The position numbers and the translations under genes were made by a program. Source: a virus. Taken from it: a DNA stretch of 64,000 bases. Shown here piece after piece: positions 1 through 64,000 of the stretch. The stretch lies in IMG/VR virus record IMGVR_UViG_3300040751_002080, positions 1 through 64,000 of that record; one strand, 5' to 3'. The notes under the pieces are model-generated. The model saw only the letters and a program-made list of their open reading frames with translations. It was not told the DNA's origin and ran no database searches. Numbering within the stretch: the stretch's first letter is position 1; every line of letters starts with the position of its first letter.

Positions 1-2
1 GT

Positions 3-806
3 ACTCAAGCAGGCATTCTAGCAAACAATCCGCTAGGATACGCACTACACAACACATACATTGCTCCAGTTATTAGCAAACCATCACTTGCTACTATTAG
101 AAGCATATTCCAAGATGGCAACACACCAGCACAAGACGATCCAAGTCTAGCAGGTGTATCAGGATATGTTGTAAGTAACGGAAGTACGCAGGACCCTGAA
201 TACAACAATGGACCGCTTATTAGCAATGGAGAAGTTGCATATAAAACAATCAACATTGGTGCATTAGATGATGATCATGCTGTTGGTGCAAAAGAACGCA
301 AAGTTGGATATAGCGACAGAGGCAATGGTATAGACTTGTATGCACCTGCAGATGGAATATTATCAGCAAATAAAAGCTATACTCCAGAAGGCGACTATCC
401 TGCTGTATATTCTGGATTTACTGCCAACAGCGGTAGTGGTTCAGGAGTACCCGAGGATACAGGATTTAGTGGTACAAGTGCAGCATGTCCATGTGCAGCT
501 GGATTTATTTCTACATTGGTACAGTTTAATAGAAACTGGACATATGCAGATATTAAAACATATATTTCAAACATGCCAGGACAAACAACTGGCAACTTTT
601 ATTATGGAACCGAATCAACAACTGCAACCGAGGCTAACTGGACTGACTATCCTAGTATAGAAACTGATGAAGCACCAAAGGTTATATACCAAGATGCAAC
701 ACAGTTTACTCAAACAGTATTTCCAAAGCGTAAAAGTACTATGAAGTCAGGCTTGCGTACTAGCGGTGTACAAATAAACTATATACAAAAATGGGATAGA
801 GGTTGA
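3..806 (+). CDS. Subtilisin-like serine protease (S8 family), 3' part
   Basis: The frame is open from the left edge of the window, so the start and the catalytic Asp/His region lie outside. The visible 267 residues include the subtilase motif GTSAACPCAAG with the catalytic Ser codon at 477-479. Before it comes the usual substrate-cleft stretch, IGALDDD, then YSDRGNGIDLYAPADG, the familiar 'sNxGxxVDLyAPG' of subtilases. The last 80 or so residues are not part of the protease fold and end in a basic tail (KWDRG). Family knowledge: S8 enzymes are endopeptidases, and in phages they may mature structural proteins or cut host proteins. The sequence does not tell which. The stop codon lies inside the -35 hexamer of the promoter of the next gene. 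Fold call is firm; role is open. Confidence 0.85.
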   Translation, partial: TQAGILANNPLGYALHNTYIAPVISKPSLATIRSIFQDGNTPAQDDPSLAGVSGYVVSNGSTQDPEYNNGPLISNGEVAYKTINIGALDDDHAVGAKERKVGYSDRGNGIDLYAPADGILSANKSYTPEGDYPAVYSGFTANSGSGSGVPEDTGFSGTSAACPCAAGFISTLVQFNRNWTYADIKTYISNMPGQTTGNFYYGTESTTATEANWTDYPSIETDEAPKVIYQDATQFTQTVFPKRKSTMKSGLRTSGVQINYIQKWDRG

Positions 807-831
807 CACTTCTTCCATAACATTATATAAT
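803..831 (+). promoter_or_regulatory. Consensus sigma70-type promoter, apparently leaderless
   Basis: TTGACA (803-808), a 17-base spacer and TATAAT (826-831) match the bacterial consensus exactly. The ATG of the next gene begins at 838, six bases after the -10 box, which is where RNA polymerase would start. The transcript would therefore begin at the start codon with no ribosome-binding site. The -35 box overlaps the stop of the protease gene. Confidence 0.8.
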
Positions 832-837
832 GATATT

Positions 838-1725
838 ATGTTTGAATATACAAAAAATAATCATGTAGATTGTGGATTTACATGCGACAACGACTTTTAT
901 TTTAATCACGGAACTGTAAGTTCATATGGATCGTGGAGAGATGAATGCAAATCTACAGCACAGCAACTTTATGATTTACATGGTAACAAACTTGTTTTAT
1001 TATTAAGTGGTGGACTTGATAGCGAAGTAATGCTGCATAGTTTTATTGCATGTGGTATAACTCCTAGAGTATCTATATTTAGATATGAGCGTAACCTTAA
1101 CTTACACGATATAAACTATGCATTAAGAATGTGTGCAGCTAGAGGCATTTCCCCTGATATTATTGACATCAACGTTGAAAACTTTTATAAAACACAGTTA
1201 ATAGATTTTGCACAAGTTACACGTTGTAGTAGTCCTCAACTAAACTTGTATTATTATTTTGCTAACCGTTTGGATGGTATACCTGTATTTGGCGCTGGTG
1301 AAAACTATTTGATACGACAAATAGGAGAAAAACGTGTATACGATTGCGAAGAAGCAAGAGTTGCTACACTGTATACATATTTCCGTGATATACAAAGAGA
1401 ATGTATTCCTAGTTTTTTTCAATATACACCAGAAACTATGATAAGTTACTTACAAAAAGAAAGTGTATATCGTTGGGTAGAAACAGCTTTCAAAGATCGA
1501 TATATAAACAGTAAAAAGATTAAACCAAGTATTATTGCTGAAGATTTTGATATTGAACCTAGAGGCAAACTTACTGGCTTTGAACTAATGATGGATTTAG
1601 ATAAAGAATACAGAGACAAGTTATTAGCATTAAACTTAGGTGACAGCGGCGAACAACTAATACCGTTTGAAGAATATATTCCAATGTTTGGTGTAGAGCT
1701 ATTGAGACCAATAAAATATGAATAA
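838..1725 (+). CDS. PP-loop ATPase (asparagine-synthase-like)
   Basis: The protein (295 residues) has a clear PP-loop, SGGLDS, at residues 57-62 at the end of a hydrophobic strand. This is the ATP-pyrophosphatase signature of asparagine synthetase, NAD synthetase, GuaA and QueC, which adenylate a carboxylate or carbonyl before attack by ammonia or another nucleophile. A later GAGENYLIRQ segment and a PSFFQYTPE segment resemble the substrate side of the asparagine synthase C-terminal domain. There is no glutaminase domain and no C-terminal zinc-type cysteine cluster, so it differs from the four QueC-like paralogs of the minus-strand island. It is the first gene after a consensus promoter and overlaps the SET-domain gene by 8 bases, so the two are probably co-expressed. 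Substrate unknown. Confidence 0.75.
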   Translation: MFEYTKNNHVDCGFTCDNDFYFNHGTVSSYGSWRDECKSTAQQLYDLHGNKLVLLLSGGLDSEVMLHSFIACGITPRVSIFRYERNLNLHDINYALRMCAARGISPDIIDINVENFYKTQLIDFAQVTRCSSPQLNLYYYFANRLDGIPVFGAGENYLIRQIGEKRVYDCEEARVATLYTYFRDIQRECIPSFFQYTPETMISYLQKESVYRWVETAFKDRYINSKKIKPSIIAEDFDIEPRGKLTGFELMMDLDKEYRDKLLALNLGDSGEQLIPFEEYIPMFGVELLRPIKYE

Positions 1726-2257
1726 ACATGATCTAATCAAGTATTTAAATGAACACGAAATAAGTTTAGGGTTAACTAGTAATACCAGCGAACTACGCTT
1801 TATCAATAATACATTCGGGCATGGTAAGTTTGCTACTGAGAATATCAAAGAAGGTGATATCATTTATCGTGTTGGTGGTATGTGGTTAACTGAAAAAGAA
1901 AAAACTATATACAAAGAAGATTATTTTCATTTAGTTGATAACGCATGGCATTTTCAAGGTGGACTAAAATACTGGCTTAATGGATGTCATAATCATAGTT
2001 GCAACCCTACAGCATATTTACAAGAAAACTTAATCATTGCATTGCGTGATATTAAACAAGATGAACAAATAACTGTAGATTATGCCGGGTTTATTGATCA
2101 CGATTATACTATTATTGATAAATGCTGCTGCGGCGCAGAACAATGTCGGAAACATATAACTGGCAAGGATTGGTTAATACACCAACTACCAGAAATATAC
2201 AACTATCGTGTTAGTGGTACTATTTTGACAAAGTGGCTACAAGATCAAAAAATCTAG
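1718..2257 (+). CDS. SET-domain protein methyltransferase
   Basis: A protein of 179 residues carrying the landmark motifs of SET-domain lysine methyltransferases in order: a GHGKFAT segment near residue 34 (SAM-binding GxGxfA type), the NHSCNPTAYL motif near residue 91, the ALRDIKQDEQITVDY motif near residues 108-122, and a cysteine-rich post-SET-like tail (CCCGAEQCRKHI). Family knowledge: SET enzymes transfer a methyl group from SAM to lysine side chains of proteins; the post-SET cysteines bind zinc and complete the lysine channel. The target is unknown and could be a host ribosomal or nucleoid protein or a phage protein. It starts inside the end of the PP-loop gene (8-base overlap), and its 3' end overlaps the convergent aminotransferase gene by 38 bases. 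Confidence 0.85.
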   Translation: MNKHDLIKYLNEHEISLGLTSNTSELRFINNTFGHGKFATENIKEGDIIYRVGGMWLTEKEKTIYKEDYFHLVDNAWHFQGGLKYWLNGCHNHSCNPTAYLQENLIIALRDIKQDEQITVDYAGFIDHDYTIIDKCCCGAEQCRKHITGKDWLIHQLPEIYNYRVSGTILTKWLQDQKI

Positions 2258-3275
2258 TATAATCATTATGATCAGCAATAAACATAGGCAAAAATAATAG
2301 TGTGTTATTTGCTTGACGTATAAGATATCCTTGTTTTTGTAGTTCTCTACGTATGTATATTCCGTTTTCAACGTGAATACCAAACACTAATCCTTTGTTT
2401 GTATAATCTAAATTATGCTCATTTAACTGTTTACAAAATGCATTTTGCAAATCTACCAATTGATGTTTTATTTTTTCAACTTGTTTTATAGTTTGTAATA
2501 GTGCATGACTGCCTTGCGGATGACCGCTCATTGTATATCCGTGTGCAAATACTCTATCTGTATTTTTTATATATTCGCCTATATCTTTATTAACCAATGT
2601 TGCACTTAGCGGAAAAACTCCATTGGTTAATCCTTTACTAGCAATAAGAATATCTGGTTTGTAATCAAAACTATAGTCGCCTCTGCCAAGTGCAGTAACA
2701 GTTTCATCAAATATGATGCAGAATTTATACTGCTGTTTCAAGTTAAATAGTTGCTGTAATGTTTCCTTATCAAACTCTATAACACCATTTGTAATCATTA
2801 TAGGCTCTATAATAACTGCTGCTGTATTGCTGGTTACAGCGTCTAACAGCGCCTTGTAGCTGTTGTATACACTTGCTTGAGTGTTTGTACCATGATAACC
2901 TACACTGTATGCTAAAACGTCTTGTTTGCCTGTATAATATTTTGCAATGTATATAGACGTATCTATAGCATCACTTCCACTATGGCCAAAAAATACTCTA
3001 TCATACCCAAACCATTTACATATCTGTTCAGCAGCTAGTTCTGTTGTTTCAGTACTGCTCCAAAAATGCGTTGGGTAATAATGAAGATCGGTTGTAGGAG
3101 TATACATTGGATTATTGTATCCAAAGTTTACATTCCATAATCCACTATTACAATCAATATATGTCTTACCATCAGCGTTTGTTACAGTATCATTTTTTCC
3201 TGAAACAAAAACTTCTGGATTTGTAAATCTACTATGATTCGAATAAGAAAATATTTGTTTAGACATTGAACTCAT
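2220..3275 (-). CDS. Class III aminotransferase-like PLP enzyme
   Basis: The 351-residue protein keeps the main class III aminotransferase marks: HSGSDAID at 98-105 (phosphate cup), GYHG at 126-129, the FDE motif with the pyridine-binding Asp190, and SKGLTNG with the probable Schiff-base Lys214. Family members move an amino group between an amine (often the omega-amine of an amino acid or an amino sugar precursor) and a keto acid, or mutate glutamate-semialdehyde. At about 350 residues it is shorter than the usual 420-450, with a trimmed N-terminus. It is the last gene of the long minus-strand island and overlaps the oxygenase gene upstream by 17 bases. Its 3' end overlaps the convergent SET gene. 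Probable role: installing an amine on the pathway intermediate. Confidence 0.8.
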   Translation of the reverse strand: MSSMSKQIFSYSNHSRFTNPEVFVSGKNDTVTNADGKTYIDCNSGLWNVNFGYNNPMYTPTTDLHYYPTHFWSSTETTELAAEQICKWFGYDRVFFGHSGSDAIDTSIYIAKYYTGKQDVLAYSVGYHGTNTQASVYNSYKALLDAVTSNTAAVIIEPIMITNGVIEFDKETLQQLFNLKQQYKFCIIFDETVTALGRGDYSFDYKPDILIASKGLTNGVFPLSATLVNKDIGEYIKNTDRVFAHGYTMSGHPQGSHALLQTIKQVEKIKHQLVDLQNAFCKQLNEHNLDYTNKGLVFGIHVENGIYIRRELQKQGYLIRQANNTLLFLPMFIADHNDYTRFFDLVATLSK

Positions 3276-3882
3276 CTACTGTATATTCGACACAATCTGC
3301 TATTAAAAAGACACTTTCGTCTTGTTCAGTAATAATACTATGTGTAAATTTTGGATCAAAAAGAAAAGCATCGCCTTCTTTTAAACTTAAATCATTTCCG
3401 TTATAACGCCAATCTGTATGTGTAGTTTCTTTACTTATACACTGAACATAACGAATTGGACTATCTTTATCTACGTGCATTGGCAACTTATGAGGTCCTT
3501 TATGAATACTATACCACAAATACTTAAAATTGTATTTTGTACAAGTATTAACATATTTTTTATTATTTGCAATATCAAGATCAAAGCTATGTATTGTTAC
3601 ATTATTGTATAAGTCATCGTATATAATATTTCCAGTTTTATCCATATATATAGTTGTACTACCAACAGGCTGCTGCATACACCAGTTTTCCATTTTCCAT
3701 TCATTGCTAGATGTTGTCTGTGTTTCGATTACACTGTTGATTGGATTATATAAATTTATAATAATCCAATCGTTGATTACATGTTCAAGATCAGAATATA
3801 AGTTTTGATTTATTTGTTTTTTATATAACTTTTTAAAATACATAGTATCGAATAAAGGATCTACAAACTTTATGGTATTCAT
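3259..3882 (-). CDS. 2OG/Fe(II) oxygenase-like (aspartyl/asparaginyl hydroxylase type)
   Basis: A 207-residue protein with a candidate iron-binding facial triad: H136 and D138 in PMHVDKDSPIRY, and a distal H181 in FDPKFTHSI. The HxD followed a few residues later by an Arg (R144), and the GDAFLFDP turn before the distal His, fit the cupin-fold aspartyl/asparaginyl beta-hydroxylase group. A clear distal Arg for 2-oxoglutarate is not obvious, so activity is less certain than for the paralogs at 8592-9254 and 10421-10993. It overlaps the flanking genes by a few bases on both sides (cobalamin-type radical SAM upstream, aminotransferase downstream). Likely function: hydroxylation of a small molecule or peptide in the island's pathway. 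Confidence 0.65.
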   Translation of the reverse strand: MNTIKFVDPLFDTMYFKKLYKKQINQNLYSDLEHVINDWIIINLYNPINSVIETQTTSSNEWKMENWCMQQPVGSTTIYMDKTGNIIYDDLYNNVTIHSFDLDIANNKKYVNTCTKYNFKYLWYSIHKGPHKLPMHVDKDSPIRYVQCISKETTHTDWRYNGNDLSLKEGDAFLFDPKFTHSIITEQDESVFLIADCVEYTVDEFNV

Positions 3883-5645
3883 GTGTTGATGCTTTCTTTT
3901 TTACTCTTATACTTTTCTTCAATCGGATACATCCAGCTACTATTATAAGTTATATTTCCTGTAAGATCATTATTTTTCAATAACCCAAGATGATATTTTC
4001 CTATCCATTCAATATTTGATTTGTATACATAATCGGGCACAACTCCAGAACACAATGTTTTTGTAGCTTCATGATGATTTAATCCAAAGCTACGAAGCCT
4101 TGGGTATGCCCAAAAACTTACATTGTAGTCAGCATGTCTTTCAAATTGTGTGCGGGGATGATTTGACATCATGTCTTCCCATAGTAATGCAATCTCCTTA
4201 GCTTTAGGCAAATCCATAGTACCATGCCTCCAATAATATTCAGGGTTCCATTTTACTTCTTGTATATCAAACTTGCTAGGTTTTTCACTAAATGCATTAC
4301 TAGTCCGATTACCAGCATCTGATACAAAAAGTATCTCGTATTGTGCTTTGTCAATTATTTGTTGCTCAATCAGCCAGTTAGCAGTTTTCATTAAACTTTC
4401 TTCAGTTTCGCCAGGAAGCCCAATAATAAAGCTAGTAAGAATAAAAATTTCGTCGCCTGCTTTTTCACGCATCCATTCTAATATACCCTTGATTTTTTCG
4501 GGGTCTAATCCTTTCCCTGCTACTTTGCCGGCTGTACTATCTAATGTTTCAACTCCAAGAAACATACCTCTGCATCCCATGTCCAACATTTTATCTAGCA
4601 TCTGTGGAAACTTATGAAACATATCGGGCCTTGCATAAGACACCCATTCAATCTTAAACGGAAGACTACTTATAACATCATGCATCATATCAATTTTTGC
4701 CATACTGTCATTTACTGTATCATCAGTAAGTTGATATCCAGTTGTTCCAAAATGTTCGTAGTTATAAAGTAGTTCTTGTCTTAAACATTCGGGACTTTTT
4801 ATAACAGTCCCACTATGATCATAAAAACAAAACTTGCATCCAAATCTACAACCTTTTGATATTTCTAAAGGCAGCCATTCACCCGGTTGTACACTATCAT
4901 GAGGTGACCATTTTGTTTGTGTAACTATTGCACCTTTACCAGCTAATGCCGGTTCGTTGATAAATGTCACTCCGTCCTTTATTTTTACTTGTGCTGGATC
5001 TAATGTTCCATTCAGAAAGTCAACCATTGTTCTTTCGCTATACCCATGGAAAGCATAATCAATGTACTCTTGTAGTGCTTTAGGCAAAGACTTGCCTACC
5101 TTTCCATTTACAAAATGTTGTTTGTAAATCGTATCTACTAATGCGCCGCCAATTACTATTTTAGCATTAGGTGCTCGTCGTTTTAGTTCTGCAAACCAGT
5201 CGCAACATTCTTTATGGCTAAAGTGCCACAAGTTAAACTGACCTTGTGTAGGATTAAACGGATTGTTTAAAAATGTCAAACTTAATGCAACATACTCAGT
5301 ATCAGGAGTTACTATTTGTTCAAAAAAATCAAAAAAGTTATCTAGTTTAGTAAAATAATCAAACACTATTGCTTCGTATTCTGTATGTTCTCTAATATTA
5401 CTAGCTACACAATACGGACCCATATACCTAGACCAAAAGTTGTATTTGCTACTACCTAAATACTTTCCTCCTGTATAGTTAGTATTTTTAACTGTTATTT
5501 CCAATCCGCTTTCTTTTTTAATATCAGTAAATGCAGATTGATACATATCCTCTCGTTCAATTTCATTAAGGAAATGTGATCTAAACTTTGTGCCGCCAGT
5601 GCCCCTTACGTCATAGATATCGCTTAAAATTATTATTCTACTCAT
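3879..5645 (-). CDS. Radical SAM protein with cobalamin-binding-like N-domain
   Basis: This 588-residue protein has the radical SAM cluster motif CRFGCKFC at C266, C270 and C273, preceded by LEISKG, as in the cobalamin-dependent (class B) branch. Residues 1-250 form an alpha/beta region ending in AKIVIGG and a FHGYSER segment, the usual shape of a B12-binding Rossmann domain in this branch, although the base-off DxHxxG motif is absent. After the cluster come TGYQLTDDTVND and GVETLD, both typical of this family. Class B enzymes usually methylate unreactive carbons or catalyse radical rearrangements. It is one of three related proteins (with 5642-7165 and 11716-13140), overlaps its upstream neighbour by 4 bases, and is translated in the same operon. 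Confidence 0.88.
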   Translation of the reverse strand: MSRIIILSDIYDVRGTGGTKFRSHFLNEIEREDMYQSAFTDIKKESGLEITVKNTNYTGGKYLGSSKYNFWSRYMGPYCVASNIREHTEYEAIVFDYFTKLDNFFDFFEQIVTPDTEYVALSLTFLNNPFNPTQGQFNLWHFSHKECCDWFAELKRRAPNAKIVIGGALVDTIYKQHFVNGKVGKSLPKALQEYIDYAFHGYSERTMVDFLNGTLDPAQVKIKDGVTFINEPALAGKGAIVTQTKWSPHDSVQPGEWLPLEISKGCRFGCKFCFYDHSGTVIKSPECLRQELLYNYEHFGTTGYQLTDDTVNDSMAKIDMMHDVISSLPFKIEWVSYARPDMFHKFPQMLDKMLDMGCRGMFLGVETLDSTAGKVAGKGLDPEKIKGILEWMREKAGDEIFILTSFIIGLPGETEESLMKTANWLIEQQIIDKAQYEILFVSDAGNRTSNAFSEKPSKFDIQEVKWNPEYYWRHGTMDLPKAKEIALLWEDMMSNHPRTQFERHADYNVSFWAYPRLRSFGLNHHEATKTLCSGVVPDYVYKSNIEWIGKYHLGLLKNNDLTGNITYNSSWMYPIEEKYKSKKESINT

Positions 5646-7165
5646 AATAAGTTGTTTTTCCTTAAATATTCGTTTGCTAGTTTTTTATAGTTAGAGGCGT
5701 GTTGTTCAATCCATAATGTATTAGTTTTATCTGCACTAATAATCTCACTGTGTATAAACCTTAAGTTGCTGGCACGGCTGTATCCTAAATAAGATGTCAT
5801 AATGCGTTTTTGCCATGCGGACCCTTGTTGTGCTTGTTCAATAATATTTATCAAGTCTGACTTTGTCATATCGCCGTTTTGCCAATCTTCAACATATATA
5901 CCATTAGCGTTTTTTTCAAGTGTGACTGTATATCCATATTTTTCAGGATTGCGTTGTATTCTACTATAATCAATAGTGTATTCTTTGTTAGGATCATATC
6001 CACCGATATACAAAGGAGTTATCTCCCAAGCATCAAGCCATGGCTGTGTGCTAATCCAATCCACTAGTTCAATACAGCTAGACTTTGTTTCACCAGGCAA
6101 TCCTAGTATAAATCCACTGCCTTGTACTATACTATCTCCCCATGCGCTTTTACATTTCTCTAACGCACTTTCAATAATATGGCGCTTGGTTACTTTACCT
6201 ATGAGAGGTCCTACATGATCGGTAACTGTTTCTATTCCCCATTGTATACTGCGACAGCCACTTTCTTGTATCATACTAATCATTTCAGGTTTTTGGTATA
6301 ACAAATCAAGTCTGCCAAAACCACTCCATGTAATATCAAAGGGTAGGTTAGTGAATACATTATGTATCATGCTCATCTTTCGCATGTTTTCATTGAGCTG
6401 ATAATCTGTAATCATGTAGTGCTGTGTACCAAAACGTTCATAATTTTCTATTAGTACATCTCGCAAATGTGTTTCGTCTAATGTCCAACTGTTTACTGCT
6501 TTTTTAGGATAGTCACAAAATGCACAGTTAAAAGGACAACCTCTACTAATTTCCAATGGTAATGCCTCGTGTGGAAATATATAGTCGTCGTCGGCCCAAT
6601 GTATTTTACTATACTTGAATTCTTGCTCTGTTATACTGCCATAATCAAGTTCGGACTTTACGAAGTTAGTATCAGGAAACTGTTTCATAAGTCCTAGCAC
6701 ACTTTTGTCTGCCATGCCGCCGACCCATAAGTCTACCATTGGATATTTTTTTTGCAATGCACGTTTTTGTGCAACCTTTTGTCCGCCGACAACTATCTTT
6801 ATATTAGGATATTCAGTTTTTGCATTATCAAACCATTTGGCAACTTCTTCTGGAGCAAACGGAAAGTATACATTCCACATATTACTTTTACGTGTTCTGC
6901 TATCTGCACTCCAGTGTGTTTCCCAATCATCAGGTAGTAGTGTACTAAAATGTGTACTGCTAAATCCTAAAAACTTTGTTTGATTGCTTACATATAGATC
7001 TACTGCACGTTGAAAACGTTCTGCTGTGAAGTGACTAAAGAAATCTATAACTTTAACTTTATACCCTGATTCTCGTAGTCTACTGGCAACTGTATAGGCA
7101 CCTGCATCTCTGCCCCATCCTATACTACCGTTACATTCTGTAAATAGTACTACATCATAAATCAT
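5642..7165 (-). CDS. Radical SAM protein with cobalamin-binding-like N-domain
   Basis: The 507-residue protein carries CPFNCAFC (C210, C214, C217) after LEISRG, with a preceding Rossmann-like domain that includes SGYKVKVIDFF near residues 33-43, IKIVVGG at 122-128 and a DLWVGG segment. After the cluster come HYMITDYQLNEN and WGIETV, the same order as in the two paralogs. The domain layout is that of B12-type radical SAM enzymes, which often act as C- or P-methyltransferases; no DxHxxG is present. It overlaps the downstream paralog by 4 bases and the upstream GNAT gene by 4 bases. With 3879-5645 it forms a tandem pair that probably arose by duplication. Confidence 0.88.
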   Translation of the reverse strand: MIYDVVLFTECNGSIGWGRDAGAYTVASRLRESGYKVKVIDFFSHFTAERFQRAVDLYVSNQTKFLGFSSTHFSTLLPDDWETHWSADSRTRKSNMWNVYFPFAPEEVAKWFDNAKTEYPNIKIVVGGQKVAQKRALQKKYPMVDLWVGGMADKSVLGLMKQFPDTNFVKSELDYGSITEQEFKYSKIHWADDDYIFPHEALPLEISRGCPFNCAFCDYPKKAVNSWTLDETHLRDVLIENYERFGTQHYMITDYQLNENMRKMSMIHNVFTNLPFDITWSGFGRLDLLYQKPEMISMIQESGCRSIQWGIETVTDHVGPLIGKVTKRHIIESALEKCKSAWGDSIVQGSGFILGLPGETKSSCIELVDWISTQPWLDAWEITPLYIGGYDPNKEYTIDYSRIQRNPEKYGYTVTLEKNANGIYVEDWQNGDMTKSDLINIIEQAQQGSAWQKRIMTSYLGYSRASNLRFIHSEIISADKTNTLWIEQHASNYKKLANEYLRKNNLL

Positions 7166-7605
7166 ATTTCTTTAATCACATAACAGTTTTGTTCGCTAGT
7201 TTCAGTTTCAAAAAACTTGCTTACTTGTTCAAAGCCGGCATTTAAATAAGTTTTTAATGCAACTTTTCGTGGCAGGCTCCAACAATACTTTTTGTTTTCA
7301 TTTTTAGCTAGAGTTATAGTATGTTCTAACAAATATCTACCAATATTGTTGTGTCGATATTCGGGCATTACATACAATCCTCTGCTTCTATAATGTACTT
7401 TACTTGTTGAATGGCCACTGTTTACTCCTACTATCTTATCATCGAGAATATAACCAAAAAATGTAGGCTTATAGTTTTTATAAATATTATCATATGATGT
7501 ATCTTTATAACGCATATTACTCATAGGCAGTATATTATTTCGTTCAGGCCATAAAAACTCCTGCCAAACTTGATACACTTCATTATATGACAGCTCTTTA
7601 ATCAA
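7162..7605 (-). CDS. GNAT-family N-acetyltransferase
   Basis: A 147-residue, single-domain protein with the acetyl-CoA-binding core of the GNAT fold: a strand RGLYVMPEYR, then the pyrophosphate loop HNNIGRYLL (a variant of R/QxxGxG/A, here with N replacing the first Gly), and a late strand with LKTYLNAGFEQV, the common 'fY.k.GF' ending. GNAT enzymes transfer an acyl group from acyl-CoA to an amine, so it could acylate the amine set by one of the PLP enzymes. The start is TTG, chosen because a good GGGAGAT ribosome-binding site sits 8 bases upstream. It overlaps the ALDH-like gene by 4 bases. Confidence 0.75.
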   Translation of the reverse strand: MIKELSYNEVYQVWQEFLWPERNNILPMSNMRYKDTSYDNIYKNYKPTFFGYILDDKIVGVNSGHSTSKVHYRSRGLYVMPEYRHNNIGRYLLEHTITLAKNENKKYCWSLPRKVALKTYLNAGFEQVSKFFETETSEQNCYVIKEI

Positions 7606-8579
7606 TATTGATCTCCCACAACAATATGTTTGGGTACAAGATATTGATATATTTTAAAAAAACTTTGATTGAATGTATTGCCACTAGAAGCCATTCCGCT
7701 GTGTGGCATTTCAACTGGCACAGTTAATGGTTTATTTACAAAGATAGTTCCCCAACGTGCGTGTTCAACTACATAACGCTTGGTTGCTAAATCTTTGGTG
7801 TATAAATGCAATCCTAATCTATTAGGAAGTTGGTTTATTTGTTTTACAAGATCTTTGATATTTGTATATGTACTTACTGTTGCTGTTGGAGAAAAATGAT
7901 CTATATTTTTACACTCGCCATATTCAACACCGTCAATCGCCGTTACTGTGTCTAATAGAGACTCTGTAACAAAAATATGTTTAGGTGCTGTACAATCTGC
8001 TCCAAGATTATACTTAACACTCCATTCAAGATTTTCTAATATAAATGCCGAATTTCCATCGTTGACAACTGCTATACTTGCGCCGCCTACATCTGCATTT
8101 ACATCATGATGGTTTGATTTAAAATAATCTGCTGTTTTCTTACTGCCTGTTATATCAATAAAATCATAATCACGTAAATTTATATTGTTAACTATTTTTA
8201 CACTATTGTATTTGTTTTTCCAGTTATCTAGTATCCAAGGCAATGCACCTACATTATTATCATTTAGTTTAATATCAATAGTACATCCAGCTGCCAGTGC
8301 CGGTGCTATCTTCCATAATGCTATAACCAAAGGATAGTTCCACGGAACAACACCCAAACAATGTCCTTTTGATTCCCATCTCATACTACTAGTGCATGTC
8401 TTAAAGTATTCGTATTCAGGCACAGCTATTAGGTTTCGAGATGCGCCGGCATAATATCTGCAAATATCAACACTGATATTAACAAGTGCAGTTGGTTCGA
8501 GTTGTAGTATTTTTTGCTGATTATCTTCTATAAACTGTGCTAAGTCCAGAAGAATTGATTGCTTGTCTTGAGGTTTCAT
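7602..8579 (-). CDS. Shortened aldehyde dehydrogenase-like protein
   Basis: The 325-residue protein has the ALDH marks GVVPWNYPL (76-84), ALAAGC (95-99) with the cofactor-side Lys104, TGS (144-146), VGG (164-166) and the catalytic Cys196 in GADCTAPK. Family members oxidise an aldehyde to an acid, acyl-CoA or acyl phosphate using NAD(P). It is about 150 residues shorter than ordinary ALDHs. The usual general-base Glu of 'ELGG' is replaced (ADVGG), so it may act as an acyl-transferring or phosphorylating-type enzyme, or have lost hydrolysis. No ribosome-binding site precedes it; the start sits directly under a sigma70 promoter (8586-8614), suggesting leaderless translation. First gene of a transcript running to 2220. 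Confidence 0.8.
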   Translation of the reverse strand: MKPQDKQSILLDLAQFIEDNQQKILQLEPTALVNISVDICRYYAGASRNLIAVPEYEYFKTCTSSMRWESKGHCLGVVPWNYPLVIALWKIAPALAAGCTIDIKLNDNNVGALPWILDNWKNKYNSVKIVNNINLRDYDFIDITGSKKTADYFKSNHHDVNADVGGASIAVVNDGNSAFILENLEWSVKYNLGADCTAPKHIFVTESLLDTVTAIDGVEYGECKNIDHFSPTATVSTYTNIKDLVKQINQLPNRLGLHLYTKDLATKRYVVEHARWGTIFVNKPLTVPVEMPHSGMASSGNTFNQSFFKIYQYLVPKHIVVGDQY

Positions 8580-8585
8580 ATTATT

Positions 8586-8614
8586 ATTGTATTATAGAAA
8601 AACAGATTTGTCAA
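8586..8614 (-). promoter_or_regulatory. Sigma70-type promoter, apparently leaderless
   Basis: Reading the minus strand, TTGACA (8614-8609), a 17-base spacer and TACAAT (8591-8586) precede the ATG at 8579. Only six bases separate the -10 box from the start codon, and no purine-rich ribosome-binding site is present. The arrangement matches the promoters at 803-831, 14258-14286 and 40154-40182. The -35 box lies inside the end of the oxygenase gene at 8592. Confidence 0.65.
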
Positions 8615-9254
8615 GTATTTCAAATCGCAAACTTAATCCTATTTTATAATCACAATCCATACGACCTGTACAATGTAACTGATTGCTAGGAAATACAAGT
8701 ATGTTGCCTGGCTTGTAATCATATGCAGTACCAGTTAAACCGTAAAACTGTTCTTCATTGCGATAATCATATTTTAATATTTCGTACATATCGTCAGAAA
8801 TAGGACGATTGGTGCAGCCAACTACTGTTGGGTCTTTGTATGGAAAGTCACGTTTTTTATTAAGGTTAAAATCTTGTTCAGGTTTCCATATATCGCCTAA
8901 CCATGTTGCGCCGCTATAATCAGTACAATATTGATCAAATACAACAAACTTTTGTTCTGCATTATCACTTACATAAAGTGGGATTAAAACATTATAACTA
9001 TTTTTATTGTTTCCGCTATCTATATGTGTAAAGTAAGGAAAGTCGTGCTTATAAAAATTATCACCCAAATTTTTATCAACTGGAATATATTTTTTTAAAA
9101 TAGGTTCGAGTATATGTTGTATATGATTCCACGGCTGGCTGATTTTAGTCATGCCCATTGTATCATAGTGTAGATGAGTATTGTTATTAAAGAAATCAAG
9201 AAGGTTATCTAGCACTTGCCTAGATAACACAGATTTATACATTTTAACTGTCAT
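8592..9254 (-). CDS. 2OG/Fe(II) oxygenase-like protein
   Basis: A protein of 220 residues with a facial-triad pattern: H77 and D79 in FTHIDSG, a distal His in NQLHCTG near residue 195, and an Arg about 15 residues later in LSLRF, where 2-oxoglutarate would bind. The central part (DYSGATWLGDIWKPEQDF) is shared in outline with the oxygenases at 10990-11715 and 18241-18918, which also have a long insert between HxD and the distal His. These three form one subfamily. Predicted activity: hydroxylation or desaturation of an amino acid, peptide or sugar intermediate. The gap to the nitroreductase gene upstream is 3 bases. No strong ribosome-binding site is visible before the ATG. Confidence 0.7.
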   Translation of the reverse strand: MTVKMYKSVLSRQVLDNLLDFFNNNTHLHYDTMGMTKISQPWNHIQHILEPILKKYIPVDKNLGDNFYKHDFPYFTHIDSGNNKNSYNVLIPLYVSDNAEQKFVVFDQYCTDYSGATWLGDIWKPEQDFNLNKKRDFPYKDPTVVGCTNRPISDDMYEILKYDYRNEEQFYGLTGTAYDYKPGNILVFPSNQLHCTGRMDCDYKIGLSLRFEILDKSVFL

Positions 9255-9257
9255 ATA

Positions 9258-9908
9258 TTATTTTATGAAGTTTACTTGGATCTCTTGCTTAGATTTGGTT
9301 GGAAAAACAAATTCAGGGTTGCTGTGATGCTCTCTACGTGGTCTTGTTTCGTCTTTGAAGCCGATACCCATTAAGAGTTTTATTGGATTTTTAGCACCAA
9401 CTATAGTTGCAACATCATCTGCGTCAAAACATGCACAGCATCCTGTTCCATAATCTAGCATACTAGAAATAAGATTTGCATATCCTGCTGCAATACCAAT
9501 TGCCATATGTGCATCTTTTTCTAAAGACTTTTTCTGAGCAGCAGTTAGTTTGCCATCGTCAAATGCCCACATTTCATCATTTCTGTGTACTGTGTCAGTG
9601 GTGTGTCTACTCAAATAGTCTTCAACTTCAAATGCTAATACTAGGTTTGCTAATACCTGACTGTTAGTTTCATTTTTGCCAGTTTCGTAGTTTAAAAATC
9701 CCGAAGTTGTATTATGGATACTTTCGATAATCTGTCTATTGGTAATTGCATGAACTTTATAAAAAGAAATATTTTGTTTACTAGGACAGTTTGTCACACT
9801 ATGTATTATTAAATCAATATCATCTTTTGGAATCTGCTTTTGTAAATCCCAGTTGCGTTGGCAATGCTGGCTTCTAATGATTGCTTTTTTTACTTCTGTA
9901 TGGTCCAT
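9258..9908 (-). CDS. Nitroreductase-family flavoprotein-like
   Basis: The 216-residue protein begins with a helix and RSQHCQRNW (12-20), then CPSKQNISFYKVH (41-53), which corresponds to the FMN-phosphate 'PSxxNxQPW' region of nitroreductases. Later GTGCCACFDADDV and LLMGIGFKDETRPRREHH match the C-terminal FMN-side signature (GIGYxxxxxxPRxR). Such proteins use FMN to reduce or oxidise small molecules, including dehydrogenation of azoline rings in peptide natural products. It has a paralog at 16064-17080 that shares CQRNW and PSKQN but has an extra N-terminal domain. The ribosome-binding site (GAGGAGAA) is strong. A CATAAATA box just upstream may be a late promoter. Confidence 0.8.
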   Translation of the reverse strand: MDHTEVKKAIIRSQHCQRNWDLQKQIPKDDIDLIIHSVTNCPSKQNISFYKVHAITNRQIIESIHNTTSGFLNYETGKNETNSQVLANLVLAFEVEDYLSRHTTDTVHRNDEMWAFDDGKLTAAQKKSLEKDAHMAIGIAAGYANLISSMLDYGTGCCACFDADDVATIVGAKNPIKLLMGIGFKDETRPRREHHSNPEFVFPTKSKQEIQVNFIK

Positions 9909-9926
9909 AAATAATTCTCCTCAATG

Positions 9927-9934
9927 TATTTATG
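9927..9934 (-). promoter_or_regulatory. Possible T4-type late promoter box
   Basis: CATAAATA on the minus strand, about 18 bases before the nitroreductase ATG and followed by a strong GAGGAG ribosome-binding site. It resembles the late boxes at 53601, 58141 and 40194. One such octamer in AT-rich DNA may be chance. Confidence 0.3.
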
Positions 9935-10424
9935 ACAATATTATACTAACTGCTTTGTCAACTGTAATATACTCAGTAGAAGTCATATTAGGATACTTTT
10001 GTAATATACGTTCAGTTCCTACATATCCAAAATATGTATATTTTAGATTCAATGTTGTATCTAAGTTAACCAAGTCATTGTGTAAAACACGTAATGATTT
10101 TTTTTGTATTTGGTATTCTAGTAAATGTTCATAGTTTTTTAATACTGTTTCATCTTCTGCTATTACACTGCCAACATTTATTATTGTTTTATTAGTATCT
10201 TTAAACATATGAAAAAGATCTAAAAGCATATAAGTTTGTCCAAAGCCATCGTGTGCATTGTTTATAAAAACATCAACATCGTTGCATTGTTTAATAATAC
10301 GTTCTCTGTCAATACGGTTATTAATATCATAACCTGTGCTTTTACTAAATCCAATAAAGTTCGAAACTGAGTTAGATACTGCTTTTCCAATACCAGATGT
10401 ATGTCCTGTTATTGCATATTTCAT
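9930..10424 (-). CDS. Short-chain dehydrogenase/reductase-like protein, compact
   Basis: A compact (164-residue) Rossmann protein with the SDR marks in order: TGHTSGIG at 6-13 (cofactor loop), NNAHDG at 55-60, a Ser86 in INVGSVIA, and Y104-x-x-x-K108. Thus the Ser-Tyr-Lys catalytic set is present, although the protein is about 80 residues shorter than ordinary SDRs (about 250), with the C-terminal substrate-binding part mostly absent. It could reduce a keto group or oxidise an alcohol on an intermediate using NAD(P). A second copy at 27223-27777 has the same shape, both with STGYD near residue 30. It overlaps the beta-hydroxylase-like gene upstream by 4 bases. Confidence 0.75.
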   Translation of the reverse strand: MKYAITGHTSGIGKAVSNSVSNFIGFSKSTGYDINNRIDRERIIKQCNDVDVFINNAHDGFGQTYMLLDLFHMFKDTNKTIINVGSVIAEDETVLKNYEHLLEYQIQKKSLRVLHNDLVNLDTTLNLKYTYFGYVGTERILQKYPNMTSTEYITVDKAVSIILS

Positions 10425-10993
10425 CTATCACCTAATATTGTAACTACTAAATGAAATCTTTCATCTGTGCTACCGTTAAATGCAGTATGAGGAACAACTG
10501 TGTTTGTCCAGTACCACTGATTTTGTTTTAGATGCTTACTTTCGTTTTCAATAACCATAAAACACCCGTCTTGTGTTTTTATCGGATAATGCAATCTAGG
10601 AGTATCATCGCTATGCCAGGTTAAACAAGTTTTAGGCCTAGAGTTCATTATTCTAATTCTGCCTACATTGTATTTTTTGGTTATGCTGTTGTATACGTCT
10701 TCAAACAACGAATCTTTAAAACCAGTACAAAGTACTTCAAAACTATCTTCTTTTAAAGGAACTGTTCTCGGAGGAACTACTAGCTTTCCTTGTTTGTTTG
10801 TATAAGAATTATCCCAATCTAAAAACAAACTTCCTCTTCCAGTTAAACAGTTACCCGGATCGTCTTTGGTTGCATTTAAACAAATTTGATCATTAATATC
10901 ACTGTGCCACCAAATCTTTTTTTCGTCAAGTAGTTTTAAAAACTCTGTGTACAAATCATATACAGGAAGATTATTAAGTTCGACAAAATTCAT
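10421..10993 (-). CDS. Aspartyl/asparaginyl beta-hydroxylase-like dioxygenase
   Basis: This 190-residue protein matches the aspartyl/asparaginyl beta-hydroxylase fold best of the five oxygenases here: H127 and D129 in LTWHSDDTPRLHYPI, with the conserved R133 and H135 of the 'HxDxxxRxHxPI' signature, a distal H169 in VVPHTAFNGS, and R179 in DERFHLV. The GQW/WYW-type turn before the distal His is also conserved. Family members hydroxylate the beta-carbon of Asp or Asn in proteins or of free amino acids, using 2-oxoglutarate and O2. It lies between another oxygenase and an SDR gene, overlapping both by 4 bases. All catalytic residues are in place, so an active enzyme is likely. Confidence 0.85.
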   Translation of the reverse strand: MNFVELNNLPVYDLYTEFLKLLDEKKIWWHSDINDQICLNATKDDPGNCLTGRGSLFLDWDNSYTNKQGKLVVPPRTVPLKEDSFEVLCTGFKDSLFEDVYNSITKKYNVGRIRIMNSRPKTCLTWHSDDTPRLHYPIKTQDGCFMVIENESKHLKQNQWYWTNTVVPHTAFNGSTDERFHLVVTILGDR

Positions 10994-11715
10994 TTATTTT
11001 CCTTTGTTGTCCATAATATTATACTTTTTTTGTTTTTAGTACCCGAATTTAGATAGGCATCGCTGCAATGAAATCTACATTGATGCCACATCATAAGACT
11101 ATTCTTTTTCCAATCTATTATTTTTTCAATACTCATTCCTTCAAAAAAACTATAATCTTCATGTTGATTTAAATAACGGTCATAATATTCTTTTGTAATA
11201 GTAGTTTCATCTATAAACTCTTTTGAGTTTTTTATTGATTTAGGCTTTAAAAATCCTGTAAAGATATGACGTCTATATTCCCAATCTTGCTCAGGAAAAT
11301 AATATTGGTCAAAAGTTATAGTTGATGCTGCTCCCCAAATACCATCTTCTCCTACAACATCTAAAGGAATACATAGTGTTGCATAAGGTATTGCATTTTC
11401 TCTAACATCAGATAAGTTATGATCAGTATGCGTTGGAACAGGGTTCCCAAGTGTATTTGAAACTACTGACAAATACACATTGTGCGGTCCTATTATATCT
11501 TCTATACGCTTACTAAGTAAGGTATGAAGTTTACTATCATAATATTTAAACTTAGTGTATTGTTGTCCCGAATGTACAACAGGATTATTTCCTTCAAGCT
11601 CAGTTGCTATAGTTTTTATTTTGTCAAACTCATTATTACTAAAAAAGTTTTCAAAAGATTCAGAAGGAATCATTGTTTTGTACTGAGCTTCCATTAATGA
11701 TTTAGAATAATACAT
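10990..11715 (-). CDS. 2OG/Fe(II) oxygenase-like protein
   Basis: A 241-residue protein with H96 and D98 in PVPTHTDHN, and a distal H216 in CRFHCSDAYL followed by SIILW. Between these is a long insert containing ITFDQYYFPEQDWEYRRH, which parallels the 'VFDQY...WKPEQDF' part of the oxygenase at 8592-9254 and the oxygenase at 18241-18918. This places it in the same subfamily. A strong distal Arg is not apparent in the aligned place. Substrate unknown; it is translated with a radical SAM gene upstream (adjacent, no gap) and the beta-hydroxylase-like gene downstream (4-base overlap). Confidence 0.7.
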   Translation of the reverse strand: MYYSKSLMEAQYKTMIPSESFENFFSNNEFDKIKTIATELEGNNPVVHSGQQYTKFKYYDSKLHTLLSKRIEDIIGPHNVYLSVVSNTLGNPVPTHTDHNLSDVRENAIPYATLCIPLDVVGEDGIWGAASTITFDQYYFPEQDWEYRRHIFTGFLKPKSIKNSKEFIDETTITKEYYDRYLNQHEDYSFFEGMSIEKIIDWKKNSLMMWHQCRFHCSDAYLNSGTKNKKSIILWTTKENK

Positions 11716-13140
11716 TTATACACCATTTAGTTGTTTATCTATATATTTATTTACAAACTGTTTTGTATTATCTAAAAGTGTTGTACGAGATACATCTATT
11801 TCATTTACATTTATAAGATCTGCCATTGAACATTGTAAAGATGTACTAAATTCTCCTATTCGAAATCCAGCGACTTTCTTGTACTTAAAAGACCTATCAT
11901 TTAACTCAATTGCTACTTGTTGTAACTCAGTATGCACTAAATCTCCATTTACCCAGTTAACACGATTATCATCTGTAAACTGGTATCCATATTTTTCATA
12001 GTTTCTTTCAAACTCACTTACAAAAGGAGAACCGTCTTCGACATTAACAGGATTAATATATAATGCCCAATGCCACCAGCAACTCATATCATTATCTATC
12101 ATCCATTGTAAATCTATTTCTTCTTGTTCTTTATTCCATCCTGGCAAGCCTACAATCATTCCCATCCACCAGTTTGTTTTATCTTTCCATTCTTTTTTTA
12201 GTTTTAATAAAAAGTCTTTAGCGTTTTGGCCGTTCCATCCTTTTCCTATTGCTTTTGCACCTTGCACTTGAAAAGTTTCAATACCAAAAAAAGCACTACG
12301 CAATCCAGATTCAGGAAGTAAAGTTATCATTTCAGGATTAGCTGCTAATAAATCTATTCTTAAATAAGCAACGTATTCTAACTCAAATGGCAAAGACTTA
12401 CTAATACGATGAATCATTTGTACTTTATCTAAACTTTCGTTAAATGTATCATCGCTAAAATAATACTTGGTAGTACCAAACTGTTGATAGTTTTGTAATA
12501 GTTCTGTACGAATATCTTCTTCACGTCTTATATTAGTTCCTTTTTTTCGACCAATTAAAGGAAACTGACAAAACTTACATTTGAATATACACCCTCTGCT
12601 TATTTCAATACTTAATGTTTCATAAGGCTGAATAAAATCATTATCGTGGTATTTTCGTGTAAAATTTTGTATATTAAATAGTGGACGTACTTCTATTTTG
12701 TTTGACAATCTGTCTAACATTGCAAGTGTTTCGTCTTCTGCAAACTGATGTATACGGATCCAGTCATTGTCATCTATTACACTAGAATATGAATTTGATC
12801 CTCCTAGTATCCATTTAATATTAGGATGTGTTTGTTGAAACCGTTCTTTTAAATACTTTACCCATTTAGGATAGTGGATGCCGCCGATAGTTAACCCATT
12901 ATGCGTGACTACATCAATATTCCAAAAGGTAGTACTTACTCCAAATGCAAGTGTGTCGTCGTCAATGTGTTTTTTTGCAATTTTTTCTATTACGCTGGGT
13001 TCAATTTTAAAACAAAAGTCTATTACTTTTACAGTATAACCAAAAGAACGCAGCCAGGAGGCAAGCTGATATTGTCCTCCTGAACGTACAGCATAGTGCT
13101 CCGGTTCTTGCATTCCTGCAAAAATAATAAAGTTTGCCAT
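11716..13140 (-). CDS. Radical SAM protein with cobalamin-binding-like N-domain
   Basis: The 474-residue protein has CIFKCKFC (C184, C188, C191) after LSIEISRG and a Rossmann-like N-terminal region with SFGYTVKVIDF at 32-42, IKWILGG at 108-114 and an acidic loop before the cluster. After it come KYYFSDDTFNES and FFGIETF. It is the third member of the group with 3879-5645 and 5642-7165, and the shortest. The B12 DxHxxG motif is missing, as in the others, so if cobalamin binds it is probably base-off without His ligation. Predicted chemistry is methylation or rearrangement at carbon. The stop is directly followed by the next start, and the 5' end shares one base with the radical SAM gene upstream. 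Confidence 0.87.
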   Translation of the reverse strand: MANFIIFAGMQEPEHYAVRSGGQYQLASWLRSFGYTVKVIDFCFKIEPSVIEKIAKKHIDDDTLAFGVSTTFWNIDVVTHNGLTIGGIHYPKWVKYLKERFQQTHPNIKWILGGSNSYSSVIDDNDWIRIHQFAEDETLAMLDRLSNKIEVRPLFNIQNFTRKYHDNDFIQPYETLSIEISRGCIFKCKFCQFPLIGRKKGTNIRREEDIRTELLQNYQQFGTTKYYFSDDTFNESLDKVQMIHRISKSLPFELEYVAYLRIDLLAANPEMITLLPESGLRSAFFGIETFQVQGAKAIGKGWNGQNAKDFLLKLKKEWKDKTNWWMGMIVGLPGWNKEQEEIDLQWMIDNDMSCWWHWALYINPVNVEDGSPFVSEFERNYEKYGYQFTDDNRVNWVNGDLVHTELQQVAIELNDRSFKYKKVAGFRIGEFSTSLQCSMADLINVNEIDVSRTTLLDNTKQFVNKYIDKQLNGV

Positions 13141-14252
13141 TATACCTTTCTCTTTGGTATTTTGCTATCAGCACTGCTTACACAACTGTCCGTAATACAA
13201 GGCATAGGCTTATCAAACAGTTTAAACCCTGTTTCAATGTTTCCTAGAGGAACATCGTGGCAACTGTAACTGCGCTTTACACTACCATCAGGTTCACGTA
13301 TAATAATACCTTGATATCCAGCATTGCAACTCCAACCTTTAAACTTGTTGAAGTTAAATGCATTAAAACGTTCTGCTTGATCCATATACCATGCTTTGCC
13401 ATCTTTGTCTCTAAATTCTACTTGCATGTGCCAAGGCACTTTTGCATCAGGCATGTACATCACATCCTTGGGTATATCAAAGTTAGGTCTCGGGCGACCA
13501 CTCCATTTACGCTTGGTTTCAGTGTATGCACGTTGCGGCATACCGTTGTGTAGTCTCTTTAGGTCCTCCGGTTTGTATCCATCAACCACCCTACTAGCAG
13601 TAGGATCTGATTGCGGCTTGAGTGTGACGTTGATTCCTTGCTCGTGGAAGAACAAGGCGTTTTGCCAATCTCTTTCAAACCAATCTGGTACCATGACCAT
13701 ATTAATGGTAACCTGTACATCGTGCTCCTGACAGAAGATTAACTTGTCTGCAAAGTCTTGCATCTTCTCAACTGTATTTAAGTGTTCTGTGTGCAAACTT
13801 GCTGTGATGCTGGCACGATGAAATGGCTTAACAGCTTCTACATACTTTTCAAACCACGCCATGTTGCGACTACAGTTTGATGTCATGTGTACACTGGTGT
13901 AGTTTGTGTTGTTTACGTCATCAGCCAGATGCTGTAGAATATCCAAGTAGCCAGGATGGAAAGTAGGCTCGCCGCCACTAAGACTAAAATGATAACTATT
14001 AAATCCGTTTTCACGTGCTTGCCTCTTTATTTCATCTATGGTCCGTAAGCATAGTTCTGTAGGACGGTGGTCTTTACGGTCACTGCGGGCGTAAGGCCAA
14101 CAGTAGGAGCATTTGTAGTTGCAGAACCTTCCAAGGAGCCAGCTAACAGTAAATATATCGCGATACAACAGGGTACGCTGACCAACACTGACAATGTCGT
14201 CAAAGGGTATTTTAGTAAAGTCATAGTTGGACCATTTTAAATCTTCATTCAT
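13140..14252 (-). CDS. Radical SAM protein with SPASM-like C-terminus
   Basis: The 370-residue protein has CNYKCSYC at C44, C48 and C51, a GGEPT motif in the usual place (SAM amino-group binding), and a cysteine-bearing C-terminus: GWSCNAGYQG, SYSCHD, PLGNIETG, then PCITDSCVSS. The C-terminal layout (GWSC...G.I...C...GNI) resembles a SPASM/twitch auxiliary-cluster domain and is shared with 22436-23332. SPASM enzymes modify peptides (sactionine or other crosslinks, epimerisation) or small molecules and proteins. It is the first gene after a sigma70 promoter and has no ribosome-binding site, so translation is probably leaderless. Strong family call; substrate unknown. Confidence 0.9.
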   Translation of the reverse strand: MNEDLKWSNYDFTKIPFDDIVSVGQRTLLYRDIFTVSWLLGRFCNYKCSYCWPYARSDRKDHRPTELCLRTIDEIKRQARENGFNSYHFSLSGGEPTFHPGYLDILQHLADDVNNTNYTSVHMTSNCSRNMAWFEKYVEAVKPFHRASITASLHTEHLNTVEKMQDFADKLIFCQEHDVQVTINMVMVPDWFERDWQNALFFHEQGINVTLKPQSDPTASRVVDGYKPEDLKRLHNGMPQRAYTETKRKWSGRPRPNFDIPKDVMYMPDAKVPWHMQVEFRDKDGKAWYMDQAERFNAFNFNKFKGWSCNAGYQGIIIREPDGSVKRSYSCHDVPLGNIETGFKLFDKPMPCITDSCVSSADSKIPKRKV

Positions 14253-14257
14253 ATCTT

Positions 14258-14286
14258 ATTATACCGCATTTTTAGTAATAAGTCAA
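14258..14286 (-). promoter_or_regulatory. Sigma70-type promoter, apparently leaderless
   Basis: Minus-strand TTGACT (14286-14281), a 17-base spacer and a perfect TATAAT (14263-14258) lie in the 36-base gap before the gene starting at 14252. Five bases separate the -10 box from the ATG, so the transcript should begin within a base or two of the start codon, and no ribosome-binding site exists. It splits the long island into at least two transcripts. Confidence 0.8.
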
Positions 14287-14288
14287 CT

Positions 14289-15365
14289 TTATAAATGTAT
14301 ATCTCCTAGTAGATTTTTACATTTAAACACACATAGCTCGTATGTTTGTAACTGGTTATTAATATGTTCAAACCAATCTCCATTAATTATATCTTCAAGT
14401 GAATGATAACGAACGTTGTGCGTTTTTGGATCTAAATTAGGAGCTGTTTTCCAAAGTTTATCTAGTTCTCTAGGATTTCCCATCCAACAACATGGAGTTA
14501 CATATCCTTTAGCACTGATATAAATATTACCATCTATGCCATTATGAAACTTAGTTATTCTAGAGTTTAACTTTGCTGGGCAGCGTACACATTCAAGTTG
14601 AGGAGAAGTTTTTTTAAATTCCTTTACTGGAATACCGTCTATTGTATTTGGATTTACGCTTTTATACCATTCTGGAGTTTGTACTTCTTGTTTTTTAACT
14701 TTTTCAGGTTGTTTCTTTTTAGTATCATTATCGGGTAAATCAAGTACATCTGCACGACCAGATTGTATTATTTTAAAATTATAAAAGCCTTCTTCGATTG
14801 ACATTTTTTTTGCATCTTCTATTTGATGTTTGTTATGATCAAACACAATAAATTGCCATTCGGCCCAGCCGCCTGCATTAATATAAGCACGCCAGTTACG
14901 CTGTAGTTTTTTCCAATCAACATGAACTCGATAAATGTGATTAGTATCTTCTAGACCGTCAATTCCAAATACAACTATAATATTTTTAGTTTCTTTTGAT
15001 AGTTTTCCTAGGTTTGTCCAAAACTCTTCATCTCTAGTTCCACCATTTGTTGAAATAGCAACTCTACATTTGATATTTGTTGCAATATATTTTGAAATTT
15101 CTAACATTTGAGGATTTACAGTCGGCTCGTCGACATTTCCGCACATATGTACAATTTCAAGTTTGTCCCATTTATGATTTTTTAACATTTTTTTGATATC
15201 TTTTAGAGTAAACCATGCATCATTTAATCCAAGATCTTTTATTCTTCCATTTTTCCAATCAACATACTGCTCATAACGATCGCACTGAGGACATGCTGCA
15301 TTACAATAGTTTGTTAATTCTAGTTGTATTCTACCTATTTGACTTGTTTCAAACCATTTGTTCAT
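14289..15365 (-). CDS. Radical SAM protein (CNAACPQC type)
   Basis: A 358-residue protein with the cluster motif very near its N-terminus: LELTNYCNAACPQC (C21, C25, C28). A GNVDEPTVNP segment replaces the usual GGEP loop, and STNGG follows. The C-terminal half has paired cysteines (ECVRCPAK; TPCCWMGN; CVFKCKN), probably binding an auxiliary Fe-S cluster. It belongs to a three-member subfamily with 33302-34366 and 35535-36614, which share CxAxCPxC, the GNxxDPxxxP variant, a DGLxDTNHxYR segment and a CCW-type C-terminus. The ribosome-binding site (AGAGGA) is good. It overlaps the PP-loop gene upstream by 17 bases, pairing an ATP-dependent and a radical enzyme. Confidence 0.88.
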   Translation of the reverse strand: MNKWFETSQIGRIQLELTNYCNAACPQCDRYEQYVDWKNGRIKDLGLNDAWFTLKDIKKMLKNHKWDKLEIVHMCGNVDEPTVNPQMLEISKYIATNIKCRVAISTNGGTRDEEFWTNLGKLSKETKNIIVVFGIDGLEDTNHIYRVHVDWKKLQRNWRAYINAGGWAEWQFIVFDHNKHQIEDAKKMSIEEGFYNFKIIQSGRADVLDLPDNDTKKKQPEKVKKQEVQTPEWYKSVNPNTIDGIPVKEFKKTSPQLECVRCPAKLNSRITKFHNGIDGNIYISAKGYVTPCCWMGNPRELDKLWKTAPNLDPKTHNVRYHSLEDIINGDWFEHINNQLQTYELCVFKCKNLLGDIHL

Positions 15366-16074
15366 ACTTATATCCTCTTTCTTTACTACACATATCTATT
15401 GCCCACGTTCGTTCTATACAAGGAAAACAGTTGTCTCCACAATGTTTATATTCTTCAACTGTGTCAAAAATTCTATCGTCTGCACAACTAATTGTAAGAG
15501 GAAGCAATGTTTCATATATTTCTTCTCTAAAATAAAGACCTATTATAGTTCCTTTATGCTGATCGTTCCATGGACTACAATGTAATATTTTATGTTTTGG
15601 TGCAAGTGTTGTGATCGTATCATGAGATGGAGGGTTATCTCTACCTTTGTCTCTTCCCTCTATATGTTTTTTAGCACATTGAAGTTCTATATTATATTCT
15701 GTTTGAATTTCCTTTGATTCAACCCATTCGATAATATATTCTGCTGGAACATTTATAGTCATTCCAGTATAGATAATGTCAATATTATATTTTTCAACAG
15801 TATCGTCTACACCTTTATCAAGTGCATCAACATAATCAGATTGTGATCCGTATACTACAATGTGTTTTGCTGGTGATTTATTTGTTAGTTCTTCAACTTT
15901 TTTAATAATACGTTTTGCTACATCGGCATACAATGGCTTTTTTTCAGTAACTAATGTTATTGGATATATGTTAGAGTCTGGATAGCATTTGCATACCAAG
16001 TAGTATAGTAAACTACTTTCGGCGCCGCCGGATAACTCAACTGCAATATTTTTAAGATTTTGATTAATGTACAA
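15349..16074 (-). CDS. QueC-like PP-loop enzyme with SGGAES variant
   Basis: The 241-residue protein has a PP-loop at residues 15-20 reading SGGAES, with Glu in place of the usual Asp, and a C-terminal cysteine set (TISC, then CGDNCFPCIER) like the zinc site of QueC, though with CxxxC rather than CxxC first. QueC adenylates a carboxylate and converts it to an amide and then a nitrile, so this protein probably activates a carboxylate or carries out amidation. The Glu substitution could tune or abolish ATP pyrophosphatase activity. The start is TTG, overlapping the end of the nitroreductase gene by 11 bases. One of four paralogs in the island. Confidence 0.78.
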   Translation of the reverse strand: MYINQNLKNIAVELSGGAESSLLYYLVCKCYPDSNIYPITLVTEKKPLYADVAKRIIKKVEELTNKSPAKHIVVYGSQSDYVDALDKGVDDTVEKYNIDIIYTGMTINVPAEYIIEWVESKEIQTEYNIELQCAKKHIEGRDKGRDNPPSHDTITTLAPKHKILHCSPWNDQHKGTIIGLYFREEIYETLLPLTISCADDRIFDTVEEYKHCGDNCFPCIERTWAIDMCSKERGYKYEQMV

Positions 16075-17080
16075 AATTTATATCCACTATTTTATCATAT
16101 GAATCATCGGTATCATACAAAGTACCGTCTAACAATACAGCTTGTCGAGAATATTCCCACATAGGATTACCAATACCTAACATCAATCCTCTATTCCAAA
16201 CCGGTATTGGAATATTATACTGTTCATTTAATGCAGTATACATTTCTCCCCAGGCTGCACATGCACAGAATCCAGTTTTATATCCTAGCATAGCAGCAGA
16301 ATGAGCAGCTACACCCGAAGAAATGCCTATACTTGTATGAAAGTTTTTTTCAAAATCGTCATTAAAAGGATCGTCTATTTCACTTTCATCTGCTGGCATA
16401 AAAATCATTAACATTGGTGCAAGAACTTGACCATTACGATGGATAGGTTGATCAAAGTGAGGATTGGTACGATCAACTGCTAAAGAATAACATAATCGGT
16501 TAAAATCTTTATTTGTACTTACTAATAGGCTATAATATTGTCGATTTTGTTTTGATGGCATAGTAGTAGCTGATTGAATTATACTATTATAATCAGCTAT
16601 ACTTACAGGATTATCATAATCCCAGTTGCGCTGACATCTTTCAGCTATAAAACTTGCTTTTTCTATATTCATTTGTGTATACACAGGACCATTAACTAGC
16701 TGAGTTGTTAATTCATTGTACAGGTATTTAATATAATTGATTGCTTGAATTGATACTGAGTCTGCATGTATTTCGCCGCCGCATAGCTCTATTATTTGAT
16801 CTCTTAACATAGTATAACATGCAATCTCAACATCAGTCGATTGCAGTTGTAATGTATTATTTCTATAAAACTCTTCAACTAAAAACTGTATGTTTTCTTT
16901 GTTGTTGAATTTTAATCCATTAATAAATGCATTAATTACAGTACTCAAATCTCTTCTACATTTATTTTCAGCAAATAAACTATCTGTTCTATTAGGATGC
17001 GTATTTTTAATCCACGATGTTATATCCTCGATCATATTTTCTTTATTTTCTAATACTATATTAGCGGCGGCGTAATACAT
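16064..17080 (-). CDS. Nitroreductase-like protein with N-terminal virion-type module
   Basis: A 338-residue protein in two parts. Residues 145-338 are nitroreductase-like: ERCQRNWDY, TMPSKQNRQYYS and a C-terminal LMLGIGNPMWEYSRQA, parallel to the 216-residue paralog at 9258-9908. Residues 1-135 are unrelated to nitroreductases. They contain ANIVLENKENMIEDI, a KCRRDLSTVINAFING segment and a TQLVNGPV segment, which recall a helical repeat seen in large structural proteins of T4-like cyanophages ('NkeFiaeE...CkRDvgyivDA...'). I infer a fusion that might tether the flavoenzyme to a phage structure; this rests on memory of that family. It overlaps its neighbours (radical SAM upstream by 20 bases). 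Confidence 0.7.
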   Translation of the reverse strand: MYYAAANIVLENKENMIEDITSWIKNTHPNRTDSLFAENKCRRDLSTVINAFINGLKFNNKENIQFLVEEFYRNNTLQLQSTDVEIACYTMLRDQIIELCGGEIHADSVSIQAINYIKYLYNELTTQLVNGPVYTQMNIEKASFIAERCQRNWDYDNPVSIADYNSIIQSATTMPSKQNRQYYSLLVSTNKDFNRLCYSLAVDRTNPHFDQPIHRNGQVLAPMLMIFMPADESEIDDPFNDDFEKNFHTSIGISSGVAAHSAAMLGYKTGFCACAAWGEMYTALNEQYNIPIPVWNRGLMLGIGNPMWEYSRQAVLLDGTLYDTDDSYDKIVDINFVH

Positions 17081-18257
17081 TTTTGTTTTCCTTATCTACA
17101 GTTTTTAATATGCGTATTATAGATAAATCTTTATTTTCTTCTTTAACCTCTTCTTGCAGAATTGGTTCTAAGTTCTTTGTGTTTTTATAAAAAATATCTA
17201 ACGCTGTATTAGTATTTAATGCTTTTGGAGAACACAATCCGCAGCCACAATAACTTTTAGGACATTTAATAAAAGGAATCTTACCTTCATTTAGTGTTTT
17301 TTCAAGTTTGTTGTTGATTAGATCAAAGCGGCTTGCTTTGCCAATTGGACCAACTTGACCATCCATATTAACTTGACAAGTTTGATGATGCCATACTCCG
17401 TCAAGTTCACTGTTTATAAAAAGAAAATCCCAGTTAATCATACAGTTCCAACCTTTAAAGTTGTTAGTAGGAACAAAAGATCCTACTGTCCATTTATCAT
17501 CTATACACAAATCAAGTTTTCTTCCGGCACAACATGGGCGACCAATATTTTGTGCCATTTCGCAACTCTTGGCTTTTTTATTTACTGTTTCTTTTTTACC
17601 TCTACTCCAATAGTCTTTGAACCATTGATGTTGTTCTTCTGTATAAATGTGTGCAGATCCATCTTCAACATCTTTAGGATTTCCACTATCACCAATAATT
17701 CTAGGAGTATAACGTACACCAAGTTCATCTAGCCAATCTGCAACAGCGATGCATTCGGCAAAATAATCTTTGTGGAACATCAAGTTTATTCTAAAGTTAT
17801 AATCAGCTTCTTTCATTGCAATAATATTATTACGAACTAGTTTTTCTTCGAGTTTACTTTGCTCGGCATGCCAACTTAATGTACAACTGTCGATGTTATC
17901 AATGATCTGTTGACATTTTTTAGGAGTATAACATCCATTGGTTGTAATATTGGTCTTTACTTTAGGATATTCCTCGTTACAATATTCAATAAAGTCAAAA
18001 AAGTCTGGATTAATAGTTGGTTCGCCGCCTGTAAATGCCAACGTTGTTTTTTTAGGTACTGTACGATACTTGTCATACATTTCACTATACTTAACAACAC
18101 CGTCTAATGTATGTTTAAGAGTTTCAAGTGTAGTGTTAGGTGAAGTTTTATTACTATGATGCGGACCACAATAAGTACAAGCATATGTACATCGTCTTCC
18201 TAAATCCCATACTACATCAAAACTATCATTATCTACTTGATTAATTGCGCTGAACAT
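17061..18257 (-). CDS. Radical SAM protein with cysteine-rich C-terminus
   Basis: The 398-residue protein starts with WDLGRRCTYACTYC (C23, C27, C30) and has TGGEPTINPDF. Its C-terminal half contains CCAGR, GWNCMINWDFLF, HHQTCQVNMDGQVGPIG and a dense cysteine cluster (KCPKSYCGCGLCSPKA), suggesting one or two auxiliary Fe-S clusters of the SPASM kind. It is a close paralog of 27761-28915, in which the same blocks occur in the same order. The start overlaps the end of the oxygenase gene upstream. Such enzymes often act on peptides or carry out multi-step oxidations. Strong family call; reaction unknown. Confidence 0.9.
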   Translation of the reverse strand: MFSAINQVDNDSFDVVWDLGRRCTYACTYCGPHHSNKTSPNTTLETLKHTLDGVVKYSEMYDKYRTVPKKTTLAFTGGEPTINPDFFDFIEYCNEEYPKVKTNITTNGCYTPKKCQQIIDNIDSCTLSWHAEQSKLEEKLVRNNIIAMKEADYNFRINLMFHKDYFAECIAVADWLDELGVRYTPRIIGDSGNPKDVEDGSAHIYTEEQHQWFKDYWSRGKKETVNKKAKSCEMAQNIGRPCCAGRKLDLCIDDKWTVGSFVPTNNFKGWNCMINWDFLFINSELDGVWHHQTCQVNMDGQVGPIGKASRFDLINNKLEKTLNEGKIPFIKCPKSYCGCGLCSPKALNTNTALDIFYKNTKNLEPILQEEVKEENKDLSIIRILKTVDKENKNVLRRR

Positions 18258-18918
18258 CTATTGATCCAAATCCTATTATTGCACGTTTATATTCTACTGA
18301 AGTTTCGGGTAAGTTATTATTACTTAAAAACCAACTGCTACTATGCCAACGTTTTGCATCAAATAACATTGCTGTTCCTATTTTCCATTCATATACACTA
18401 TGAACTTTTAAATCTGCATACTCTTTAGCATATGCTGTATCAGCAGGATTATAACGTTGTACTTCTTTATCGTATTCCCATTTATCTCTATATACAAACA
18501 CTTCGTTATTATCACGATATCGCATTTCGCCTTTTGTATAGATTAACTTTCGAGGAATAGCAGAAACTCTATTATAGTTTACTGTATACGGTTGTTTGCA
18601 TTTCCATTCAAGTGGAATAATCAAACCCACAACTACATGACATTCTATTTTTTCATCCCAAGGCACTGTATCAAAATCGGTATGCAACCCTGCAGGTTCG
18701 CCACTATGAAAGTAATCAAAATGCCAATCATTAAAATTTCCTGTAAGATTATTTGCAAAATCACGTAAGTTATTTTTAATATCTTTAGGAACCGCACAAA
18801 AATAATTAAAGTTTTTTGTACCAGTTAGTTTTATATCTGATGTACTAAACATCTTATTTGCTAACTCTTTATGAAAATTTATATCTAAATCAATGTTGTG
18901 TGTACCAAAATTATACAT
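18241..18918 (-). CDS. 2OG/Fe(II) oxygenase-like protein
   Basis: A 225-residue protein with H79 and D81 in AGLHTDFD and a distal H192 in AKRWHSSSW, with YKR some 20 residues later as a possible 2-oxoglutarate anchor. Between them is a long insert with VFVYRDKWEYDKEVQRYNP, in the place of the WKPEQDF-type insert of the oxygenases at 8592-9254 and 10990-11715. Together these three form one subfamily. The AAGGAAG ribosome-binding site is good. It sits between a radical SAM gene and a methyltransferase, suggesting successive steps on a common substrate. Confidence 0.72.
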   Translation of the reverse strand: MYNFGTHNIDLDINFHKELANKMFSTSDIKLTGTKNFNYFCAVPKDIKNNLRDFANNLTGNFNDWHFDYFHSGEPAGLHTDFDTVPWDEKIECHVVVGLIIPLEWKCKQPYTVNYNRVSAIPRKLIYTKGEMRYRDNNEVFVYRDKWEYDKEVQRYNPADTAYAKEYADLKVHSVYEWKIGTAMLFDAKRWHSSSWFLSNNNLPETSVEYKRAIIGFGSIDVQRN

Positions 18919-18919
18919 A

Positions 18920-19444
18920 TTACTTCCTTATTATAAACGAGCCTTTGCATTTATCAACTATTTTATGATCACATATTACTTTTTCAATTATTGGGCCATA
19001 TTTTTTATGGGTTAAGTTTCTTCCTATAATAATACCATTGTCCTTTAAAAACGAAAATGCTTTATTATAAGAGCTTTTCCAATCTACACTACTACTTACC
19101 AGTCCCATACTTATAATATCATATTTTTGAGAGGTTTCAAAATTTTCAAAATATACCTCATGTGTTTCTGCATAAGGACAGTGTGATTTAAACATATCAA
19201 CGGTTATAACTTCTTTTAAGTTTCCAGGATCAAAATATCCTTTTTCCCAGTCAACTTGTAATCTTACATTTTCTTGCTCCCACGGATCGACTGCTGTATA
19301 TTTCCATTTAGGATGACTATCATAAAGATAGGAAAATAGTCTTCCATTTGCTGAACCAACTTCTAAAATATTTCCAACAGGAGATGCCATTTGTTTTTTT
19401 ACAAACTCCATTTCCTGCAAACTAATCCATCCTTCAGTTATCAT
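18920..19444 (-). CDS. Class I SAM-dependent methyltransferase-like
   Basis: A 174-residue protein with motif I ILEVGSANGRLF, an acidic motif II (YTAVDPW) and later EVYFENFETSQKYDIISMG and GIIIGRN, the standard order of a Rossmann methyltransferase. The ATG at 19444 was preferred over an upstream TTG (19459) because GGAG lies 9 bases before it and because it lines up with the start of its paralog. It overlaps the upstream paralog by 4 bases. The two are tandem copies. The normal motif I (GxGxG) reads GSANG here, so a catalytic role is likely but not assured. Confidence 0.75.
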   Translation of the reverse strand: MITEGWISLQEMEFVKKQMASPVGNILEVGSANGRLFSYLYDSHPKWKYTAVDPWEQENVRLQVDWEKGYFDPGNLKEVITVDMFKSHCPYAETHEVYFENFETSQKYDIISMGLVSSSVDWKSSYNKAFSFLKDNGIIIGRNLTHKKYGPIIEKVICDHKIVDKCKGSFIIRK

Positions 19445-20088
19445 GTCTTTAATCTCCAACTTAATGAATCTTCATCATAATACCTATCGCTTTCTGGTAT
19501 ATGTTTCCAACGGGTTCCGTCTATAACAAAACTTCCTTTTTCACTGTCTAATATGATATATTTTTTTATAGCATATGCAATCGAATATTTTACACCAGGA
19601 TGACCGTCTGGTCTATTAATTGCCCCAGTGCGATCGTATATATTTCTTCCTATAATAACTCCGCCGGGTTTTAATAGTGTAAATGCTTTGTTATAAACGC
19701 TTGGCCAATCTACGTTAGGATTATTCATACCCATACTAATAACATCAAACTTCTTATCAGTTTCAAACTCTTCAAAGTCACAAGCATGATGTTCAGCAAA
19801 AGGTATATTATTCTGTAACATTTCATTAGTCACACGTGGTCCACGATTTCCATCGAGCCAATATCGTTTATTATAATCAAGTTGTATATGTACTTCTCTT
19901 GCGTGTAACGGGTCAACACTTACATAGTTCCATTGTCTATGTCGACTATATAAAAAATCAAACAATCTTCCTACTGCACTACCTGTTTCGAGTATATCAC
20001 CTGTATCAGATTTCATCCATTTACTTACTAAACCGCATTCTTTTCTGCTTATCCAGCCATCTAATAACGGTGCTTCGTTGCTTATCAT
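19441..20088 (-). CDS. Class I SAM-dependent methyltransferase-like
   Basis: A 215-residue protein from the ATG at 20088 (MISNEAPLLDGW), chosen because it carries a GGAAG ribosome-binding site and an ATGA overlap with the gene upstream; a longer form from 20133 is possible but less likely. It has ILETGSAVGRLFDFL, a VSVDPLH segment, a DFEEFETDKKFDVISMG stretch and a VIIGRNI strand, in the same order as the downstream paralog. It also has an additional C-terminal tail. Predicted SAM-dependent methyl transfer to O, N or C. Between the two methyltransferases and the QueC-like gene the genes overlap by only 4 bases each, so they are translationally coupled. Confidence 0.76.
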   Translation of the reverse strand: MISNEAPLLDGWISRKECGLVSKWMKSDTGDILETGSAVGRLFDFLYSRHRQWNYVSVDPLHAREVHIQLDYNKRYWLDGNRGPRVTNEMLQNNIPFAEHHACDFEEFETDKKFDVISMGMNNPNVDWPSVYNKAFTLLKPGGVIIGRNIYDRTGAINRPDGHPGVKYSIAYAIKKYIILDSEKGSFVIDGTRWKHIPESDRYYDEDSLSWRLKT

Positions 20089-20831
20089 ACAATTCTTCCA
20101 AATCCATAATATCTTTCTAAACAAAAGAAACAATAGTTACAATGAACCAGATCATCATGAGTGTATCTAGGAAAATCTTCACAACTGAATGTTAGTGGAT
20201 ATAGGTCTTCAAATACTCCATATTGATGATATAAATCATTTACAGCTCTTTTATCAGATTGAATAAATGGTCTTACTGATGTAAATACCGGGCCGGTAAA
20301 TCCGCCATCTTGATCCATCCCTTCTCCACGCTGAATTATGTGACTATGCCATTGCACAGTATCTCGTGTTTTATCTCTTTTAATATCTATGTGATAGTTT
20401 ACTCTTTCTAAATCTAACTCAAACTTATGATTATTGTCTACAAAGAATTGTTTAAATTTATCTACAGGCGGATTTAAAGTTAGCCCAGAATAACTAACTT
20501 CAATGTTATATTTACTTATTGCATCGTTTGTTAATATTCGAATCCCTGCTTCGTATTCGTGTCCAAGAAGCTGACTATCATGTTTATCATGGTAAAGTAC
20601 AATACGCTCGGTAGGATATTTGCCTGTCATTTCGCCAACTTTTTTGATTATATTATTAGCACCATGACTGTACCACCATTTTAATTTTGTATCTAGTGTA
20701 AGTGTATAAATTTCGACATCTGGTTGATCTTTATAGTGATCACACACTGCATAATAAATAATAGCACTATCTGCTCCGCCACTTAGCTTTACTGCAACTC
20801 TTTTTACACCTGGTTCAAAATATATTTCCAT
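20085..20831 (-). CDS. QueC-like PP-loop enzyme
   Basis: A 248-residue protein with the PP-loop SGGADS at residues 17-22 and a C-terminal QueC-type zinc motif: TFSCED, then HCNYCFFCLERY (CxxCxxC followed by ER). A SGLTLNPPVD stretch in the middle is shared with the paralogs at 31049 and 15349. In the queuosine pathway QueC uses ATP and ammonia to turn a carboxylate into a nitrile. Here no QueD, QueE, GTP cyclohydrolase or transglycosylase gene is nearby, so another carboxylate is the probable substrate. It lies between a methyltransferase and a PLP enzyme, with overlaps of 4 and 1 base. Confidence 0.82.
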   Translation of the reverse strand: MEIYFEPGVKRVAVKLSGGADSAIIYYAVCDHYKDQPDVEIYTLTLDTKLKWWYSHGANNIIKKVGEMTGKYPTERIVLYHDKHDSQLLGHEYEAGIRILTNDAISKYNIEVSYSGLTLNPPVDKFKQFFVDNNHKFELDLERVNYHIDIKRDKTRDTVQWHSHIIQRGEGMDQDGGFTGPVFTSVRPFIQSDKRAVNDLYHQYGVFEDLYPLTFSCEDFPRYTHDDLVHCNYCFFCLERYYGFGRIV

Positions 20832-21754
20832 TACGATCTTTCCATTTTTTCAACTTCGTTAAGACCTTTATCAGTTCCACGTTCATCAAATATACCTTCA
20901 ATTAGAAAACGCAATGGTGTACGTACACCAAACTGATGAGTTCCATCATCATCATCTAGCCAGCCAACATGTATACTATTTGATTCTTTTAAACTAAAAT
21001 CTTTACATACTTTACTATATAGATCTCCGTAATTTGCCCACCAATAATCAGGACCAAAGTGTTTCATTGCTTCTACACCTATCCACATATCGCTAACATT
21101 TGCATAAGCAAAATCATTCATAATGCTTATAGGTCCTACAGTTTTTTCTTTTGTATACCGTATACCTATACGTTGACTACCCATACCTAGTGCTTTTGAC
21201 AAACTTACGCTAACACTTTTTATTGCAGGATGTGTGACATCAAATTCAAAGTTGCGACACTGCCCAAACCATGCTCCGTCAATGTGAACCGGTATATCAT
21301 GTTCATCACAATAATCTAATAACAAATCAAAATTATCGTGATAGCCGGTAGTAATACAACTAGGATAACTTACAATAAAAACATCTCCTTTGTTTAGTTG
21401 TGTATAATGCGTTATTTGCTTTACATTAAAATCTGTTAACCGTCTATGATACTTATATTCTCCTTTGTACGTAGCTATATTAGCACCGTGCAGCTGATGT
21501 AGTTCATCTAATTGATGTGTAGTGCCAAGTATAGCGTCTCTGCGTTTAAAGTTTTCTAATCCTGTGTATTTTATGTGTTTATGTGCATGTATCCAAGCGT
21601 CTACTTCTTTAAGAAAAACTTCTGTATAGGCATGTGGATCTTTTGGATAATCGTTCATACTTAGATTTTGTCTAAACTTTGTAAACTTACTAAGGTACAT
21701 AGGACGTTGTCGTCTTGTTCCTAGCATATCAAATGTTATATCGTTATATTCCAT
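20831..21754 (-). CDS. Fold-type-I PLP enzyme (decarboxylase/lyase-like)
   Basis: The 307-residue protein has the PLP marks of fold type I: VHIDGAWFG with Asp159 for the pyridine nitrogen, and SVSLSKALGMG with the probable Schiff-base Lys187. The order and the HIDGAWFG motif resemble group II decarboxylases, such as histidine decarboxylase, more than aminotransferases. It is also short for that family (about 380 or more). It could decarboxylate an amino acid, make an amine, or act on a beta-substituted amino acid. It overlaps the SGNH gene upstream by 11 bases and the QueC-like gene downstream by 1 base. Good fold call, uncertain reaction. Confidence 0.75.
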   Translation of the reverse strand: MEYNDITFDMLGTRRQRPMYLSKFTKFRQNLSMNDYPKDPHAYTEVFLKEVDAWIHAHKHIKYTGLENFKRRDAILGTTHQLDELHQLHGANIATYKGEYKYHRRLTDFNVKQITHYTQLNKGDVFIVSYPSCITTGYHDNFDLLLDYCDEHDIPVHIDGAWFGQCRNFEFDVTHPAIKSVSVSLSKALGMGSQRIGIRYTKEKTVGPISIMNDFAYANVSDMWIGVEAMKHFGPDYWWANYGDLYSKVCKDFSLKESNSIHVGWLDDDDGTHQFGVRTPLRFLIEGIFDERGTDKGLNEVEKMERS

Positions 21755-22445
21755 CTATTCTCTCTTTGATATATTTAAATATTTTTATATTTGAATCAAT
21801 CCCTGGGTGATCAAAATCTCTTGCAACATCAATATAAAAAATATCATCGGCATTGGATGGATCAAATATTGAAAAATTTACAAAAGATATATTATGTTTA
21901 GCAAGCAACCAATATGTCTGGCATTGTGATATTTCGCTATATTGTTGTAAACTTTCCATAGTTTCTGTTGCTTGTTTTAAATCAGTTGATTGCAATCTAG
22001 TTGTTCCATAAAACAGCCTAAGTTTATTAGGCCATTGTAATATAACTATCTTTGGTAGTTTGTATCCACTATTTAATAGTTGTAATAAATTATCTTTTAT
22101 AAGATTGCACGATCCTCCTGAAACTCCAAGGTTTAATACTGGTATATTATAATGAGATTCTAGTAAGTCGGTATACCTATGTTCTTTGTGCAGAGAATGT
22201 CCAAACGTATGACTACAACCTAATGCTAATATATAATCAGTATCAGGTGGCAAAACATGATTGCATCTATATCCAAATTTATTTATAGTATAATCTATAG
22301 GATTTTTAAAATAAAATCCGTCCTTATAAGTTTTTATCTTTTTTTTATTATGATAAAATAACTTTTCTTCATTAGCATCTTGAAATAGAAGAGATTTATT
22401 ACAAAAATTTGAAGTGCTTACTGTAAGAAAGGGATCTATATCCAT
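21744..22445 (-). CDS. SGNH/GDSL-like hydrolase
   Basis: A 233-residue protein with LALGCSHTFGHS at 74-84 (the nucleophile Ser78 in block I), NLGVSGGSCN (block II glycine), and a C-terminal ARDFDHPG that supplies the DxxH catalytic pair. SGNH enzymes hydrolyse esters or deacetylate sugars, or transfer acyl groups to polysaccharides. No signal peptide is visible. A second, distant SGNH protein lies at 36601-37272. In this island it could remove or transfer an acyl group placed by a GNAT protein. It overlaps a radical SAM gene upstream by 10 bases. Confidence 0.75.
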   Translation of the reverse strand: MDIDPFLTVSTSNFCNKSLLFQDANEEKLFYHNKKKIKTYKDGFYFKNPIDYTINKFGYRCNHVLPPDTDYILALGCSHTFGHSLHKEHRYTDLLESHYNIPVLNLGVSGGSCNLIKDNLLQLLNSGYKLPKIVILQWPNKLRLFYGTTRLQSTDLKQATETMESLQQYSEISQCQTYWLLAKHNISFVNFSIFDPSNADDIFYIDVARDFDHPGIDSNIKIFKYIKERIDGI

Positions 22446-23332
22446 TTTTCAACTACCGCATCTAACTTACAAGGACATGCACGATAATCACATATTATTG
22501 GATCATCGGGCAATGTATACTTGCCTGTTTTAATATTACCTAAACTTCCGCCGACACCTTTGGTACAGCGTTTGATATTTCCATCAGGTTCTACCATTAG
22601 ACGTCTAATACCTGCTGTACAAGACCATCCTGTAAACTTATGTAAGTTTTGATCTAATACTTTCATAAACTTTATTGGTGTTCCGTCATAATGTAAGGTT
22701 TGTGGTATTTTCCAATCAATACCAAATGGTTTCATTTTATTACAACTATTATTTTGTATCCAGTCTCTTTGTTCTTCGGTATATTCAAAATAACTAGTTC
22801 CGTCAATGCTGGTTCTAGTAAACTTTGGGGTTATTTCAACATTAAGCTCTGATAGTCTTTCGTATAAAATTTTAGCTCTCTCATAGTTGTCAGGTACAAT
22901 CATTAGAGGAATACTTACACTTGCTTTATGTTGCATTATTTTAGCAACTTCAACAAAATGATCGTCGTCTGCTTCTTCTGCATGCCAGCTTAGAAATACA
23001 AACGACCTTTGTGCTTTAAAAGATTCCCAATAACGAAGTGTCCGGCTTGCATTTGTAGCATATTCAACAAACACATCTTCGTCACTGATAGTATCAACAA
23101 ACTCTTGAAACTTAGGCCAAACAGTAGGTTCGCCGCCTAATATTTCTACATAAACATATTTGTTTCTTTTTTTAACTTCTTGTATTAAATCAAGATATGG
23201 TTGCCAGTTTACGGGCCAACGATGGCTTCCGTCTCTATGATAATCATTACAATAACTACAACTAAAGTTACATACATTATGAACAAATAAAGTTAATATA
23301 CAACAATCAAGGTTTTCATTAGTTATTCTCAT
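22436..23332 (-). CDS. Radical SAM protein with SPASM-like C-terminus
   Basis: A 298-residue protein with VHNVCNFSCSYC (C21, C25, C28), LGGEPTVWP and the C-terminal block GWSCTAGI, IKRCTKG, SLGNIKTG, YRACPCK. It is a shorter relative of 13140-14252, which has the same GWSC-AG and GNI-TG elements. The ATG at 23332 was taken rather than the TTG 3 bases earlier because AAGGA lies 8 bases upstream. It overlaps the twitch radical SAM gene upstream by 14 bases. Predicted peptide or small-molecule modification using an additional Fe-S cluster. Confidence 0.88.
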   Translation of the reverse strand: MRITNENLDCCILTLFVHNVCNFSCSYCNDYHRDGSHRWPVNWQPYLDLIQEVKKRNKYVYVEILGGEPTVWPKFQEFVDTISDEDVFVEYATNASRTLRYWESFKAQRSFVFLSWHAEEADDDHFVEVAKIMQHKASVSIPLMIVPDNYERAKILYERLSELNVEITPKFTRTSIDGTSYFEYTEEQRDWIQNNSCNKMKPFGIDWKIPQTLHYDGTPIKFMKVLDQNLHKFTGWSCTAGIRRLMVEPDGNIKRCTKGVGGSLGNIKTGKYTLPDDPIICDYRACPCKLDAVVEKWI

Positions 23333-24668
23333 CAAACAAATCCTTGTATTGTGGAACTATATCTAATACATTTTGATTACGTATTTTATCAAGCCGATTG
23401 GTTGTGTCGATAAATGTTGGAAGATGTTCACTATAATCTTCGCTGTACATAAAGCGTTCAACTTTAGTTAATATATCAACAAAATTATTTTTTATTTTTT
23501 CATTGTACGATGTACTATCAATCCATTGTTTGTGTTCAAAAAATGTATCACTTACTTTATCCTTTAAATACTGAGGCAATATTTTAACATTATAATGTTT
23601 TGGAGCATGACACATGTGATATGTTATAATAGGTTTAGCAGTAGTAACTGGATTAAACTTTTCTAATCCACTTTCTTCTAACTTCCAACGCATAAAATCT
23701 GGCAAATGAAAAAGATTTAATGGAGTTACTGTATAAGTAAACCAACCTTTTAAGTTTATATTTTTATTTTTTTCTAATAACTCCATATTTTTATATACTT
23801 TGTTCCAATTTGCAGGAGCTCGTTGATAGTTAAACACATCGCCATATCCGTCAATACTAGCACCTATACGTATTTGTTTAAACTGTTCCCACAACTTAAT
23901 AATACCAGGGGTAACATTTGTTAAGTTGCTGTTATACTCAATTTCAATATTACTGCTGTTTCCATTTGCTACCAATCTTTCAAGTAATTCTAAATGTTCA
24001 TCAATGATTAATGGCTCGCCACCAACAATGTACATACGTTTTGTATTACCTGTGTGTTTTTCAAACTGATTCCAAAACCAGTTGCTTTGTTTAAACCAGT
24101 TATAACTATCTGTTTCCCATCTACCTTTGGAGTTTTTTTCTAACACAACAGTACCATGAGTGTCGTTAAACTCTGGTTTGCCTTTTAACTTTACATAATC
24201 ATTAAACCATGTATGACTTTCTGTTGGCCCGCACATTCTACATTTTAGATTGCAGAAGTTTCCATAACGAATATCAAAAAACTCTATTGGTTGAGCATTA
24301 GTATCAATACTGCCATCGTCATTTGTAACAGCTCTAGCTGCTTCTACATCAAAATCACCGCTGTATTCTCCCCATTCTAATACTTCGTGTTCTCTTCGAC
24401 TTTTAATACCGTTTATTTCTTCTTGTCGGCAACGTTCACACTCAGGGTGCCATTCATCATTGAGCATCTTTAATCTAACTTCATTTAATAGTTCTGCGTT
24501 CCTTGCATCGTCTATTTCATGTTTGCCTATATTATAGGGTGTTCCGTCGGCTTTCCTAACTATACCTCTATTCTTAGTATAGCTATTGGTGTTACAACAT
24601 ATGCGTATATCGCCGTTGTTTCTAATATTGATACTATTCCACGGCATAGGACAAAAAGTTTTACTCAT
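23319..24668 (-). CDS. Radical SAM protein with N-terminal twitch domain
   Basis: The 449-residue protein starts with a small cysteine domain, C6PMPWNSINI and DIRICC (C24, C25), then CERC near residue 77, and only afterwards the radical SAM motif CNLKCRMC (C139, C143, C146) after IRYGN, with GGEPL in the later part. A twitch domain placed before the SAM domain distinguishes the subfamily. The same layout occurs in 24661-26040, 26085-27230, 31908-33305 and 34363-35538, and in more divergent form in 29722-31056 and 45040-46413. The twitch cysteines likely hold a [4Fe-4S] cluster used for electron transfer or substrate binding. The N-terminal 'CxxPW...DGxxRxCC' pattern is recalled from radical SAM proteins of marine phages. 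Confidence 0.92.
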   Translation of the reverse strand: MSKTFCPMPWNSINIRNNGDIRICCNTNSYTKNRGIVRKADGTPYNIGKHEIDDARNAELLNEVRLKMLNDEWHPECERCRQEEINGIKSRREHEVLEWGEYSGDFDVEAARAVTNDDGSIDTNAQPIEFFDIRYGNFCNLKCRMCGPTESHTWFNDYVKLKGKPEFNDTHGTVVLEKNSKGRWETDSYNWFKQSNWFWNQFEKHTGNTKRMYIVGGEPLIIDEHLELLERLVANGNSSNIEIEYNSNLTNVTPGIIKLWEQFKQIRIGASIDGYGDVFNYQRAPANWNKVYKNMELLEKNKNINLKGWFTYTVTPLNLFHLPDFMRWKLEESGLEKFNPVTTAKPIITYHMCHAPKHYNVKILPQYLKDKVSDTFFEHKQWIDSTSYNEKIKNNFVDILTKVERFMYSEDYSEHLPTFIDTTNRLDKIRNQNVLDIVPQYKDLFDENN

Positions 24669-26040
24669 CTTTAGGTTCTGTATCCTTTAATAAATCGTAA
24701 AGCTCTGGAATATAATCTTCAATACTATGGTTACGTATCTTATCCAATCTACGAGTTGCTTCCCAAAACTGCGGAAGTGCATCGCTAAAATCTTTAGCAT
24801 ACATATAACTGCTGTACTGATCTAATAGTTTTATTACTTCTTTTTTAGAAGCTTCTTTTCTATGATCTGGCCAATTTGTGTCATCGATTAACTTTGTAAG
24901 ACGTGGTTTATATTCTTCATACTTGGCATGAACTGCATCTTTTGCAAACTTGGGCAACATACGCATATTTAGAAAACGTGGACCGTGTAACGGATGCGGA
25001 GTTATTACTGGTCTCCAGTTATCATCGTTTACTTTTGGCATTTTGTTTAAAATAATCCATTCCATAAATTCAGGAAAATGTAATGCATTAAAAACATTGA
25101 TAGTAGCAGCAATCCATACTTTATAGTTGCCTTCGGCTGTTGCAAACTTTTGTAAGTTTTCGTGTATTTTATCAAAATGACTCGGGTATCGCATGTAATG
25201 ATTTATTTCTCCAATACCGTCAATACTAGCACCAATATTGATGCGTTTAAAATGTTTCCAAACATCCCATGCACGTTGCGGAACATTTGTAAGATTGGTA
25301 TTATACTCTACAATAATTTTATGAGCATGTCCTTCGTCTACACACTTTTGTAAAAATTCATAATGTCTGTCAATCATTAGTGGTTCGCCGCCAACAATAT
25401 AAAGTTTTTTTATTTCACTAATATTAGCGTCCATTTGTTCCCAGTAATGGTCGCTTTGATGCCAATCGTACACATTTACATCTGGTTCAAACTTGCCTTT
25501 AGCATTTTTAACAAGGTTAACAGGGCCGTGACTATCTTTGTACTTAGGTCCCCAAAGTTTAACCTGGTCTTCATACCACATACTACTATCAGTTGGTCCG
25601 CACATACGACAACGTAAGTTGCAAAGATTACCAAATCTTACATCATAAAAACTACAGTCAATTTTATCTACATCAATAGTGCCATCTTCTTGTGTATGAG
25701 ATAATAACTCATCCCATTTATAATCACCTGTGTTAATCCAAATTTCATTTTCATAACTTTGACGACTACGCATGCCTGCTTCGGATTCTGTTTGACAACG
25801 AACACACTCAGGATGCCATTTGTCTTCCATCATATATTGACGTATTTCTTTGCTTAACTTACTGTTTCGTGTATCTTTAAGATTAGCAGTACGAGCATTA
25901 TAAGGTCGGCCTGTATCGTCTTTGAGTGTGCCGCCTGTTGGTCCATGTTGTGCTTGACAACATACACGAATATCGCCATTAGCACGGAGACTTTGACTCA
26001 TCCATGGAATTGGGCACAACGTATTACTGTTACAGGTCAT
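24661..26040 (-). CDS. Radical SAM protein with N-terminal twitch domain
   Basis: A 459-residue paralog of the previous gene. C9PIPWMSQSL, DIRVCC (C27, C28), HPECVRC, then FGNLCNLRCRMCGP (C140, C144, C147) and a GGEPLMID loop. The C-terminal half keeps IGASIDG and a run of shared helices with 23319-24668, and both proteins end with a TRRLDKIR/TNRLDKIR stretch. The tandem arrangement points to duplication, with divergence across the whole length. The ATG has a GGAGAAC site. A 44-base gap upstream (26041-26084) holds a TATAAT-like hexamer but no fitting -35 box, so an internal promoter is not supported. It overlaps the downstream paralog by 8 bases. Confidence 0.92.
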   Translation of the reverse strand: MTCNSNTLCPIPWMSQSLRANGDIRVCCQAQHGPTGGTLKDDTGRPYNARTANLKDTRNSKLSKEIRQYMMEDKWHPECVRCQTESEAGMRSRQSYENEIWINTGDYKWDELLSHTQEDGTIDVDKIDCSFYDVRFGNLCNLRCRMCGPTDSSMWYEDQVKLWGPKYKDSHGPVNLVKNAKGKFEPDVNVYDWHQSDHYWEQMDANISEIKKLYIVGGEPLMIDRHYEFLQKCVDEGHAHKIIVEYNTNLTNVPQRAWDVWKHFKRINIGASIDGIGEINHYMRYPSHFDKIHENLQKFATAEGNYKVWIAATINVFNALHFPEFMEWIILNKMPKVNDDNWRPVITPHPLHGPRFLNMRMLPKFAKDAVHAKYEEYKPRLTKLIDDTNWPDHRKEASKKEVIKLLDQYSSYMYAKDFSDALPQFWEATRRLDKIRNHSIEDYIPELYDLLKDTEPKDE

Positions 26041-26084
26041 TAATGTTCTCCATTATATGTGTATTTAACTATTTGGTTATAATA

Positions 26085-27230
26085 TTAAAACTGATCTGGT
26101 GTTATTAAATGTTCCAACTTGTTCCAAAGCTCACTATTTTTATCCATCCAATGTTCTTTTCTAATCTTGTTTAACTGAGCATCATTTCTTAAAAACAATC
26201 CAAAGTTGCCAGGCTGTTTAATCTCGTGTACAAGCTGCGCAAATATTTTACGGTATAGCACAGTATAGTTTTTTTCAATGCTTTGTAAATATTCTAAAAT
26301 CCAAGGTTTTATATCTTCGTGCAAGTTACGTGGTTGCATCCACTCCGGTCCGTCAATAACCACACACTCATGATACAATTCTTGCTCGATACAAAAATCT
26401 AATATCTCGTGTATCTTGTTTACATTGTATATACTAAATGCACTATGCACATTTATGTGTTTGAAATGTTGTTTATACCATATGAGATTGTTGTAAACTG
26501 TGTCCCATTTACTATCTTTGCGAAGAAACTCATTGAGCTCTCCATAACTATCAATACTCAAATCAATGTGTACTTTTTTGCATTGCTGTAATAGTTTGAC
26601 TAGTTGTTCATTTGGTAATATACTTACGTTTGTTACTAGTAATATACTCAACTGACTGAGATTGCATTTGTTAAGTACTTTGATCAACTTATCTTGTTCC
26701 ATCATTGGCTCGCCGCCGAGTACTTTTATAAACTTCAAGTCAGATAAATCATAATGATTGACAATGGTGTTGTCTGTAATAATGCCTTTTGGTATTTTTC
26801 GACCAAGTTTTCTAGCATCACTGTACCAATGTGTACTAAGTTCAGGCATACACATTCTACATTTATTATTACACACATTACTTAGAGCCAAATCAATGTT
26901 TGTAAGTTTTTTTATCTTTCCTCTACCCTCTTCGTCAGTGGGTAAACCAAAATCTCCTATAAGCCTGCTGTGTATGTCGGTACGCATACTTCTAGCACTG
27001 CTTTTTTCATCATCATAACACTTTTTACAGCCGTGAACATACTCATCTCTGGACATTTTTTGTCTAAGATAGTTCATATATTCGTGATTGAACGGATCCG
27101 GGTGCGCAACATTTAAATCATCCGGAACTTCTTCTTCTCTAAATACGCAACACGGTCGTATTTGACCGTCAGGACGCATTGCCATGTGATGAAATGGCAG
27201 CGCACATGCATATTTTGGCATACTAGGCAT
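26085..27230 (-). CDS. Radical SAM protein with N-terminal twitch domain
   Basis: A protein of 381 residues from the ATG at 27230 (MPSMPKYACALPF); a TTG at 27257 is an alternative and is in frame. It has C9ALPF, QIRPCC (C27, C28), CKKCYDDE, then SNVCNNKCRMCMP (C120, C124, C127) and LGGEPMM. The C-terminal part (IDLSIDS, LNKIRKEHW) is shorter than in the 450-residue members. The twitch domain comes first. It overlaps the SDR-like gene upstream by 8 bases. Role as for the rest of the subfamily: radical chemistry on an unidentified substrate. Confidence 0.88.
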   Translation of the reverse strand: MPSMPKYACALPFHHMAMRPDGQIRPCCVFREEEVPDDLNVAHPDPFNHEYMNYLRQKMSRDEYVHGCKKCYDDEKSSARSMRTDIHSRLIGDFGLPTDEEGRGKIKKLTNIDLALSNVCNNKCRMCMPELSTHWYSDARKLGRKIPKGIITDNTIVNHYDLSDLKFIKVLGGEPMMEQDKLIKVLNKCNLSQLSILLVTNVSILPNEQLVKLLQQCKKVHIDLSIDSYGELNEFLRKDSKWDTVYNNLIWYKQHFKHINVHSAFSIYNVNKIHEILDFCIEQELYHECVVIDGPEWMQPRNLHEDIKPWILEYLQSIEKNYTVLYRKIFAQLVHEIKQPGNFGLFLRNDAQLNKIRKEHWMDKNSELWNKLEHLITPDQF

Positions 27231-27777
27231 ACCAGTTCTCTGATTGCATCGGATCAATGCTTAATTCGTTGATGTTTAAATGCTTAGGCTGATCAACTAT
27301 CCATTTTATATACTCAGCAGCTAGATTAATATCCATAGTTTTTCTGTCTGGATGCTTTGCTTGATTGTTATCAAGTGTTCCGAGACTGATGTAACTTATT
27401 TTAGGGCCGCTTGCCCATATGCCAGTAAGCCCTAACGTATTGCTATAATCACGCAATGCTTTCTTTTCAGCATTGTATAACCATGCGCCGCCTTTTTTAA
27501 CTCTATCAGTAGTACTGCCTATGTTGATAATATGACATTGGTGATTTTCAAGTATGCATTTTTTATAAACAATATCAAGTAAACTGGTTTGATTGAATCT
27601 AAACAGCGCACTACAGTTGATAAACACATCATGATGTATTACTGCTTCGGCACATCTTTCCATATCAACTTTTTTACCAAAGTCATAGCCAGTACTTCTA
27701 CTAATAAATTCAGCATCAGGATAAATCTTTGCCAATGCTCCAGCTACGCCTGTGTCTTTGTTACCCGTTATGATCAT
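27223..27777 (-). CDS. Short-chain dehydrogenase/reductase-like protein, compact
   Basis: A 184-residue protein with a Rossmann start IITGNKDTGVAGALA, then STGYDF near residue 30, FINCSALFRF in the place of NNAxxG, and INIGST. The YxxxK pair appears as YNAEKKALRD (Y-x-x-x-K). It is a paralog of the 164-residue protein at 9930-10424 and shares its small size and order of elements, but the NNAG motif is degraded, so NAD(P) binding may differ. The gene is set between two radical SAM genes with overlaps of 8 and 17 bases. Possible keto-reduction or a non-redox sugar-nucleotide role. Confidence 0.68.
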   Translation of the reverse strand: MIITGNKDTGVAGALAKIYPDAEFISRSTGYDFGKKVDMERCAEAVIHHDVFINCSALFRFNQTSLLDIVYKKCILENHQCHIINIGSTTDRVKKGGAWLYNAEKKALRDYSNTLGLTGIWASGPKISYISLGTLDNNQAKHPDRKTMDINLAAEYIKWIVDQPKHLNINELSIDPMQSENWYA

Positions 27778-28915
27778 CTAATACTCCTATGTCTATGTGA
27801 TTGTCTAATACGTTTAATAGTTTGTCTGTTTGCATACTCTTAGGCGCACATAATCCGCAGCCACATGTTTGTTTTGGACAAACAATAGTAGGCATTGTTC
27901 CAGATTGCATTTGTTTTCTTAAATCGTCTACTAGTTTTTTACCTTCGCTTATTTTTCCTATTGCGCCACGTGTGCCATTAAACTTTGCTTGACATGTTTG
28001 ATGATGGAACACTTGATCTGTTTGCTGTTCTAAATGTAGGAAGAACCAGTTGACACTGCATTTCCATCCTTTAAACTCTCTAAAATCTACAAATGTACTT
28101 TTACGTTTTTCTGTACCATTGTGCAACATCATGTCTCTACTACCACAGCAAGGACGGCCTATACTACTTCCTAGTTTTTTTGCATTTTTTACAACATCAC
28201 CTACTGCACTACTAGCATATAGCGCATCATTTTTTTGCTTCCAATAGTTTTTCATCCACGCTAGTTGCTCTTCGTTGTACTGATGAGCAAAGCTAGGCTT
28301 ACTATCGGGTTCTTCACCAATAACTCGTGGTACAAAATCAACACCGTGTTGCTGCAAAAACTCGCATAGTTCCTTGCACTCATCAAAATATTCTGCGTGA
28401 AACATAACATTCACACTAACTGTACACTCGTACATATCACCTTGATAATGCAACTGTAATATTCTATCTTTTACTTGTTGTTTGAGTTTGCCATCGCTTT
28501 CACTATGATAGCTGATAGTAGCGTGACAAAAGTTTTCCATTATTGCTTGGCCCATTTTTTCACTAAATGCGCCATTGCTTGTAAGAGCAAAATCAGCTTC
28601 CCACTTGTCTTGATATTTTGCTTCGTATTCTTCTTTTAGATATTTTGCAAAAGGAATAAAGTGAGGATTGACTGTGGGCTCACCTCCTGTAAATCCAACG
28701 TTTGCTTCTTTGAAGTTGCGATGTTCCATGTATACGTCAATGTATTCAAACAGGAAATCTACATTGGCCTTTAGTTCATCCAATGTAGCATGTTTACTAA
28801 AGTTGTCATGTCTGTGTATTGGGCAATAACTACAGTCATAGTTGCACCGTCTTCCGAGATCCCACGTAACCTGAAACAACTTTCCAGTTAACAAATCGAT
28901 AGTATCAAAGCTCAT
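27761..28915 (-). CDS. Radical SAM protein with cysteine-rich C-terminus
   Basis: The 384-residue protein has WDLGRRCNYDCSYC (C24, C28, C31), FTGGEPTVNP and the C-terminal set CCGSRDM, GWKCSVNWFFLH, HHQTCQAKFNG, and CPKQTCGCGLCAPKS. These blocks correspond one to one with 17061-18257, so the two are clear paralogs. The last set of cysteines (C...CGCGLC) would bind an auxiliary cluster. The GAGGAA ribosome-binding site is good. The gene is adjacent to a QueC-like gene upstream (overlap 11 bases), again linking ATP-dependent and radical steps. Confidence 0.9.
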   Translation of the reverse strand: MSFDTIDLLTGKLFQVTWDLGRRCNYDCSYCPIHRHDNFSKHATLDELKANVDFLFEYIDVYMEHRNFKEANVGFTGGEPTVNPHFIPFAKYLKEEYEAKYQDKWEADFALTSNGAFSEKMGQAIMENFCHATISYHSESDGKLKQQVKDRILQLHYQGDMYECTVSVNVMFHAEYFDECKELCEFLQQHGVDFVPRVIGEEPDSKPSFAHQYNEEQLAWMKNYWKQKNDALYASSAVGDVVKNAKKLGSSIGRPCCGSRDMMLHNGTEKRKSTFVDFREFKGWKCSVNWFFLHLEQQTDQVFHHQTCQAKFNGTRGAIGKISEGKKLVDDLRKQMQSGTMPTIVCPKQTCGCGLCAPKSMQTDKLLNVLDNHIDIGVLDDHNG

Positions 28916-29729
28916 TTATTTCCTCAATGACAGATTTTACTTGTTTGTCTGCCCAATCTCTTTCTTCACACCACCAACACTGTTTGCATTCTGGTATATA
29001 CATTCCTGCACTGTAATCTCTAAAATGTCCACAAGACTCTTTTATATTTTCCATATGATTTATATCGCCTTCACAACTACGTGTTGTATTGTACAAATCT
29101 AATATATTATGTATGTGGTATTGTGCTACAATCCAATCTTTTTTTACAAATCTAAAAGGATGGACAAATGTTGATTTTACTTTTCCGCTGTAAAACCATA
29201 AATCAGTTAGTTGTCCATCTTCGGCATCTTTGTCTCTATTGGTCATACGGTCTTCACGCAAGTCATCTGGATTTTTACTTGTAGCATTATATACTGCATC
29301 CAAGTTGTATTCCCATGCTGCAAACTTGTTGTAACTTCCTACTATAATCTGATCGCCACTCTTGCCGTTGATACTTGCTCCTATTACACCGTGTTCTATT
29401 TCAGGCGGAATATATGTTGTGTATCTATTTTCAATAATATAAGGAAACATGTCTTTTAGTTTGTCAAATACTTGTAAACTAATATAGCCTTGCCAAGGTC
29501 TTGTTTCCCAACAACGTTGATATGTAATAACATCTACTTTTGTAGTTAGATTGTTGCGTTGTATGATTGTACACAATAAATATGTTAGCAATGCACTATC
29601 GGCACCACCAGAAAGATTAATGCCAATACGCTGCCATTTTTCATCAAACGGAATAGTTAACTTACTAAAAGTTGTAAGCAGTATATCATTAGAAATATTT
29701 TTATATAACGAGTTGTTTGTATCAAACAT
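28905..29729 (-). CDS. QueC-like PP-loop enzyme
   Basis: A 274-residue protein from the ATG at 29729; a TTG at 29738 is possible. The PP-loop is SGGADS at 40-45. The C-terminal cysteine region is long: TRSCEGD, ESCGHF, ECKQCWWCEERDW, the CxxCxxC-E-R ending shared with the paralogs. A GSYNKFAAWEYN segment differs from the SG-T-NPP segment of the others, so it may accept a different substrate. It is sandwiched between two radical SAM genes (27761 and 29722) with short overlaps. Predicted ATP-dependent activation of a carboxylate. Confidence 0.8.
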   Translation of the reverse strand: MFDTNNSLYKNISNDILLTTFSKLTIPFDEKWQRIGINLSGGADSALLTYLLCTIIQRNNLTTKVDVITYQRCWETRPWQGYISLQVFDKLKDMFPYIIENRYTTYIPPEIEHGVIGASINGKSGDQIIVGSYNKFAAWEYNLDAVYNATSKNPDDLREDRMTNRDKDAEDGQLTDLWFYSGKVKSTFVHPFRFVKKDWIVAQYHIHNILDLYNTTRSCEGDINHMENIKESCGHFRDYSAGMYIPECKQCWWCEERDWADKQVKSVIEEINEL

Positions 29730-31056
29730 TTCGTACAACTTCTCCGTTTACAAACTTGTAGTTTTCAATATGTTCATTGAAATCTTGTTTCCATATTTTA
29801 TCTGTTTTTTCGATATACTTCATAAAATCAGTCCAATCAGATTTTTTTGCATCGTAGTTTAGAATATATTTCCTTATGTATTCAAGCCCGGCAACTGCAC
29901 TGGTGATATCTTGCCACATGTCATAGGGCTTTTCTATTCCAACAGTAAAATGACTTTTTAACATCCTAGACGAATCTACGTTCTCTCTTCTTTTTTTGTC
30001 TACACCAAATATAGCATTGCGTGTTTCTTCGATATCATTTAATATAGAGTTTCTATGCTTCAACAGCATCACACTTGGATTTAGATAATCAGGTGTATAC
30101 ACTATACTAACATTAATATAGTTGATGTCAAGTTCTAAAAAACTAAGAAATGAATCTTTTATTTCCATAAGCTGATATGTTCCTGTAGTATAGACTACAT
30201 TAATGTCGCAATGATTATTGTCAACTTGTTTAAAACGATTTATATTTTCTTTTAACTTTTGCCAATCACCTTGTCTAAAATATGGATATAGTCTAGGACC
30301 TGCATCTAAACTTATTTGAATGTTTACATCACCAAATAAGTTTAATAATCTGCTCAACTCAACTGCATCAAAGTCTGCATTGAAGTTGCTATGAAAAATG
30401 ATTTTCATATTTTCAGCGTTGGGATGATCGCCAAGTTTAGCTAATGTAGGAAAGAACTGTTTTTGGTACAACACTTCGCCGCCGGCAAAATCTACTCTTT
30501 CAAGATTTGGAAAGTTGGTGTTAAGATCTTCAACTATTTCTAAAGCACGAGCTGTGCTAATACTTATAGTGTAATCATCATCTGCATCCTGTCGATGCAT
30601 TTGTCCAGTTAGCTGTATTAGATTGTGTTTATAATCTTCGTCGTCAGGTGTGTATTTTTTTAACTTGGACATCCAACCGCTGCTGAATACTTGACTACAA
30701 TGCAAACAACTCATATTACAACTATGACTGAAACGCATTTCGATTGTTTTCAATCCTTCAAATGCTGTTTCACCAGTTTCGTGATTATAATATTGTAAAT
30801 CAACACCTTGTTCTTGACGCATACTCTTGCCTGCATTTGCTTGTTCAACATGCTCGCACATATTACAACCTTTGCACCAAGTTCCGCTCATTAGTTTTTT
30901 ACGATGATTTTTAAAGTTTTCATTATTGAAAAACTTGCTTGGCAGGTATTCCTCATCTAGCATTTGAAACTTTTCGTGTTGTGTAGGACAACTGGTTACA
31001 AATCCATTTTTAAAGTTGATTCCGCTTATAGCATAATAGCAATCTAAACTAGCCAA
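29722..31056 (-). CDS. Radical SAM protein with divergent N-terminal twitch
   Basis: A 444-residue protein with MRFSHSCNMSCLHC (C113, C117, C120), preceded by an unusual N-terminal cysteine set: DCYYAISG (C6), VTSCPT (C23), and CKGCNMC (61-67). The latter replaces the CxxPW/CC pattern of the other twitch members, so it is a divergent member. DFAGGEVLY in place of GGEP follows. The C-terminal part has no extra cysteine cluster. The start is TTG and overlaps the QueC-like gene upstream by 8 bases. It lies between two PP-loop genes, which suggests that the three work in sequence. Confidence 0.85.
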   Translation of the reverse strand: MASLDCYYAISGINFKNGFVTSCPTQHEKFQMLDEEYLPSKFFNNENFKNHRKKLMSGTWCKGCNMCEHVEQANAGKSMRQEQGVDLQYYNHETGETAFEGLKTIEMRFSHSCNMSCLHCSQVFSSGWMSKLKKYTPDDEDYKHNLIQLTGQMHRQDADDDYTISISTARALEIVEDLNTNFPNLERVDFAGGEVLYQKQFFPTLAKLGDHPNAENMKIIFHSNFNADFDAVELSRLLNLFGDVNIQISLDAGPRLYPYFRQGDWQKLKENINRFKQVDNNHCDINVVYTTGTYQLMEIKDSFLSFLELDINYINVSIVYTPDYLNPSVMLLKHRNSILNDIEETRNAIFGVDKKRRENVDSSRMLKSHFTVGIEKPYDMWQDITSAVAGLEYIRKYILNYDAKKSDWTDFMKYIEKTDKIWKQDFNEHIENYKFVNGEVVRNV

Positions 31057-31915
31057 TGATTTTCTCCCATAGACTTTGCTTTGGTATATCTAACAAAAAT
31101 CCTTGTGCATTGTTTTTGCCCCATTCTTTTTCTTGACAGAAAAAACAGGTTCCGCATTCTGGAGGATATTTGGTTTTATAATCTTTTTCTATTTCAACTA
31201 AACTAATTTCGCAACTTCGTGTTAGCTTTAATAACGCTTCTAACTTGTAGTTTACATACTGTGCCATTGTATAGTTTTTTCTAAGAAGTCCAAATGGATT
31301 AATGCAGGATCCTGTAATAACCCAATCCCAGTTATCCTTAACAACTGTTTCATCTCGAAACTCAGGAGCTTGATCATTATCTATCGGAGGATTCATAGTT
31401 GTTCCGCTGTATACCCATTCGTAGTTATAAGATTTTATTAAATATTCTTGATAACTATGTGTTATCAACACATCGCATTTTGCCATTGAAGGTAATGTCA
31501 AGTTGGGTAGATTTAGATTTTTTAATGGCACAGTTTCAAATTCGTGTGGCAAGAATCCCCAATGCTGCATGCCAATGATATCTGGAAACTGTTTTTTTAG
31601 ATAACCAAATGCCTCTTCCGCCATTGGTTTTAGCCAAGGCTTTTGTTCCCAAAAACGTACCATTGTATATACATCTATTTTTGTTTTGAGCTTTTCTCTT
31701 TTAATAAGTGTGCATAACATATAAAGTAATAGGCTGCTATCGGCGCCGCCACTAAATGCTACTAATATTTTTTTTGCGTGTTTATCAAGATGTATAGGCA
31801 ATCCGTTTATCCTATAGACATTAGGATATCTACGATATTGCGTTTCATACTGCTTAATAAAATCTTGTTTTTTATAATTCAGTTCTAAGTAATCTAAATA
31901 CTTAAAATCATCCAT
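31049..31915 (-). CDS. QueC-like PP-loop enzyme
   Basis: A 288-residue protein with FSGGADSS at residues 54-61 and the C-terminal signature TRSCE, PECGTCFFCQEKEWG, the best match in the island to the QueC zinc site (C, then CGxCxxC). The middle has SGTTMNPPIDN, as in the paralog at 20085. The ATG at 31915 was chosen; a TTG 3 bases earlier is an alternative. It overlaps the radical SAM genes on both sides by 8 bases. Nothing in the neighbourhood makes a 7-deazaguanine, so I do not call it queC. Confidence 0.82.
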   Translation of the reverse strand: MDDFKYLDYLELNYKKQDFIKQYETQYRRYPNVYRINGLPIHLDKHAKKILVAFSGGADSSLLLYMLCTLIKREKLKTKIDVYTMVRFWEQKPWLKPMAEEAFGYLKKQFPDIIGMQHWGFLPHEFETVPLKNLNLPNLTLPSMAKCDVLITHSYQEYLIKSYNYEWVYSGTTMNPPIDNDQAPEFRDETVVKDNWDWVITGSCINPFGLLRKNYTMAQYVNYKLEALLKLTRSCEISLVEIEKDYKTKYPPECGTCFFCQEKEWGKNNAQGFLLDIPKQSLWEKIIG

Positions 31916-33305
31916 CAAAAATATCCTTCATCTCAGGGAATGTTTCAGCAAATGTAATACCACGTTGTTTGTCGCATAGGGTTATAAACTCTTGCATTTC
32001 TGGCAGGCGCCTGCTCCAATCTTCTGATTCCATGAACTGTAGCATACCTTTAAGACGCTTGATACCATAAGGAGCAGCATCAAACATTGCTTTGGTCACC
32101 TTGCCTTTGTGCCAACTAGGTACACCTAGTTCCCAGTTAGCTTCCCACCATGGATAAAACTCTTCATACTTTTTACGCACTTCCGCTTTAAACCATTCTG
32201 GCAATACTTTAACATTTAGGTGCGGTGGATGGTATACAAAGTGATAGTTTACTCCGCCTGCACCAAATGGCCACATATTAATCTTTTTAAATTTTTGTTC
32301 TAGTTTCCAACGAATAAAATCTGGTATGTAATATATGTTTAATGCTTGTACTGCACATGCTACAGTGATTTCTACATTGTTACTTGTTTCGTTGTCAAGT
32401 ATATGAAATACTTCTTCTTGACGTTTCCAGTTACTTGGATAACGAATATAGTCATTCATCTCGTGTATACTATCTATTGAGTAATGAAAACGAACTACTT
32501 TAAACTCTTTCCATAGGTCAAACAAATCATCACGCCATTCAACGCCATTTGAGTTGTAGCGTAGTTCTAGATCTTTTGCATAGCCCATTTTAATAGCATG
32601 TTCAAGTATTTCGTAATGTTCTTCAATAATAAGACTTTCGCCGCCGGCAAAATAAATCTGTTGCATACTACCCATTTGATCATAGAACTGTTGCCAAAAT
32701 ACAGGATTTTGTTTGTGCCAGTTGTAGCTACTACCATTGGTGCTACCTTTGTCTTGCCACTGCATTGTCTCTTTGAGACTTTCGTTTTTTACTTCAGGAA
32801 AGATTGATTTATAATCTTTAATCCAGCCACTACTATCATGCGGACTACACATAACACAAGCAAGCTGACATTTGGTGCCAAAGCGTAAATCAATGTATGC
32901 TAAGTTAGGCGGTACTTCGCCATCTTCTGTAGTATCAGCAATCAGTTTGTCAACATCAGTACGCTGACTCCAATATGCTGTTTCCCACATACGTTTGCTA
33001 TTATGTCCTGCTGCTTCTTCTCTGTAGCACTTTAAACAACTTGGAGGCTTTTCGCCATTCATCATCTGCTTGCGTACATTTTTCATATACTTGCTGTTCC
33101 ACGCAGTTTGAAAATCTGTTACATTTAGGTTGTTTGGTTTGCCGTCATCTGTTTTAAGAATGCCAACTTGGCCGCCATGCTCTTTATCATTAGTAGCACC
33201 TACACTACTAGCGTTTGCTGTACAGCATACTCTCATACTGCCATCTGGTCTTGTACTTAGGTGTACCCACGGAAGAATACAAAAGGTGTCACTTACTTTG
33301 CTCAT
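31908..33305 (-). CDS. Radical SAM protein with N-terminal twitch domain
   Basis: A 465-residue member of the twitch subfamily: FC9ILPWVHL, SMRVCC (C27, C28), SCLKCYREE near residue 90, RFGTKCQLACVMC (C146, C150, C153), and FAGGESLI in place of GGEP. After the domain come residues shared with 23319-24668 (PHLNVKVLPEW versus KHYNVKILPQY). The gene starts 4 bases inside the next and has a 4-base overlap upstream. It shows the longest N-terminal twitch insert (Gly-Gly and Asn-rich, residues 30-60). Probable role: catalysis on a macromolecular or peptide substrate, or precursor activation. Confidence 0.92.
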   Translation of the reverse strand: MSKVSDTFCILPWVHLSTRPDGSMRVCCTANASSVGATNDKEHGGQVGILKTDDGKPNNLNVTDFQTAWNSKYMKNVRKQMMNGEKPPSCLKCYREEAAGHNSKRMWETAYWSQRTDVDKLIADTTEDGEVPPNLAYIDLRFGTKCQLACVMCSPHDSSGWIKDYKSIFPEVKNESLKETMQWQDKGSTNGSSYNWHKQNPVFWQQFYDQMGSMQQIYFAGGESLIIEEHYEILEHAIKMGYAKDLELRYNSNGVEWRDDLFDLWKEFKVVRFHYSIDSIHEMNDYIRYPSNWKRQEEVFHILDNETSNNVEITVACAVQALNIYYIPDFIRWKLEQKFKKINMWPFGAGGVNYHFVYHPPHLNVKVLPEWFKAEVRKKYEEFYPWWEANWELGVPSWHKGKVTKAMFDAAPYGIKRLKGMLQFMESEDWSRRLPEMQEFITLCDKQRGITFAETFPEMKDIFDG

Positions 33306-34366
33306 ACTGTACTTATGCCTTTATCTGCGTAGTTTATTTCATTATGATATGCTTTATTTTTTGCACATGTTCTAATACATCTACTGAGATGTAATGGATG
33401 ATTTGGTTGCCAACTTGCTGTTAATAAATCTTTATACCAAGGGTGTTGCATTATTTCTTCTTTGCTGTGTAACAGTAAACTATTCCAGCCAGGTTCAAAT
33501 CTGTTTAGTTTCTGCATTATACCTTCTCTGTTTTTAAATGCACTATCCCATAGAAAACAACACGGCCACATAGTTTGATCACTTGCTATAAATATTTCAC
33601 CTTCATGGATATACTTACATATAATACTGTCAACTACTTCTTTAGTTTTTTCGGCATCAGCTTTATGAGATTTATACTCAGTAATAAACTTATCCAAGTC
33701 TTTCATTATATCTTTTTTACTATGCTCTTTACTGCCTGTGGTTGTAATAACTTTTTGTTCCGTTTGTTTTTTAGTTTTTATTTTTGCAACCCAATCGTGA
33801 TAACTATTACGCATTCCAGTACGTGTAGCAAAATCAAATCCTAATACTGCGGCATGTGCTCTAGCAGTAACTAACTCTTGCTCATTGTGATCAAAAACTA
33901 TGTAGATCCATGTAGCATGACGTTGTGGTGCTGCTTCAGAAAATGCTATAATGTTGCGTTCTACAACACTCCATTTGGTGTTTACCCTATATATATGATT
34001 GGTGTTTTTGTGTCCGTCAATACAAAAATGTATATGCAACTTTCCTATATAAGTTGATGCAAGTTCGCCTAGTTGTTTCCACCATGCTGCGGTATTATAT
34101 CCACCGTTGGTACTATACTCACAATATGCACCTTGGCTAAGAAGGTATTCTGTCATAGCCAAACAATCAGGATTAACAATAGGATCTCCAAGAACTCCGC
34201 AAAACTTGAACTCTACTCCATTGTAATCTGCAGGAGGAAAAATACGTTGCAAATCTTGCAACGTAAATGCGTTTATTTGCAACAATTCTTTATTGAGTGT
34301 TCTTGCACACCCTGGACAAGCTGCATTACAATCGCTGGTTATTTCTAGTTCGACTTTTTTAATCAT
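33302..34366 (-). CDS. Radical SAM protein (CNAACPGC type)
   Basis: A 354-residue protein starting at the ATG at 34366, whose ATGA overlaps the stop of the upstream gene; a 20-residue-longer TTG/GTG-type start is not needed. ELEITSDCNAACPGC (C13, C17, C20), GVLGDPIVNP in place of GGEP, IDGHKNTNHIYR, and a C-terminal WPCCFLW segment. It is a paralog of 14289-15365 and 35535-36614. A Lys/Thr-rich stretch (residues 195-240) interrupts the fold between the SAM core and the CCF-type end and is not similar among the three. Overlaps the downstream gene by 4 bases. Confidence 0.87.
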   Translation of the reverse strand: MIKKVELEITSDCNAACPGCARTLNKELLQINAFTLQDLQRIFPPADYNGVEFKFCGVLGDPIVNPDCLAMTEYLLSQGAYCEYSTNGGYNTAAWWKQLGELASTYIGKLHIHFCIDGHKNTNHIYRVNTKWSVVERNIIAFSEAAPQRHATWIYIVFDHNEQELVTARAHAAVLGFDFATRTGMRNSYHDWVAKIKTKKQTEQKVITTTGSKEHSKKDIMKDLDKFITEYKSHKADAEKTKEVVDSIICKYIHEGEIFIASDQTMWPCCFLWDSAFKNREGIMQKLNRFEPGWNSLLLHSKEEIMQHPWYKDLLTASWQPNHPLHLSRCIRTCAKNKAYHNEINYADKGISTV

Positions 34367-35538
34367 ATTAAATCCACCAACTCTGGAAAAGTTTCTACAA
34401 AGTCGGTGTTCCTTTTTCGATCCCACATTTCTATTGTTTTTTTAAAGTTACGACGAAGGTTAGGATTATCATCTCGAATGTGTAGATAATCAAACAATCG
34501 ATGATTTTTTTGTAGACATTGTAGTTTGTTGTTTGCAACGTCTATCTGTTGATCATTTAGTAGCACTGGAGTATATGCAGTTGGACCGTGCCATGGTAAT
34601 AAAATCCAGTTGTTCATCTCAATGCCGTTGTCAATATACCATTGTTCTAGTGTATCTATAGTCAGTGCATTAAACAAGCTATAACTTGTTTGTACGTGTA
34701 CTTTTGCAACTTGTTTTATTCTGTTGTAGTTTTTTAACCATTTTTCTTCTACCAACGGATATCTAATGTATGTACCACGCTTGCCAAAATGATCATGACT
34801 GAATGTAATGTCAAAGTTTGTAAACTTGGATAGGTAATCATTTACAATATCTTTGCCTTTGTATGTACTCACGCTGCCATTTGTGTGAGATGTGATGTGT
34901 ATATCAAATATTTTATTGTCAATCAGTACATCAAATAGTTTGTAATACTGTTCTTGCATAAATGGCTCGCCACCGTTACAATGTATTGATTGTATTGTAT
35001 CTGCATGTTCTAAAATATATTCAATGATAGGATCTATATCGTTATTCCATTCACCGGATATATCAGTATGCCGTATATCTAAATCTCTTTGTATTTCTAT
35101 ATCGGTGTAGTTTTTTGCCCACGTACTACTAAGTTCAGATTCGCATCCTAAACATGCAAAGTTACAGTTATTACTTACAAGTAAATCAACAAAGATAGGT
35201 TTTTGATCTGTTAAATCAGTACTCATTACTTGTTTACTATAATGCATTGCCTTGTATGCATTTTCATTTGAAAACATTTGTACATTGTGTATGCTGCCAG
35301 TTTGATTGTAAAAACTACTACACGACCGACAGTTATTTTTTGGATAGTTTCCTTGTAAAAAATCCTGGCGAGTGAGCTTTGCAGATTTGCTGTTGTATAC
35401 ATTTTCAATAGAACTATAGTTGTAGTTGCCAAAACTATTGGTAGCTGCACAACACGGTTTTATAACGCCATCTTTTCCAAAATATATTTGGTTAAATGGT
35501 GCATAACAAAATGTTTTGTCTTTCCAATACGGTGTCAT
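34363..35538 (-). CDS. Radical SAM protein with N-terminal twitch domain
   Basis: A 391-residue protein: FC11YAPFNQIYF, VIKPCC (C29, C30), NNCRSC at 69-73, then VSNNCNFACLGC (C125, C129, C132), and NGGEPFM. The twitch domain is placed before the core, as in the other members. The C-terminal part is short, as in 26085-27230. Between the twitch and core is a stretch rich in Asn, Ser and Tyr. It overlaps the genes on both sides by 4 bases (ATGA type), so translation is coupled. Expected to bind at least two [4Fe-4S] clusters. Confidence 0.9.
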   Translation of the reverse strand: MTPYWKDKTFCYAPFNQIYFGKDGVIKPCCAATNSFGNYNYSSIENVYNSKSAKLTRQDFLQGNYPKNNCRSCSSFYNQTGSIHNVQMFSNENAYKAMHYSKQVMSTDLTDQKPIFVDLLVSNNCNFACLGCESELSSTWAKNYTDIEIQRDLDIRHTDISGEWNNDIDPIIEYILEHADTIQSIHCNGGEPFMQEQYYKLFDVLIDNKIFDIHITSHTNGSVSTYKGKDIVNDYLSKFTNFDITFSHDHFGKRGTYIRYPLVEEKWLKNYNRIKQVAKVHVQTSYSLFNALTIDTLEQWYIDNGIEMNNWILLPWHGPTAYTPVLLNDQQIDVANNKLQCLQKNHRLFDYLHIRDDNPNLRRNFKKTIEMWDRKRNTDFVETFPELVDLI

Positions 35539-36614
35539 TTGAACTGCTCTGCAAATGGATCAAACTCTTTGCCGCATTTCATACTGCATACTTTTAGTTT
35601 TCCATCGGCTATACTTTGTTTGTTCCAACTGTCTTGTATACTATCAAAAATGCCTGTATCAAACACTGCACGTAGCCCGTGTGTTTTAGCACTGATTGCA
35701 TCTTTGCCGCCAGCTGCATCAATAAAATCCCATACTTGTTCTTGCTTAGGGTCACTGTGCCACCATTTGTACATACGCCCAGCTGTCCAGCAACATGGCA
35801 TAGCAAGCCCTTCGGCAGTAATAAACAAGTTTCCTTCATCTTTTACTTTACAATGTATAGCAGCACGATCATAATAAGTATCCATGCTGCCATGCTTTTC
35901 TTTTACTTTGTCGTATGCTTCGAGTGCCTTGTTTAAATATTTGGCATCTGGTTTTTTAAGTTTAGCAGTTTGTTCACCTTTACGGTTTACTGCCTGGTGC
36001 GATTCTTTCTTTTCGCTTTGTGCTGTTACAAATCTGCCTGTTTTCTTTTTGATGAATCTTTCACAGCCCCATACATTAGCAAGTGCTTCTGCTTCTTCTA
36101 CCTGATGTTGATTATGTTCAAAGATTAAAAAGTCCCAACGTGCTCTGCCTCCGGCATCTATAAATGCTCTCATGTTGCGTTCTACATTATCCCAAACAAC
36201 ACCCTGACGATACAAATGATTAGTGTCACGTAACCCATCTACACTAAAGATAACTGCACCCATGCGTCCAAAAACACCAGCAAGTTCTTGCCACCACTCT
36301 GCACTCTTTGCGCCGGCGTTGGTATTCATACTCAACCACATTTTGCTGTTGTGTTCTCTAAAGTATTTGAATATTTCTAATGTATCTCGTGCAACAATCG
36401 GATCACCCAAGTTACCACACATATACATTGTGTTTAGTTGTGCAATAAACTCCGGTTCAAAAATACGTTTACAATCATCCAATGTTAGTTCGCTTAAATC
36501 AATGTGCGGATTTAATGCTCCGCCGTTCTGATTGCGATCACACATAGGACAACTGGCTTGACAGTTTTGCGTATTTTCCAAGTGTATGGTTTTAATATTT
36601 TCATATTTGTACAT
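35535..36614 (-). CDS. Radical SAM protein (CQASCPMC type)
   Basis: A 359-residue protein from the ATG at 36614; a TTG at 36623 would add three residues. It has HLENTQNCQASCPMC (C18, C22, C25), GNLGDPIVARD in the GGEP position, VDGLRDTNHLYRQG, and a C-terminus with AMPCCWTAG and SMKCGKEFD. It is the third member with 14289 and 33302; all three use a DTNHxYR element absent from the other radical SAM proteins here, so they probably share one kind of substrate. A Lys-rich linker (residues 185-230) separates the core from the CCW segment. Confidence 0.88.
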   Translation of the reverse strand: MYKYENIKTIHLENTQNCQASCPMCDRNQNGGALNPHIDLSELTLDDCKRIFEPEFIAQLNTMYMCGNLGDPIVARDTLEIFKYFREHNSKMWLSMNTNAGAKSAEWWQELAGVFGRMGAVIFSVDGLRDTNHLYRQGVVWDNVERNMRAFIDAGGRARWDFLIFEHNQHQVEEAEALANVWGCERFIKKKTGRFVTAQSEKKESHQAVNRKGEQTAKLKKPDAKYLNKALEAYDKVKEKHGSMDTYYDRAAIHCKVKDEGNLFITAEGLAMPCCWTAGRMYKWWHSDPKQEQVWDFIDAAGGKDAISAKTHGLRAVFDTGIFDSIQDSWNKQSIADGKLKVCSMKCGKEFDPFAEQFK

Positions 36615-37272
36615 TATTGTCAATCCAGTTTTTAAAATGTTTAAATATTTTTTTATGTGTTTCTATTGGCAAATGATTATACAATCCATCTGATTGCTGT
36701 TCTGATAGGGGTGTATATAAAGTCTCCATGACTTTAGAAAAAATATGCACATTAGGACCTAATATAAATTCTTCTTTACCCCATGGATGATAATCATTGA
36801 AACAATATACAATAAGAACTTTTTTAAATTTAGGAGCAACTAAGTTTAACATTCCCAAAACTTTTTGATGTTCTATTTTGTCCCAGCTGTCTTTGCGATT
36901 TTTTATTGTTTGTTTGACAAAATCTTTATGGTTATGGTATTTTCTTTTTAGTTCGATTACCTCTTTTACTTCTAGAAGCCATTTATTAAATACTATGTCT
37001 ACTGAAAGAAATTGATGCCTAGGACTTTTCCAAAATTTCCAGTTTTGTCTATATATGTTAGAAACAAAAAATATCAATGATATGTTACTAGTATCAGTAT
37101 CATCCGGAATATTAACTAACTGTTCTAAAGACCAATCAGGACTTGTACCATCTAATGAATAGTTAACTACATTGTACTTTTTTTCTAACATTCTAGGCCA
37201 AGTTCTTACAGCGTTCGAATCCGGATGTCTATAAGAATAACTATCGCCAAATATCCAAACTGTTTCAGTCAT
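36601..37272 (-). CDS. SGNH-like hydrolase
   Basis: A 223-residue protein that begins WIFGDSYSYRHP, the GDS block I with nucleophile Ser11. It ends with SDGLYNHLPIETHK, which supplies the DxxxNH-type Asp/His pair. Middle blocks (SLIFFVSN, VLIVYCFND) fit a flavodoxin-like SGNH fold. It differs strongly from the SGNH protein at 21744-22445, so is not a recent duplicate. Possible roles are deacylation of a sugar or acyl transfer. It overlaps the small gene upstream by 8 bases and the radical SAM gene downstream by 14 bases. No secretion signal seen. Confidence 0.72.
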   Translation of the reverse strand: MTETVWIFGDSYSYRHPDSNAVRTWPRMLEKKYNVVNYSLDGTSPDWSLEQLVNIPDDTDTSNISLIFFVSNIYRQNWKFWKSPRHQFLSVDIVFNKWLLEVKEVIELKRKYHNHKDFVKQTIKNRKDSWDKIEHQKVLGMLNLVAPKFKKVLIVYCFNDYHPWGKEEFILGPNVHIFSKVMETLYTPLSEQQSDGLYNHLPIETHKKIFKHFKNWIDNNVQI

Positions 37273-37489
37273 CTAATATCAACTTTACATCTTTACCAGG
37301 GCCAGAATTACTAGGTAGGTCGCCATACTCGTCAATGTACCAGGCAATGACAGCCTTATACCAGTTTTGACTGTTGTGGTGTGCTTGCTTGTTAAACTGC
37401 CAAATATTATTATTTGTAGCTTGTATTGTACTAAGAGCTCTTGCACTTTCTTTTTGAAGTTCTCTTACACTTAGTTCACTTATATCCAA
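37265..37489 (-). CDS. Small protein of unknown function (74 aa)
   Basis: A 74-residue protein beginning with TTG inside the end of the upstream gene. It is hydrophilic with a helix (VRELQKESARAL), an Asn/Gln-rich middle (TNNNIWQFNKQAHH), an aromatic stretch (NWYKAVIAWYIDEY) and a Gly/Pro/Ser end. I recognise no family. It lies between the repeat-bearing methyltransferase and an SGNH gene, overlapping both, so it is probably expressed. It is the only short gene inside the radical SAM island and so the only candidate for a peptide substrate, though nothing in it looks like a leader/core. It has no Cys. Confidence 0.5.
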   Translation of the reverse strand: MDISELSVRELQKESARALSTIQATNNNIWQFNKQAHHNSQNWYKAVIAWYIDEYGDLPSNSGPGKDVKLILDD

Positions 37490-38519
37490 TTCTCATAAAC
37501 CTTTTGTATTGCGGTAGTTCTAGTTCTCCGCTGTATAACTCTTCACCTAGTGGTACTTGTTTTGCAAAACTTTCAAGAGTTTCGTGACAGTTGACATGTT
37601 CTTTGATTTTAAAATAGTTGTTACTTTGCATTATTACTAGACTTCCGAATGTTATGTTATTGTACCAACTATCAAAGTTATTTATATGTTCACAGCTTGT
37701 GTTGATAACTGTATCTGGAACTGTCCACAATCTCTGAGTTGTTCCATCAGTTTTGTTTACATCATATATATGTTCATCAAACCGTATTTCGTGTATGTCT
37801 TCGGTACTAGCTTTAAACTTCCATTTTTCCTCTACCCACTTTTTATTAAATATTTCTGCTATTTTCCAAACATTTGGATCAACATCAAAACTTCGGATAT
37901 TTTCTATTTTTATTCCGCTTTCAAACAACATAGTAGCAAGAGTACCATACCATCCTGCACAAAGAAATACTTTACCTAGTTCTACATTACAGTTTTTAAG
38001 TTCATTTATTAACCAAAGTTTACTTTGTAGCTGACCTCTACTAAAACAATCTTCGTCTATTTCAATATTATTAGTTTGAAAGTTTTTAAATGCATCAACA
38101 AAATAGGTGCTGTCTCTATCTTTTAAGAGTCTAAATACACTCCATATATTATCATCCATTACAGCTTTTCTTAAATCTTCGTTTCCAACCAATCTAAAAA
38201 TACTATGCATATTATCTTCAAGAACTGCTTTTCTTAAATCTTCGTTGCCCGGAAGCAATCTAAATAAACTATGTAAGTTTTGTTCTAATACTGCTTTACG
38301 CAAGTCTTCAATGTCGCCGACAGCTCGTGTATTGTCTATACATCGAAAAATACTGTAAATATTTTTTGTTAAAATAGCACTACGTAAATCATCATTAGAC
38401 GTAAACTCTAATATAGAACTCAAATCAGAATCAATATATGCACGGCGTAAGTTTTTAAAATATTCATCTTGTGGATTTAATATTTCAAATCTATCTAATA
38501 GCTTATGTATTTCCATCAT
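37476..38519 (-). CDS. Methyltransferase-like protein with N-terminal helical repeats
   Basis: A 347-residue protein with two parts. Residues 23-132 hold five copies of a repeat of about 22 residues (consensus ..DLRKAVLEDNxHSIFRLL..), visible also as near-identical DNA at 38160-38330. Residues 180-347 resemble a Rossmann methyltransferase: KVFLCAGWYGTLATML in the motif I place and IRSFDVDPNVWKIA with the acidic residue after strand 2. Similar fusions are recalled from T4-like marine phages. The repeats probably form a helical solenoid for protein or peptide binding. A good AAAGGA ribosome-binding site precedes the ATG at 38519. Second gene of the 40146 operon. Confidence 0.7.
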   Translation of the reverse strand: MMEIHKLLDRFEILNPQDEYFKNLRRAYIDSDLSSILEFTSNDDLRSAILTKNIYSIFRCIDNTRAVGDIEDLRKAVLEQNLHSLFRLLPGNEDLRKAVLEDNMHSIFRLVGNEDLRKAVMDDNIWSVFRLLKDRDSTYFVDAFKNFQTNNIEIDEDCFSRGQLQSKLWLINELKNCNVELGKVFLCAGWYGTLATMLFESGIKIENIRSFDVDPNVWKIAEIFNKKWVEEKWKFKASTEDIHEIRFDEHIYDVNKTDGTTQRLWTVPDTVINTSCEHINNFDSWYNNITFGSLVIMQSNNYFKIKEHVNCHETLESFAKQVPLGEELYSGELELPQYKRFMRIGYK

Positions 38520-40146
38520 ACTTTTCCTTTAACCAATCAAAGTCATTGATGTTTTTTAGTGCTACAGTATTGCCTTTATTACGAGTACCGTATGCGGTTC
38601 CTGCTTTGGCACCTTGCAAAGCATCTTCTCCGAACGGAGTATCAGGTAATACATGCATACACCAAGTCCTTAAACGTTCATTAGTTTCCTTACTCTTTTG
38701 CCTATCAATGACTTTACTTGATAACTTTGCACATTCTCTAAATGCACTTTTCCATGCATTAAAAGGATCTGTATTAAATGCTGTGATATTTGAAACTTTT
38801 GGCATAGCTACAAACTTATCACTAATACTTGTAGTCATGTCGGGTTTGCTAGTGTCCATGTTGATAGTTTCGTGTTTCGGAAATAACTTAATACCTCCAT
38901 ATCCGTAAACCAATCCATTTACTGGATTTTTACTGCGCCATACGTGTACGTGATTATACTGCCAAGCAGGAACTTGCCAATCAAAATTAAAATCATCAAC
39001 AACTACGGCATCACCATCAACTATATAAAACATAGGTGTATCACACACTTTTGCTGCTTCAATATGTGCTTGATGTATTCCTTTAACTCCGTGTACTCTA
39101 TGTATTACTCTGTCTGGAAATCTAGTTTTTAGATTTTCAAAGTTTTCATCTGCATTTGGTTCTTGATAACTAATAAAAACTATATCATACAACACAGGTA
39201 TACTAGCTGCAATATCATGTTCTTTTTTATTAGCAATAAATCTAAATAGCCATTCACGTTCGCTAATTTTAGAATGTTTACTACAAAGTATAACTCCGTC
39301 ATGGAACTTACCATTTAAAAACATATGATTTATTTTTCTATCAAATACATTGTCATGTGGAAAATATTGATCAAAGTTAAAATCGTTAGATACAATGACA
39401 CTAGACGGAACAACATAAAACATTTCTGTAGCACTAGTCTCTAATGCTGACAAATATTCTTCATAGGTATCTATTGCAAATACATCATATTTTGTAGGTC
39501 CACTAGCTACTGTTTTGTGTTCAATTTTATTGACTATAAACCTGTGTTCAACTTCTTTTTTAGATAACTCAGATTTTTTACTACAAAGGAACAAGCCATT
39601 ATATAACTCTTTGTCATCAACTTGATGCACAAATGCATGATTTTGCGAAAGTAGTTGTACTTCACGATGTGGAATATAATAGTTGTTAACAAACTCTGTA
39701 TCAATACCAATATTAGCAGTACTCATCCAAAACATATCTGTTTCACTAGTTTCTAATGCAGACAAATAATCTGCATATGTATCAATGTTAAAAATATCAT
39801 ACGCACAAGGTCTGCTTGCTTGTATATCAACTTCTTTTTTATTAACAAAAAATCGATGTTGTAACTCTTTAACTGACACTTCTGAAGATTTTGGTATTAG
39901 ACAGACTCCATCATAATATTCATTGTTTTTGAATACATGTATGTACTCTGTACTCCATGCATCTGGCTCGTAATCAAAGTTAAAGTCATTGTTTATTATA
40001 ATGTCGGGCCAAACCACCCAAAACATTTTTGTTATACAAATACGCTTTGCATCATCTAGTGTGTTTGCATGTTTTAAAAGCGGAAATCGTTGTTTTGCAG
40101 ACTTCCACTGTTTGTTTTTTTCGCCAATAAAGATTATATCATACAT
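38503..40146 (-). CDS. Multi-module glycosyltransferase-like protein
   Basis: The 547-residue protein has four related modules: residues 1-117, 118-221, 222-319 and 320-547. Each contains a YDIIF/YDVF strand, a MFWVV/MFYVV strand, a DFNFD element and an ending with HRF.VNKKEH. Only the fourth has an acidic DGD motif (377-379, IVDGDAVV) as in GT-A glycosyltransferases, plus a larger C-terminal part with YGYGGIKLFPK. The three N-terminal modules look like degenerate copies lacking the metal-binding acid pair. The C-terminal module is related to 46413-47336. The gene is the first of the island and is read from a sigma70 promoter with no ribosome-binding site. Donor and acceptor are unknown. Confidence 0.7.
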   Translation of the reverse strand: MYDIIFIGEKNKQWKSAKQRFPLLKHANTLDDAKRICITKMFWVVWPDIIINNDFNFDYEPDAWSTEYIHVFKNNEYYDGVCLIPKSSEVSVKELQHRFFVNKKEVDIQASRPCAYDIFNIDTYADYLSALETSETDMFWMSTANIGIDTEFVNNYYIPHREVQLLSQNHAFVHQVDDKELYNGLFLCSKKSELSKKEVEHRFIVNKIEHKTVASGPTKYDVFAIDTYEEYLSALETSATEMFYVVPSSVIVSNDFNFDQYFPHDNVFDRKINHMFLNGKFHDGVILCSKHSKISEREWLFRFIANKKEHDIAASIPVLYDIVFISYQEPNADENFENLKTRFPDRVIHRVHGVKGIHQAHIEAAKVCDTPMFYIVDGDAVVVDDFNFDWQVPAWQYNHVHVWRSKNPVNGLVYGYGGIKLFPKHETINMDTSKPDMTTSISDKFVAMPKVSNITAFNTDPFNAWKSAFRECAKLSSKVIDRQKSKETNERLRTWCMHVLPDTPFGEDALQGAKAGTAYGTRNKGNTVALKNINDFDWLKEKYDGNT

Positions 40147-40153
40147 ACTACTA

Positions 40154-40182
40154 GTTATAACATATTTTAATCAACAAGTCAA
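40154..40182 (-). promoter_or_regulatory. Sigma70-type promoter, apparently leaderless
   Basis: Minus-strand TTGACT (40182-40177), a 17-base spacer and TATAAC (40159-40154), with 7 bases to the ATG at 40146. No ribosome-binding site precedes the ATG. It would drive the island from 40146 leftward for about 26 kb to the promoter at 14258, since no intervening promoter is evident. It faces the late tail-fibre promoter in the same 78-base intergenic region. Confidence 0.75.
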
Positions 40183-40193
40183 GAACAGAATGT

Positions 40194-40201
40194 GATAAAT
40201 A
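40194..40201 (+). promoter_or_regulatory. T4-type late promoter box
   Basis: GATAAATA lies 23 bases before the ATG of the tail-fibre gene, followed by a GAGAAGAGG purine run as ribosome-binding site. It is the same octamer as at 53601-53608 and 58141-58148 (minus strand). In T4 and T4-like marine phages a TATAAATA-type box alone specifies late transcription. Confidence 0.55.
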
Positions 40202-40224
40202 CTAGAGAAGAGGAACCAACAAAA

Positions 40225-41640
40225 ATGACCGATTTTATACCAGGTGAAGCATACCGACTAGATATTATTACAGCAGACGAGACAGTGATTGTCGACAGCT
40301 GGCAGGGACAGATTAAAGCAAGTGTTGTTGATATCAATGGTATTATACTAGTCGATGTTGATACTGGAAAATTATACGGTACGTTGGTTGGTACCATTGA
40401 AGACGCTAACGGCAATAATGTTTTATCCTCAACAGGTGATCTAACTGGTAGTGTTACTGGTAGTGTATACGACAACGACGGTGCTTTAGCATTTGATGGC
40501 GAAAACGGAACGGTTATTGCTAATGTTGTTGGCAATGTTGTAGATAGCGAAGGCGATATTATTGTTAATACCGGAGCAAGATCTATTATAGCAGATAGTA
40601 TTACTGGCTCATTTTATGGTGACTTAACAGGTAGTATCACAGCAGATAGTGTAATATACGGTACATTTAATGGCGATTTTAACGGTACAAGTTATGGAGA
40701 CTTTTTTGGGGATACTACAGGTACACACACAGGCGATGTAGTAGGTGATGTAGTAGGTGATGTAACAGGTAATGTCACAGGCAATCTTACCGGCGAACTA
40801 CTTGCTATCCAGCCAGGCGATGATATTGCTACACGTCTTACCGGACATAACAACACTGGCGGATACAATCAGTGGGAGTTTTACGGTGGACTTGCACACC
40901 CAGTGTATCCTGCAGAAGATGCAGTTGCACGTGGTCCTATAGTAAATATTGGTGCAACTAGAGCCGACACAGAAGTAAGAGCCAACTTAAATCATTATGA
41001 TGGCACGCCAGTGATGAGATTGTCTTTGGAGAGTTTGCCGACTTACAAAGCCGATTTCATAGGAAGACTTGTTGGAGCAGTTGCATACGATACACAAGGC
41101 GATAATGGTATTACTAATATTATATCCGGAGAAAGCAACGGTACACTTATTAGTGGCATAAATGATAAGATAAATATTGGTGGTGAAAATGACGAAGTAA
41201 ATATCATTGCCGATAGTCTAACTATACAAACGGATTCAATAGACTCGCTTTCGCATAGAGGATCAAATAATAACAAAACATCTCTACTAAACAATGACGA
41301 ACTTTTAAGTATTGAAAGTTGGGGTTACAACGGAACTGAATACAAACGAGGCGGAATGTTTGGATTTAAAGTTGACGGCACACCTGATGCAAACGGAAAT
41401 ACCATACCAACAGGGTTTGGTGTTCAGCTGAGTACATCTACTAGTACACACGTTACAAATATAGCAAACAGACTAGAGTTTAATAACAAAGGTGTATTAG
41501 AAGTTCCAATATTTAAAGCAAGAGGCACCACATTTGCCGACAGAGATAGTATGATAGCAGAAGCAGGCATGATATTATTTAATACTAGCAACAACAAGTT
41601 TCAAGGCTATGATGGAATATCTTGGGTTGACTTACATTAA
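40225..41640 (+). CDS. Tail fibre/adhesin-like structural protein
   Basis: The 471-residue protein from the ATG at 40225 (MTDFIPGEAYRL) is preferred to an in-frame GTG at 40192, which lies in the promoter. It is rich in Gly, Asp, Asn, Thr and Val, with runs of short repeats such as GDVVGDVVGDVTGNVTGN (residues 170-190) that suggest a beta-solenoid shaft. The C-terminal EAGMILFNTSNNKFQGYDG ending is typical of tail-fibre tips of T4-like marine phages. It is read from a late promoter, alone among the plus-strand genes here, and is separated from the main structural module by about 9 kb. Receptor binding is a likely role. Confidence 0.75.
   Translation: MTDFIPGEAYRLDIITADETVIVDSWQGQIKASVVDINGIILVDVDTGKLYGTLVGTIEDANGNNVLSSTGDLTGSVTGSVYDNDGALAFDGENGTVIANVVGNVVDSEGDIIVNTGARSIIADSITGSFYGDLTGSITADSVIYGTFNGDFNGTSYGDFFGDTTGTHTGDVVGDVVGDVTGNVTGNLTGELLAIQPGDDIATRLTGHNNTGGYNQWEFYGGLAHPVYPAEDAVARGPIVNIGATRADTEVRANLNHYDGTPVMRLSLESLPTYKADFIGRLVGAVAYDTQGDNGITNIISGESNGTLISGINDKINIGGENDEVNIIADSLTIQTDSIDSLSHRGSNNNKTSLLNNDELLSIESWGYNGTEYKRGGMFGFKVDGTPDANGNTIPTGFGVQLSTSTSTHVTNIANRLEFNNKGVLEVPIFKARGTTFADRDSMIAEAGMILFNTSNNKFQGYDGISWVDLH
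40732..40791 (+). repeat. 12-base tandem repeat within the tail-fibre gene
   Basis: Five in-frame 12-base units of the form GGTGATGTAGTA encode Gly-(Asp/Asn)-Val-x or similar. The first three differ by only 1-3 bases; the last two are more diverged. Such a repeat can expand or contract by slippage to change fibre length. Confidence 0.7.
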
Positions 41641-41655
41641 ATAATATGCTATAGT
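41627..41655 (+). promoter_or_regulatory. Sigma70-type promoter with extended -10
   Basis: TTGACT (41627-41632), a 17-base spacer and TGCTATAGT (-10 TATAGT at 41650-41655, with TG one base upstream of it) precede the DUF6356-like gene by 37 bases. The -35 box lies inside the end of the tail-fibre gene. A GGAA ribosome-binding site follows, so this transcript has a leader. It would drive the membrane protein, ligase, halogenase and acyltransferase genes. Confidence 0.7.
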
Positions 41656-41692
41656 AACAACATAATAAAGTATTGTTAAAGGAAATTAAAAT

Positions 41693-41911
41693 ATGTTGTT
41701 TGAATGGAATCACTTAAAAAAAGCAAACGCTAACTATTTTACTCATTGTTTTATTGCAGTTTGTTATAGTTTTATCGGTCTTGGTATTTTTGCATTAGGA
41801 ATACTACATGCATTTTTTCCGTTTATGTTTGGATTTACACCCTATAAACTTGCTAAGAAAATCACAGATGGTACTGAAAAAAACTTTCCTGCGTGTATTA
41901 ACGAGAAATAA
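41693..41911 (+). CDS. Small membrane protein, DUF6356-like
   Basis: A 72-residue protein with two hydrophobic segments: CFIAVCYSFIGLGIFALG and ILHAFFPFMFGF (residues about 19-51), with a lysine-rich C-terminus (TPYKLAKKITDG). The layout (N-terminal E/H-rich segment, a short pair of membrane spans with HAxFPF) corresponds to DUF6356, as I remember that family; its function is unknown. It is preceded by an AAAGGAAA ribosome-binding site and followed, with no gap, by the AMP-forming ligase. It could anchor or export the ligase/halogenase product, but that is only suggested by position. Confidence 0.65.
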   Translation: MLFEWNHLKKANANYFTHCFIAVCYSFIGLGIFALGILHAFFPFMFGFTPYKLAKKITDGTEKNFPACINEK

Positions 41912-42970
41912 ATGAAGATATTCATAGACGGTGAACAAATATCTCAACAGTGGATCAGTGACTATACGTTAAGTAGTCCTGTAGATTGCTATAGTGATAA
42001 ACCCGACTGGGAACAAAATGTACTAAAACTGTTGCACAACTGGTATTCAAATTCTGGATACAGCTACGGTTATAGAGGCGATAAGTTTTTAAATCTTAGT
42101 ACAAGCGGCACAACCGGATTTCCACAACATATTGGTCATTCAAGAGAAACTATCGAACAAGTTGTTGATTCTAATATTAAAATACTAGGGTTAGATAAAA
42201 ATAGTAAAATATTAAGTTACTATTCACCTCGTGGTATTGCGTTTAGTGTGCTAAGTGTGTATCTTGCATTGAAACTAGATTGCGAACTATACATTGAAAC
42301 ATTCAAAGGCATTGACTATATAAATCGTGTACACGAAATACGTCCAACACACACATTGTTATTGCCTAATGTTTGGAAAACATTATACACACACGACAAA
42401 TGGAAAACACTAGATTATAGTAGTTTACAAACTGTTATTACAGGTAGTGACTTTACACCAATAGGAATGTTAGACGAACTACGTGAACACAATCCAGACA
42501 AAGTATACAATGTATATGGCAGTACTGAAGTGCCTCCTATAGTATTGTACAGTGAAGAAGAAAACACATACACAATAGACAGTATTGTTCCTGGAGCAGA
42601 AGTAGATATTGTAAATGGACAGATTGCTTGTAAATGGAGTAGCCAATCAGACATCTGGATAAGTGGCGATTGTGTTGAAGGAGATAGGAATCGGTTTACA
42701 CTAAATGGGCGTGTTCCAAATATGTTTAAACAAAATACAGTACGTGTGTATCCCGAACAAATAGAAAAAGCGGCGGTTGCAGCTGGAGCAGAACTTGCAC
42801 TGTGTCAACAAGTTAAAAATCAGTGTGTGTTACACTATACAGGCAATATAAATGATTTAAAAACATTTAACGACACTTACAAATATATTCCAAGATTTAG
42901 ACTACGGGCAGTAGATCATATTGCAGTAGATGACAATCTTAAAAAGATTATAAGGACACAAACATTTTGA
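41912..42970 (+). CDS. Compact AMP-forming acyl ligase (ANL superfamily)
   Basis: The 352-residue protein has the adenylate-forming motifs in order: STSGTTGFPQ at 63-72 (core P-loop), VYGSTEVPP near residue 206 (A5-type), SGDCVEGD near 252 and GRVPNMFK (A7/A8), and LKKIIR at the C-terminus with the catalytic-type Lys. Family members activate a carboxylic acid with ATP to acyl-AMP and pass it to CoA, a carrier or an amine. It is only about 350 residues against 500-600, having lost most of the N-terminal lobe. No acyl-carrier gene is seen. The halogenase start overlaps its stop (TTGA), so the two are coupled: a carboxylate may be activated and halogenated in turn. Confidence 0.85.
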   Translation: MKIFIDGEQISQQWISDYTLSSPVDCYSDKPDWEQNVLKLLHNWYSNSGYSYGYRGDKFLNLSTSGTTGFPQHIGHSRETIEQVVDSNIKILGLDKNSKILSYYSPRGIAFSVLSVYLALKLDCELYIETFKGIDYINRVHEIRPTHTLLLPNVWKTLYTHDKWKTLDYSSLQTVITGSDFTPIGMLDELREHNPDKVYNVYGSTEVPPIVLYSEEENTYTIDSIVPGAEVDIVNGQIACKWSSQSDIWISGDCVEGDRNRFTLNGRVPNMFKQNTVRVYPEQIEKAAVAAGAELALCQQVKNQCVLHYTGNINDLKTFNDTYKYIPRFRLRAVDHIAVDDNLKKIIRTQTF

Positions 42971-44463
42971 GAATAATAGTTTTAGGTGCCGGAACAGCTG
43001 GTGCGATTGCTGCAGGTATCATAAAAAAACGCAGACCTGATATTGAAGTTTTACAAATTCACAGTGAACAAGTTGGTATTATCGGAGTCGGCGAAAGTGT
43101 TACTCCTTATTTAAATCATGCATTCCACGAACTTGGTATGGTTGAAAAAGATTGGATGACTGCAACTGGTAGTATGTACAAACTAGGAAACAAGTTTGAA
43201 GGATGGACAGACGAAGATCATTACTTTGCATTTACATACAACAAGCCTATTGATAAACTTATTAATAATAAACCTATAGACTGGAATGATATCAAAAGTA
43301 TAAACGAAACTGATATTAGACTTACTGACGTATGGTGTGATTTGTACAATCAAGGAATGGTAAACAACTTTAGTGCAAGTTTTAATGATTTGCACAATTC
43401 ATTAGTCGACAATACATTTGATTTTAAGTTACTTGATCGCACTTGTCTCAACTACAGTTATCATATTAATGCAGAAAAACTTGCACCTTACATAAGAAAA
43501 AATATTAATAATAAACTTGGTGTAATAGAAATAGAAGGTAAAGTTGTCAAAGTTAATACCAACGACAACGGTGTACACAGTGTTGAGATGGAAAACGGAG
43601 AAGTATATACGTCCGATTACTGGTTTGATTGCAGTGGATTTAATAGATTACTAATCAACGAACTTGACGATAGCTTTCATACATACGACTATTGTAAAGC
43701 AAATAGTGCAGTAGTAATGCCAATAGAATACACTTCGCAAGACCAACTAACAAATCATACTAGAACTATTTGGTTAGAACAAGGATGGCAGTTTAAAATA
43801 GGATTAACCGAACGTATCGGAACTGGTATTATTTACAGTGATGAATATTTTAGCGATGAAGAAATAAAACAACTATTGTTAGAAAAAGAAAATCATAAAA
43901 ACATCCGTCCACCAAAAATACTAAAATGGACGCCTGGTAGAATGGTCAATCCTGCTATAGATAATGTGTTTAGTATAGGAATGGCAGCAGGATTCTGCGA
44001 GCCAATGGAAGCAAATGCGTTATACATTACAATGGCAACTATTAAAAGAGCATTACACAGTATTAACCAAGACGAAAATAGAAATACATTTAACAAAGTT
44101 ATCAATCATACACTAGACGATACTGCATTTTTTATTGCCGCACATTATACACTTTGTGAAAAAGGTAATAACGCATACTGGAATGATATGCGTGAAATAG
44201 GTATAAAACAAAATCACAAGCAACTATTACTGGAAAAGTACAACGATGTAAAAAATAATATGGAAAGTGCTGTAAATCATTATACAATGTATCCAGATTA
44301 CATGTGGATGGAACTAGCATCGGCATGGTGTAAAGACATTAGTACTTGGAGTAAAAATACAGATCCTAGACTACAGCAGCAAGTTTTAGAATATTTTAGA
44401 AAATCAAAAAGTATCACAACCAATCAATATCCAGAAGAAATGAGGAAGTTTCATAATGTATAG
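42967..44463 (+). CDS. Flavin-dependent tryptophan halogenase-like enzyme
   Basis: The 498-residue protein has GAGTAG at 7-12 (FAD GxGxxG), GVGESVTPYL at 40-49, and YKLGNKFEGW with Lys72 in the position of the catalytic Lys of PrnA-type halogenases. The family WxWxIP motif reads GWQFKIGL here, with Phe and Gly in place of the second Trp and Pro. The TTG start is chosen because it overlaps the preceding stop. Halogenases use FADH2, O2 and chloride or bromide (or iodide) to halogenate aromatic rings. A phage halogenase, VirX1 from a cyanophage, is known and can iodinate; this gene may be related. Coupled with an AMP ligase, which is unusual. Confidence 0.82.
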   Translation: MRIIVLGAGTAGAIAAGIIKKRRPDIEVLQIHSEQVGIIGVGESVTPYLNHAFHELGMVEKDWMTATGSMYKLGNKFEGWTDEDHYFAFTYNKPIDKLINNKPIDWNDIKSINETDIRLTDVWCDLYNQGMVNNFSASFNDLHNSLVDNTFDFKLLDRTCLNYSYHINAEKLAPYIRKNINNKLGVIEIEGKVVKVNTNDNGVHSVEMENGEVYTSDYWFDCSGFNRLLINELDDSFHTYDYCKANSAVVMPIEYTSQDQLTNHTRTIWLEQGWQFKIGLTERIGTGIIYSDEYFSDEEIKQLLLEKENHKNIRPPKILKWTPGRMVNPAIDNVFSIGMAAGFCEPMEANALYITMATIKRALHSINQDENRNTFNKVINHTLDDTAFFIAAHYTLCEKGNNAYWNDMREIGIKQNHKQLLLEKYNDVKNNMESAVNHYTMYPDYMWMELASAWCKDISTWSKNTDPRLQQQVLEYFRKSKSITTNQYPEEMRKFHNV

Positions 44464-45043
44464 ATTTGAAATATACAACGGCACACAAGATTTAACACAA
44501 TGGTATAAGGATGCCGAAGAAAAAGGTTACTATAATAATAGCAACAAAGAGATGCTAGTTGACTGGGTTGAAAAACATGAAGACGCAACACTGTTTTTGT
44601 TGTACTACAATGAACATATTGTAGGCAATAGTGTTGTTCATAGTTTAAAAGAGCTGGGAATACTTGGTAAAAATGCATATCGCATTGGCGCAAGAACTTG
44701 TTTGATTAGAGACAGAATTGACGGTGGCAGAGTTTATGCTCCAGCTAATGGCCCAGTAAATCATCATACTGTGCAAATGTTACTTCCTATATGTATCGAA
44801 CATGTAGGAAGAGACAAGCCTGTGTATATTAGTACACACGAAGGCGGAGTGGGAAGTCAAGACCGTGTACACAAAGTGTGGACATATTTTACAAACAAAC
44901 TAGGCATCACCGGTGACAGCATTGATTTAGAATACAAAGGTGCATTCCAAACTTTTAGACGGATTGATGTTGATAGGATGTATGATTTACTAAAAGAAGC
45001 AAGATGGCCCGAGGCAGAGCAAGCTATTCCACTGTTTAGTTAA
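44456..45043 (+). CDS. Unknown protein, possibly GNAT-like acyltransferase
   Basis: A 195-residue protein without a certain family match. A strand with LFLLYYNEHIVGNSVVHSL, then RIGARTCLIRD, and later PVYISTHEGGVGSQDRVHK and GAFQTFRRIDV are compatible with a GNAT-type mixed alpha/beta fold, but the acetyl-CoA pyrophosphate loop (R/QxxGxG/A) is not clear; GGVGSQ is a poor candidate. It overlaps the halogenase gene by 8 bases and is the last of the plus-strand cassette. The stop codon overlaps the stop of the convergent radical SAM gene. It is likely to process the ligase/halogenase product. Confidence 0.45.
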   Translation: MYRFEIYNGTQDLTQWYKDAEEKGYYNNSNKEMLVDWVEKHEDATLFLLYYNEHIVGNSVVHSLKELGILGKNAYRIGARTCLIRDRIDGGRVYAPANGPVNHHTVQMLLPICIEHVGRDKPVYISTHEGGVGSQDRVHKVWTYFTNKLGITGDSIDLEYKGAFQTFRRIDVDRMYDLLKEARWPEAEQAIPLFS

Positions 45044-46413
45044 ACGTATTTCTTACAAAGTTCAAAAAAGTCTGACATCTCTGGAAAAACTTGTTCATGA
45101 TCTACATTACGTCTACGACCTTGCTCTTCAAAGAAGTTGTGAAAATCTCTACGTCCTTGAATAACTTTATCTAATGGATATTCAGTAGACTCCATGTAAT
45201 CAACAACACGTCTAAACTTTTCATACTCAATAGTACTAAACGCATCTTTGCGATTATCATCTGTATTCTCTTTGATAAACTGCAAATGATCATGCATATA
45301 ACTCATGTAGTTTTTAGGCAGGATATTAATATCGTACTGCAACGGTTCTTTCAAATGCGGTGTGTCAAATCCTAATCGTTGCCATCTGTGCGTTTCTACA
45401 TCATTATATTTTTTGCGCCATTCAAGAATCTTTTCAAGCAATGTACGGAATGTAGTGACACTGAAGATGTTAAATGTAATCATAATAACCATCGGTGCTT
45501 CGCAGTTGCGCATAAAATAATCCAAGTTGCGTTCAAACACTTCAATGTCTAATCCATCACGAATATACTCAGCACGTTTTCCCCAAGTATCAATACTTGT
45601 AAACATTTTAAAACGTCTAATCTTGTTGTTTGTCAACAAGTCATTCACACGGTTTGTAAACTTTTCTAACTGTTTTGGTTTGCCGCCTAAGTTGCTGTTG
45701 CAGTTTAGTTCTAAATCTGGTTTAGGGTCTGCATCCAGCATATCAAATAGTTTATATGTGCTCTGCTGTATTGTAGGCTCGCCGCCTGTAATGCGTAAAA
45801 TATGTAAGTCTTTACTTAACTCTGGCCACCACTTCCAAAATGCATCTAAATACGGATTGTTTTGTTCTTCGAATATTTCAAACCAGTCAATATCACATCT
45901 GTGATTCTTTACGTTTGTGTAAGGCCCGTGTTGCTTGATCTCTTGATGATATCTGCTGCTGGCTTTTGGATGACAATATCCACAGCGGAAGTTACATTCA
46001 TTACCAAACGAGACTTCCAAGTATTCAGGATTAACATCAAACTCTGCGCCGCCTTCTTTAACAGCTTTCAAGCGTTCTTTAAAGAAGATAGTTTGGTTGC
46101 GTTGTTTTCTATCGCTAACATAATCTTTGCCCATTGCTTCAATCTTCCAGCAATAGTTACATCCGCTAGGTTGCTCGCCTTTCATCATAGCAGCACGTTC
46201 TGCTTTTTTCTGTACTGTATTATGAATAGCACTCGGATTAGTTAGAAGTGGCGCTGCATCAATCTTGTGCGGGGCAGGATGATAACAACTGTGTGTCTCT
46301 CCTGTTTGGAAATAAATGTTTGCGTGATACCATTTAGCAAAACAAAACGTAGGAGATATTTCCTGCGTGATTTTATCAATCCGCTTGATTTCTTCGCTTT
46401 CGCTGCGTTCCAT
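45040..46413 (-). CDS. Radical SAM protein with N-terminal twitch-like domain
   Basis: The 457-residue protein is the seventeenth radical SAM protein here and the only one outside the main island. It has a N-terminal FCFAKWYHANIYF (C24) and HSCYHP (C43), which is a variant of the CxxPW/CC pattern, then CNYC (85-88), and SFGNECNFRCGYC (C140, C144, C147), with ITGGEPTIQ. The C-terminal part has ETHRWQRLGFDT and YKLFDML. It is the last gene of the 49888 operon, sharing one base with the glycosyltransferase gene upstream, so it may act on a sugar or glycoconjugate. Confidence 0.88.
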   Translation of the reverse strand: MERSESEEIKRIDKITQEISPTFCFAKWYHANIYFQTGETHSCYHPAPHKIDAAPLLTNPSAIHNTVQKKAERAAMMKGEQPSGCNYCWKIEAMGKDYVSDRKQRNQTIFFKERLKAVKEGGAEFDVNPEYLEVSFGNECNFRCGYCHPKASSRYHQEIKQHGPYTNVKNHRCDIDWFEIFEEQNNPYLDAFWKWWPELSKDLHILRITGGEPTIQQSTYKLFDMLDADPKPDLELNCNSNLGGKPKQLEKFTNRVNDLLTNNKIRRFKMFTSIDTWGKRAEYIRDGLDIEVFERNLDYFMRNCEAPMVIMITFNIFSVTTFRTLLEKILEWRKKYNDVETHRWQRLGFDTPHLKEPLQYDINILPKNYMSYMHDHLQFIKENTDDNRKDAFSTIEYEKFRRVVDYMESTEYPLDKVIQGRRDFHNFFEEQGRRRNVDHEQVFPEMSDFFELCKKYV

Positions 46414-47336
46414 TATTGCTCTCTATCTAAGAATTGTTTGCTGTTATCTCGTGCTGGATTTTGATATACTGTTTTAAAGAATAGACTTTGATTTCCATCA
46501 AGTGGTTCAGAAGCAATGGGCAACTCAAGTTCATCTATTAGCGAATATCCAAGTTCAACAGTACTGGCTTCCATTTGATCTTCATCCATGTCTTTAGTAT
46601 CCCAATACTCATTAAGCCACTCAAAATCACGTACATTTACAAAGTCCCAATCTGTACACATTGTTTTGTACAAGCCTTCTCGTGCGCCGTATATTGCCCA
46701 ACGTCCGTTTTCTACATCTGCGCCTACCATCAGCCAGATATACAACCGATGCAAGTTCTTCCAGTGATTTTTATGGAAGTCTTCTACACTAACACGCATA
46801 CCTTGGTCAAGTGCCATTTTAACACCTTCTCTAAATCCAGCACGCCATGCTTGATGAGGTGTAGCATTATTCATAATAGTACTATATGTACCATTCATCT
46901 GAATATATTGTGTATCCCAACAAAAATCTACTTGTGCATGTGGGTTATTATCAGGCGCATTTTCGTGTGTACGCATGTTCAATACATGCTGTTTAGGCCA
47001 ACACTTGATGCCACCATTTCCGTATGTGAGGTTATTGATAGTATTAAGTGCAGTCCAACTAATGACTTTATTAGTCAAGTCAGTGTTTTCATCAAAGTCC
47101 ATTGTTTGAGACAAAAACTTTTCATCAATAATATTATCGCCGTCTATTGTAATAAACCTATCAGTAGTTGATTTGTTAGCGGCTGCTTTGTGTGCGCTGT
47201 CACTGCCTTTGACACCGTGTACACGTTCAGCCCATGGAACTTTCTTACACAAATCTGCATAGTTTTGTTCTGCATTTGGCTCATCGTAGCTTAGATATAT
47301 AATGTCACAATCTATAACTCTAAAAGTATTAGCCAT
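46413..47336 (-). CDS. Glycosyltransferase-like protein (related to the multi-module protein)
   Basis: A 307-residue protein with CDIIYLSYDEPNAEQNY at the N-terminus, RVHGVKGSDSAHKAA near residues 39-53, TIDGDNIID (DGD motif near residue 67), and YGNGGIKCWPK. This order matches the fourth module of 38503-40146 (ISYQEPNADENF, RVHGVKGIHQAH, VDGDAVV, YGYGGIKLFPK). It therefore looks like a single-module glycosyltransferase (GT-A) of the same family. It has a C-terminal extension of about 40 residues. The gene overlaps its upstream neighbour by 8 bases. Confidence 0.68.
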   Translation of the reverse strand: MANTFRVIDCDIIYLSYDEPNAEQNYADLCKKVPWAERVHGVKGSDSAHKAAANKSTTDRFITIDGDNIIDEKFLSQTMDFDENTDLTNKVISWTALNTINNLTYGNGGIKCWPKQHVLNMRTHENAPDNNPHAQVDFCWDTQYIQMNGTYSTIMNNATPHQAWRAGFREGVKMALDQGMRVSVEDFHKNHWKNLHRLYIWLMVGADVENGRWAIYGAREGLYKTMCTDWDFVNVRDFEWLNEYWDTKDMDEDQMEASTVELGYSLIDELELPIASEPLDGNQSLFFKTVYQNPARDNSKQFLDREQ

Positions 47337-47871
47337 TTATTTCCTCATAATGATATGTATCAAACCTACGCATAGTATATACGGAAACTTCCTCATTGTC
47401 AAACTCAAAATCATTTTCAAATGCAACTTCATCTGAATCAACAAATCTTATCAATCTGTATAGTACATTAGGATCATCTTTTTTGGTTATACTAAAATAA
47501 TAGTTTGAAAGATTTATGTTAACGTTTTTGTCTTTGAGATCTAATAAAAAATCAGAGTCTGCAGATATTCTCCAAACATTTTTTGTATTATCTTTTGAAA
47601 GGATTATCTGCGGGTTGTCTGGAATAGTTGCAGGGATTTGATATAAAAAACTCCACATTAGTTTATCTTCATCAACTTGTGTTTGATTTTTAATATGATA
47701 AGTTTTATCAATAAAATCATATTCAACTTTATAGTCTAATAAACTCCAATGTCCTTCAATAAACTTTTTAACGTCTTCAAAATCGCATTCAATAAACTTG
47801 AATCTATCATCAGATTCTTTTGATATCTTATAGATGTTTCCGTCATCATCAAAACATACAAATCTTTTCAT
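47329..47871 (-). CDS. Protein of unknown function (180 aa)
   Basis: A 180-residue acidic protein without a recognised motif. It starts KRFVCFDDDGNIYKISKE and has alternating strands with Phe, Asp and Glu (FKFIECDFEDVKKFIEGHW; YEYDFIDK-type). An internal two-fold similarity may exist: CFDDDGNIYKIS at the N-terminus and KDNTKNVWRISADSD in the middle. It is probably a beta-rich structural or regulatory phage protein. It follows a glycosyltransferase gene by one base and overlaps the next by 8 bases, so is part of the 49888 operon. Confidence 0.6.
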   Translation of the reverse strand: MKRFVCFDDDGNIYKISKESDDRFKFIECDFEDVKKFIEGHWSLLDYKVEYDFIDKTYHIKNQTQVDEDKLMWSFLYQIPATIPDNPQIILSKDNTKNVWRISADSDFLLDLKDKNVNINLSNYYFSITKKDDPNVLYRLIRFVDSDEVAFENDFEFDNEEVSVYTMRRFDTYHYEEING

Positions 47872-47872
47872 A

Positions 47873-48715
47873 TTATATTCCCAAACACTTTTCGTATTTT
47901 TTCATTAGATTAATATTTAAGAAATCTTTTTCAGTGTAATGAAAAATACCCGACTGTTGATGATTTCCTATTTTTAGCCTCATGTCGCTATCAAAATAAA
48001 CTCCAACTCTATCTTGCCAACGATATGCAAAGTTAACATCCCAACCTTGTATCTTTGGTTTCATATGTGTAAACGTAGGATTTTTAACTTTGCTATTTGT
48101 AATCAAATGTTCAATGTCCATTGTTTTACAAGCAACTGCTGCACTAACATCCATGCTTGGCCGCAATGCAAACTTTTTGCCGTTGCCTGCGGATTTATAA
48201 AACTGTTGCCAGTTATTTGTTATCATTTCAAGCCAAGTATAAAACTCGTGTGCTAAATCTGATTTCTTAAACCAATGGAACCCACTATACAAGTTTGGAA
48301 GATTGTGTGTTTTAAATGCCTTGCGGTAATAGTTATCATCTACTAGTTCTCCGCGATATGTATAAACATTACTAGTATAAAACAGATCGTAGTTTCTTAA
48401 AAAATCAAACCAACTGCTAATATCTTCAAGTATTAACATATCTGTGTCTATTACCACAGTTTCATTATAAGGAATAGCATGATATATTTTCCAACGATTA
48501 CTGATTTTCCAATCTTCGTCTTTGGCGTGATCTCCCCACGGTATTTCTACAATATGATCAAACAAATGTTTGTATTTTGTAGGCACACTTTCATTGGTAA
48601 TAAGACAAATACTAACATCTTTGTTTGTAGCATGAATACTCATTGCTGCTAAACATGCTTGTCTAACATAATCAAAATCACTATTTTGTGCCAACATTGT
48701 AAAGTTATTGGTCAA
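47873..48715 (-). CDS. Glycosyltransferase-like protein (GT-A fold)
   Basis: The 280-residue protein has SICLITNESVP, KISNRWKIYH, and TVVIDTDMLILED, a DTD motif (metal- and sugar-nucleotide-binding) in the usual position after a hydrophobic strand, with FDFLRNYDLF after it. The C-terminus has WDVNFAYRWQDRVG and HYTE (late His often completing the metal site). It resembles GT8-like enzymes. The TTG start follows a GGAGAG ribosome-binding site and overlaps the upstream gene by 11 bases. It has a paralog at 48705-49544. Confidence 0.68.
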   Translation of the reverse strand: MTNNFTMLAQNSDFDYVRQACLAAMSIHATNKDVSICLITNESVPTKYKHLFDHIVEIPWGDHAKDEDWKISNRWKIYHAIPYNETVVIDTDMLILEDISSWFDFLRNYDLFYTSNVYTYRGELVDDNYYRKAFKTHNLPNLYSGFHWFKKSDLAHEFYTWLEMITNNWQQFYKSAGNGKKFALRPSMDVSAAVACKTMDIEHLITNSKVKNPTFTHMKPKIQGWDVNFAYRWQDRVGVYFDSDMRLKIGNHQQSGIFHYTEKDFLNINLMKKYEKCLGI

Positions 48716-49544
48716 TAATTCTCTCCAAACTAAACTTGTTCATCACATGACAGTTACTGCCTTTGAGATTTACACCAGTATATTCTCCAAGTCTTTTATT
48801 TTTTTGTACTAATATTTTTATTTCATCGTCTTTGATATCAACAGCTACATCTTTATCTGTTGCATAAAACTTGGTACCTGGCAAACTTCCAACAAAGTTT
48901 CCTTTTTGATATCCATTCATAATATGTACTGCAATACTAAAAGCAAAATCGTTTCTATATACACTTGTTTTAAACTGATACATATTACGATAATGTATAT
49001 AGTTTTCTTCAATATGTTTGATTAAGTTAAAGAATATTTTATTTTCTTCTGTTTTTCTAAAAAAGAAAACAGTAGCCCAATAAAAATCAATACTAGTATC
49101 ACTTACTTTTTCAAACTCGGGTACTATTGTATGCATACCAATATGTGTAGCATCTTTGTATAGCAAAAGATCTTTTTGCTGTACAAAGCAATTGTTTAAT
49201 AAATCATTGCTAATAATATAATCAGTATCCATTACAATAGTAGAATCATAAGGAGTTAAATCATATGCTGATGCTCTATTTTTATTATTAAACTTTAATG
49301 TTTTATCACTAAAGTCACCATCGGCATATCGCTTGTTAGTACTATTTCTGTTCATATCATTGGAATGAATGACATAATCAAATACATCAACATCATTTGG
49401 ATACATAGATTGAATATCTGTATCTGTAACAATCGAAGTGGGCAAGTCCATATACTTGCTTATGCGTTTAGCAAGGAAAATAGCTTGCTTTACATAATCA
49501 ATCGATTTATTATTACTTGCAAATAACAGTACACCTTTTGTCAT
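48705..49544 (-). CDS. Glycosyltransferase-like protein (GT-A fold)
   Basis: A 279-residue protein with LLFASNNKSIDYVKQAI, TSIVTDTDIQ, and STIVMDTDYIISND, the DTD motif in the same setting as in 47873-48715. The C-terminal part has KNKRLGEYTG and a late HVMNKFS His. It likely transfers a sugar from a nucleotide donor, perhaps onto a virion protein or host glycan. The two proteins share their N-terminal order (SIDYVKQAI versus DFDYVRQAC), so they are tandem paralogs. It overlaps the small gene upstream by 4 bases. Confidence 0.66.
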   Translation of the reverse strand: MTKGVLLFASNNKSIDYVKQAIFLAKRISKYMDLPTSIVTDTDIQSMYPNDVDVFDYVIHSNDMNRNSTNKRYADGDFSDKTLKFNNKNRASAYDLTPYDSTIVMDTDYIISNDLLNNCFVQQKDLLLYKDATHIGMHTIVPEFEKVSDTSIDFYWATVFFFRKTEENKIFFNLIKHIEENYIHYRNMYQFKTSVYRNDFAFSIAVHIMNGYQKGNFVGSLPGTKFYATDKDVAVDIKDDEIKILVQKNKRLGEYTGVNLKGSNCHVMNKFSLERIIDQ

Positions 49545-49888
49545 AGATCCATAATACTTTCAACTGTTCTATTTGTTTTTAACTTGTTGTATTCTGTTAA
49601 GTATTTGTTTGTTGATTGCCAATACACATTTACAAGTTCATTAGCAAAATCTTGTAATGCTTCTATTTCAATGGGTATACTACTATCATCAACTAAAATT
49701 GTTTCAGTCTGATGTAGTGCTAATAAACTTTGACAAAAACTTATAAGATCTTTAGTTACCGAAAACTGGCCGCCATTAAAATAATAAACAAGATTCTCGT
49801 GGTACTGTTCTTTTAGCAATCTTTTTTGATTATTTAATGTAATCATATAGTTGCTAAAATCTAATGCTTTTTCTAAGCGTTCGTCCAT
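49541..49888 (-). CDS. Small protein of unknown function (115 aa), operon leader gene
   Basis: A 115-residue, largely helical protein (RLEKALDFSNYMITLNNQKRL; EIEALQDFANELVNVYW) with a central FNGGQFSVTKDL and a DSSIPIEIE turn. No catalytic motif is visible. The helical, Asn/Gln/Leu-rich make-up suggests a coiled-coil or regulatory protein like others near tail genes of T4-like phages, where small conserved proteins of this size occur. It is the first gene behind the sigma70 promoter at 49912-49940, with an AGGAG ribosome-binding site. Confidence 0.6.
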   Translation of the reverse strand: MDERLEKALDFSNYMITLNNQKRLLKEQYHENLVYYFNGGQFSVTKDLISFCQSLLALHQTETILVDDSSIPIEIEALQDFANELVNVYWQSTNKYLTEYNKLKTNRTVESIMDL

Positions 49889-49911
49889 AAATATCTCCTA
49901 CTTGTAATAGT

Positions 49912-49940
49912 AGTATATATCCATTAGACTAGTTTGTCAA
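49912..49940 (-). promoter_or_regulatory. Sigma70-type promoter of the glycosyltransferase operon
   Basis: Minus-strand TTGACA (49940-49935), a 17-base spacer and TATACT (49917-49912). It precedes the ATG at 49888 with about 23 bases of leader that hold AGGAG, unlike the leaderless promoters of the island. It lies in the 53-base gap between the structural gene at 49942 and this operon. Confidence 0.8.
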
Positions 49941-49941
49941 G

Positions 49942-51051
49942 TTAAAAATCGGAATCTTTTGTTCCAGTTGGTGTAGGCAATGCAATAGCATTGTACGTAG
50001 TACTATCCCAGACAAAATCACTGCTTGGAGTATAAGTGTATACTGTGCTGTTGATTGTTGCTGTAACACTTTCGTCTACTAACTGGCCAGCTGGGCCGCC
50101 TGGTTCTGCTTGGCCGCCTGTTCCTGTATCGCCGTCGTCTAGTTCTATTTTAAACTTTAGCTGTGTTGCAGTATTAAATGATGTATTAGTACTTGCATAA
50201 ATTCTAAAAAAGTTATCGTCATAAATCTGTGCTACAGGTACATCTCCCGGATTACCGCCTGCTCTGCCGCCACCTTGTTTTTCAAAAATCTTTGTAGTTG
50301 GGGCGCCAGTTGCAATAGTTGCATTACTAAATCCAGTTCCTGTACCTGTTACAGAATCACAACGCCAGGTATTTTGATTTACTCTACCAAATCGTATCTG
50401 TCCAGCATCGTTTAATACTTGAGCCCAATCCCAATCTTTTGTGTATTGGGTTGCTGTTGTGCCGCCAGTAGCATTTGCTGCAAAACGTATTTCGCCGCCT
50501 GCTGCTAAAAAATACAAAAAGTTTTGATGAGATCCAAAGTTAACTGTAACTTCGTGCGAGATGACTTTTTGTGCATCGGCCGATCCACCAAAACTTGTAA
50601 TACGAGAACTAGATGTACTTGCTCCTCCTGATGTTTCTAAAGGATTCGGACCATCGAAACTACTAGTTGGAAAATCTGTTGCTGTATGATTAAATGCTAA
50701 AATAGTATTTGCAGTAGTAGTTAAGTCAGTAATATGCTGTTCAGCAATTTGATCAACACCTTGTTCAAAATCAGTAGGATCAATGTCCGTTGCTAGTGCG
50801 CCAGTTTGATGGACATGTGCAGCTTGTATATCTAACCACAAATCAAAATATTGTTGTTCGGTTACTGTGTCACTTACTCCTGGAGTATTGCCGCCAACAA
50901 CTATACTACTACTAAAGTTTCTACCATAACCGCTTGTACTTGTTAACGGTGTTGTCAAAGATCCGTAGTCTGTCCAGACAGATTGATCGCCTACACGACC
51001 AGCAATCGATTCTCTAATATTATTATAGTTAATGGCTGTTATCTGTGGCAT
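49942..51051 (-). CDS. Phage structural protein (tail/virion), Gly/Thr-rich
   Basis: The 369-residue protein has an N-terminal adaptor-like part (ITAINYNNIRESIAGRVGD, TVTEQQYFDLWLDIQAAHVHQTG) followed by a beta-rich Gly/Thr/Ser body. The middle (WDWAQVLNDAGQIRFGR, NFLYFLAAGGEIRFAA) occurs also in the next gene, so the two are paralogs. Similar proteins are remembered from T4-like cyanophages as virion proteins. It has a candidate sigma70 promoter with an inverted repeat upstream (51069-51097) and an AAAAGGAA ribosome-binding site. Exact position in the virion is unknown. Confidence 0.72.
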   Translation of the reverse strand: MPQITAINYNNIRESIAGRVGDQSVWTDYGSLTTPLTSTSGYGRNFSSSIVVGGNTPGVSDTVTEQQYFDLWLDIQAAHVHQTGALATDIDPTDFEQGVDQIAEQHITDLTTTANTILAFNHTATDFPTSSFDGPNPLETSGGASTSSSRITSFGGSADAQKVISHEVTVNFGSHQNFLYFLAAGGEIRFAANATGGTTATQYTKDWDWAQVLNDAGQIRFGRVNQNTWRCDSVTGTGTGFSNATIATGAPTTKIFEKQGGGRAGGNPGDVPVAQIYDDNFFRIYASTNTSFNTATQLKFKIELDDGDTGTGGQAEPGGPAGQLVDESVTATINSTVYTYTPSSDFVWDSTTYNAIALPTPTGTKDSDF

Positions 51052-51068
51052 CTATATTCCTTTTTTAT

Positions 51069-51097
51069 AATGTAACACACTTTACATTGTATGTCAA
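51069..51097 (-). promoter_or_regulatory. Candidate sigma70 promoter overlapping an inverted repeat
   Basis: Minus-strand TTGACA (51097-51092), 17 bases, TACATT (51074-51069). A perfect 7-base inverted repeat (AATGTAA/TTACATT, 51069-51075 and 51082-51088) covers the -10 box and part of the spacer. It could be an operator. The order of the repeat and A-run does not fit a terminator on either strand. Confidence 0.45.
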
Positions 51098-52015
51098 TCA
51101 TAAATCACTTGTTTTTGCATAGGACGGAGCCGGCGAGTTTACATACGAACCCGATGCTCGTATATGCGAAACTGAACTAGTAAGAACTCCTGCTACATAT
51201 TCGTCGGCGCCGCCGGTGCCTGTATCTAAATCATTAAACACAATATTAAAAGTAATATCTGTATTGTTTGATTCTTTTTTTGCTTGAATATAATACTCGT
51301 TGTCTGAATATCCACCTGCAATACTACCTGTTTTTCTATATATAGTTTGATACGAGGTTGTTAAATCTTCATTGCCAATAGCATAGGAAGTACCAGATGG
51401 TTTTGTATTGGTAGTTACTGTTCGTCCAAACTTTATCTGGCCAGCATTAAATATAATATCATACCAGTCTTGATTTTTTTGCAAGTTAGTATCTGCTGGA
51501 ACATCATCGATATTAATCGATGAATCGAATCTAATTTCGCCGCCTGCGTTAAAAAAACATCTACGAGCAGCAATTGAAGAAAATGATATTTTAACAGTAT
51601 GATTAACTGATTGAGGTTGAGATGTTCCTCCCCACGGAGATGTAGCACCATCTCTTACACTATTAACACCGCCTGATTCTATGTCAGCTTGGTTACCGTT
51701 TAAAATAAATCTATCGTCCTCAAGTTCAACTATTAATATTTCGTATGCATTAAACAACGCATCTGCAATCTCTGCAGAGGTAGTAACTGTATTAATAGTA
51801 ACCGGTGCTGTATTATTAATGTGTACATACACCTTTTCAAAGTCAGTGAACAAGTTATTCATATCAGAAACTAACACTTCGTTTCCTTCGGCAACTGGAT
51901 TACTCGATACAGTATTATTGTATCCTTTATCACCAGACCCAACTCCTAATACTGCTGAAATTTTTCCTTGTAGTTCGTTGTACCTTGATTGTGAGATAAT
52001 GTCGCCGACTGCCAT
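51098..52015 (-). CDS. Phage structural protein (tail/virion), Gly/Thr-rich
   Basis: A 305-residue protein beginning AVGDIISQSRYNELQGKISAV, with VLVSDMNNLFTDFEKVYVHIN in the N-terminal part and RRCFFNAGGEIRFDSS and WYDIIFNAGQIKFGR in the middle, as in the paralog at 49942-51051. It is shorter, mostly in the C-terminal half. No enzymatic motif is present. Expected virion or tail component. A TGTAAATA box lies 17-24 bases upstream as a possible late promoter, with AAAAGGAAAAG as ribosome-binding site. Confidence 0.72.
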   Translation of the reverse strand: MAVGDIISQSRYNELQGKISAVLGVGSGDKGYNNTVSSNPVAEGNEVLVSDMNNLFTDFEKVYVHINNTAPVTINTVTTSAEIADALFNAYEILIVELEDDRFILNGNQADIESGGVNSVRDGATSPWGGTSQPQSVNHTVKISFSSIAARRCFFNAGGEIRFDSSINIDDVPADTNLQKNQDWYDIIFNAGQIKFGRTVTTNTKPSGTSYAIGNEDLTTSYQTIYRKTGSIAGGYSDNEYYIQAKKESNNTDITFNIVFNDLDTGTGGADEYVAGVLTSSVSHIRASGSYVNSPAPSYAKTSDL

Positions 52016-52031
52016 AACTTTTCCTTTTTAG

Positions 52032-52039
52032 TATTTACA
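52032..52039 (-). promoter_or_regulatory. Possible T4-type late promoter box
   Basis: Minus-strand TGTAAATA lies about 17 bases before the ATG at 52015. It differs from the GATAAATA boxes by two bases, so the match is weaker. Confidence 0.35.
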
Positions 52040-53570
52040 CTTTTAAAACGCACTCAACCAACTTTTCTGAAGGATCGTCGCTTGATTCTAATGCAATACC
52101 AACTAATGCTTTGGTAGCAGTTTGAGAAGCAACTCCGTCTTCCCATGCATACAATGCCATTCCTTTTTGAACTACACCTGTGCATCTTACTGGTACACGA
52201 CCTTTTAATGCAATAGCTTGTCCGTCGATTTCTGAGTTCATTAAATAAGCTGGATTTTCACTAATGACACCAATTGCAAAATCACTAGACTTTGCAGGTC
52301 TAGTTTCTGCACTAATATCACGTGCTTCTACAAACTTAGCACTAGATACTGCCATTACTGTTCCAACTGGATGTGTTTCTTCTGTGGTATATTTTTCTGC
52401 AAGATCGGCATAACGAGCTTTAGTTGCGGTGCCATTAAATATTGTTGCAGTTAGATTTCCACTGCTATCTCTTGCAGCAATAGTATTTGCGCCAGCAGTG
52501 GTTGATGCACTACGTGCCGTGCCTCCTACATCAAGTGCATTTGAAACTGTTGCAGTACCATTAAATGTAGTAGCATAAACTGTATTAAACTTTTCAGTTG
52601 CACTACCGATATTATATATGTTTGTTGTTTCAGGAAAAATTCCTTTATCAACTGCTGCGTTTCTTATTGAAACAATCCCTGTAGCAGATCCGGCAGCTGG
52701 TGCAGTTAGTGCAAACAACATTTTATTACTTGCATTATTTTGATTTACAAATCTCGGAACTGTACCATCGCTTACATCTATTTTTAGATCATTACTAGCG
52801 CCAACTGTAAATCCAACATCACCTAATGCTAATGCATCTGTTGTTTTTAAATAATCACTAGCTAAGAATCCACCTAAACGTAATGCATCATTTGCTGATC
52901 CCCAAATAATTGGTTCGTTAGTAGCACCTGTAACAGGTTGATCCAAACTATTTTTTGTAATACCTGTAGCACTATTAACTAATGTAATACCTTTTTTGAT
53001 TAAACTAAATCCTGTTAACGATGGAACACCGGCTGCTTGTACACCGTTTAATGTAAACTCTTCTCCAGAGATTACATACAAACTAACATCATTTATTAGA
53101 GCAACAATAATAGTTTTTTCAACCGCTGGAACAGAGTTATCATTAACACTAACACTAAGCATCTGTGTTGTTCCGCTTCCTGCACTCTGAGGACCTACTA
53201 GGATAAACTCGCCTGCGGCTGTTTTACCATATAGCTGATTACTTGTACTGCTCCACCACAAATCGCCTTCGTCCAGTCCTGCTGGTTCAGAACTTGATAC
53301 TTCGGTACCGCCTGCTGTTTTCCATGCACTACCAGTATAAAACTTTAGTTTAGTAGTTCCTGCATCATACCATACTTGTCCATCAATAGCTTTAGCAGGT
53401 GCAGTAGTTCCTCTAAAGTTTTCTAATAAATGAACTATGTTTTCGTTTTGTGCTTCGCCAAAACCACTATAGTTTTTACCAATAAGTTTTAGATCAGTTG
53501 TTTGATCTATTGTGCCGTCTTCAACGACTGTTATCTGTGTACCGTTATATCTATTTACAATATAGGCCAT
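52035..53570 (-). CDS. Tail fibre protein with shared adaptor
   Basis: The 511-residue protein shares its N-terminal 100 residues with the two fibres upstream: IVNRYNGTQITVVEDGTI, LIGKNYSGFGEAQNENI and GQVWYDAGTTKLKFYTG. This adaptor (repeatedly seen in T4-like cyanophages) attaches fibres to the tail. The middle is repetitive, with ATTFNGTATVSNALDVGGTA and TIFNGTATKARYAD. The C-terminus (EKYTTEETHPVGTVMAV, IGVISENPAYLMN) resembles a late conserved domain of phage structural proteins. It is preceded by the late box at 53601-53608 and a GAGGAG site. Confidence 0.82.
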   Translation of the reverse strand: MAYIVNRYNGTQITVVEDGTIDQTTDLKLIGKNYSGFGEAQNENIVHLLENFRGTTAPAKAIDGQVWYDAGTTKLKFYTGSAWKTAGGTEVSSSEPAGLDEGDLWWSSTSNQLYGKTAAGEFILVGPQSAGSGTTQMLSVSVNDNSVPAVEKTIIVALINDVSLYVISGEEFTLNGVQAAGVPSLTGFSLIKKGITLVNSATGITKNSLDQPVTGATNEPIIWGSANDALRLGGFLASDYLKTTDALALGDVGFTVGASNDLKIDVSDGTVPRFVNQNNASNKMLFALTAPAAGSATGIVSIRNAAVDKGIFPETTNIYNIGSATEKFNTVYATTFNGTATVSNALDVGGTARSASTTAGANTIAARDSSGNLTATIFNGTATKARYADLAEKYTTEETHPVGTVMAVSSAKFVEARDISAETRPAKSSDFAIGVISENPAYLMNSEIDGQAIALKGRVPVRCTGVVQKGMALYAWEDGVASQTATKALVGIALESSDDPSEKLVECVLKV

Positions 53571-53600
53571 TGTTGCTCCTCGTGCTTAGTGCTCTTATGT

Positions 53601-53608
53601 TATTTATC
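53601..53608 (-). promoter_or_regulatory. T4-type late promoter box
   Basis: Minus-strand GATAAATA (reads TATTTATC on the plus strand), 30 bases before the ATG at 53570, followed by GAGGAG. The same octamer occurs at 58141-58148 and 40194-40201. Confidence 0.6.
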
Positions 53609-53609
53609 G

Positions 53610-55532
53610 TTAAAGTGCCGATGCTGCTATTGTACTTCCATTAACGTCCCATATGCCGCCGCTTACTTGCATAGTTATTATCAATCTATTTGCTGTTAGA
53701 TTAACTGTTGCTGTAGGAGCAGTGATTGTAAAGTCACCTATAACATTAACGTTTTGTGTACCAGCACTATCAACTGCTGTTAAAGATTTTACAACACCAC
53801 TATTAACATCAATAGGATCTGATGAAGCTGTATAATAGTATGCATGTATTTTTGCAGTTTTTCCTTGAGTGTCAAACGGTGCTGCGGGTATTGGAGATAT
53901 TTCTGTTAATAGTACAGCAATATTAGTAAGCAATCCGTCATCTGCAAAAGTGTCACCATATGTTCCTGTTGCATAGGTAGTACCTAATCCAGTAACATCT
54001 ACTCCCATAACTATTGTTGATGATGCTAGTTCGTCATCAACATATCTTTTAACTACTACATCTTGATCAGCACCTTCTGTTAATAATGCATTGTCGGCTT
54101 TACGGCGTGGACTTACCGGAGTTTCTACATTTGTTATTTTTACTTTGTTTATTAAGTTTATACTACCAGTTGATGCAAACTCTAAGTTACTAGTTGTTGT
54201 AATGCGATCTTCAGTGAAGGTCATTGTATCACTTTGTAGGTTGTTTCCTACTACTAGTGTATTAAGCTGACCTATTCCTGTTAGACTACTGTTTACAACC
54301 GTTGATCCTAACGTATCTAAAGACAATACATTTGTATTATCAATAGCATAGTTGTTTAACTCGTTGTCAATATTAATATTATGACTACTTGTCCAACTGT
54401 TAGTTGCATTTAACCAAGTCCAGCGTTTGTCGTCTCCCTGTACTCTTATAACAATGCCGCCGTCATCTGCTTCGCTGTCAGTTGCTAATGTACTATCGTC
54501 TTTTATTGCAAGTTCAATTTGATGGTCTTCAACTCTAAGAGTAGCAATATCTAAACTTACCGAGTTTCCTTCGATTAATAAATCTCCAGTAACACGCAAG
54601 TCTCCTGTAACATCTAACGTATATGCAGGATTTGTTTTAAATATACCAATCTTTTTAGTGTCAGCGTCAAAATACATAGCAGTGTATGTGCCCGAAACAT
54701 CTTTAAGATCTACTCGCATGTCAGCATCTTGAATATTATTCTGCCAGACAGTAGTTTGTCCACTTACTTTTATTGTAAGATCTGTATCAAGTCCAATACT
54801 CAATCCAAGGTCATTAGCTATTGCCAATCTGCCTGTTGTGACATCATCAACTACAGCACTTAAAAAACTGTTTTGATCAAATACATTTCCAAGCTCGTCT
54901 ACAATTTGACCAGCACTAGAGGCTTTCCCATAAAATTCAAAATCAACAAACGCTGAGTTTATGTTTACACCTTGTTTTAAAGTAGTAAATCCTGTGATAG
55001 CCGGAAAAGGTGTAAAGGTTGTATTTTCTTTTGAAACAATTGCATATAAACTGCCATTTAGATACTTTTTAATAATCACTCTATTTTGACTTGTAGTATC
55101 TCTAATAGTTGCAATCTCATCGCCTGATTTAAGTTGGTTTTTTGTATATGCCGGTCCTACTAAAACAGCATTAGTGCCGTTCCAAAATAATAGCTGATCC
55201 TTTGATGCATCAATCCATATGTCTCCAGGTATTAGTTCTGATGGCTGAGAACTGGCATATATTGTGCTATCGGTACTTCTAAATGTTGTACCATCATATA
55301 TTTTTAATCTGCCTGTAGCAGTATCATACCAAAGTTGTCCTTTGAGTGGTTTTACCGGTGCTGTACTATTACTAAAGTTTTCCAGCATCTTAATAAAGTT
55401 TTCATTTATACTTTCGCCAAATCCTTGATAGTTTTTTCCTATTAGTGCAATATCTGCACTGGATATATCTAACCTACCATCAACTAGTTCTACTAGTAAC
55501 GATCCGTCTGTTTTGTTTAGTTTATAGGCCAT
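53610..55532 (-). CDS. Tail fibre protein with shared adaptor
   Basis: A 640-residue protein with the adaptor KLNKTDGSLLVELVDGRL, LIGKNYQGFGESINENF, GQLWYDTATGRLKIYDG at the N-terminus, followed by a long beta-rich body (TLDVTGDLRVTGDLLIEGN; LEFASTGSINLINKV) and a C-terminus with LTANRLIITMQVSGG. It has no collar domain. It overlaps none of its neighbours but is adjacent to the fibre gene upstream, and has a GGAG ribosome-binding site. Likely part of the same late transcript as 57515 and 58117, which would extend from the box at 58141. Confidence 0.82.
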   Translation of the reverse strand: MAYKLNKTDGSLLVELVDGRLDISSADIALIGKNYQGFGESINENFIKMLENFSNSTAPVKPLKGQLWYDTATGRLKIYDGTTFRSTDSTIYASSQPSELIPGDIWIDASKDQLLFWNGTNAVLVGPAYTKNQLKSGDEIATIRDTTSQNRVIIKKYLNGSLYAIVSKENTTFTPFPAITGFTTLKQGVNINSAFVDFEFYGKASSAGQIVDELGNVFDQNSFLSAVVDDVTTGRLAIANDLGLSIGLDTDLTIKVSGQTTVWQNNIQDADMRVDLKDVSGTYTAMYFDADTKKIGIFKTNPAYTLDVTGDLRVTGDLLIEGNSVSLDIATLRVEDHQIELAIKDDSTLATDSEADDGGIVIRVQGDDKRWTWLNATNSWTSSHNINIDNELNNYAIDNTNVLSLDTLGSTVVNSSLTGIGQLNTLVVGNNLQSDTMTFTEDRITTTSNLEFASTGSINLINKVKITNVETPVSPRRKADNALLTEGADQDVVVKRYVDDELASSTIVMGVDVTGLGTTYATGTYGDTFADDGLLTNIAVLLTEISPIPAAPFDTQGKTAKIHAYYYTASSDPIDVNSGVVKSLTAVDSAGTQNVNVIGDFTITAPTATVNLTANRLIITMQVSGGIWDVNGSTIAASAL

Positions 55533-57515
55533 TTATGATACTCCGTGATAGATAATAAAGTTAAGTGCAAGGAACGGATTTGTTATATTTAATGCATCGT
55601 TTGCTAAATCTACTACACCTCCTGATGTTCGCAGACGTGTTCCAGTTCCTGATATGTCGCCGTCTCCTGGTACAACTTCTGATGCACTTGCTGTAGCTGT
55701 TGTAGTAGCATAGAATTGCTCTCCTGTACTACTTTTTAAGTCGTGCTCGTGTTCGGGTAAGTTAGATGCTGCTATTGTAACTTCTTCACTACCTGCTACA
55801 CCACCCATAACACCTACAGTTGATGATGTAATTCTATTTGCTGATACTACTTGTCCTAGCCCTGCAGGAGTTCTTCCTCGCATATCTGGTATTTTAAACA
55901 ATGTATTAGGATCACTCGGTGTTCCATGATACCATGTTGTTGGATCTGCTGAAAGATATCCTAATACTGTTGCCAAAGCACCGTATGTTGTTAATGATTT
56001 TTCTGTTCCGTCTAATATAAACCATCCATCAGGTGCAATCAATCCACCGTACATGATTACTGTGCCAACTGGCATAGTATCGATAGAACCAATAATCTGT
56101 GCAGGCGTTGCTTTAACTAACGTTCCGCCTTGATTTAATAATACTTCATCTGTTGTTCTATTGATGCTCGATGCTGCTGATCTACTAGAAATAGCAGTTG
56201 ATTGTATAGTAGATGTAAATGTTTTAGTAGAGCCGCCTGTCTGGCCGTCAAATACAAAACTAGTTGCACTAACATCTCCTGCTAGTGAAAAAGTAGTTAC
56301 ACTGTTGAGTTTTGCTGTACTACCAGCTGTACCGCTAACATTACCTGTTACATTACCTGTTAAGTTACCTGTTATACGATTAGCATGTAATGTATCGTAA
56401 GGTAATACTGATGAGCCTATAGAATAAACATTTGCAGTATCAGGCAATATGCTAGTAGTAGTAAGGCTTCCATCAACATCAAAGTTTCCAGTTACAGTTA
56501 GATTTCCTGTTATACTAGTATTTCCTGTTAATGCTGTAGTACCAGTTACTGATAGGTTGCCGGTAAGTTTTTGATTTCCAACTACGTCTAAACTTTCTGT
56601 TGGAGACAGGTTGTTGATGCCTACATTAGTGTTTCCTTTAACTCTGATTGGTATTGCAAAGTTGCCGTTGTTGTTAACTCTTAAATCTATCGGAGCACCT
56701 GGAACAGCGTTTTCAACAATGCTATTATTACCTTCAACTAACAAACTTAATGTTTTTGAAACACCAACTTCTAAGCCCTGATTGGTTTTTATTTGAAGTT
56801 TTTCTGTAAGTTGATTAACAATGTTGTTGCGCATAAATGTTGAACTTGGTATTGTTGCTCCACTAATAAGTAAGTTTTCTGCGTTAGTTGCAGTGCCATT
56901 AAACTTTGCTGCTGACAATGTTTGATTAAAGTTTGTTCCAACTTTTATCGGTGTTACACTATTAAATCCAGCAAATGATGTTTTGGGCGAAAACTCAACT
57001 CTACTTGTAATACTAACTGGTATATTTTCAATGTATACGACTACTACTGTTCTAGTTGTATCTGTAGTATCTACTAGCTCAACTGATTTAGCTCCAGTGG
57101 TGTTTCCATTGCTAAAATCAGGACCTACTAACAGCCACCCGCTGCCTGTATACAAATACAACTGACTAGTACTAGTATTAACCCAAAGATCGCCTTTGAC
57201 ACTGTTTGTACTATCAGGTTCTGAGGCATTCTTTTTTAAGCCGCCGGCTGCAACCCAGTTTGTTCCGTCGTATATTTTTAACTGATCTATACTATCTGTA
57301 GTGTCATACCAGAGTTGTCCTTCAACTGGATTTAATGGTGGATTTGCATTTGCAAAGTTTTCTAATAACTTTAAAAAGTTTTCATTAATAGCAACACCAT
57401 AATCTGATAATAGTCTACCTGGAAGTTTTAGACTAGTTTCTGTATTGATTGCGTTATCTTCAACAGTTATAATACCTTTATTAGATTGGTCAGTGAATGG
57501 AACTTCGTATGCCAT
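55533..57515 (-). CDS. Tail fibre protein with adaptor and tail-collar domain
   Basis: The 660-residue protein begins with the shared adaptor (LPGRLLSDYGVAINENF; GQLWYDTTDSIDQLKIYDG). It has a central Thr/Gly repeat region (TGTTALTGNTSITGNLTVTG, residues about 320-345) and a C-terminal phage tail-collar domain: GTVIMYGGLIAPDGWFILDG and LFKIPDMRGRTPAGLGQ. The collar fold is common in short and long tail fibre proteins, where it contributes to trimer formation and attachment. AGGAGGTAA is an excellent ribosome-binding site, and it shares one base with the gene upstream. Confidence 0.88.
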   Translation of the reverse strand: MAYEVPFTDQSNKGIITVEDNAINTETSLKLPGRLLSDYGVAINENFLKLLENFANANPPLNPVEGQLWYDTTDSIDQLKIYDGTNWVAAGGLKKNASEPDSTNSVKGDLWVNTSTSQLYLYTGSGWLLVGPDFSNGNTTGAKSVELVDTTDTTRTVVVVYIENIPVSITSRVEFSPKTSFAGFNSVTPIKVGTNFNQTLSAAKFNGTATNAENLLISGATIPSSTFMRNNIVNQLTEKLQIKTNQGLEVGVSKTLSLLVEGNNSIVENAVPGAPIDLRVNNNGNFAIPIRVKGNTNVGINNLSPTESLDVVGNQKLTGNLSVTGTTALTGNTSITGNLTVTGNFDVDGSLTTTSILPDTANVYSIGSSVLPYDTLHANRITGNLTGNVTGNVSGTAGSTAKLNSVTTFSLAGDVSATSFVFDGQTGGSTKTFTSTIQSTAISSRSAASSINRTTDEVLLNQGGTLVKATPAQIIGSIDTMPVGTVIMYGGLIAPDGWFILDGTEKSLTTYGALATVLGYLSADPTTWYHGTPSDPNTLFKIPDMRGRTPAGLGQVVSANRITSSTVGVMGGVAGSEEVTIAASNLPEHEHDLKSSTGEQFYATTTATASASEVVPGDGDISGTGTRLRTSGGVVDLANDALNITNPFLALNFIIYHGVS

Positions 57516-58117
57516 TAAGTATTACCTCCTGAAAGACTTTGTACTCTTACAGTATAATCAATCTGTATTAATCTGTTGAGTGATTTTTGTACCGGATGGA
57601 AAATCACGTGAGTAAGAAGTCTTCCTGTTCCGCTTGCTGAATAACCTACTAAACCAAGTTCATCAAATACAAACTGTTGTTCTGTATTGGCCGCAGTATC
57701 AAATGCATCCTGTCCTTCTGGTTCGCCGTAGTCTAACAAACAACTTACAACAATATCAGTATAGTTTGTACCAGTAACGTGACGTGTTTCTATTTTGTTT
57801 CGTTGTGGATCAACATTGTTTACACTGCGATCGTCTACCACTTTTGCATATGTTTGATTGTACAAACTAGCATTTGTACCAGTACTGTTTGGCGTTAAGT
57901 ATGTAATAATACCTGTTGGGTCAACACTAGTGCCACCGTTGCCAAATGCCATTTGATATATATAACCTGAACCGGCATTGCCGAGGCTTTCTGCAAGGCT
58001 AATACTCATATTTTCATAATGAATAGCATTGCGCTTGTTAACAAATACATGCCCACTTTCTGGATTGTGTATTTTTATGTGTCCTTCGAGGTGTACACCG
58101 CTTTGTTCGTTAATCAT
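57515..58117 (-). CDS. Phage structural protein (200 aa), late
   Basis: A 200-residue protein with VHLEGHIKIHNPESGHVFVN, AIHYENMSISLAESLGNAG, then IYQMAFGNGGTSVDPTG, and a C-terminal VIFHPVQKSLNRLIQIDYTVRV strand. It belongs to a family of small structural proteins next to tail fibres in T4-like marine phages, as far as I recall. It is the first gene behind the late box at 58141-58148 and is coupled to the collar-domain fibre gene. Role in fibre attachment or tail assembly is plausible. Confidence 0.72.
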   Translation of the reverse strand: MINEQSGVHLEGHIKIHNPESGHVFVNKRNAIHYENMSISLAESLGNAGSGYIYQMAFGNGGTSVDPTGIITYLTPNSTGTNASLYNQTYAKVVDDRSVNNVDPQRNKIETRHVTGTNYTDIVVSCLLDYGEPEGQDAFDTAANTEQQFVFDELGLVGYSASGTGRLLTHVIFHPVQKSLNRLIQIDYTVRVQSLSGGNT

Positions 58118-58140
58118 GTTTCCATTCCGTTCCTATAATG

Positions 58141-58148
58141 TATTTATC
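58141..58148 (-). promoter_or_regulatory. T4-type late promoter box
   Basis: Minus-strand GATAAATA lies 24 bases before the ATG at 58117 and overlaps the stop codon of the giant structural gene (58144-58146). It is followed by CATTATAGGAACGG, so a GGAA site follows. Confidence 0.6.
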
Positions 58149-61100
58149 GGGGTAGCGATATTGTTTTGTCTGTTATAAATTTAGCTATTTGATTTGTACT
58201 ATTTGCTAGGGATTTTCCTGTATCGTTCCATATTTTTCCTGTTCTGCGAACAACTTCAATGAATATTCCATCTGCAGGAGCATCGATATAATCTGCAAGT
58301 GTTAACACTGTGATTGTACTACCGTCGACTGTTATTATATTTTCAATAGTATACTCTGGATCTATTGTTACATCTGCTTCAGGCGAATCTTGATCTACTG
58401 TTTTGTCAAATGTTACAATATTATCTTTGCGCAACCTAGTGCCGGCTAAAAATACATCAATCTCGTTTACACTAGTTGGAATAAAATCAAGTATAAACTC
58501 TTTGGTACTAGAATCACCAATAAACATAGTTTTAGCTGTTTCGTCTTTATAAGGAATATTTTCTTCTATACCTTGTCCTTGTACTTTTGTTGCAACTGGA
58601 TATTGCTCTTTTATACCTGTTCCTAGCGTTCCTCTTCTTAGTTGTCTAAGTAGATTGCCGTCAACACTAAAGTATTCGATGCGTTCTTTGTCAATCCAAA
58701 CAACTCCCGGAGTGCCAAGTGCTTTATTTGGTTCTTGTATTCCTGTGCTGTCAACTAACTGAATAGATAAATCATAATAGTTTAATGGTTGTTGCAACTT
58801 ATACTCGTTATCTTTGTTTAAACGCTTGAAGTGGAATCTGTTTAACATATCTTTAAAGATACGATATCCAAACTTAGGATCGCTTGTTAATGCGGTAAAC
58901 TGCAATACTTCAACTTTGTCATTTGATGTAACTTTGTTGTAAAGTTGAACGCCAGATCCACTTGCATCAAGTGAGTAATCGTTTTGTGGAGAAAGTAATA
59001 TTCCGTTTTTAAATACCCAAACATAGTTTGCACTTAATGCAGGTTTTTCAAGTTTGATAAATCCTCTACTCAACAAGTTTTTATCAATATAAAACTGTGT
59101 TCCTGCTGGTGCTTGATTTGTATTCCAAACAATATCATACGAGTTTCTTTCAAATCCGTTTATATCATGGTTACTGAATACATAGATATCAACTGTTTCC
59201 CAATCAGCAGGTGCTTCTGTTAGTGATAATACATCAGTTTCAATAAGTTTAATATCACCAATGATTGCCTTTGTGCTATCGTTTTCCCAACTTGCTACAA
59301 TCTCTGGTGTATCATCAATACTTTTTAGCTGGAATAGTTCTCTAATATATCCTTGAAGTTCTATTGTTAACGTCGAACCCGATCTGCTAAACTTTTCAAC
59401 ACAAGCAATAACTGTAGTACTATCATCAGATAATTCAAAACTTATATCTTGTCCAACTGCTGGATCATTAACTTCTGAACCATTTTGTATTTGTACTGTT
59501 GTGTTTAAAAAGTAATATTCTGCATCTCTGATAATAAAGATTTCTAAAGTATCTCCAATCAATCCTACATTGTTGTTGAGAAGTTGTACTCTGCCATTTG
59601 CAGTGTCATAATAATAATCAAGTACATCGACAATAGAACCATTAATATATAATACAACGTCAGTGTTTCTAACTGCTGTTGTATCTTCAAACTGCCATCT
59701 ATCAATGTCGTAAGCACGGTTGCTATCTATTGTATATTTTTTTCTATAACCTGCATTTAAGAATCTACCATCACCACGTTTTACTAAAATATTGTGCGAT
59801 AAAGGTTTATCAATAACTGGTAGTGCAACATCATTTGTAAATCTATGAACTTTATTTGTACCATCGGTTACAAAAGTATTGTCGATTACCATTTGACTGT
59901 ATTGATTTACGCTGCCGTCATATATTGTATATCCAATGATTTTTCCAGCAGTTACTTTGATAGGAAACTCTAGTTGGGCATTACCAGTATCTGATTCTGT
60001 AAGTCCGTAATCTGTTGTATCGTTTTGTAATACGCCATTTATTGTTACAAACGAACTCAATCCAGACTTCCATGTGATTGGCAGGTTATATATAAACGTA
60101 TCACCAGTAGAAACAATATTATCACTATCGATTAAATCTACACCGTTGGTTCCTATTGTAAGTATTGAAAGATTTTTTCCTTCGTCTAATGCTGTACTAT
60201 CGTTTAAACTTATGAACTTGTTTTCATAGTCGACATTTAAATCGTCATTATCAATAATGTCGCCGTCAACTTTTACAACCAATGTAGTGTTTGTTTGTGG
60301 AAAGTTGTCAAACTCCCATTCAATAGTTGTACCATCTGTGATATAGTTTCTAACACTAATAACACCCTGGCCGTCTACACTTCTATTATAAACTTGTATG
60401 TCTACAGTATCAAGCACCTGTCCTGGTACTTGCTCTTCTGGACCACCACTGGTAGTTTCTGTAACAAAGCCGTCGCCGTCAACAACTATGTCGCCAGAGT
60501 CGATACCTTTAGCAGTTGTGTATTCAAAGTTTCCACCTTGTAAACTTACATCGTATGCAGTTGATTCTGGAGTAAAGCTACCATCGCTTGTTGATTTTCT
60601 AATGATCACAACATCGCCGTCTTTGGTTTCAATAACATCGCTGTCTAAGAATACGGTATTTGTAATATTATCGCCTTGCGGTGACACCATTTTTGCATTT
60701 GGATTGGCTGTTACACTACTTCCATCGTAAAACGGGTCGTCTATTCTTACATTATTAAGATATACATTGTATGTTACACCCGATTCCAATACACTGCTCA
60801 ATGATATTATTTGAGTACTGCCATCTAATGTAATGATTTCATCTTCATAGTTAGTGTCAAACGTATCAAAATCAATACCATAAGAGTTTGCATCAAACCC
60901 AGTATTTTCGCCAAAGCCGATACTATCCATTTGAACGCCACCGTAGTCAACACCACTCATTAACTGACTTAGTTCTTTGCCTGGCATGTTTGTAGTAGGC
61001 TTGTAAAAGAAGTTTATTCTATCTTCAGCAGTTAACAGGTTGGATGATTTTTTATAGTTTATAACAACAGCAGCATTATTTGCAGGTGCAGTAGTAAATG

Positions 61101-64000
61101 TTATTTTACCACGATATCTATCAAATGTCTTGGTTGTATCAATAATATTTGATGCTACAAAATCACTTATTAGCTGTGGCTCCCCTGCTACAGTTATTGA
61201 TATATCTGCACTATTTGTACTCAGTGGCCATTTTAAACTAAACTCAGTTAAACCGCCATTACCGACAAATGTTTCTGTTTCATTTAATGTGGTAAAATAG
61301 TATGCACCAGCAACTCTATCAAACTTCATCAACATATGCGTGGATCTGATTACACTGTTTCCTATCTGTGCATAAACAACTGCATCAACCCCGTCTTCTG
61401 TTAAACTTCCGTTTATTGTTACGGTTGGAGTTGTAAAGTATTTTGCTCCAACTGTATCAACTTCAATGTACTGAATTGATCCACCACCTATATACGCAAG
61501 TCCTTCGAGTGTTGGACCACCTCCTCCGCTAACTGTTACATTTGCTGTGTCAGTATATCCACTGCCGCCATTGTAAACAACAAACTCTGTTATTTCAAAT
61601 CCAACATTGTCTAACCAATGTTTTTGTGGGTATGTAGTTGTGGTATCATTTGTTCCAACAAGACCATTGTTGAAGAACTTGATAGTTTCGCTGATAATCT
61701 GGCCACGTTCTGCATCGTAACGAGGCGGCAAATCAAAATCAGTAACACTAGTTTGTGTTGGTTCTGTTCTATTATACGAACTGATATATTCTCTTATTTT
61801 AGTACTATATGGTTTTACTTCTTCAATATAGTCTTGATAGTTAGGAAGATTATCGTTTTGATAAGTTACTTTTTGTGTAAGCTCACCAACATTGTGTTTT
61901 GCAACTACAAAACTAGATTTAAAAATCCAGTCTAAATCAACCTGCTCACTCATTGCATATCTAATGCTACTAAAGAACAGTTTGTTCCATTCAACTTCTA
62001 GTTGATCAACAAACAAGTTATCTCTTAGTGCATATAATATTATTTTTATTTCATCAGTTGGCTCACTGTCGTACAACGAAATGTCATAGATTATGTTATC
62101 AAATCCGACTGCATCATTTTGATACAATGTATTGCTAAACTCTACTGTGCCATTTTGTCTGCCTACAACTTTATAGTTAATAGTATAATCTACTTCTAGT
62201 TGATTGTCAATCTTTTCTAATAGTATCCAGCCGCCAGATCCGATATTTTCAATCTTAATAGTATTTCCTAGTTTATCGTCTAATCCGGCAAGTTCATAAC
62301 TACCATTTATAACAAAATCAATAGATGTAACTTCGCTGTATCCAGTTGCATACCAGTCAACATACTTCCAATATCTATTAACATCATAGCTTTGAATGTA
62401 GTTTCTAAACCATTCTTGTGTGGATGATATCCAGTTGTACACTGCCCACAATCCGCCTACTCCTGTATCAGTTGTTACAAGAACACTAAACGGACGTACA
62501 ATAAGTGTAGTATCACTTAAATAGTTTTTGCCGCCATTTACAACTTCAACTTCAATAACTTGTCCAAGATTGTTGATGTAGGTTTTTATTTCTGCGTCAA
62601 CACCCTTACCTTCTATAGTTACAGTTGGACCATGTCGCTTGCCAGATGTATAGTTACTGTCAATATACCCTCTGCCTGGTTCTGTAATAGTTGCGCCTGT
62701 AATAGTTCCGTCAACAATAATAGGTGTAAGAGTTGCTTGTTTAATTTTTGCAGTACCGACAAATCTCAACAAACTTTCTGTATCAATCTGTGTGTCCCAC
62801 TCATTGCTAAACTTGCTTGGTGCAGTCTCAGTTTGGAACAGCGGAGAAATATCAAAATCATCTACGATTGTATATTGTGATAATACTCCGTTTACTCTTT
62901 CAATAACTTGTTTTAGTGCTTCGGCTCTATTAACAAATATAGTTTGATTTGGATTATTTAAAATGCCATAACGTTGAGCAACACTGATATTTAAATCAGG
63001 CAAAACTTTTCCGTTTTTATCATACCCTGCTAAACTGTCAACCCACTTGTCAACAATGTCATTGTTTGGTTTGCTTGATGCTAACCCTTCGACAACCAAT
63101 GCATATTCACTATGAATGTTTTTGTTTTCTGCATTATCTTGAATATAATAATCTACGTGCAAGATAGTATCTTTGTCTTTTACTAGATTTTTTACATTGT
63201 GTAAGGCAAACTTTTTACCATCGAGTAATGTAATATGTCTGTAACCTTGACCTGAAGGATCTGCTATCAAGTTTGCAACATCAAACGAGCTGATCTTTCT
63301 GCCATATGTATCAGGCAATGTATTTTTATTTTTAACCCAGAAATAATACTTTGGTACAAAAACACTTGCTACACTATCGTACACTCTTGCTCTCACATAT
63401 GAATCATCGCTGTATAAAGTTTTTCCACTTATACTGCTGGCTAATCCTTCAGTAGTGTCTGCTATTTCATCCCATTCACTTGGTAATAAATCACTTTCAA
63501 CCCACTCGTACACATCTACACTAAATCCAGGAATAATCTGATTCCATGTATTGGATTTATATTGTATACTTCCTTGATATGGATTGTACCATTTTATAGC
63601 ATCAAGGTCCCACCATAGTTTTCCAACTTGCTGTTTACCCCAAAGATCTGCTACACCAGTGTCTCTAGTGCCAACATTATAAACTGCTGGATCATAATAA
63701 GTCTTATAACTAAGTTCTTGTTCTGCAGGGCCAGCAATCCTTCCTCTAATAGGGTCTATATAATCAAGGTATGTGATCAAATCATTTGTATTTGTATCAT
63801 ATAGCCACACACCTTTGATTTTATCAATATCAACATAGCTGTCGCCTTGGCTGTTGATATTCCAAGCGTTGGCATTTAAGTCTGTTCTATGATCCTGAAT
63901 CAGTCCTGTTTTGTCATCAACTACTGTTCCTATCGAAATAACATACAAATGGTTTCTATTTAATACACTCAATATATCAGATGAATCTGATATATCTACT
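58144..64000 (-). CDS. Giant virion structural protein, 5' end outside window
   Basis: At least 1,942 residues. The frame stays open past a TTG at 63972 to the right edge, so the start probably lies outside. The N-terminal visible part (LYVISIGTVVDDKTGLIQ, KWYNPYQGSIQYKSN, FVNRAEALKQVIERVNGVL) is followed by Gly-rich beta repeats of the 'GGxGYxxxxxVTVxG' kind (PTVTIEGKGVDAEIK; VNGGKNYL; NGGSGYTDTANVTVSGGGG), and by many beta domains (VFIINK-type; LLTAEDRINFFYKPT). Such giant proteins are typical of tails or baseplates in T4-like cyanophages. No enzymatic motif was found. The late box of the next gene overlaps the stop. Confidence 0.78.
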   Translation of the reverse strand, partial: VDISDSSDILSVLNRNHLYVISIGTVVDDKTGLIQDHRTDLNANAWNINSQGDSYVDIDKIKGVWLYDTNTNDLITYLDYIDPIRGRIAGPAEQELSYKTYYDPAVYNVGTRDTGVADLWGKQQVGKLWWDLDAIKWYNPYQGSIQYKSNTWNQIIPGFSVDVYEWVESDLLPSEWDEIADTTEGLASSISGKTLYSDDSYVRARVYDSVASVFVPKYYFWVKNKNTLPDTYGRKISSFDVANLIADPSGQGYRHITLLDGKKFALHNVKNLVKDKDTILHVDYYIQDNAENKNIHSEYALVVEGLASSKPNNDIVDKWVDSLAGYDKNGKVLPDLNISVAQRYGILNNPNQTIFVNRAEALKQVIERVNGVLSQYTIVDDFDISPLFQTETAPSKFSNEWDTQIDTESLLRFVGTAKIKQATLTPIIVDGTITGATITEPGRGYIDSNYTSGKRHGPTVTIEGKGVDAEIKTYINNLGQVIEVEVVNGGKNYLSDTTLIVRPFSVLVTTDTGVGGLWAVYNWISSTQEWFRNYIQSYDVNRYWKYVDWYATGYSEVTSIDFVINGSYELAGLDDKLGNTIKIENIGSGGWILLEKIDNQLEVDYTINYKVVGRQNGTVEFSNTLYQNDAVGFDNIIYDISLYDSEPTDEIKIILYALRDNLFVDQLEVEWNKLFFSSIRYAMSEQVDLDWIFKSSFVVAKHNVGELTQKVTYQNDNLPNYQDYIEEVKPYSTKIREYISSYNRTEPTQTSVTDFDLPPRYDAERGQIISETIKFFNNGLVGTNDTTTTYPQKHWLDNVGFEITEFVVYNGGSGYTDTANVTVSGGGGPTLEGLAYIGGGSIQYIEVDTVGAKYFTTPTVTINGSLTEDGVDAVVYAQIGNSVIRSTHMLMKFDRVAGAYYFTTLNETETFVGNGGLTEFSLKWPLSTNSADISITVAGEPQLISDFVASNIIDTTKTFDRYRGKITFTTAPANNAAVVINYKKSSNLLTAEDRINFFYKPTTNMPGKELSQLMSGVDYGGVQMDSIGFGENTGFDANSYGIDFDTFDTNYEDEIITLDGSTQIISLSSVLESGVTYNVYLNNVRIDDPFYDGSSVTANPNAKMVSPQGDNITNTVFLDSDVIETKDGDVVIIRKSTSDGSFTPESTAYDVSLQGGNFEYTTAKGIDSGDIVVDGDGFVTETTSGGPEEQVPGQVLDTVDIQVYNRSVDGQGVISVRNYITDGTTIEWEFDNFPQTNTTLVVKVDGDIIDNDDLNVDYENKFISLNDSTALDEGKNLSILTIGTNGVDLIDSDNIVSTGDTFIYNLPITWKSGLSSFVTINGVLQNDTTDYGLTESDTGNAQLEFPIKVTAGKIIGYTIYDGSVNQYSQMVIDNTFVTDGTNKVHRFTNDVALPVIDKPLSHNILVKRGDGRFLNAGYRKKYTIDSNRAYDIDRWQFEDTTAVRNTDVVLYINGSIVDVLDYYYDTANGRVQLLNNNVGLIGDTLEIFIIRDAEYYFLNTTVQIQNGSEVNDPAVGQDISFELSDDSTTVIACVEKFSRSGSTLTIELQGYIRELFQLKSIDDTPEIVASWENDSTKAIIGDIKLIETDVLSLTEAPADWETVDIYVFSNHDINGFERNSYDIVWNTNQAPAGTQFYIDKNLLSRGFIKLEKPALSANYVWVFKNGILLSPQNDYSLDASGSGVQLYNKVTSNDKVEVLQFTALTSDPKFGYRIFKDMLNRFHFKRLNKDNEYKLQQPLNYYDLSIQLVDSTGIQEPNKALGTPGVVWIDKERIEYFSVDGNLLRQLRRGTLGTGIKEQYPVATKVQGQGIEENIPYKDETAKTMFIGDSSTKEFILDFIPTSVNEIDVFLAGTRLRKDNIVTFDKTVDQDSPEADVTIDPEYTIENIITVDGSTITVLTLADYIDAPADGIFIEVVRRTGKIWNDTGKSLANSTNQIAKFITDKTISLPR
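63972..63995. repeat. Perfect 11-base inverted repeat
   Basis: ATATATCAGAT and its exact reverse complement are separated by GA. It lies in the reading frame of the giant protein near a possible TTG start, so it may be a coding coincidence (it encodes Ile-Asp-Ser-type residues) or a hairpin in the mRNA. Confidence 0.5.

Follow-up and report, generated by a model that had tools for sequence, protein, structure and literature searches.

The window analysed here, a stretch of 64,000 nucleotides, is part of an 88,646-base IMG/VR virus record. The virus is an uncultured marine myovirus related to Atu_ph07-type jumbo phages; it encodes baseplate and late sigma factor families, and its baseplate wedge protein is closest to those of the jumbo myoviruses Phosso, Atu_ph07 and SCTP-2 (about 35-37% identity). 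The locus under study has the following features, while the rest of the window consists mostly of radical-SAM-, oxygenase-, methyltransferase- and glycosyltransferase-like genes, as read from their sequences, together with tail genes.

40192..41640, plus strand: tail-fibre-like repeat protein, a conserved neighbour (weak C-terminal PHROG matches; neighbour in jumbo-phage loci).
41627..41655, plus strand: sigma70-like promoter, TTGACT-17-TATAGT, with TG before the -10 box (10/12 consensus match).
41693-41911, plus strand: DUF6356 membrane protein, 72 aa (Pfam PF19883, 32.6 bits, cut-off 24.4).
41912-42970, plus strand: compact ANL (AMP-forming) ligase, LIG, 352 aa (PF00501 AMP-binding, 66.7 bits, cut-off 29.9).
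42967-44463, plus strand: halogenase-family flavoprotein, HAL, 498 aa, TTG start (PF04820 Trp_halogenase, 240.8 bits, cut-off 21; phrog_2928).
44456-45043, plus strand: GNAT-fold protein, AT, 195 aa, probable N-acyltransferase (AF2 model, Foldseek).
42970..45046, no strand: exchange segment, HAL and AT here versus a different AT alone in the related locus L005 (blastn).
45040..46413, minus strand: radical-SAM-like protein, a conserved neighbour (Pfam Radical_SAM E=3.4e-5, below the cut-off; phrog_14086 E=2.7e-10).

The original prediction described this locus as four tightly linked genes behind a sigma70 promoter, and the open reading frames, the junctions and the families are all present. The ligase gene begins 1 base after the end of the DUF6356 gene, with no gap; the predicted TTGA junction is real and forms the 4-base overlap of the ligase and halogenase genes, and the halogenase and AT genes overlap by 8 bases. 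HAL needs its TTG start, since the protein has to begin ahead of the FAD motif. Of all forward matches in the stretch, the promoter is the best, and nearly all of the 9 diverged relatives that were aligned retain its TATAnT box, which supports the predicted site. Promoter-like sites in total are at the chance level in this AT-rich stretch (28 versus 27.9 expected), and the conservation of the -35 hexamer counts for less, because this hexamer lies across the 3′ end of the fibre-like coding sequence. The dN/dS ratios of the ligase, halogenase, AT and DUF6356 genes are well below 1, with dS saturated in several pairs; all parts of the cassette are under purifying selection.

The second gene had been predicted to encode a compact AMP ligase, and this holds for LIG in its PF00501 match, its length and its adenylation motifs. 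All of the ANL core motifs are present, i.e., the P-loop-like STSGTTG (residues 63-69), YGxTE (YGSTE, 202-206), GD (SGD, 251-253), GR (GR..N.FK, with RVYPEQIE, to 285) and the C-terminal catalytic Lys (K345), and they are nearly invariant across two ligase clades. The N-terminal ANL domain is not full-length: the Pfam match begins at position 170 of the 384 in the profile, indicating that LIG lacks the greater part of the N-terminal subdomain. The predicted model (pLDDT 76) matches the structures of ANL enzymes. LIG has its adenylation motifs and fold in common with the coronafacate ligase Cfl (7a9i), the McbA amide bond synthetase, MenE, 4-chlorobenzoyl-CoA ligase and 4gs5, but its sequence similarity to known ANL ligases is weak (best E=2e-8), and most of its N-terminal subdomain is absent, although 4gs5 is equally short (350 aa). 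No close relative of LIG was detected among 50,697 annotated phage records, and no cellular relative in two GTDB genome scans, made with a method that detects fairly close relatives only.

HAL lies far above the cut-off of the PF04820 profile and matches RebH, Thal and VirX1. Its N-terminus carries the FAD motif GxGxxG as VLGAGTAG, and the catalytic residues K72 and E348 are invariant in an alignment of 14 proteins, the reference of which is a cyanophage syn9 protein matching VirX1 over its whole length. The FAD site and K72, whose loss had been named as evidence against the prediction, are both intact. Two further motifs are altered. In the window HAL, WxWxIP is replaced by GWQFKIG, and the tunnel motif FxxPxxSxG by FCEPMEANA, with the Ser and Gly positions changed. 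All ligase-linked HALs in the alignment, which fall into two clades, show the same changes (GWxWxIP to GWxFxI and FxxPxxSxG to FxxP[ML]EANx), whereas the syn9 orthologue of VirX1 retains both motifs. A truncated homologue from locus L063, outside the alignment, reads EPMSANS where the others read EPMEANA. Both motifs have been described as diagnostic for FDHs; FxxPxxSxG has been reported for all active FDHs, and WxWxIP, proposed to prevent monooxygenation, has known exceptions (PMC8407142).

The predicted halogenase is thus upheld in its PF04820 family, FAD motif and Lys/Glu pair, but not in the two diagnostic FDH motifs. The suggested comparison with VirX1 (cyanophage Syn10, PDB 6QGM) was similarly divided. 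HAL, VirX1 and other phage "tryptophan halogenases" (phrog_2928) are phage-borne members of the same family that keep the Lys/Glu pair; nevertheless, HAL is only about 26% identical to VirX1 and differs from it in the two motifs, and the syn9 orthologue has no adjoining ligase and has a second halogenase gene beside it. Since WxWxIP and FxxPxxSxG are altered in the aligned ligase-linked HALs, halogenation is not assured. The main rival is that HAL is a flavin monooxygenase or oxidase with a retained halogenase fold, in which case the cassette would hydroxylate or oxidise the activated acid or its conjugate. The replacements in both ligase-linked clades point in this direction, as does a TauD-like dioxygenase that takes the same slot in other contigs; against it stand the invariant Lys and Glu, the PF04820 score, and the fact that Bmp5 and similar known FDHs also lack WxWxIP (PMC8407142). 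We regard a monooxygenase or oxidase as a serious minority possibility and, judging from the sequence, halogenation as the probable oxidative step.

For the fourth protein, which had been put forward as a possible acyltransferase, the AF2 model (pLDDT 85.8) agrees with that proposal: the structures that Foldseek ranks highest for it belong to GNAT proteins (probability 1.00, TM about 0.5), and its GNAT matches include BjaI and FeeM. The fold match to these GNAT-fold N-acyl amino acid and acyl-homoserine-lactone synthases has an E of about 2e-4 and is accompanied by a weak FeeM hint (E=0.08) in the Pfam search, in which no family exceeded the cut-off. However, generic GNAT acetyltransferases score as well, and the identity is about 10%. 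The CoA-binding motif [QR]xxGx[GA] is absent in 16 AT members. Profile matches of AT to TAL-effector repeats in PDB sequences were rejected as an artefact of summing many sub-threshold repeats.

Contigs anchored on AT differ in their other genes. LIG lies nearby without HAL in 42 of them, and LIG and HAL are both present in 6, with 1 further record beginning inside HAL; 13 have AT beside the radical-SAM-like gene with no LIG or HAL, and 5 have two other upstream genes, read in L047 and L201 as a gene of ~218 aa and the TauD-like dioxygenase. AT is found with LIG alone, with LIG and HAL, or without both; its role therefore seems to be the central one, to which LIG, HAL or a dioxygenase would add optional tailoring. 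The first loci gave the impression that the AT type strictly follows the presence of HAL, but the wider set contradicts this: HAL occurs with a distant AT in L049, and loci of the L033 type lack HAL although their AT is close.

In IMG/VR, we identified 22 close ligase loci, and 78 with a profile search, which define 27 ligase clusters at 90% identity; most of the records are fragments. In 18 of the 27 clusters, the ligase has a HAL-family gene as its immediate neighbour, mostly with overlapping codons, and in 1 of these 18 that gene is present in some members only. In most close relatives, the ligase stop abuts AT directly and HAL is absent, and the radical-SAM-like gene adjoins AT in most loci. 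Four arrangements were found. Two include the fibre gene, namely fibre-[DUF6356]-LIG-HAL-AT and fibre-226aa-AT-LIG-HAL. The third, in a T4-type lineage, is gp45-gp44-HAL-LIG-X-...-glutaredoxin-gp62-regA, where X is a ~195-aa protein with no family assigned, followed in some cases by a fatty-acid desaturase; a homology of X to AT was not supported on comparison. The fourth, on the contig of L011, consists of remote homologues (P450-like, AT-like, HAL-like, LIG-like and radical-SAM-like), and L063 has a remote P450/AT/HAL/LIG cluster. The names gp45, gp62, regA, glutaredoxin and P450 come from reading the sequence, while gp44 is backed by a search and the desaturase by Pfam. In phage C48C1, the reference whose gp44 is nearest, neither HAL nor LIG lies between the clamp-loader genes and the translation repressor. 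Matches to the ligase or halogenase in fecal "phage" records were longer generic enzymes in a different context and were set aside.

These arrangements bear on the idea that the cassette modifies the phage's own tail-fibre-like protein or another virion surface. AT lies near the fibre-like gene in jumbo-phage loci, with the cassette between the fibre and radical-SAM genes, and some cyanophage halogenases are near structural and oxygenase genes; in the second lineage, however, HAL-LIG is part of the replisome operon, with gp44 on one side and gp62 on the other, away from the tail genes, and we consider a virion-surface target rather unlikely.

DUF6356-like genes also adjoin ligases in L096, L102, L103, L126 and L138, and this recurrence in other contexts is worth noting in its own right. 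The gene is missing at the equivalent place in several relatives. Delivery of the product to a membrane, as the original prediction had it, has this small protein as its sole hint and is unsupported.

Partners have been exchanged at these loci. The blastn alignment of the window with L005 shows 93.9% DNA identity ending at 42969, the ligase stop, and 98.8% from 45047, past AT. Between these near-identical flanks, the window has HAL and AT, and L005 has a different AT alone; HAL and AT were therefore exchanged as an exact unit. Additionally, the LIG and HAL trees disagree. The L104 ligase groups with that of L102, which is of the replisome type (73% identity), and is only 48% identical to that of L099, whereas HAL, AT and the 226-aa gene of L104 are 60%, 65% and 70% identical, respectively, to their L099 counterparts, indicating that the ligase was swapped in place, inside a conserved AT-LIG-HAL cassette, for one from the other ligase clade. 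Such a swap favours functional coupling over one inherited linkage. In G002, LIG-AT is at the fibre locus and HAL is tens of kilobases away, beside a GIY-YIG-like gene. The sites are variable, and HAL, LIG, AT and DUF6356 are each found without the others in some records, as would be expected of unrelated cargo genes gathering at hypervariable sites with no common pathway; nevertheless, HAL-LIG adjacency in varied orders, the codon overlaps and the one-partner swap are hard to obtain by hitch-hiking, which makes this explanation improbable.

In line with the original prediction, no carrier protein was detected: a search for PF00550 was negative in all 11 records examined, the longest of 170 kb, while its controls were positive; the records may be fragments, and the host may provide a carrier. 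The carrier of a carrier-protein-dependent (variant B) halogenation pathway is thus lacking from these records. The flavin reductase family PF01613 was likewise absent in the same 11 records, which again may be fragments, with host proteins available. A PADLOC search yielded no hit, and no NCBIfam model scored above a curated cut-off.

The same enzymes recur in other uncultured phages, where their order and their place in the genome vary, and this suggests that LIG, HAL and AT form one small phage-borne biosynthetic pathway. Our best explanation, to which we give roughly even credence, is a mobile mini-pathway in which LIG activates an acid, HAL tailors it by probable halogenation and AT makes an acyl amide. 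The compact LIG would convert a carboxylic acid to an acyl-AMP, perhaps an acyl-CoA; HAL, supplied with reduced FAD by the host, would carry out an electrophilic oxidation, most likely a halogenation, on this acid or on its product; and AT would move the acyl group to an amine acceptor, so that an acyl amide is formed without a carrier protein. The acceptor may be part of the virion or of the cell surface, or else a free metabolite. We infer the order of the steps, the halogenation, the amide formation and the acceptor. HAL-LIG adjacency in several orders and two genomic settings, the partner exchange, the remote L063 cluster, the low dN/dS, the intact ANL motifs, the resemblance of the AT fold to BjaI and FeeM among other GNATs and the negative carrier search argue for this mini-pathway, while the lack of a CoA motif in AT, the two altered HAL motifs, the frequent LIG-AT loci without HAL, the contigs with AT but neither LIG nor HAL and the unsupported homology of X to AT argue against it.

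The core idea of the original prediction, acid activation combined with oxidative, probably halogenating, tailoring, is plausible: the recurrence, the partner exchange and the intact adenylation motifs support a functional unit of ligase and HAL, and the altered FDH motifs call for caution over halogenation. The proposed aromatic acid found no support; in one branch, the nearby desaturase would rather suggest fatty acids. Hypermodification of phage DNA or nucleotides, with the acyl group placed on a modified base, is very unlikely, as it rests on the position of the cassette inside the replication operon of one lineage, with no base-modification genes identified around it, although the adenine-modifying, GNAT-related Mom is cited in PMC7824862 as a member of the acyltransferase superfamily.

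One of the closest described parallels to the acid-activating mini-pathway is the predicted 10-gene halogenated-metabolite cluster of the jumbo cyanophage S-SSM6a (Iyer et al. 2021, PMC7824862). Both are from jumbo phages, and the S-SSM6a cluster, which has a halogenase and oxygenases, was proposed to serve capsule decoration or a secondary metabolite; its description, however, includes carbamoyl transferases and a HemK-like methylase and mentions neither an AMP ligase nor a GNAT partner (PMC7824862). The literature within our reach, which included few subscription papers, yielded no account of an AMP ligase paired with a halogenase in a phage. We tentatively propose a novel class of mobile module, a miniature ANL ligase with an "EAN" branch of the halogenase fold, with or without a GNAT transferase, that would make a carrier-free halogenated acyl conjugate during infection, would be shared by replacement between jumbo and T4-type phages, and may point to the kind of pathway that phage halogenases serve.

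Phage halogenases such as VirX1 are already known as catalysts with no natural pathway assigned, and no biosynthetic cluster is listed for VirX1 (PMC8407142); what is new here is the comparative recurrence of ligase and HAL. A recurrent acid-activating partner gives a concrete, testable substrate class for the VirX1-related branch. If these HALs prove to be non-halogenating, they would be a useful natural set for what the altered motifs do. Finally, if marine T4-type phages keep the genes of a pathway within their core replication operon, this would mean that the tailoring of small molecules is important at an early stage of infection.

The region around the window cassette, approximately 48 kb in length (window 838-49544), lies within the tail-gene region and is dense in enzyme-like genes, most of them on the minus strand; the gene types read there are radical-SAM-like, oxygenase-like, methyltransferase-like, asparagine-synthase-like and glycosyltransferase-like. 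Upstream of the cassette, a 347-aa protein (window 37476-38519) carries repeats of the short motif EDLRKAVLEDNMHSIFRL, and a 547-aa protein (window 38503-40146), with a weak hint of a glycosyltransferase, has apparent internal repeats. The relatives of the latter protein differ in length, from approximately 340 aa up to 660 aa, a spread that looks like variation in the number of repeats.

In two other viral loci, L047 (4286-6005) and L201 (3277-5011), the slot of the ligase (LIG) and halogenase (HAL) genes, between the fibre-like gene and the GNAT-fold gene (AT), is filled by a gene of approximately 218 aa and a TauD-like dioxygenase gene. The phage to which L057 (the contig of L019) belongs has LIG-AT without HAL at its fibre locus; a separate halogenase-family gene (L057 1306-2949; 547 aa, 39% identical) is adjoined by a GIY-YIG-like gene.

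In the replisome operon of L111, L116, L110, L136 and L137, a membrane fatty-acid-desaturase-like gene is located immediately 3′ of HAL-LIG-X, where X is a protein of approximately 195 aa; the assignment is based on Pfam for L111 (E=2.7e-11) and on by-eye reading for the other four. In phage syn9 (L217 2419-5524), a second halogenase gene directly precedes the VirX1 orthologue, which is followed by several genes read as 2OG-oxygenase-like.

L063 (the contig of L011; 50,286 bases) carries a second, remote run of P450-like, AT-like, HAL-like, LIG-like and radical-SAM-like genes. Its HAL has EPMSANS at the position where the others have EPMEANA; thus, judging from this motif, the catalytic Glu appears to have been lost.
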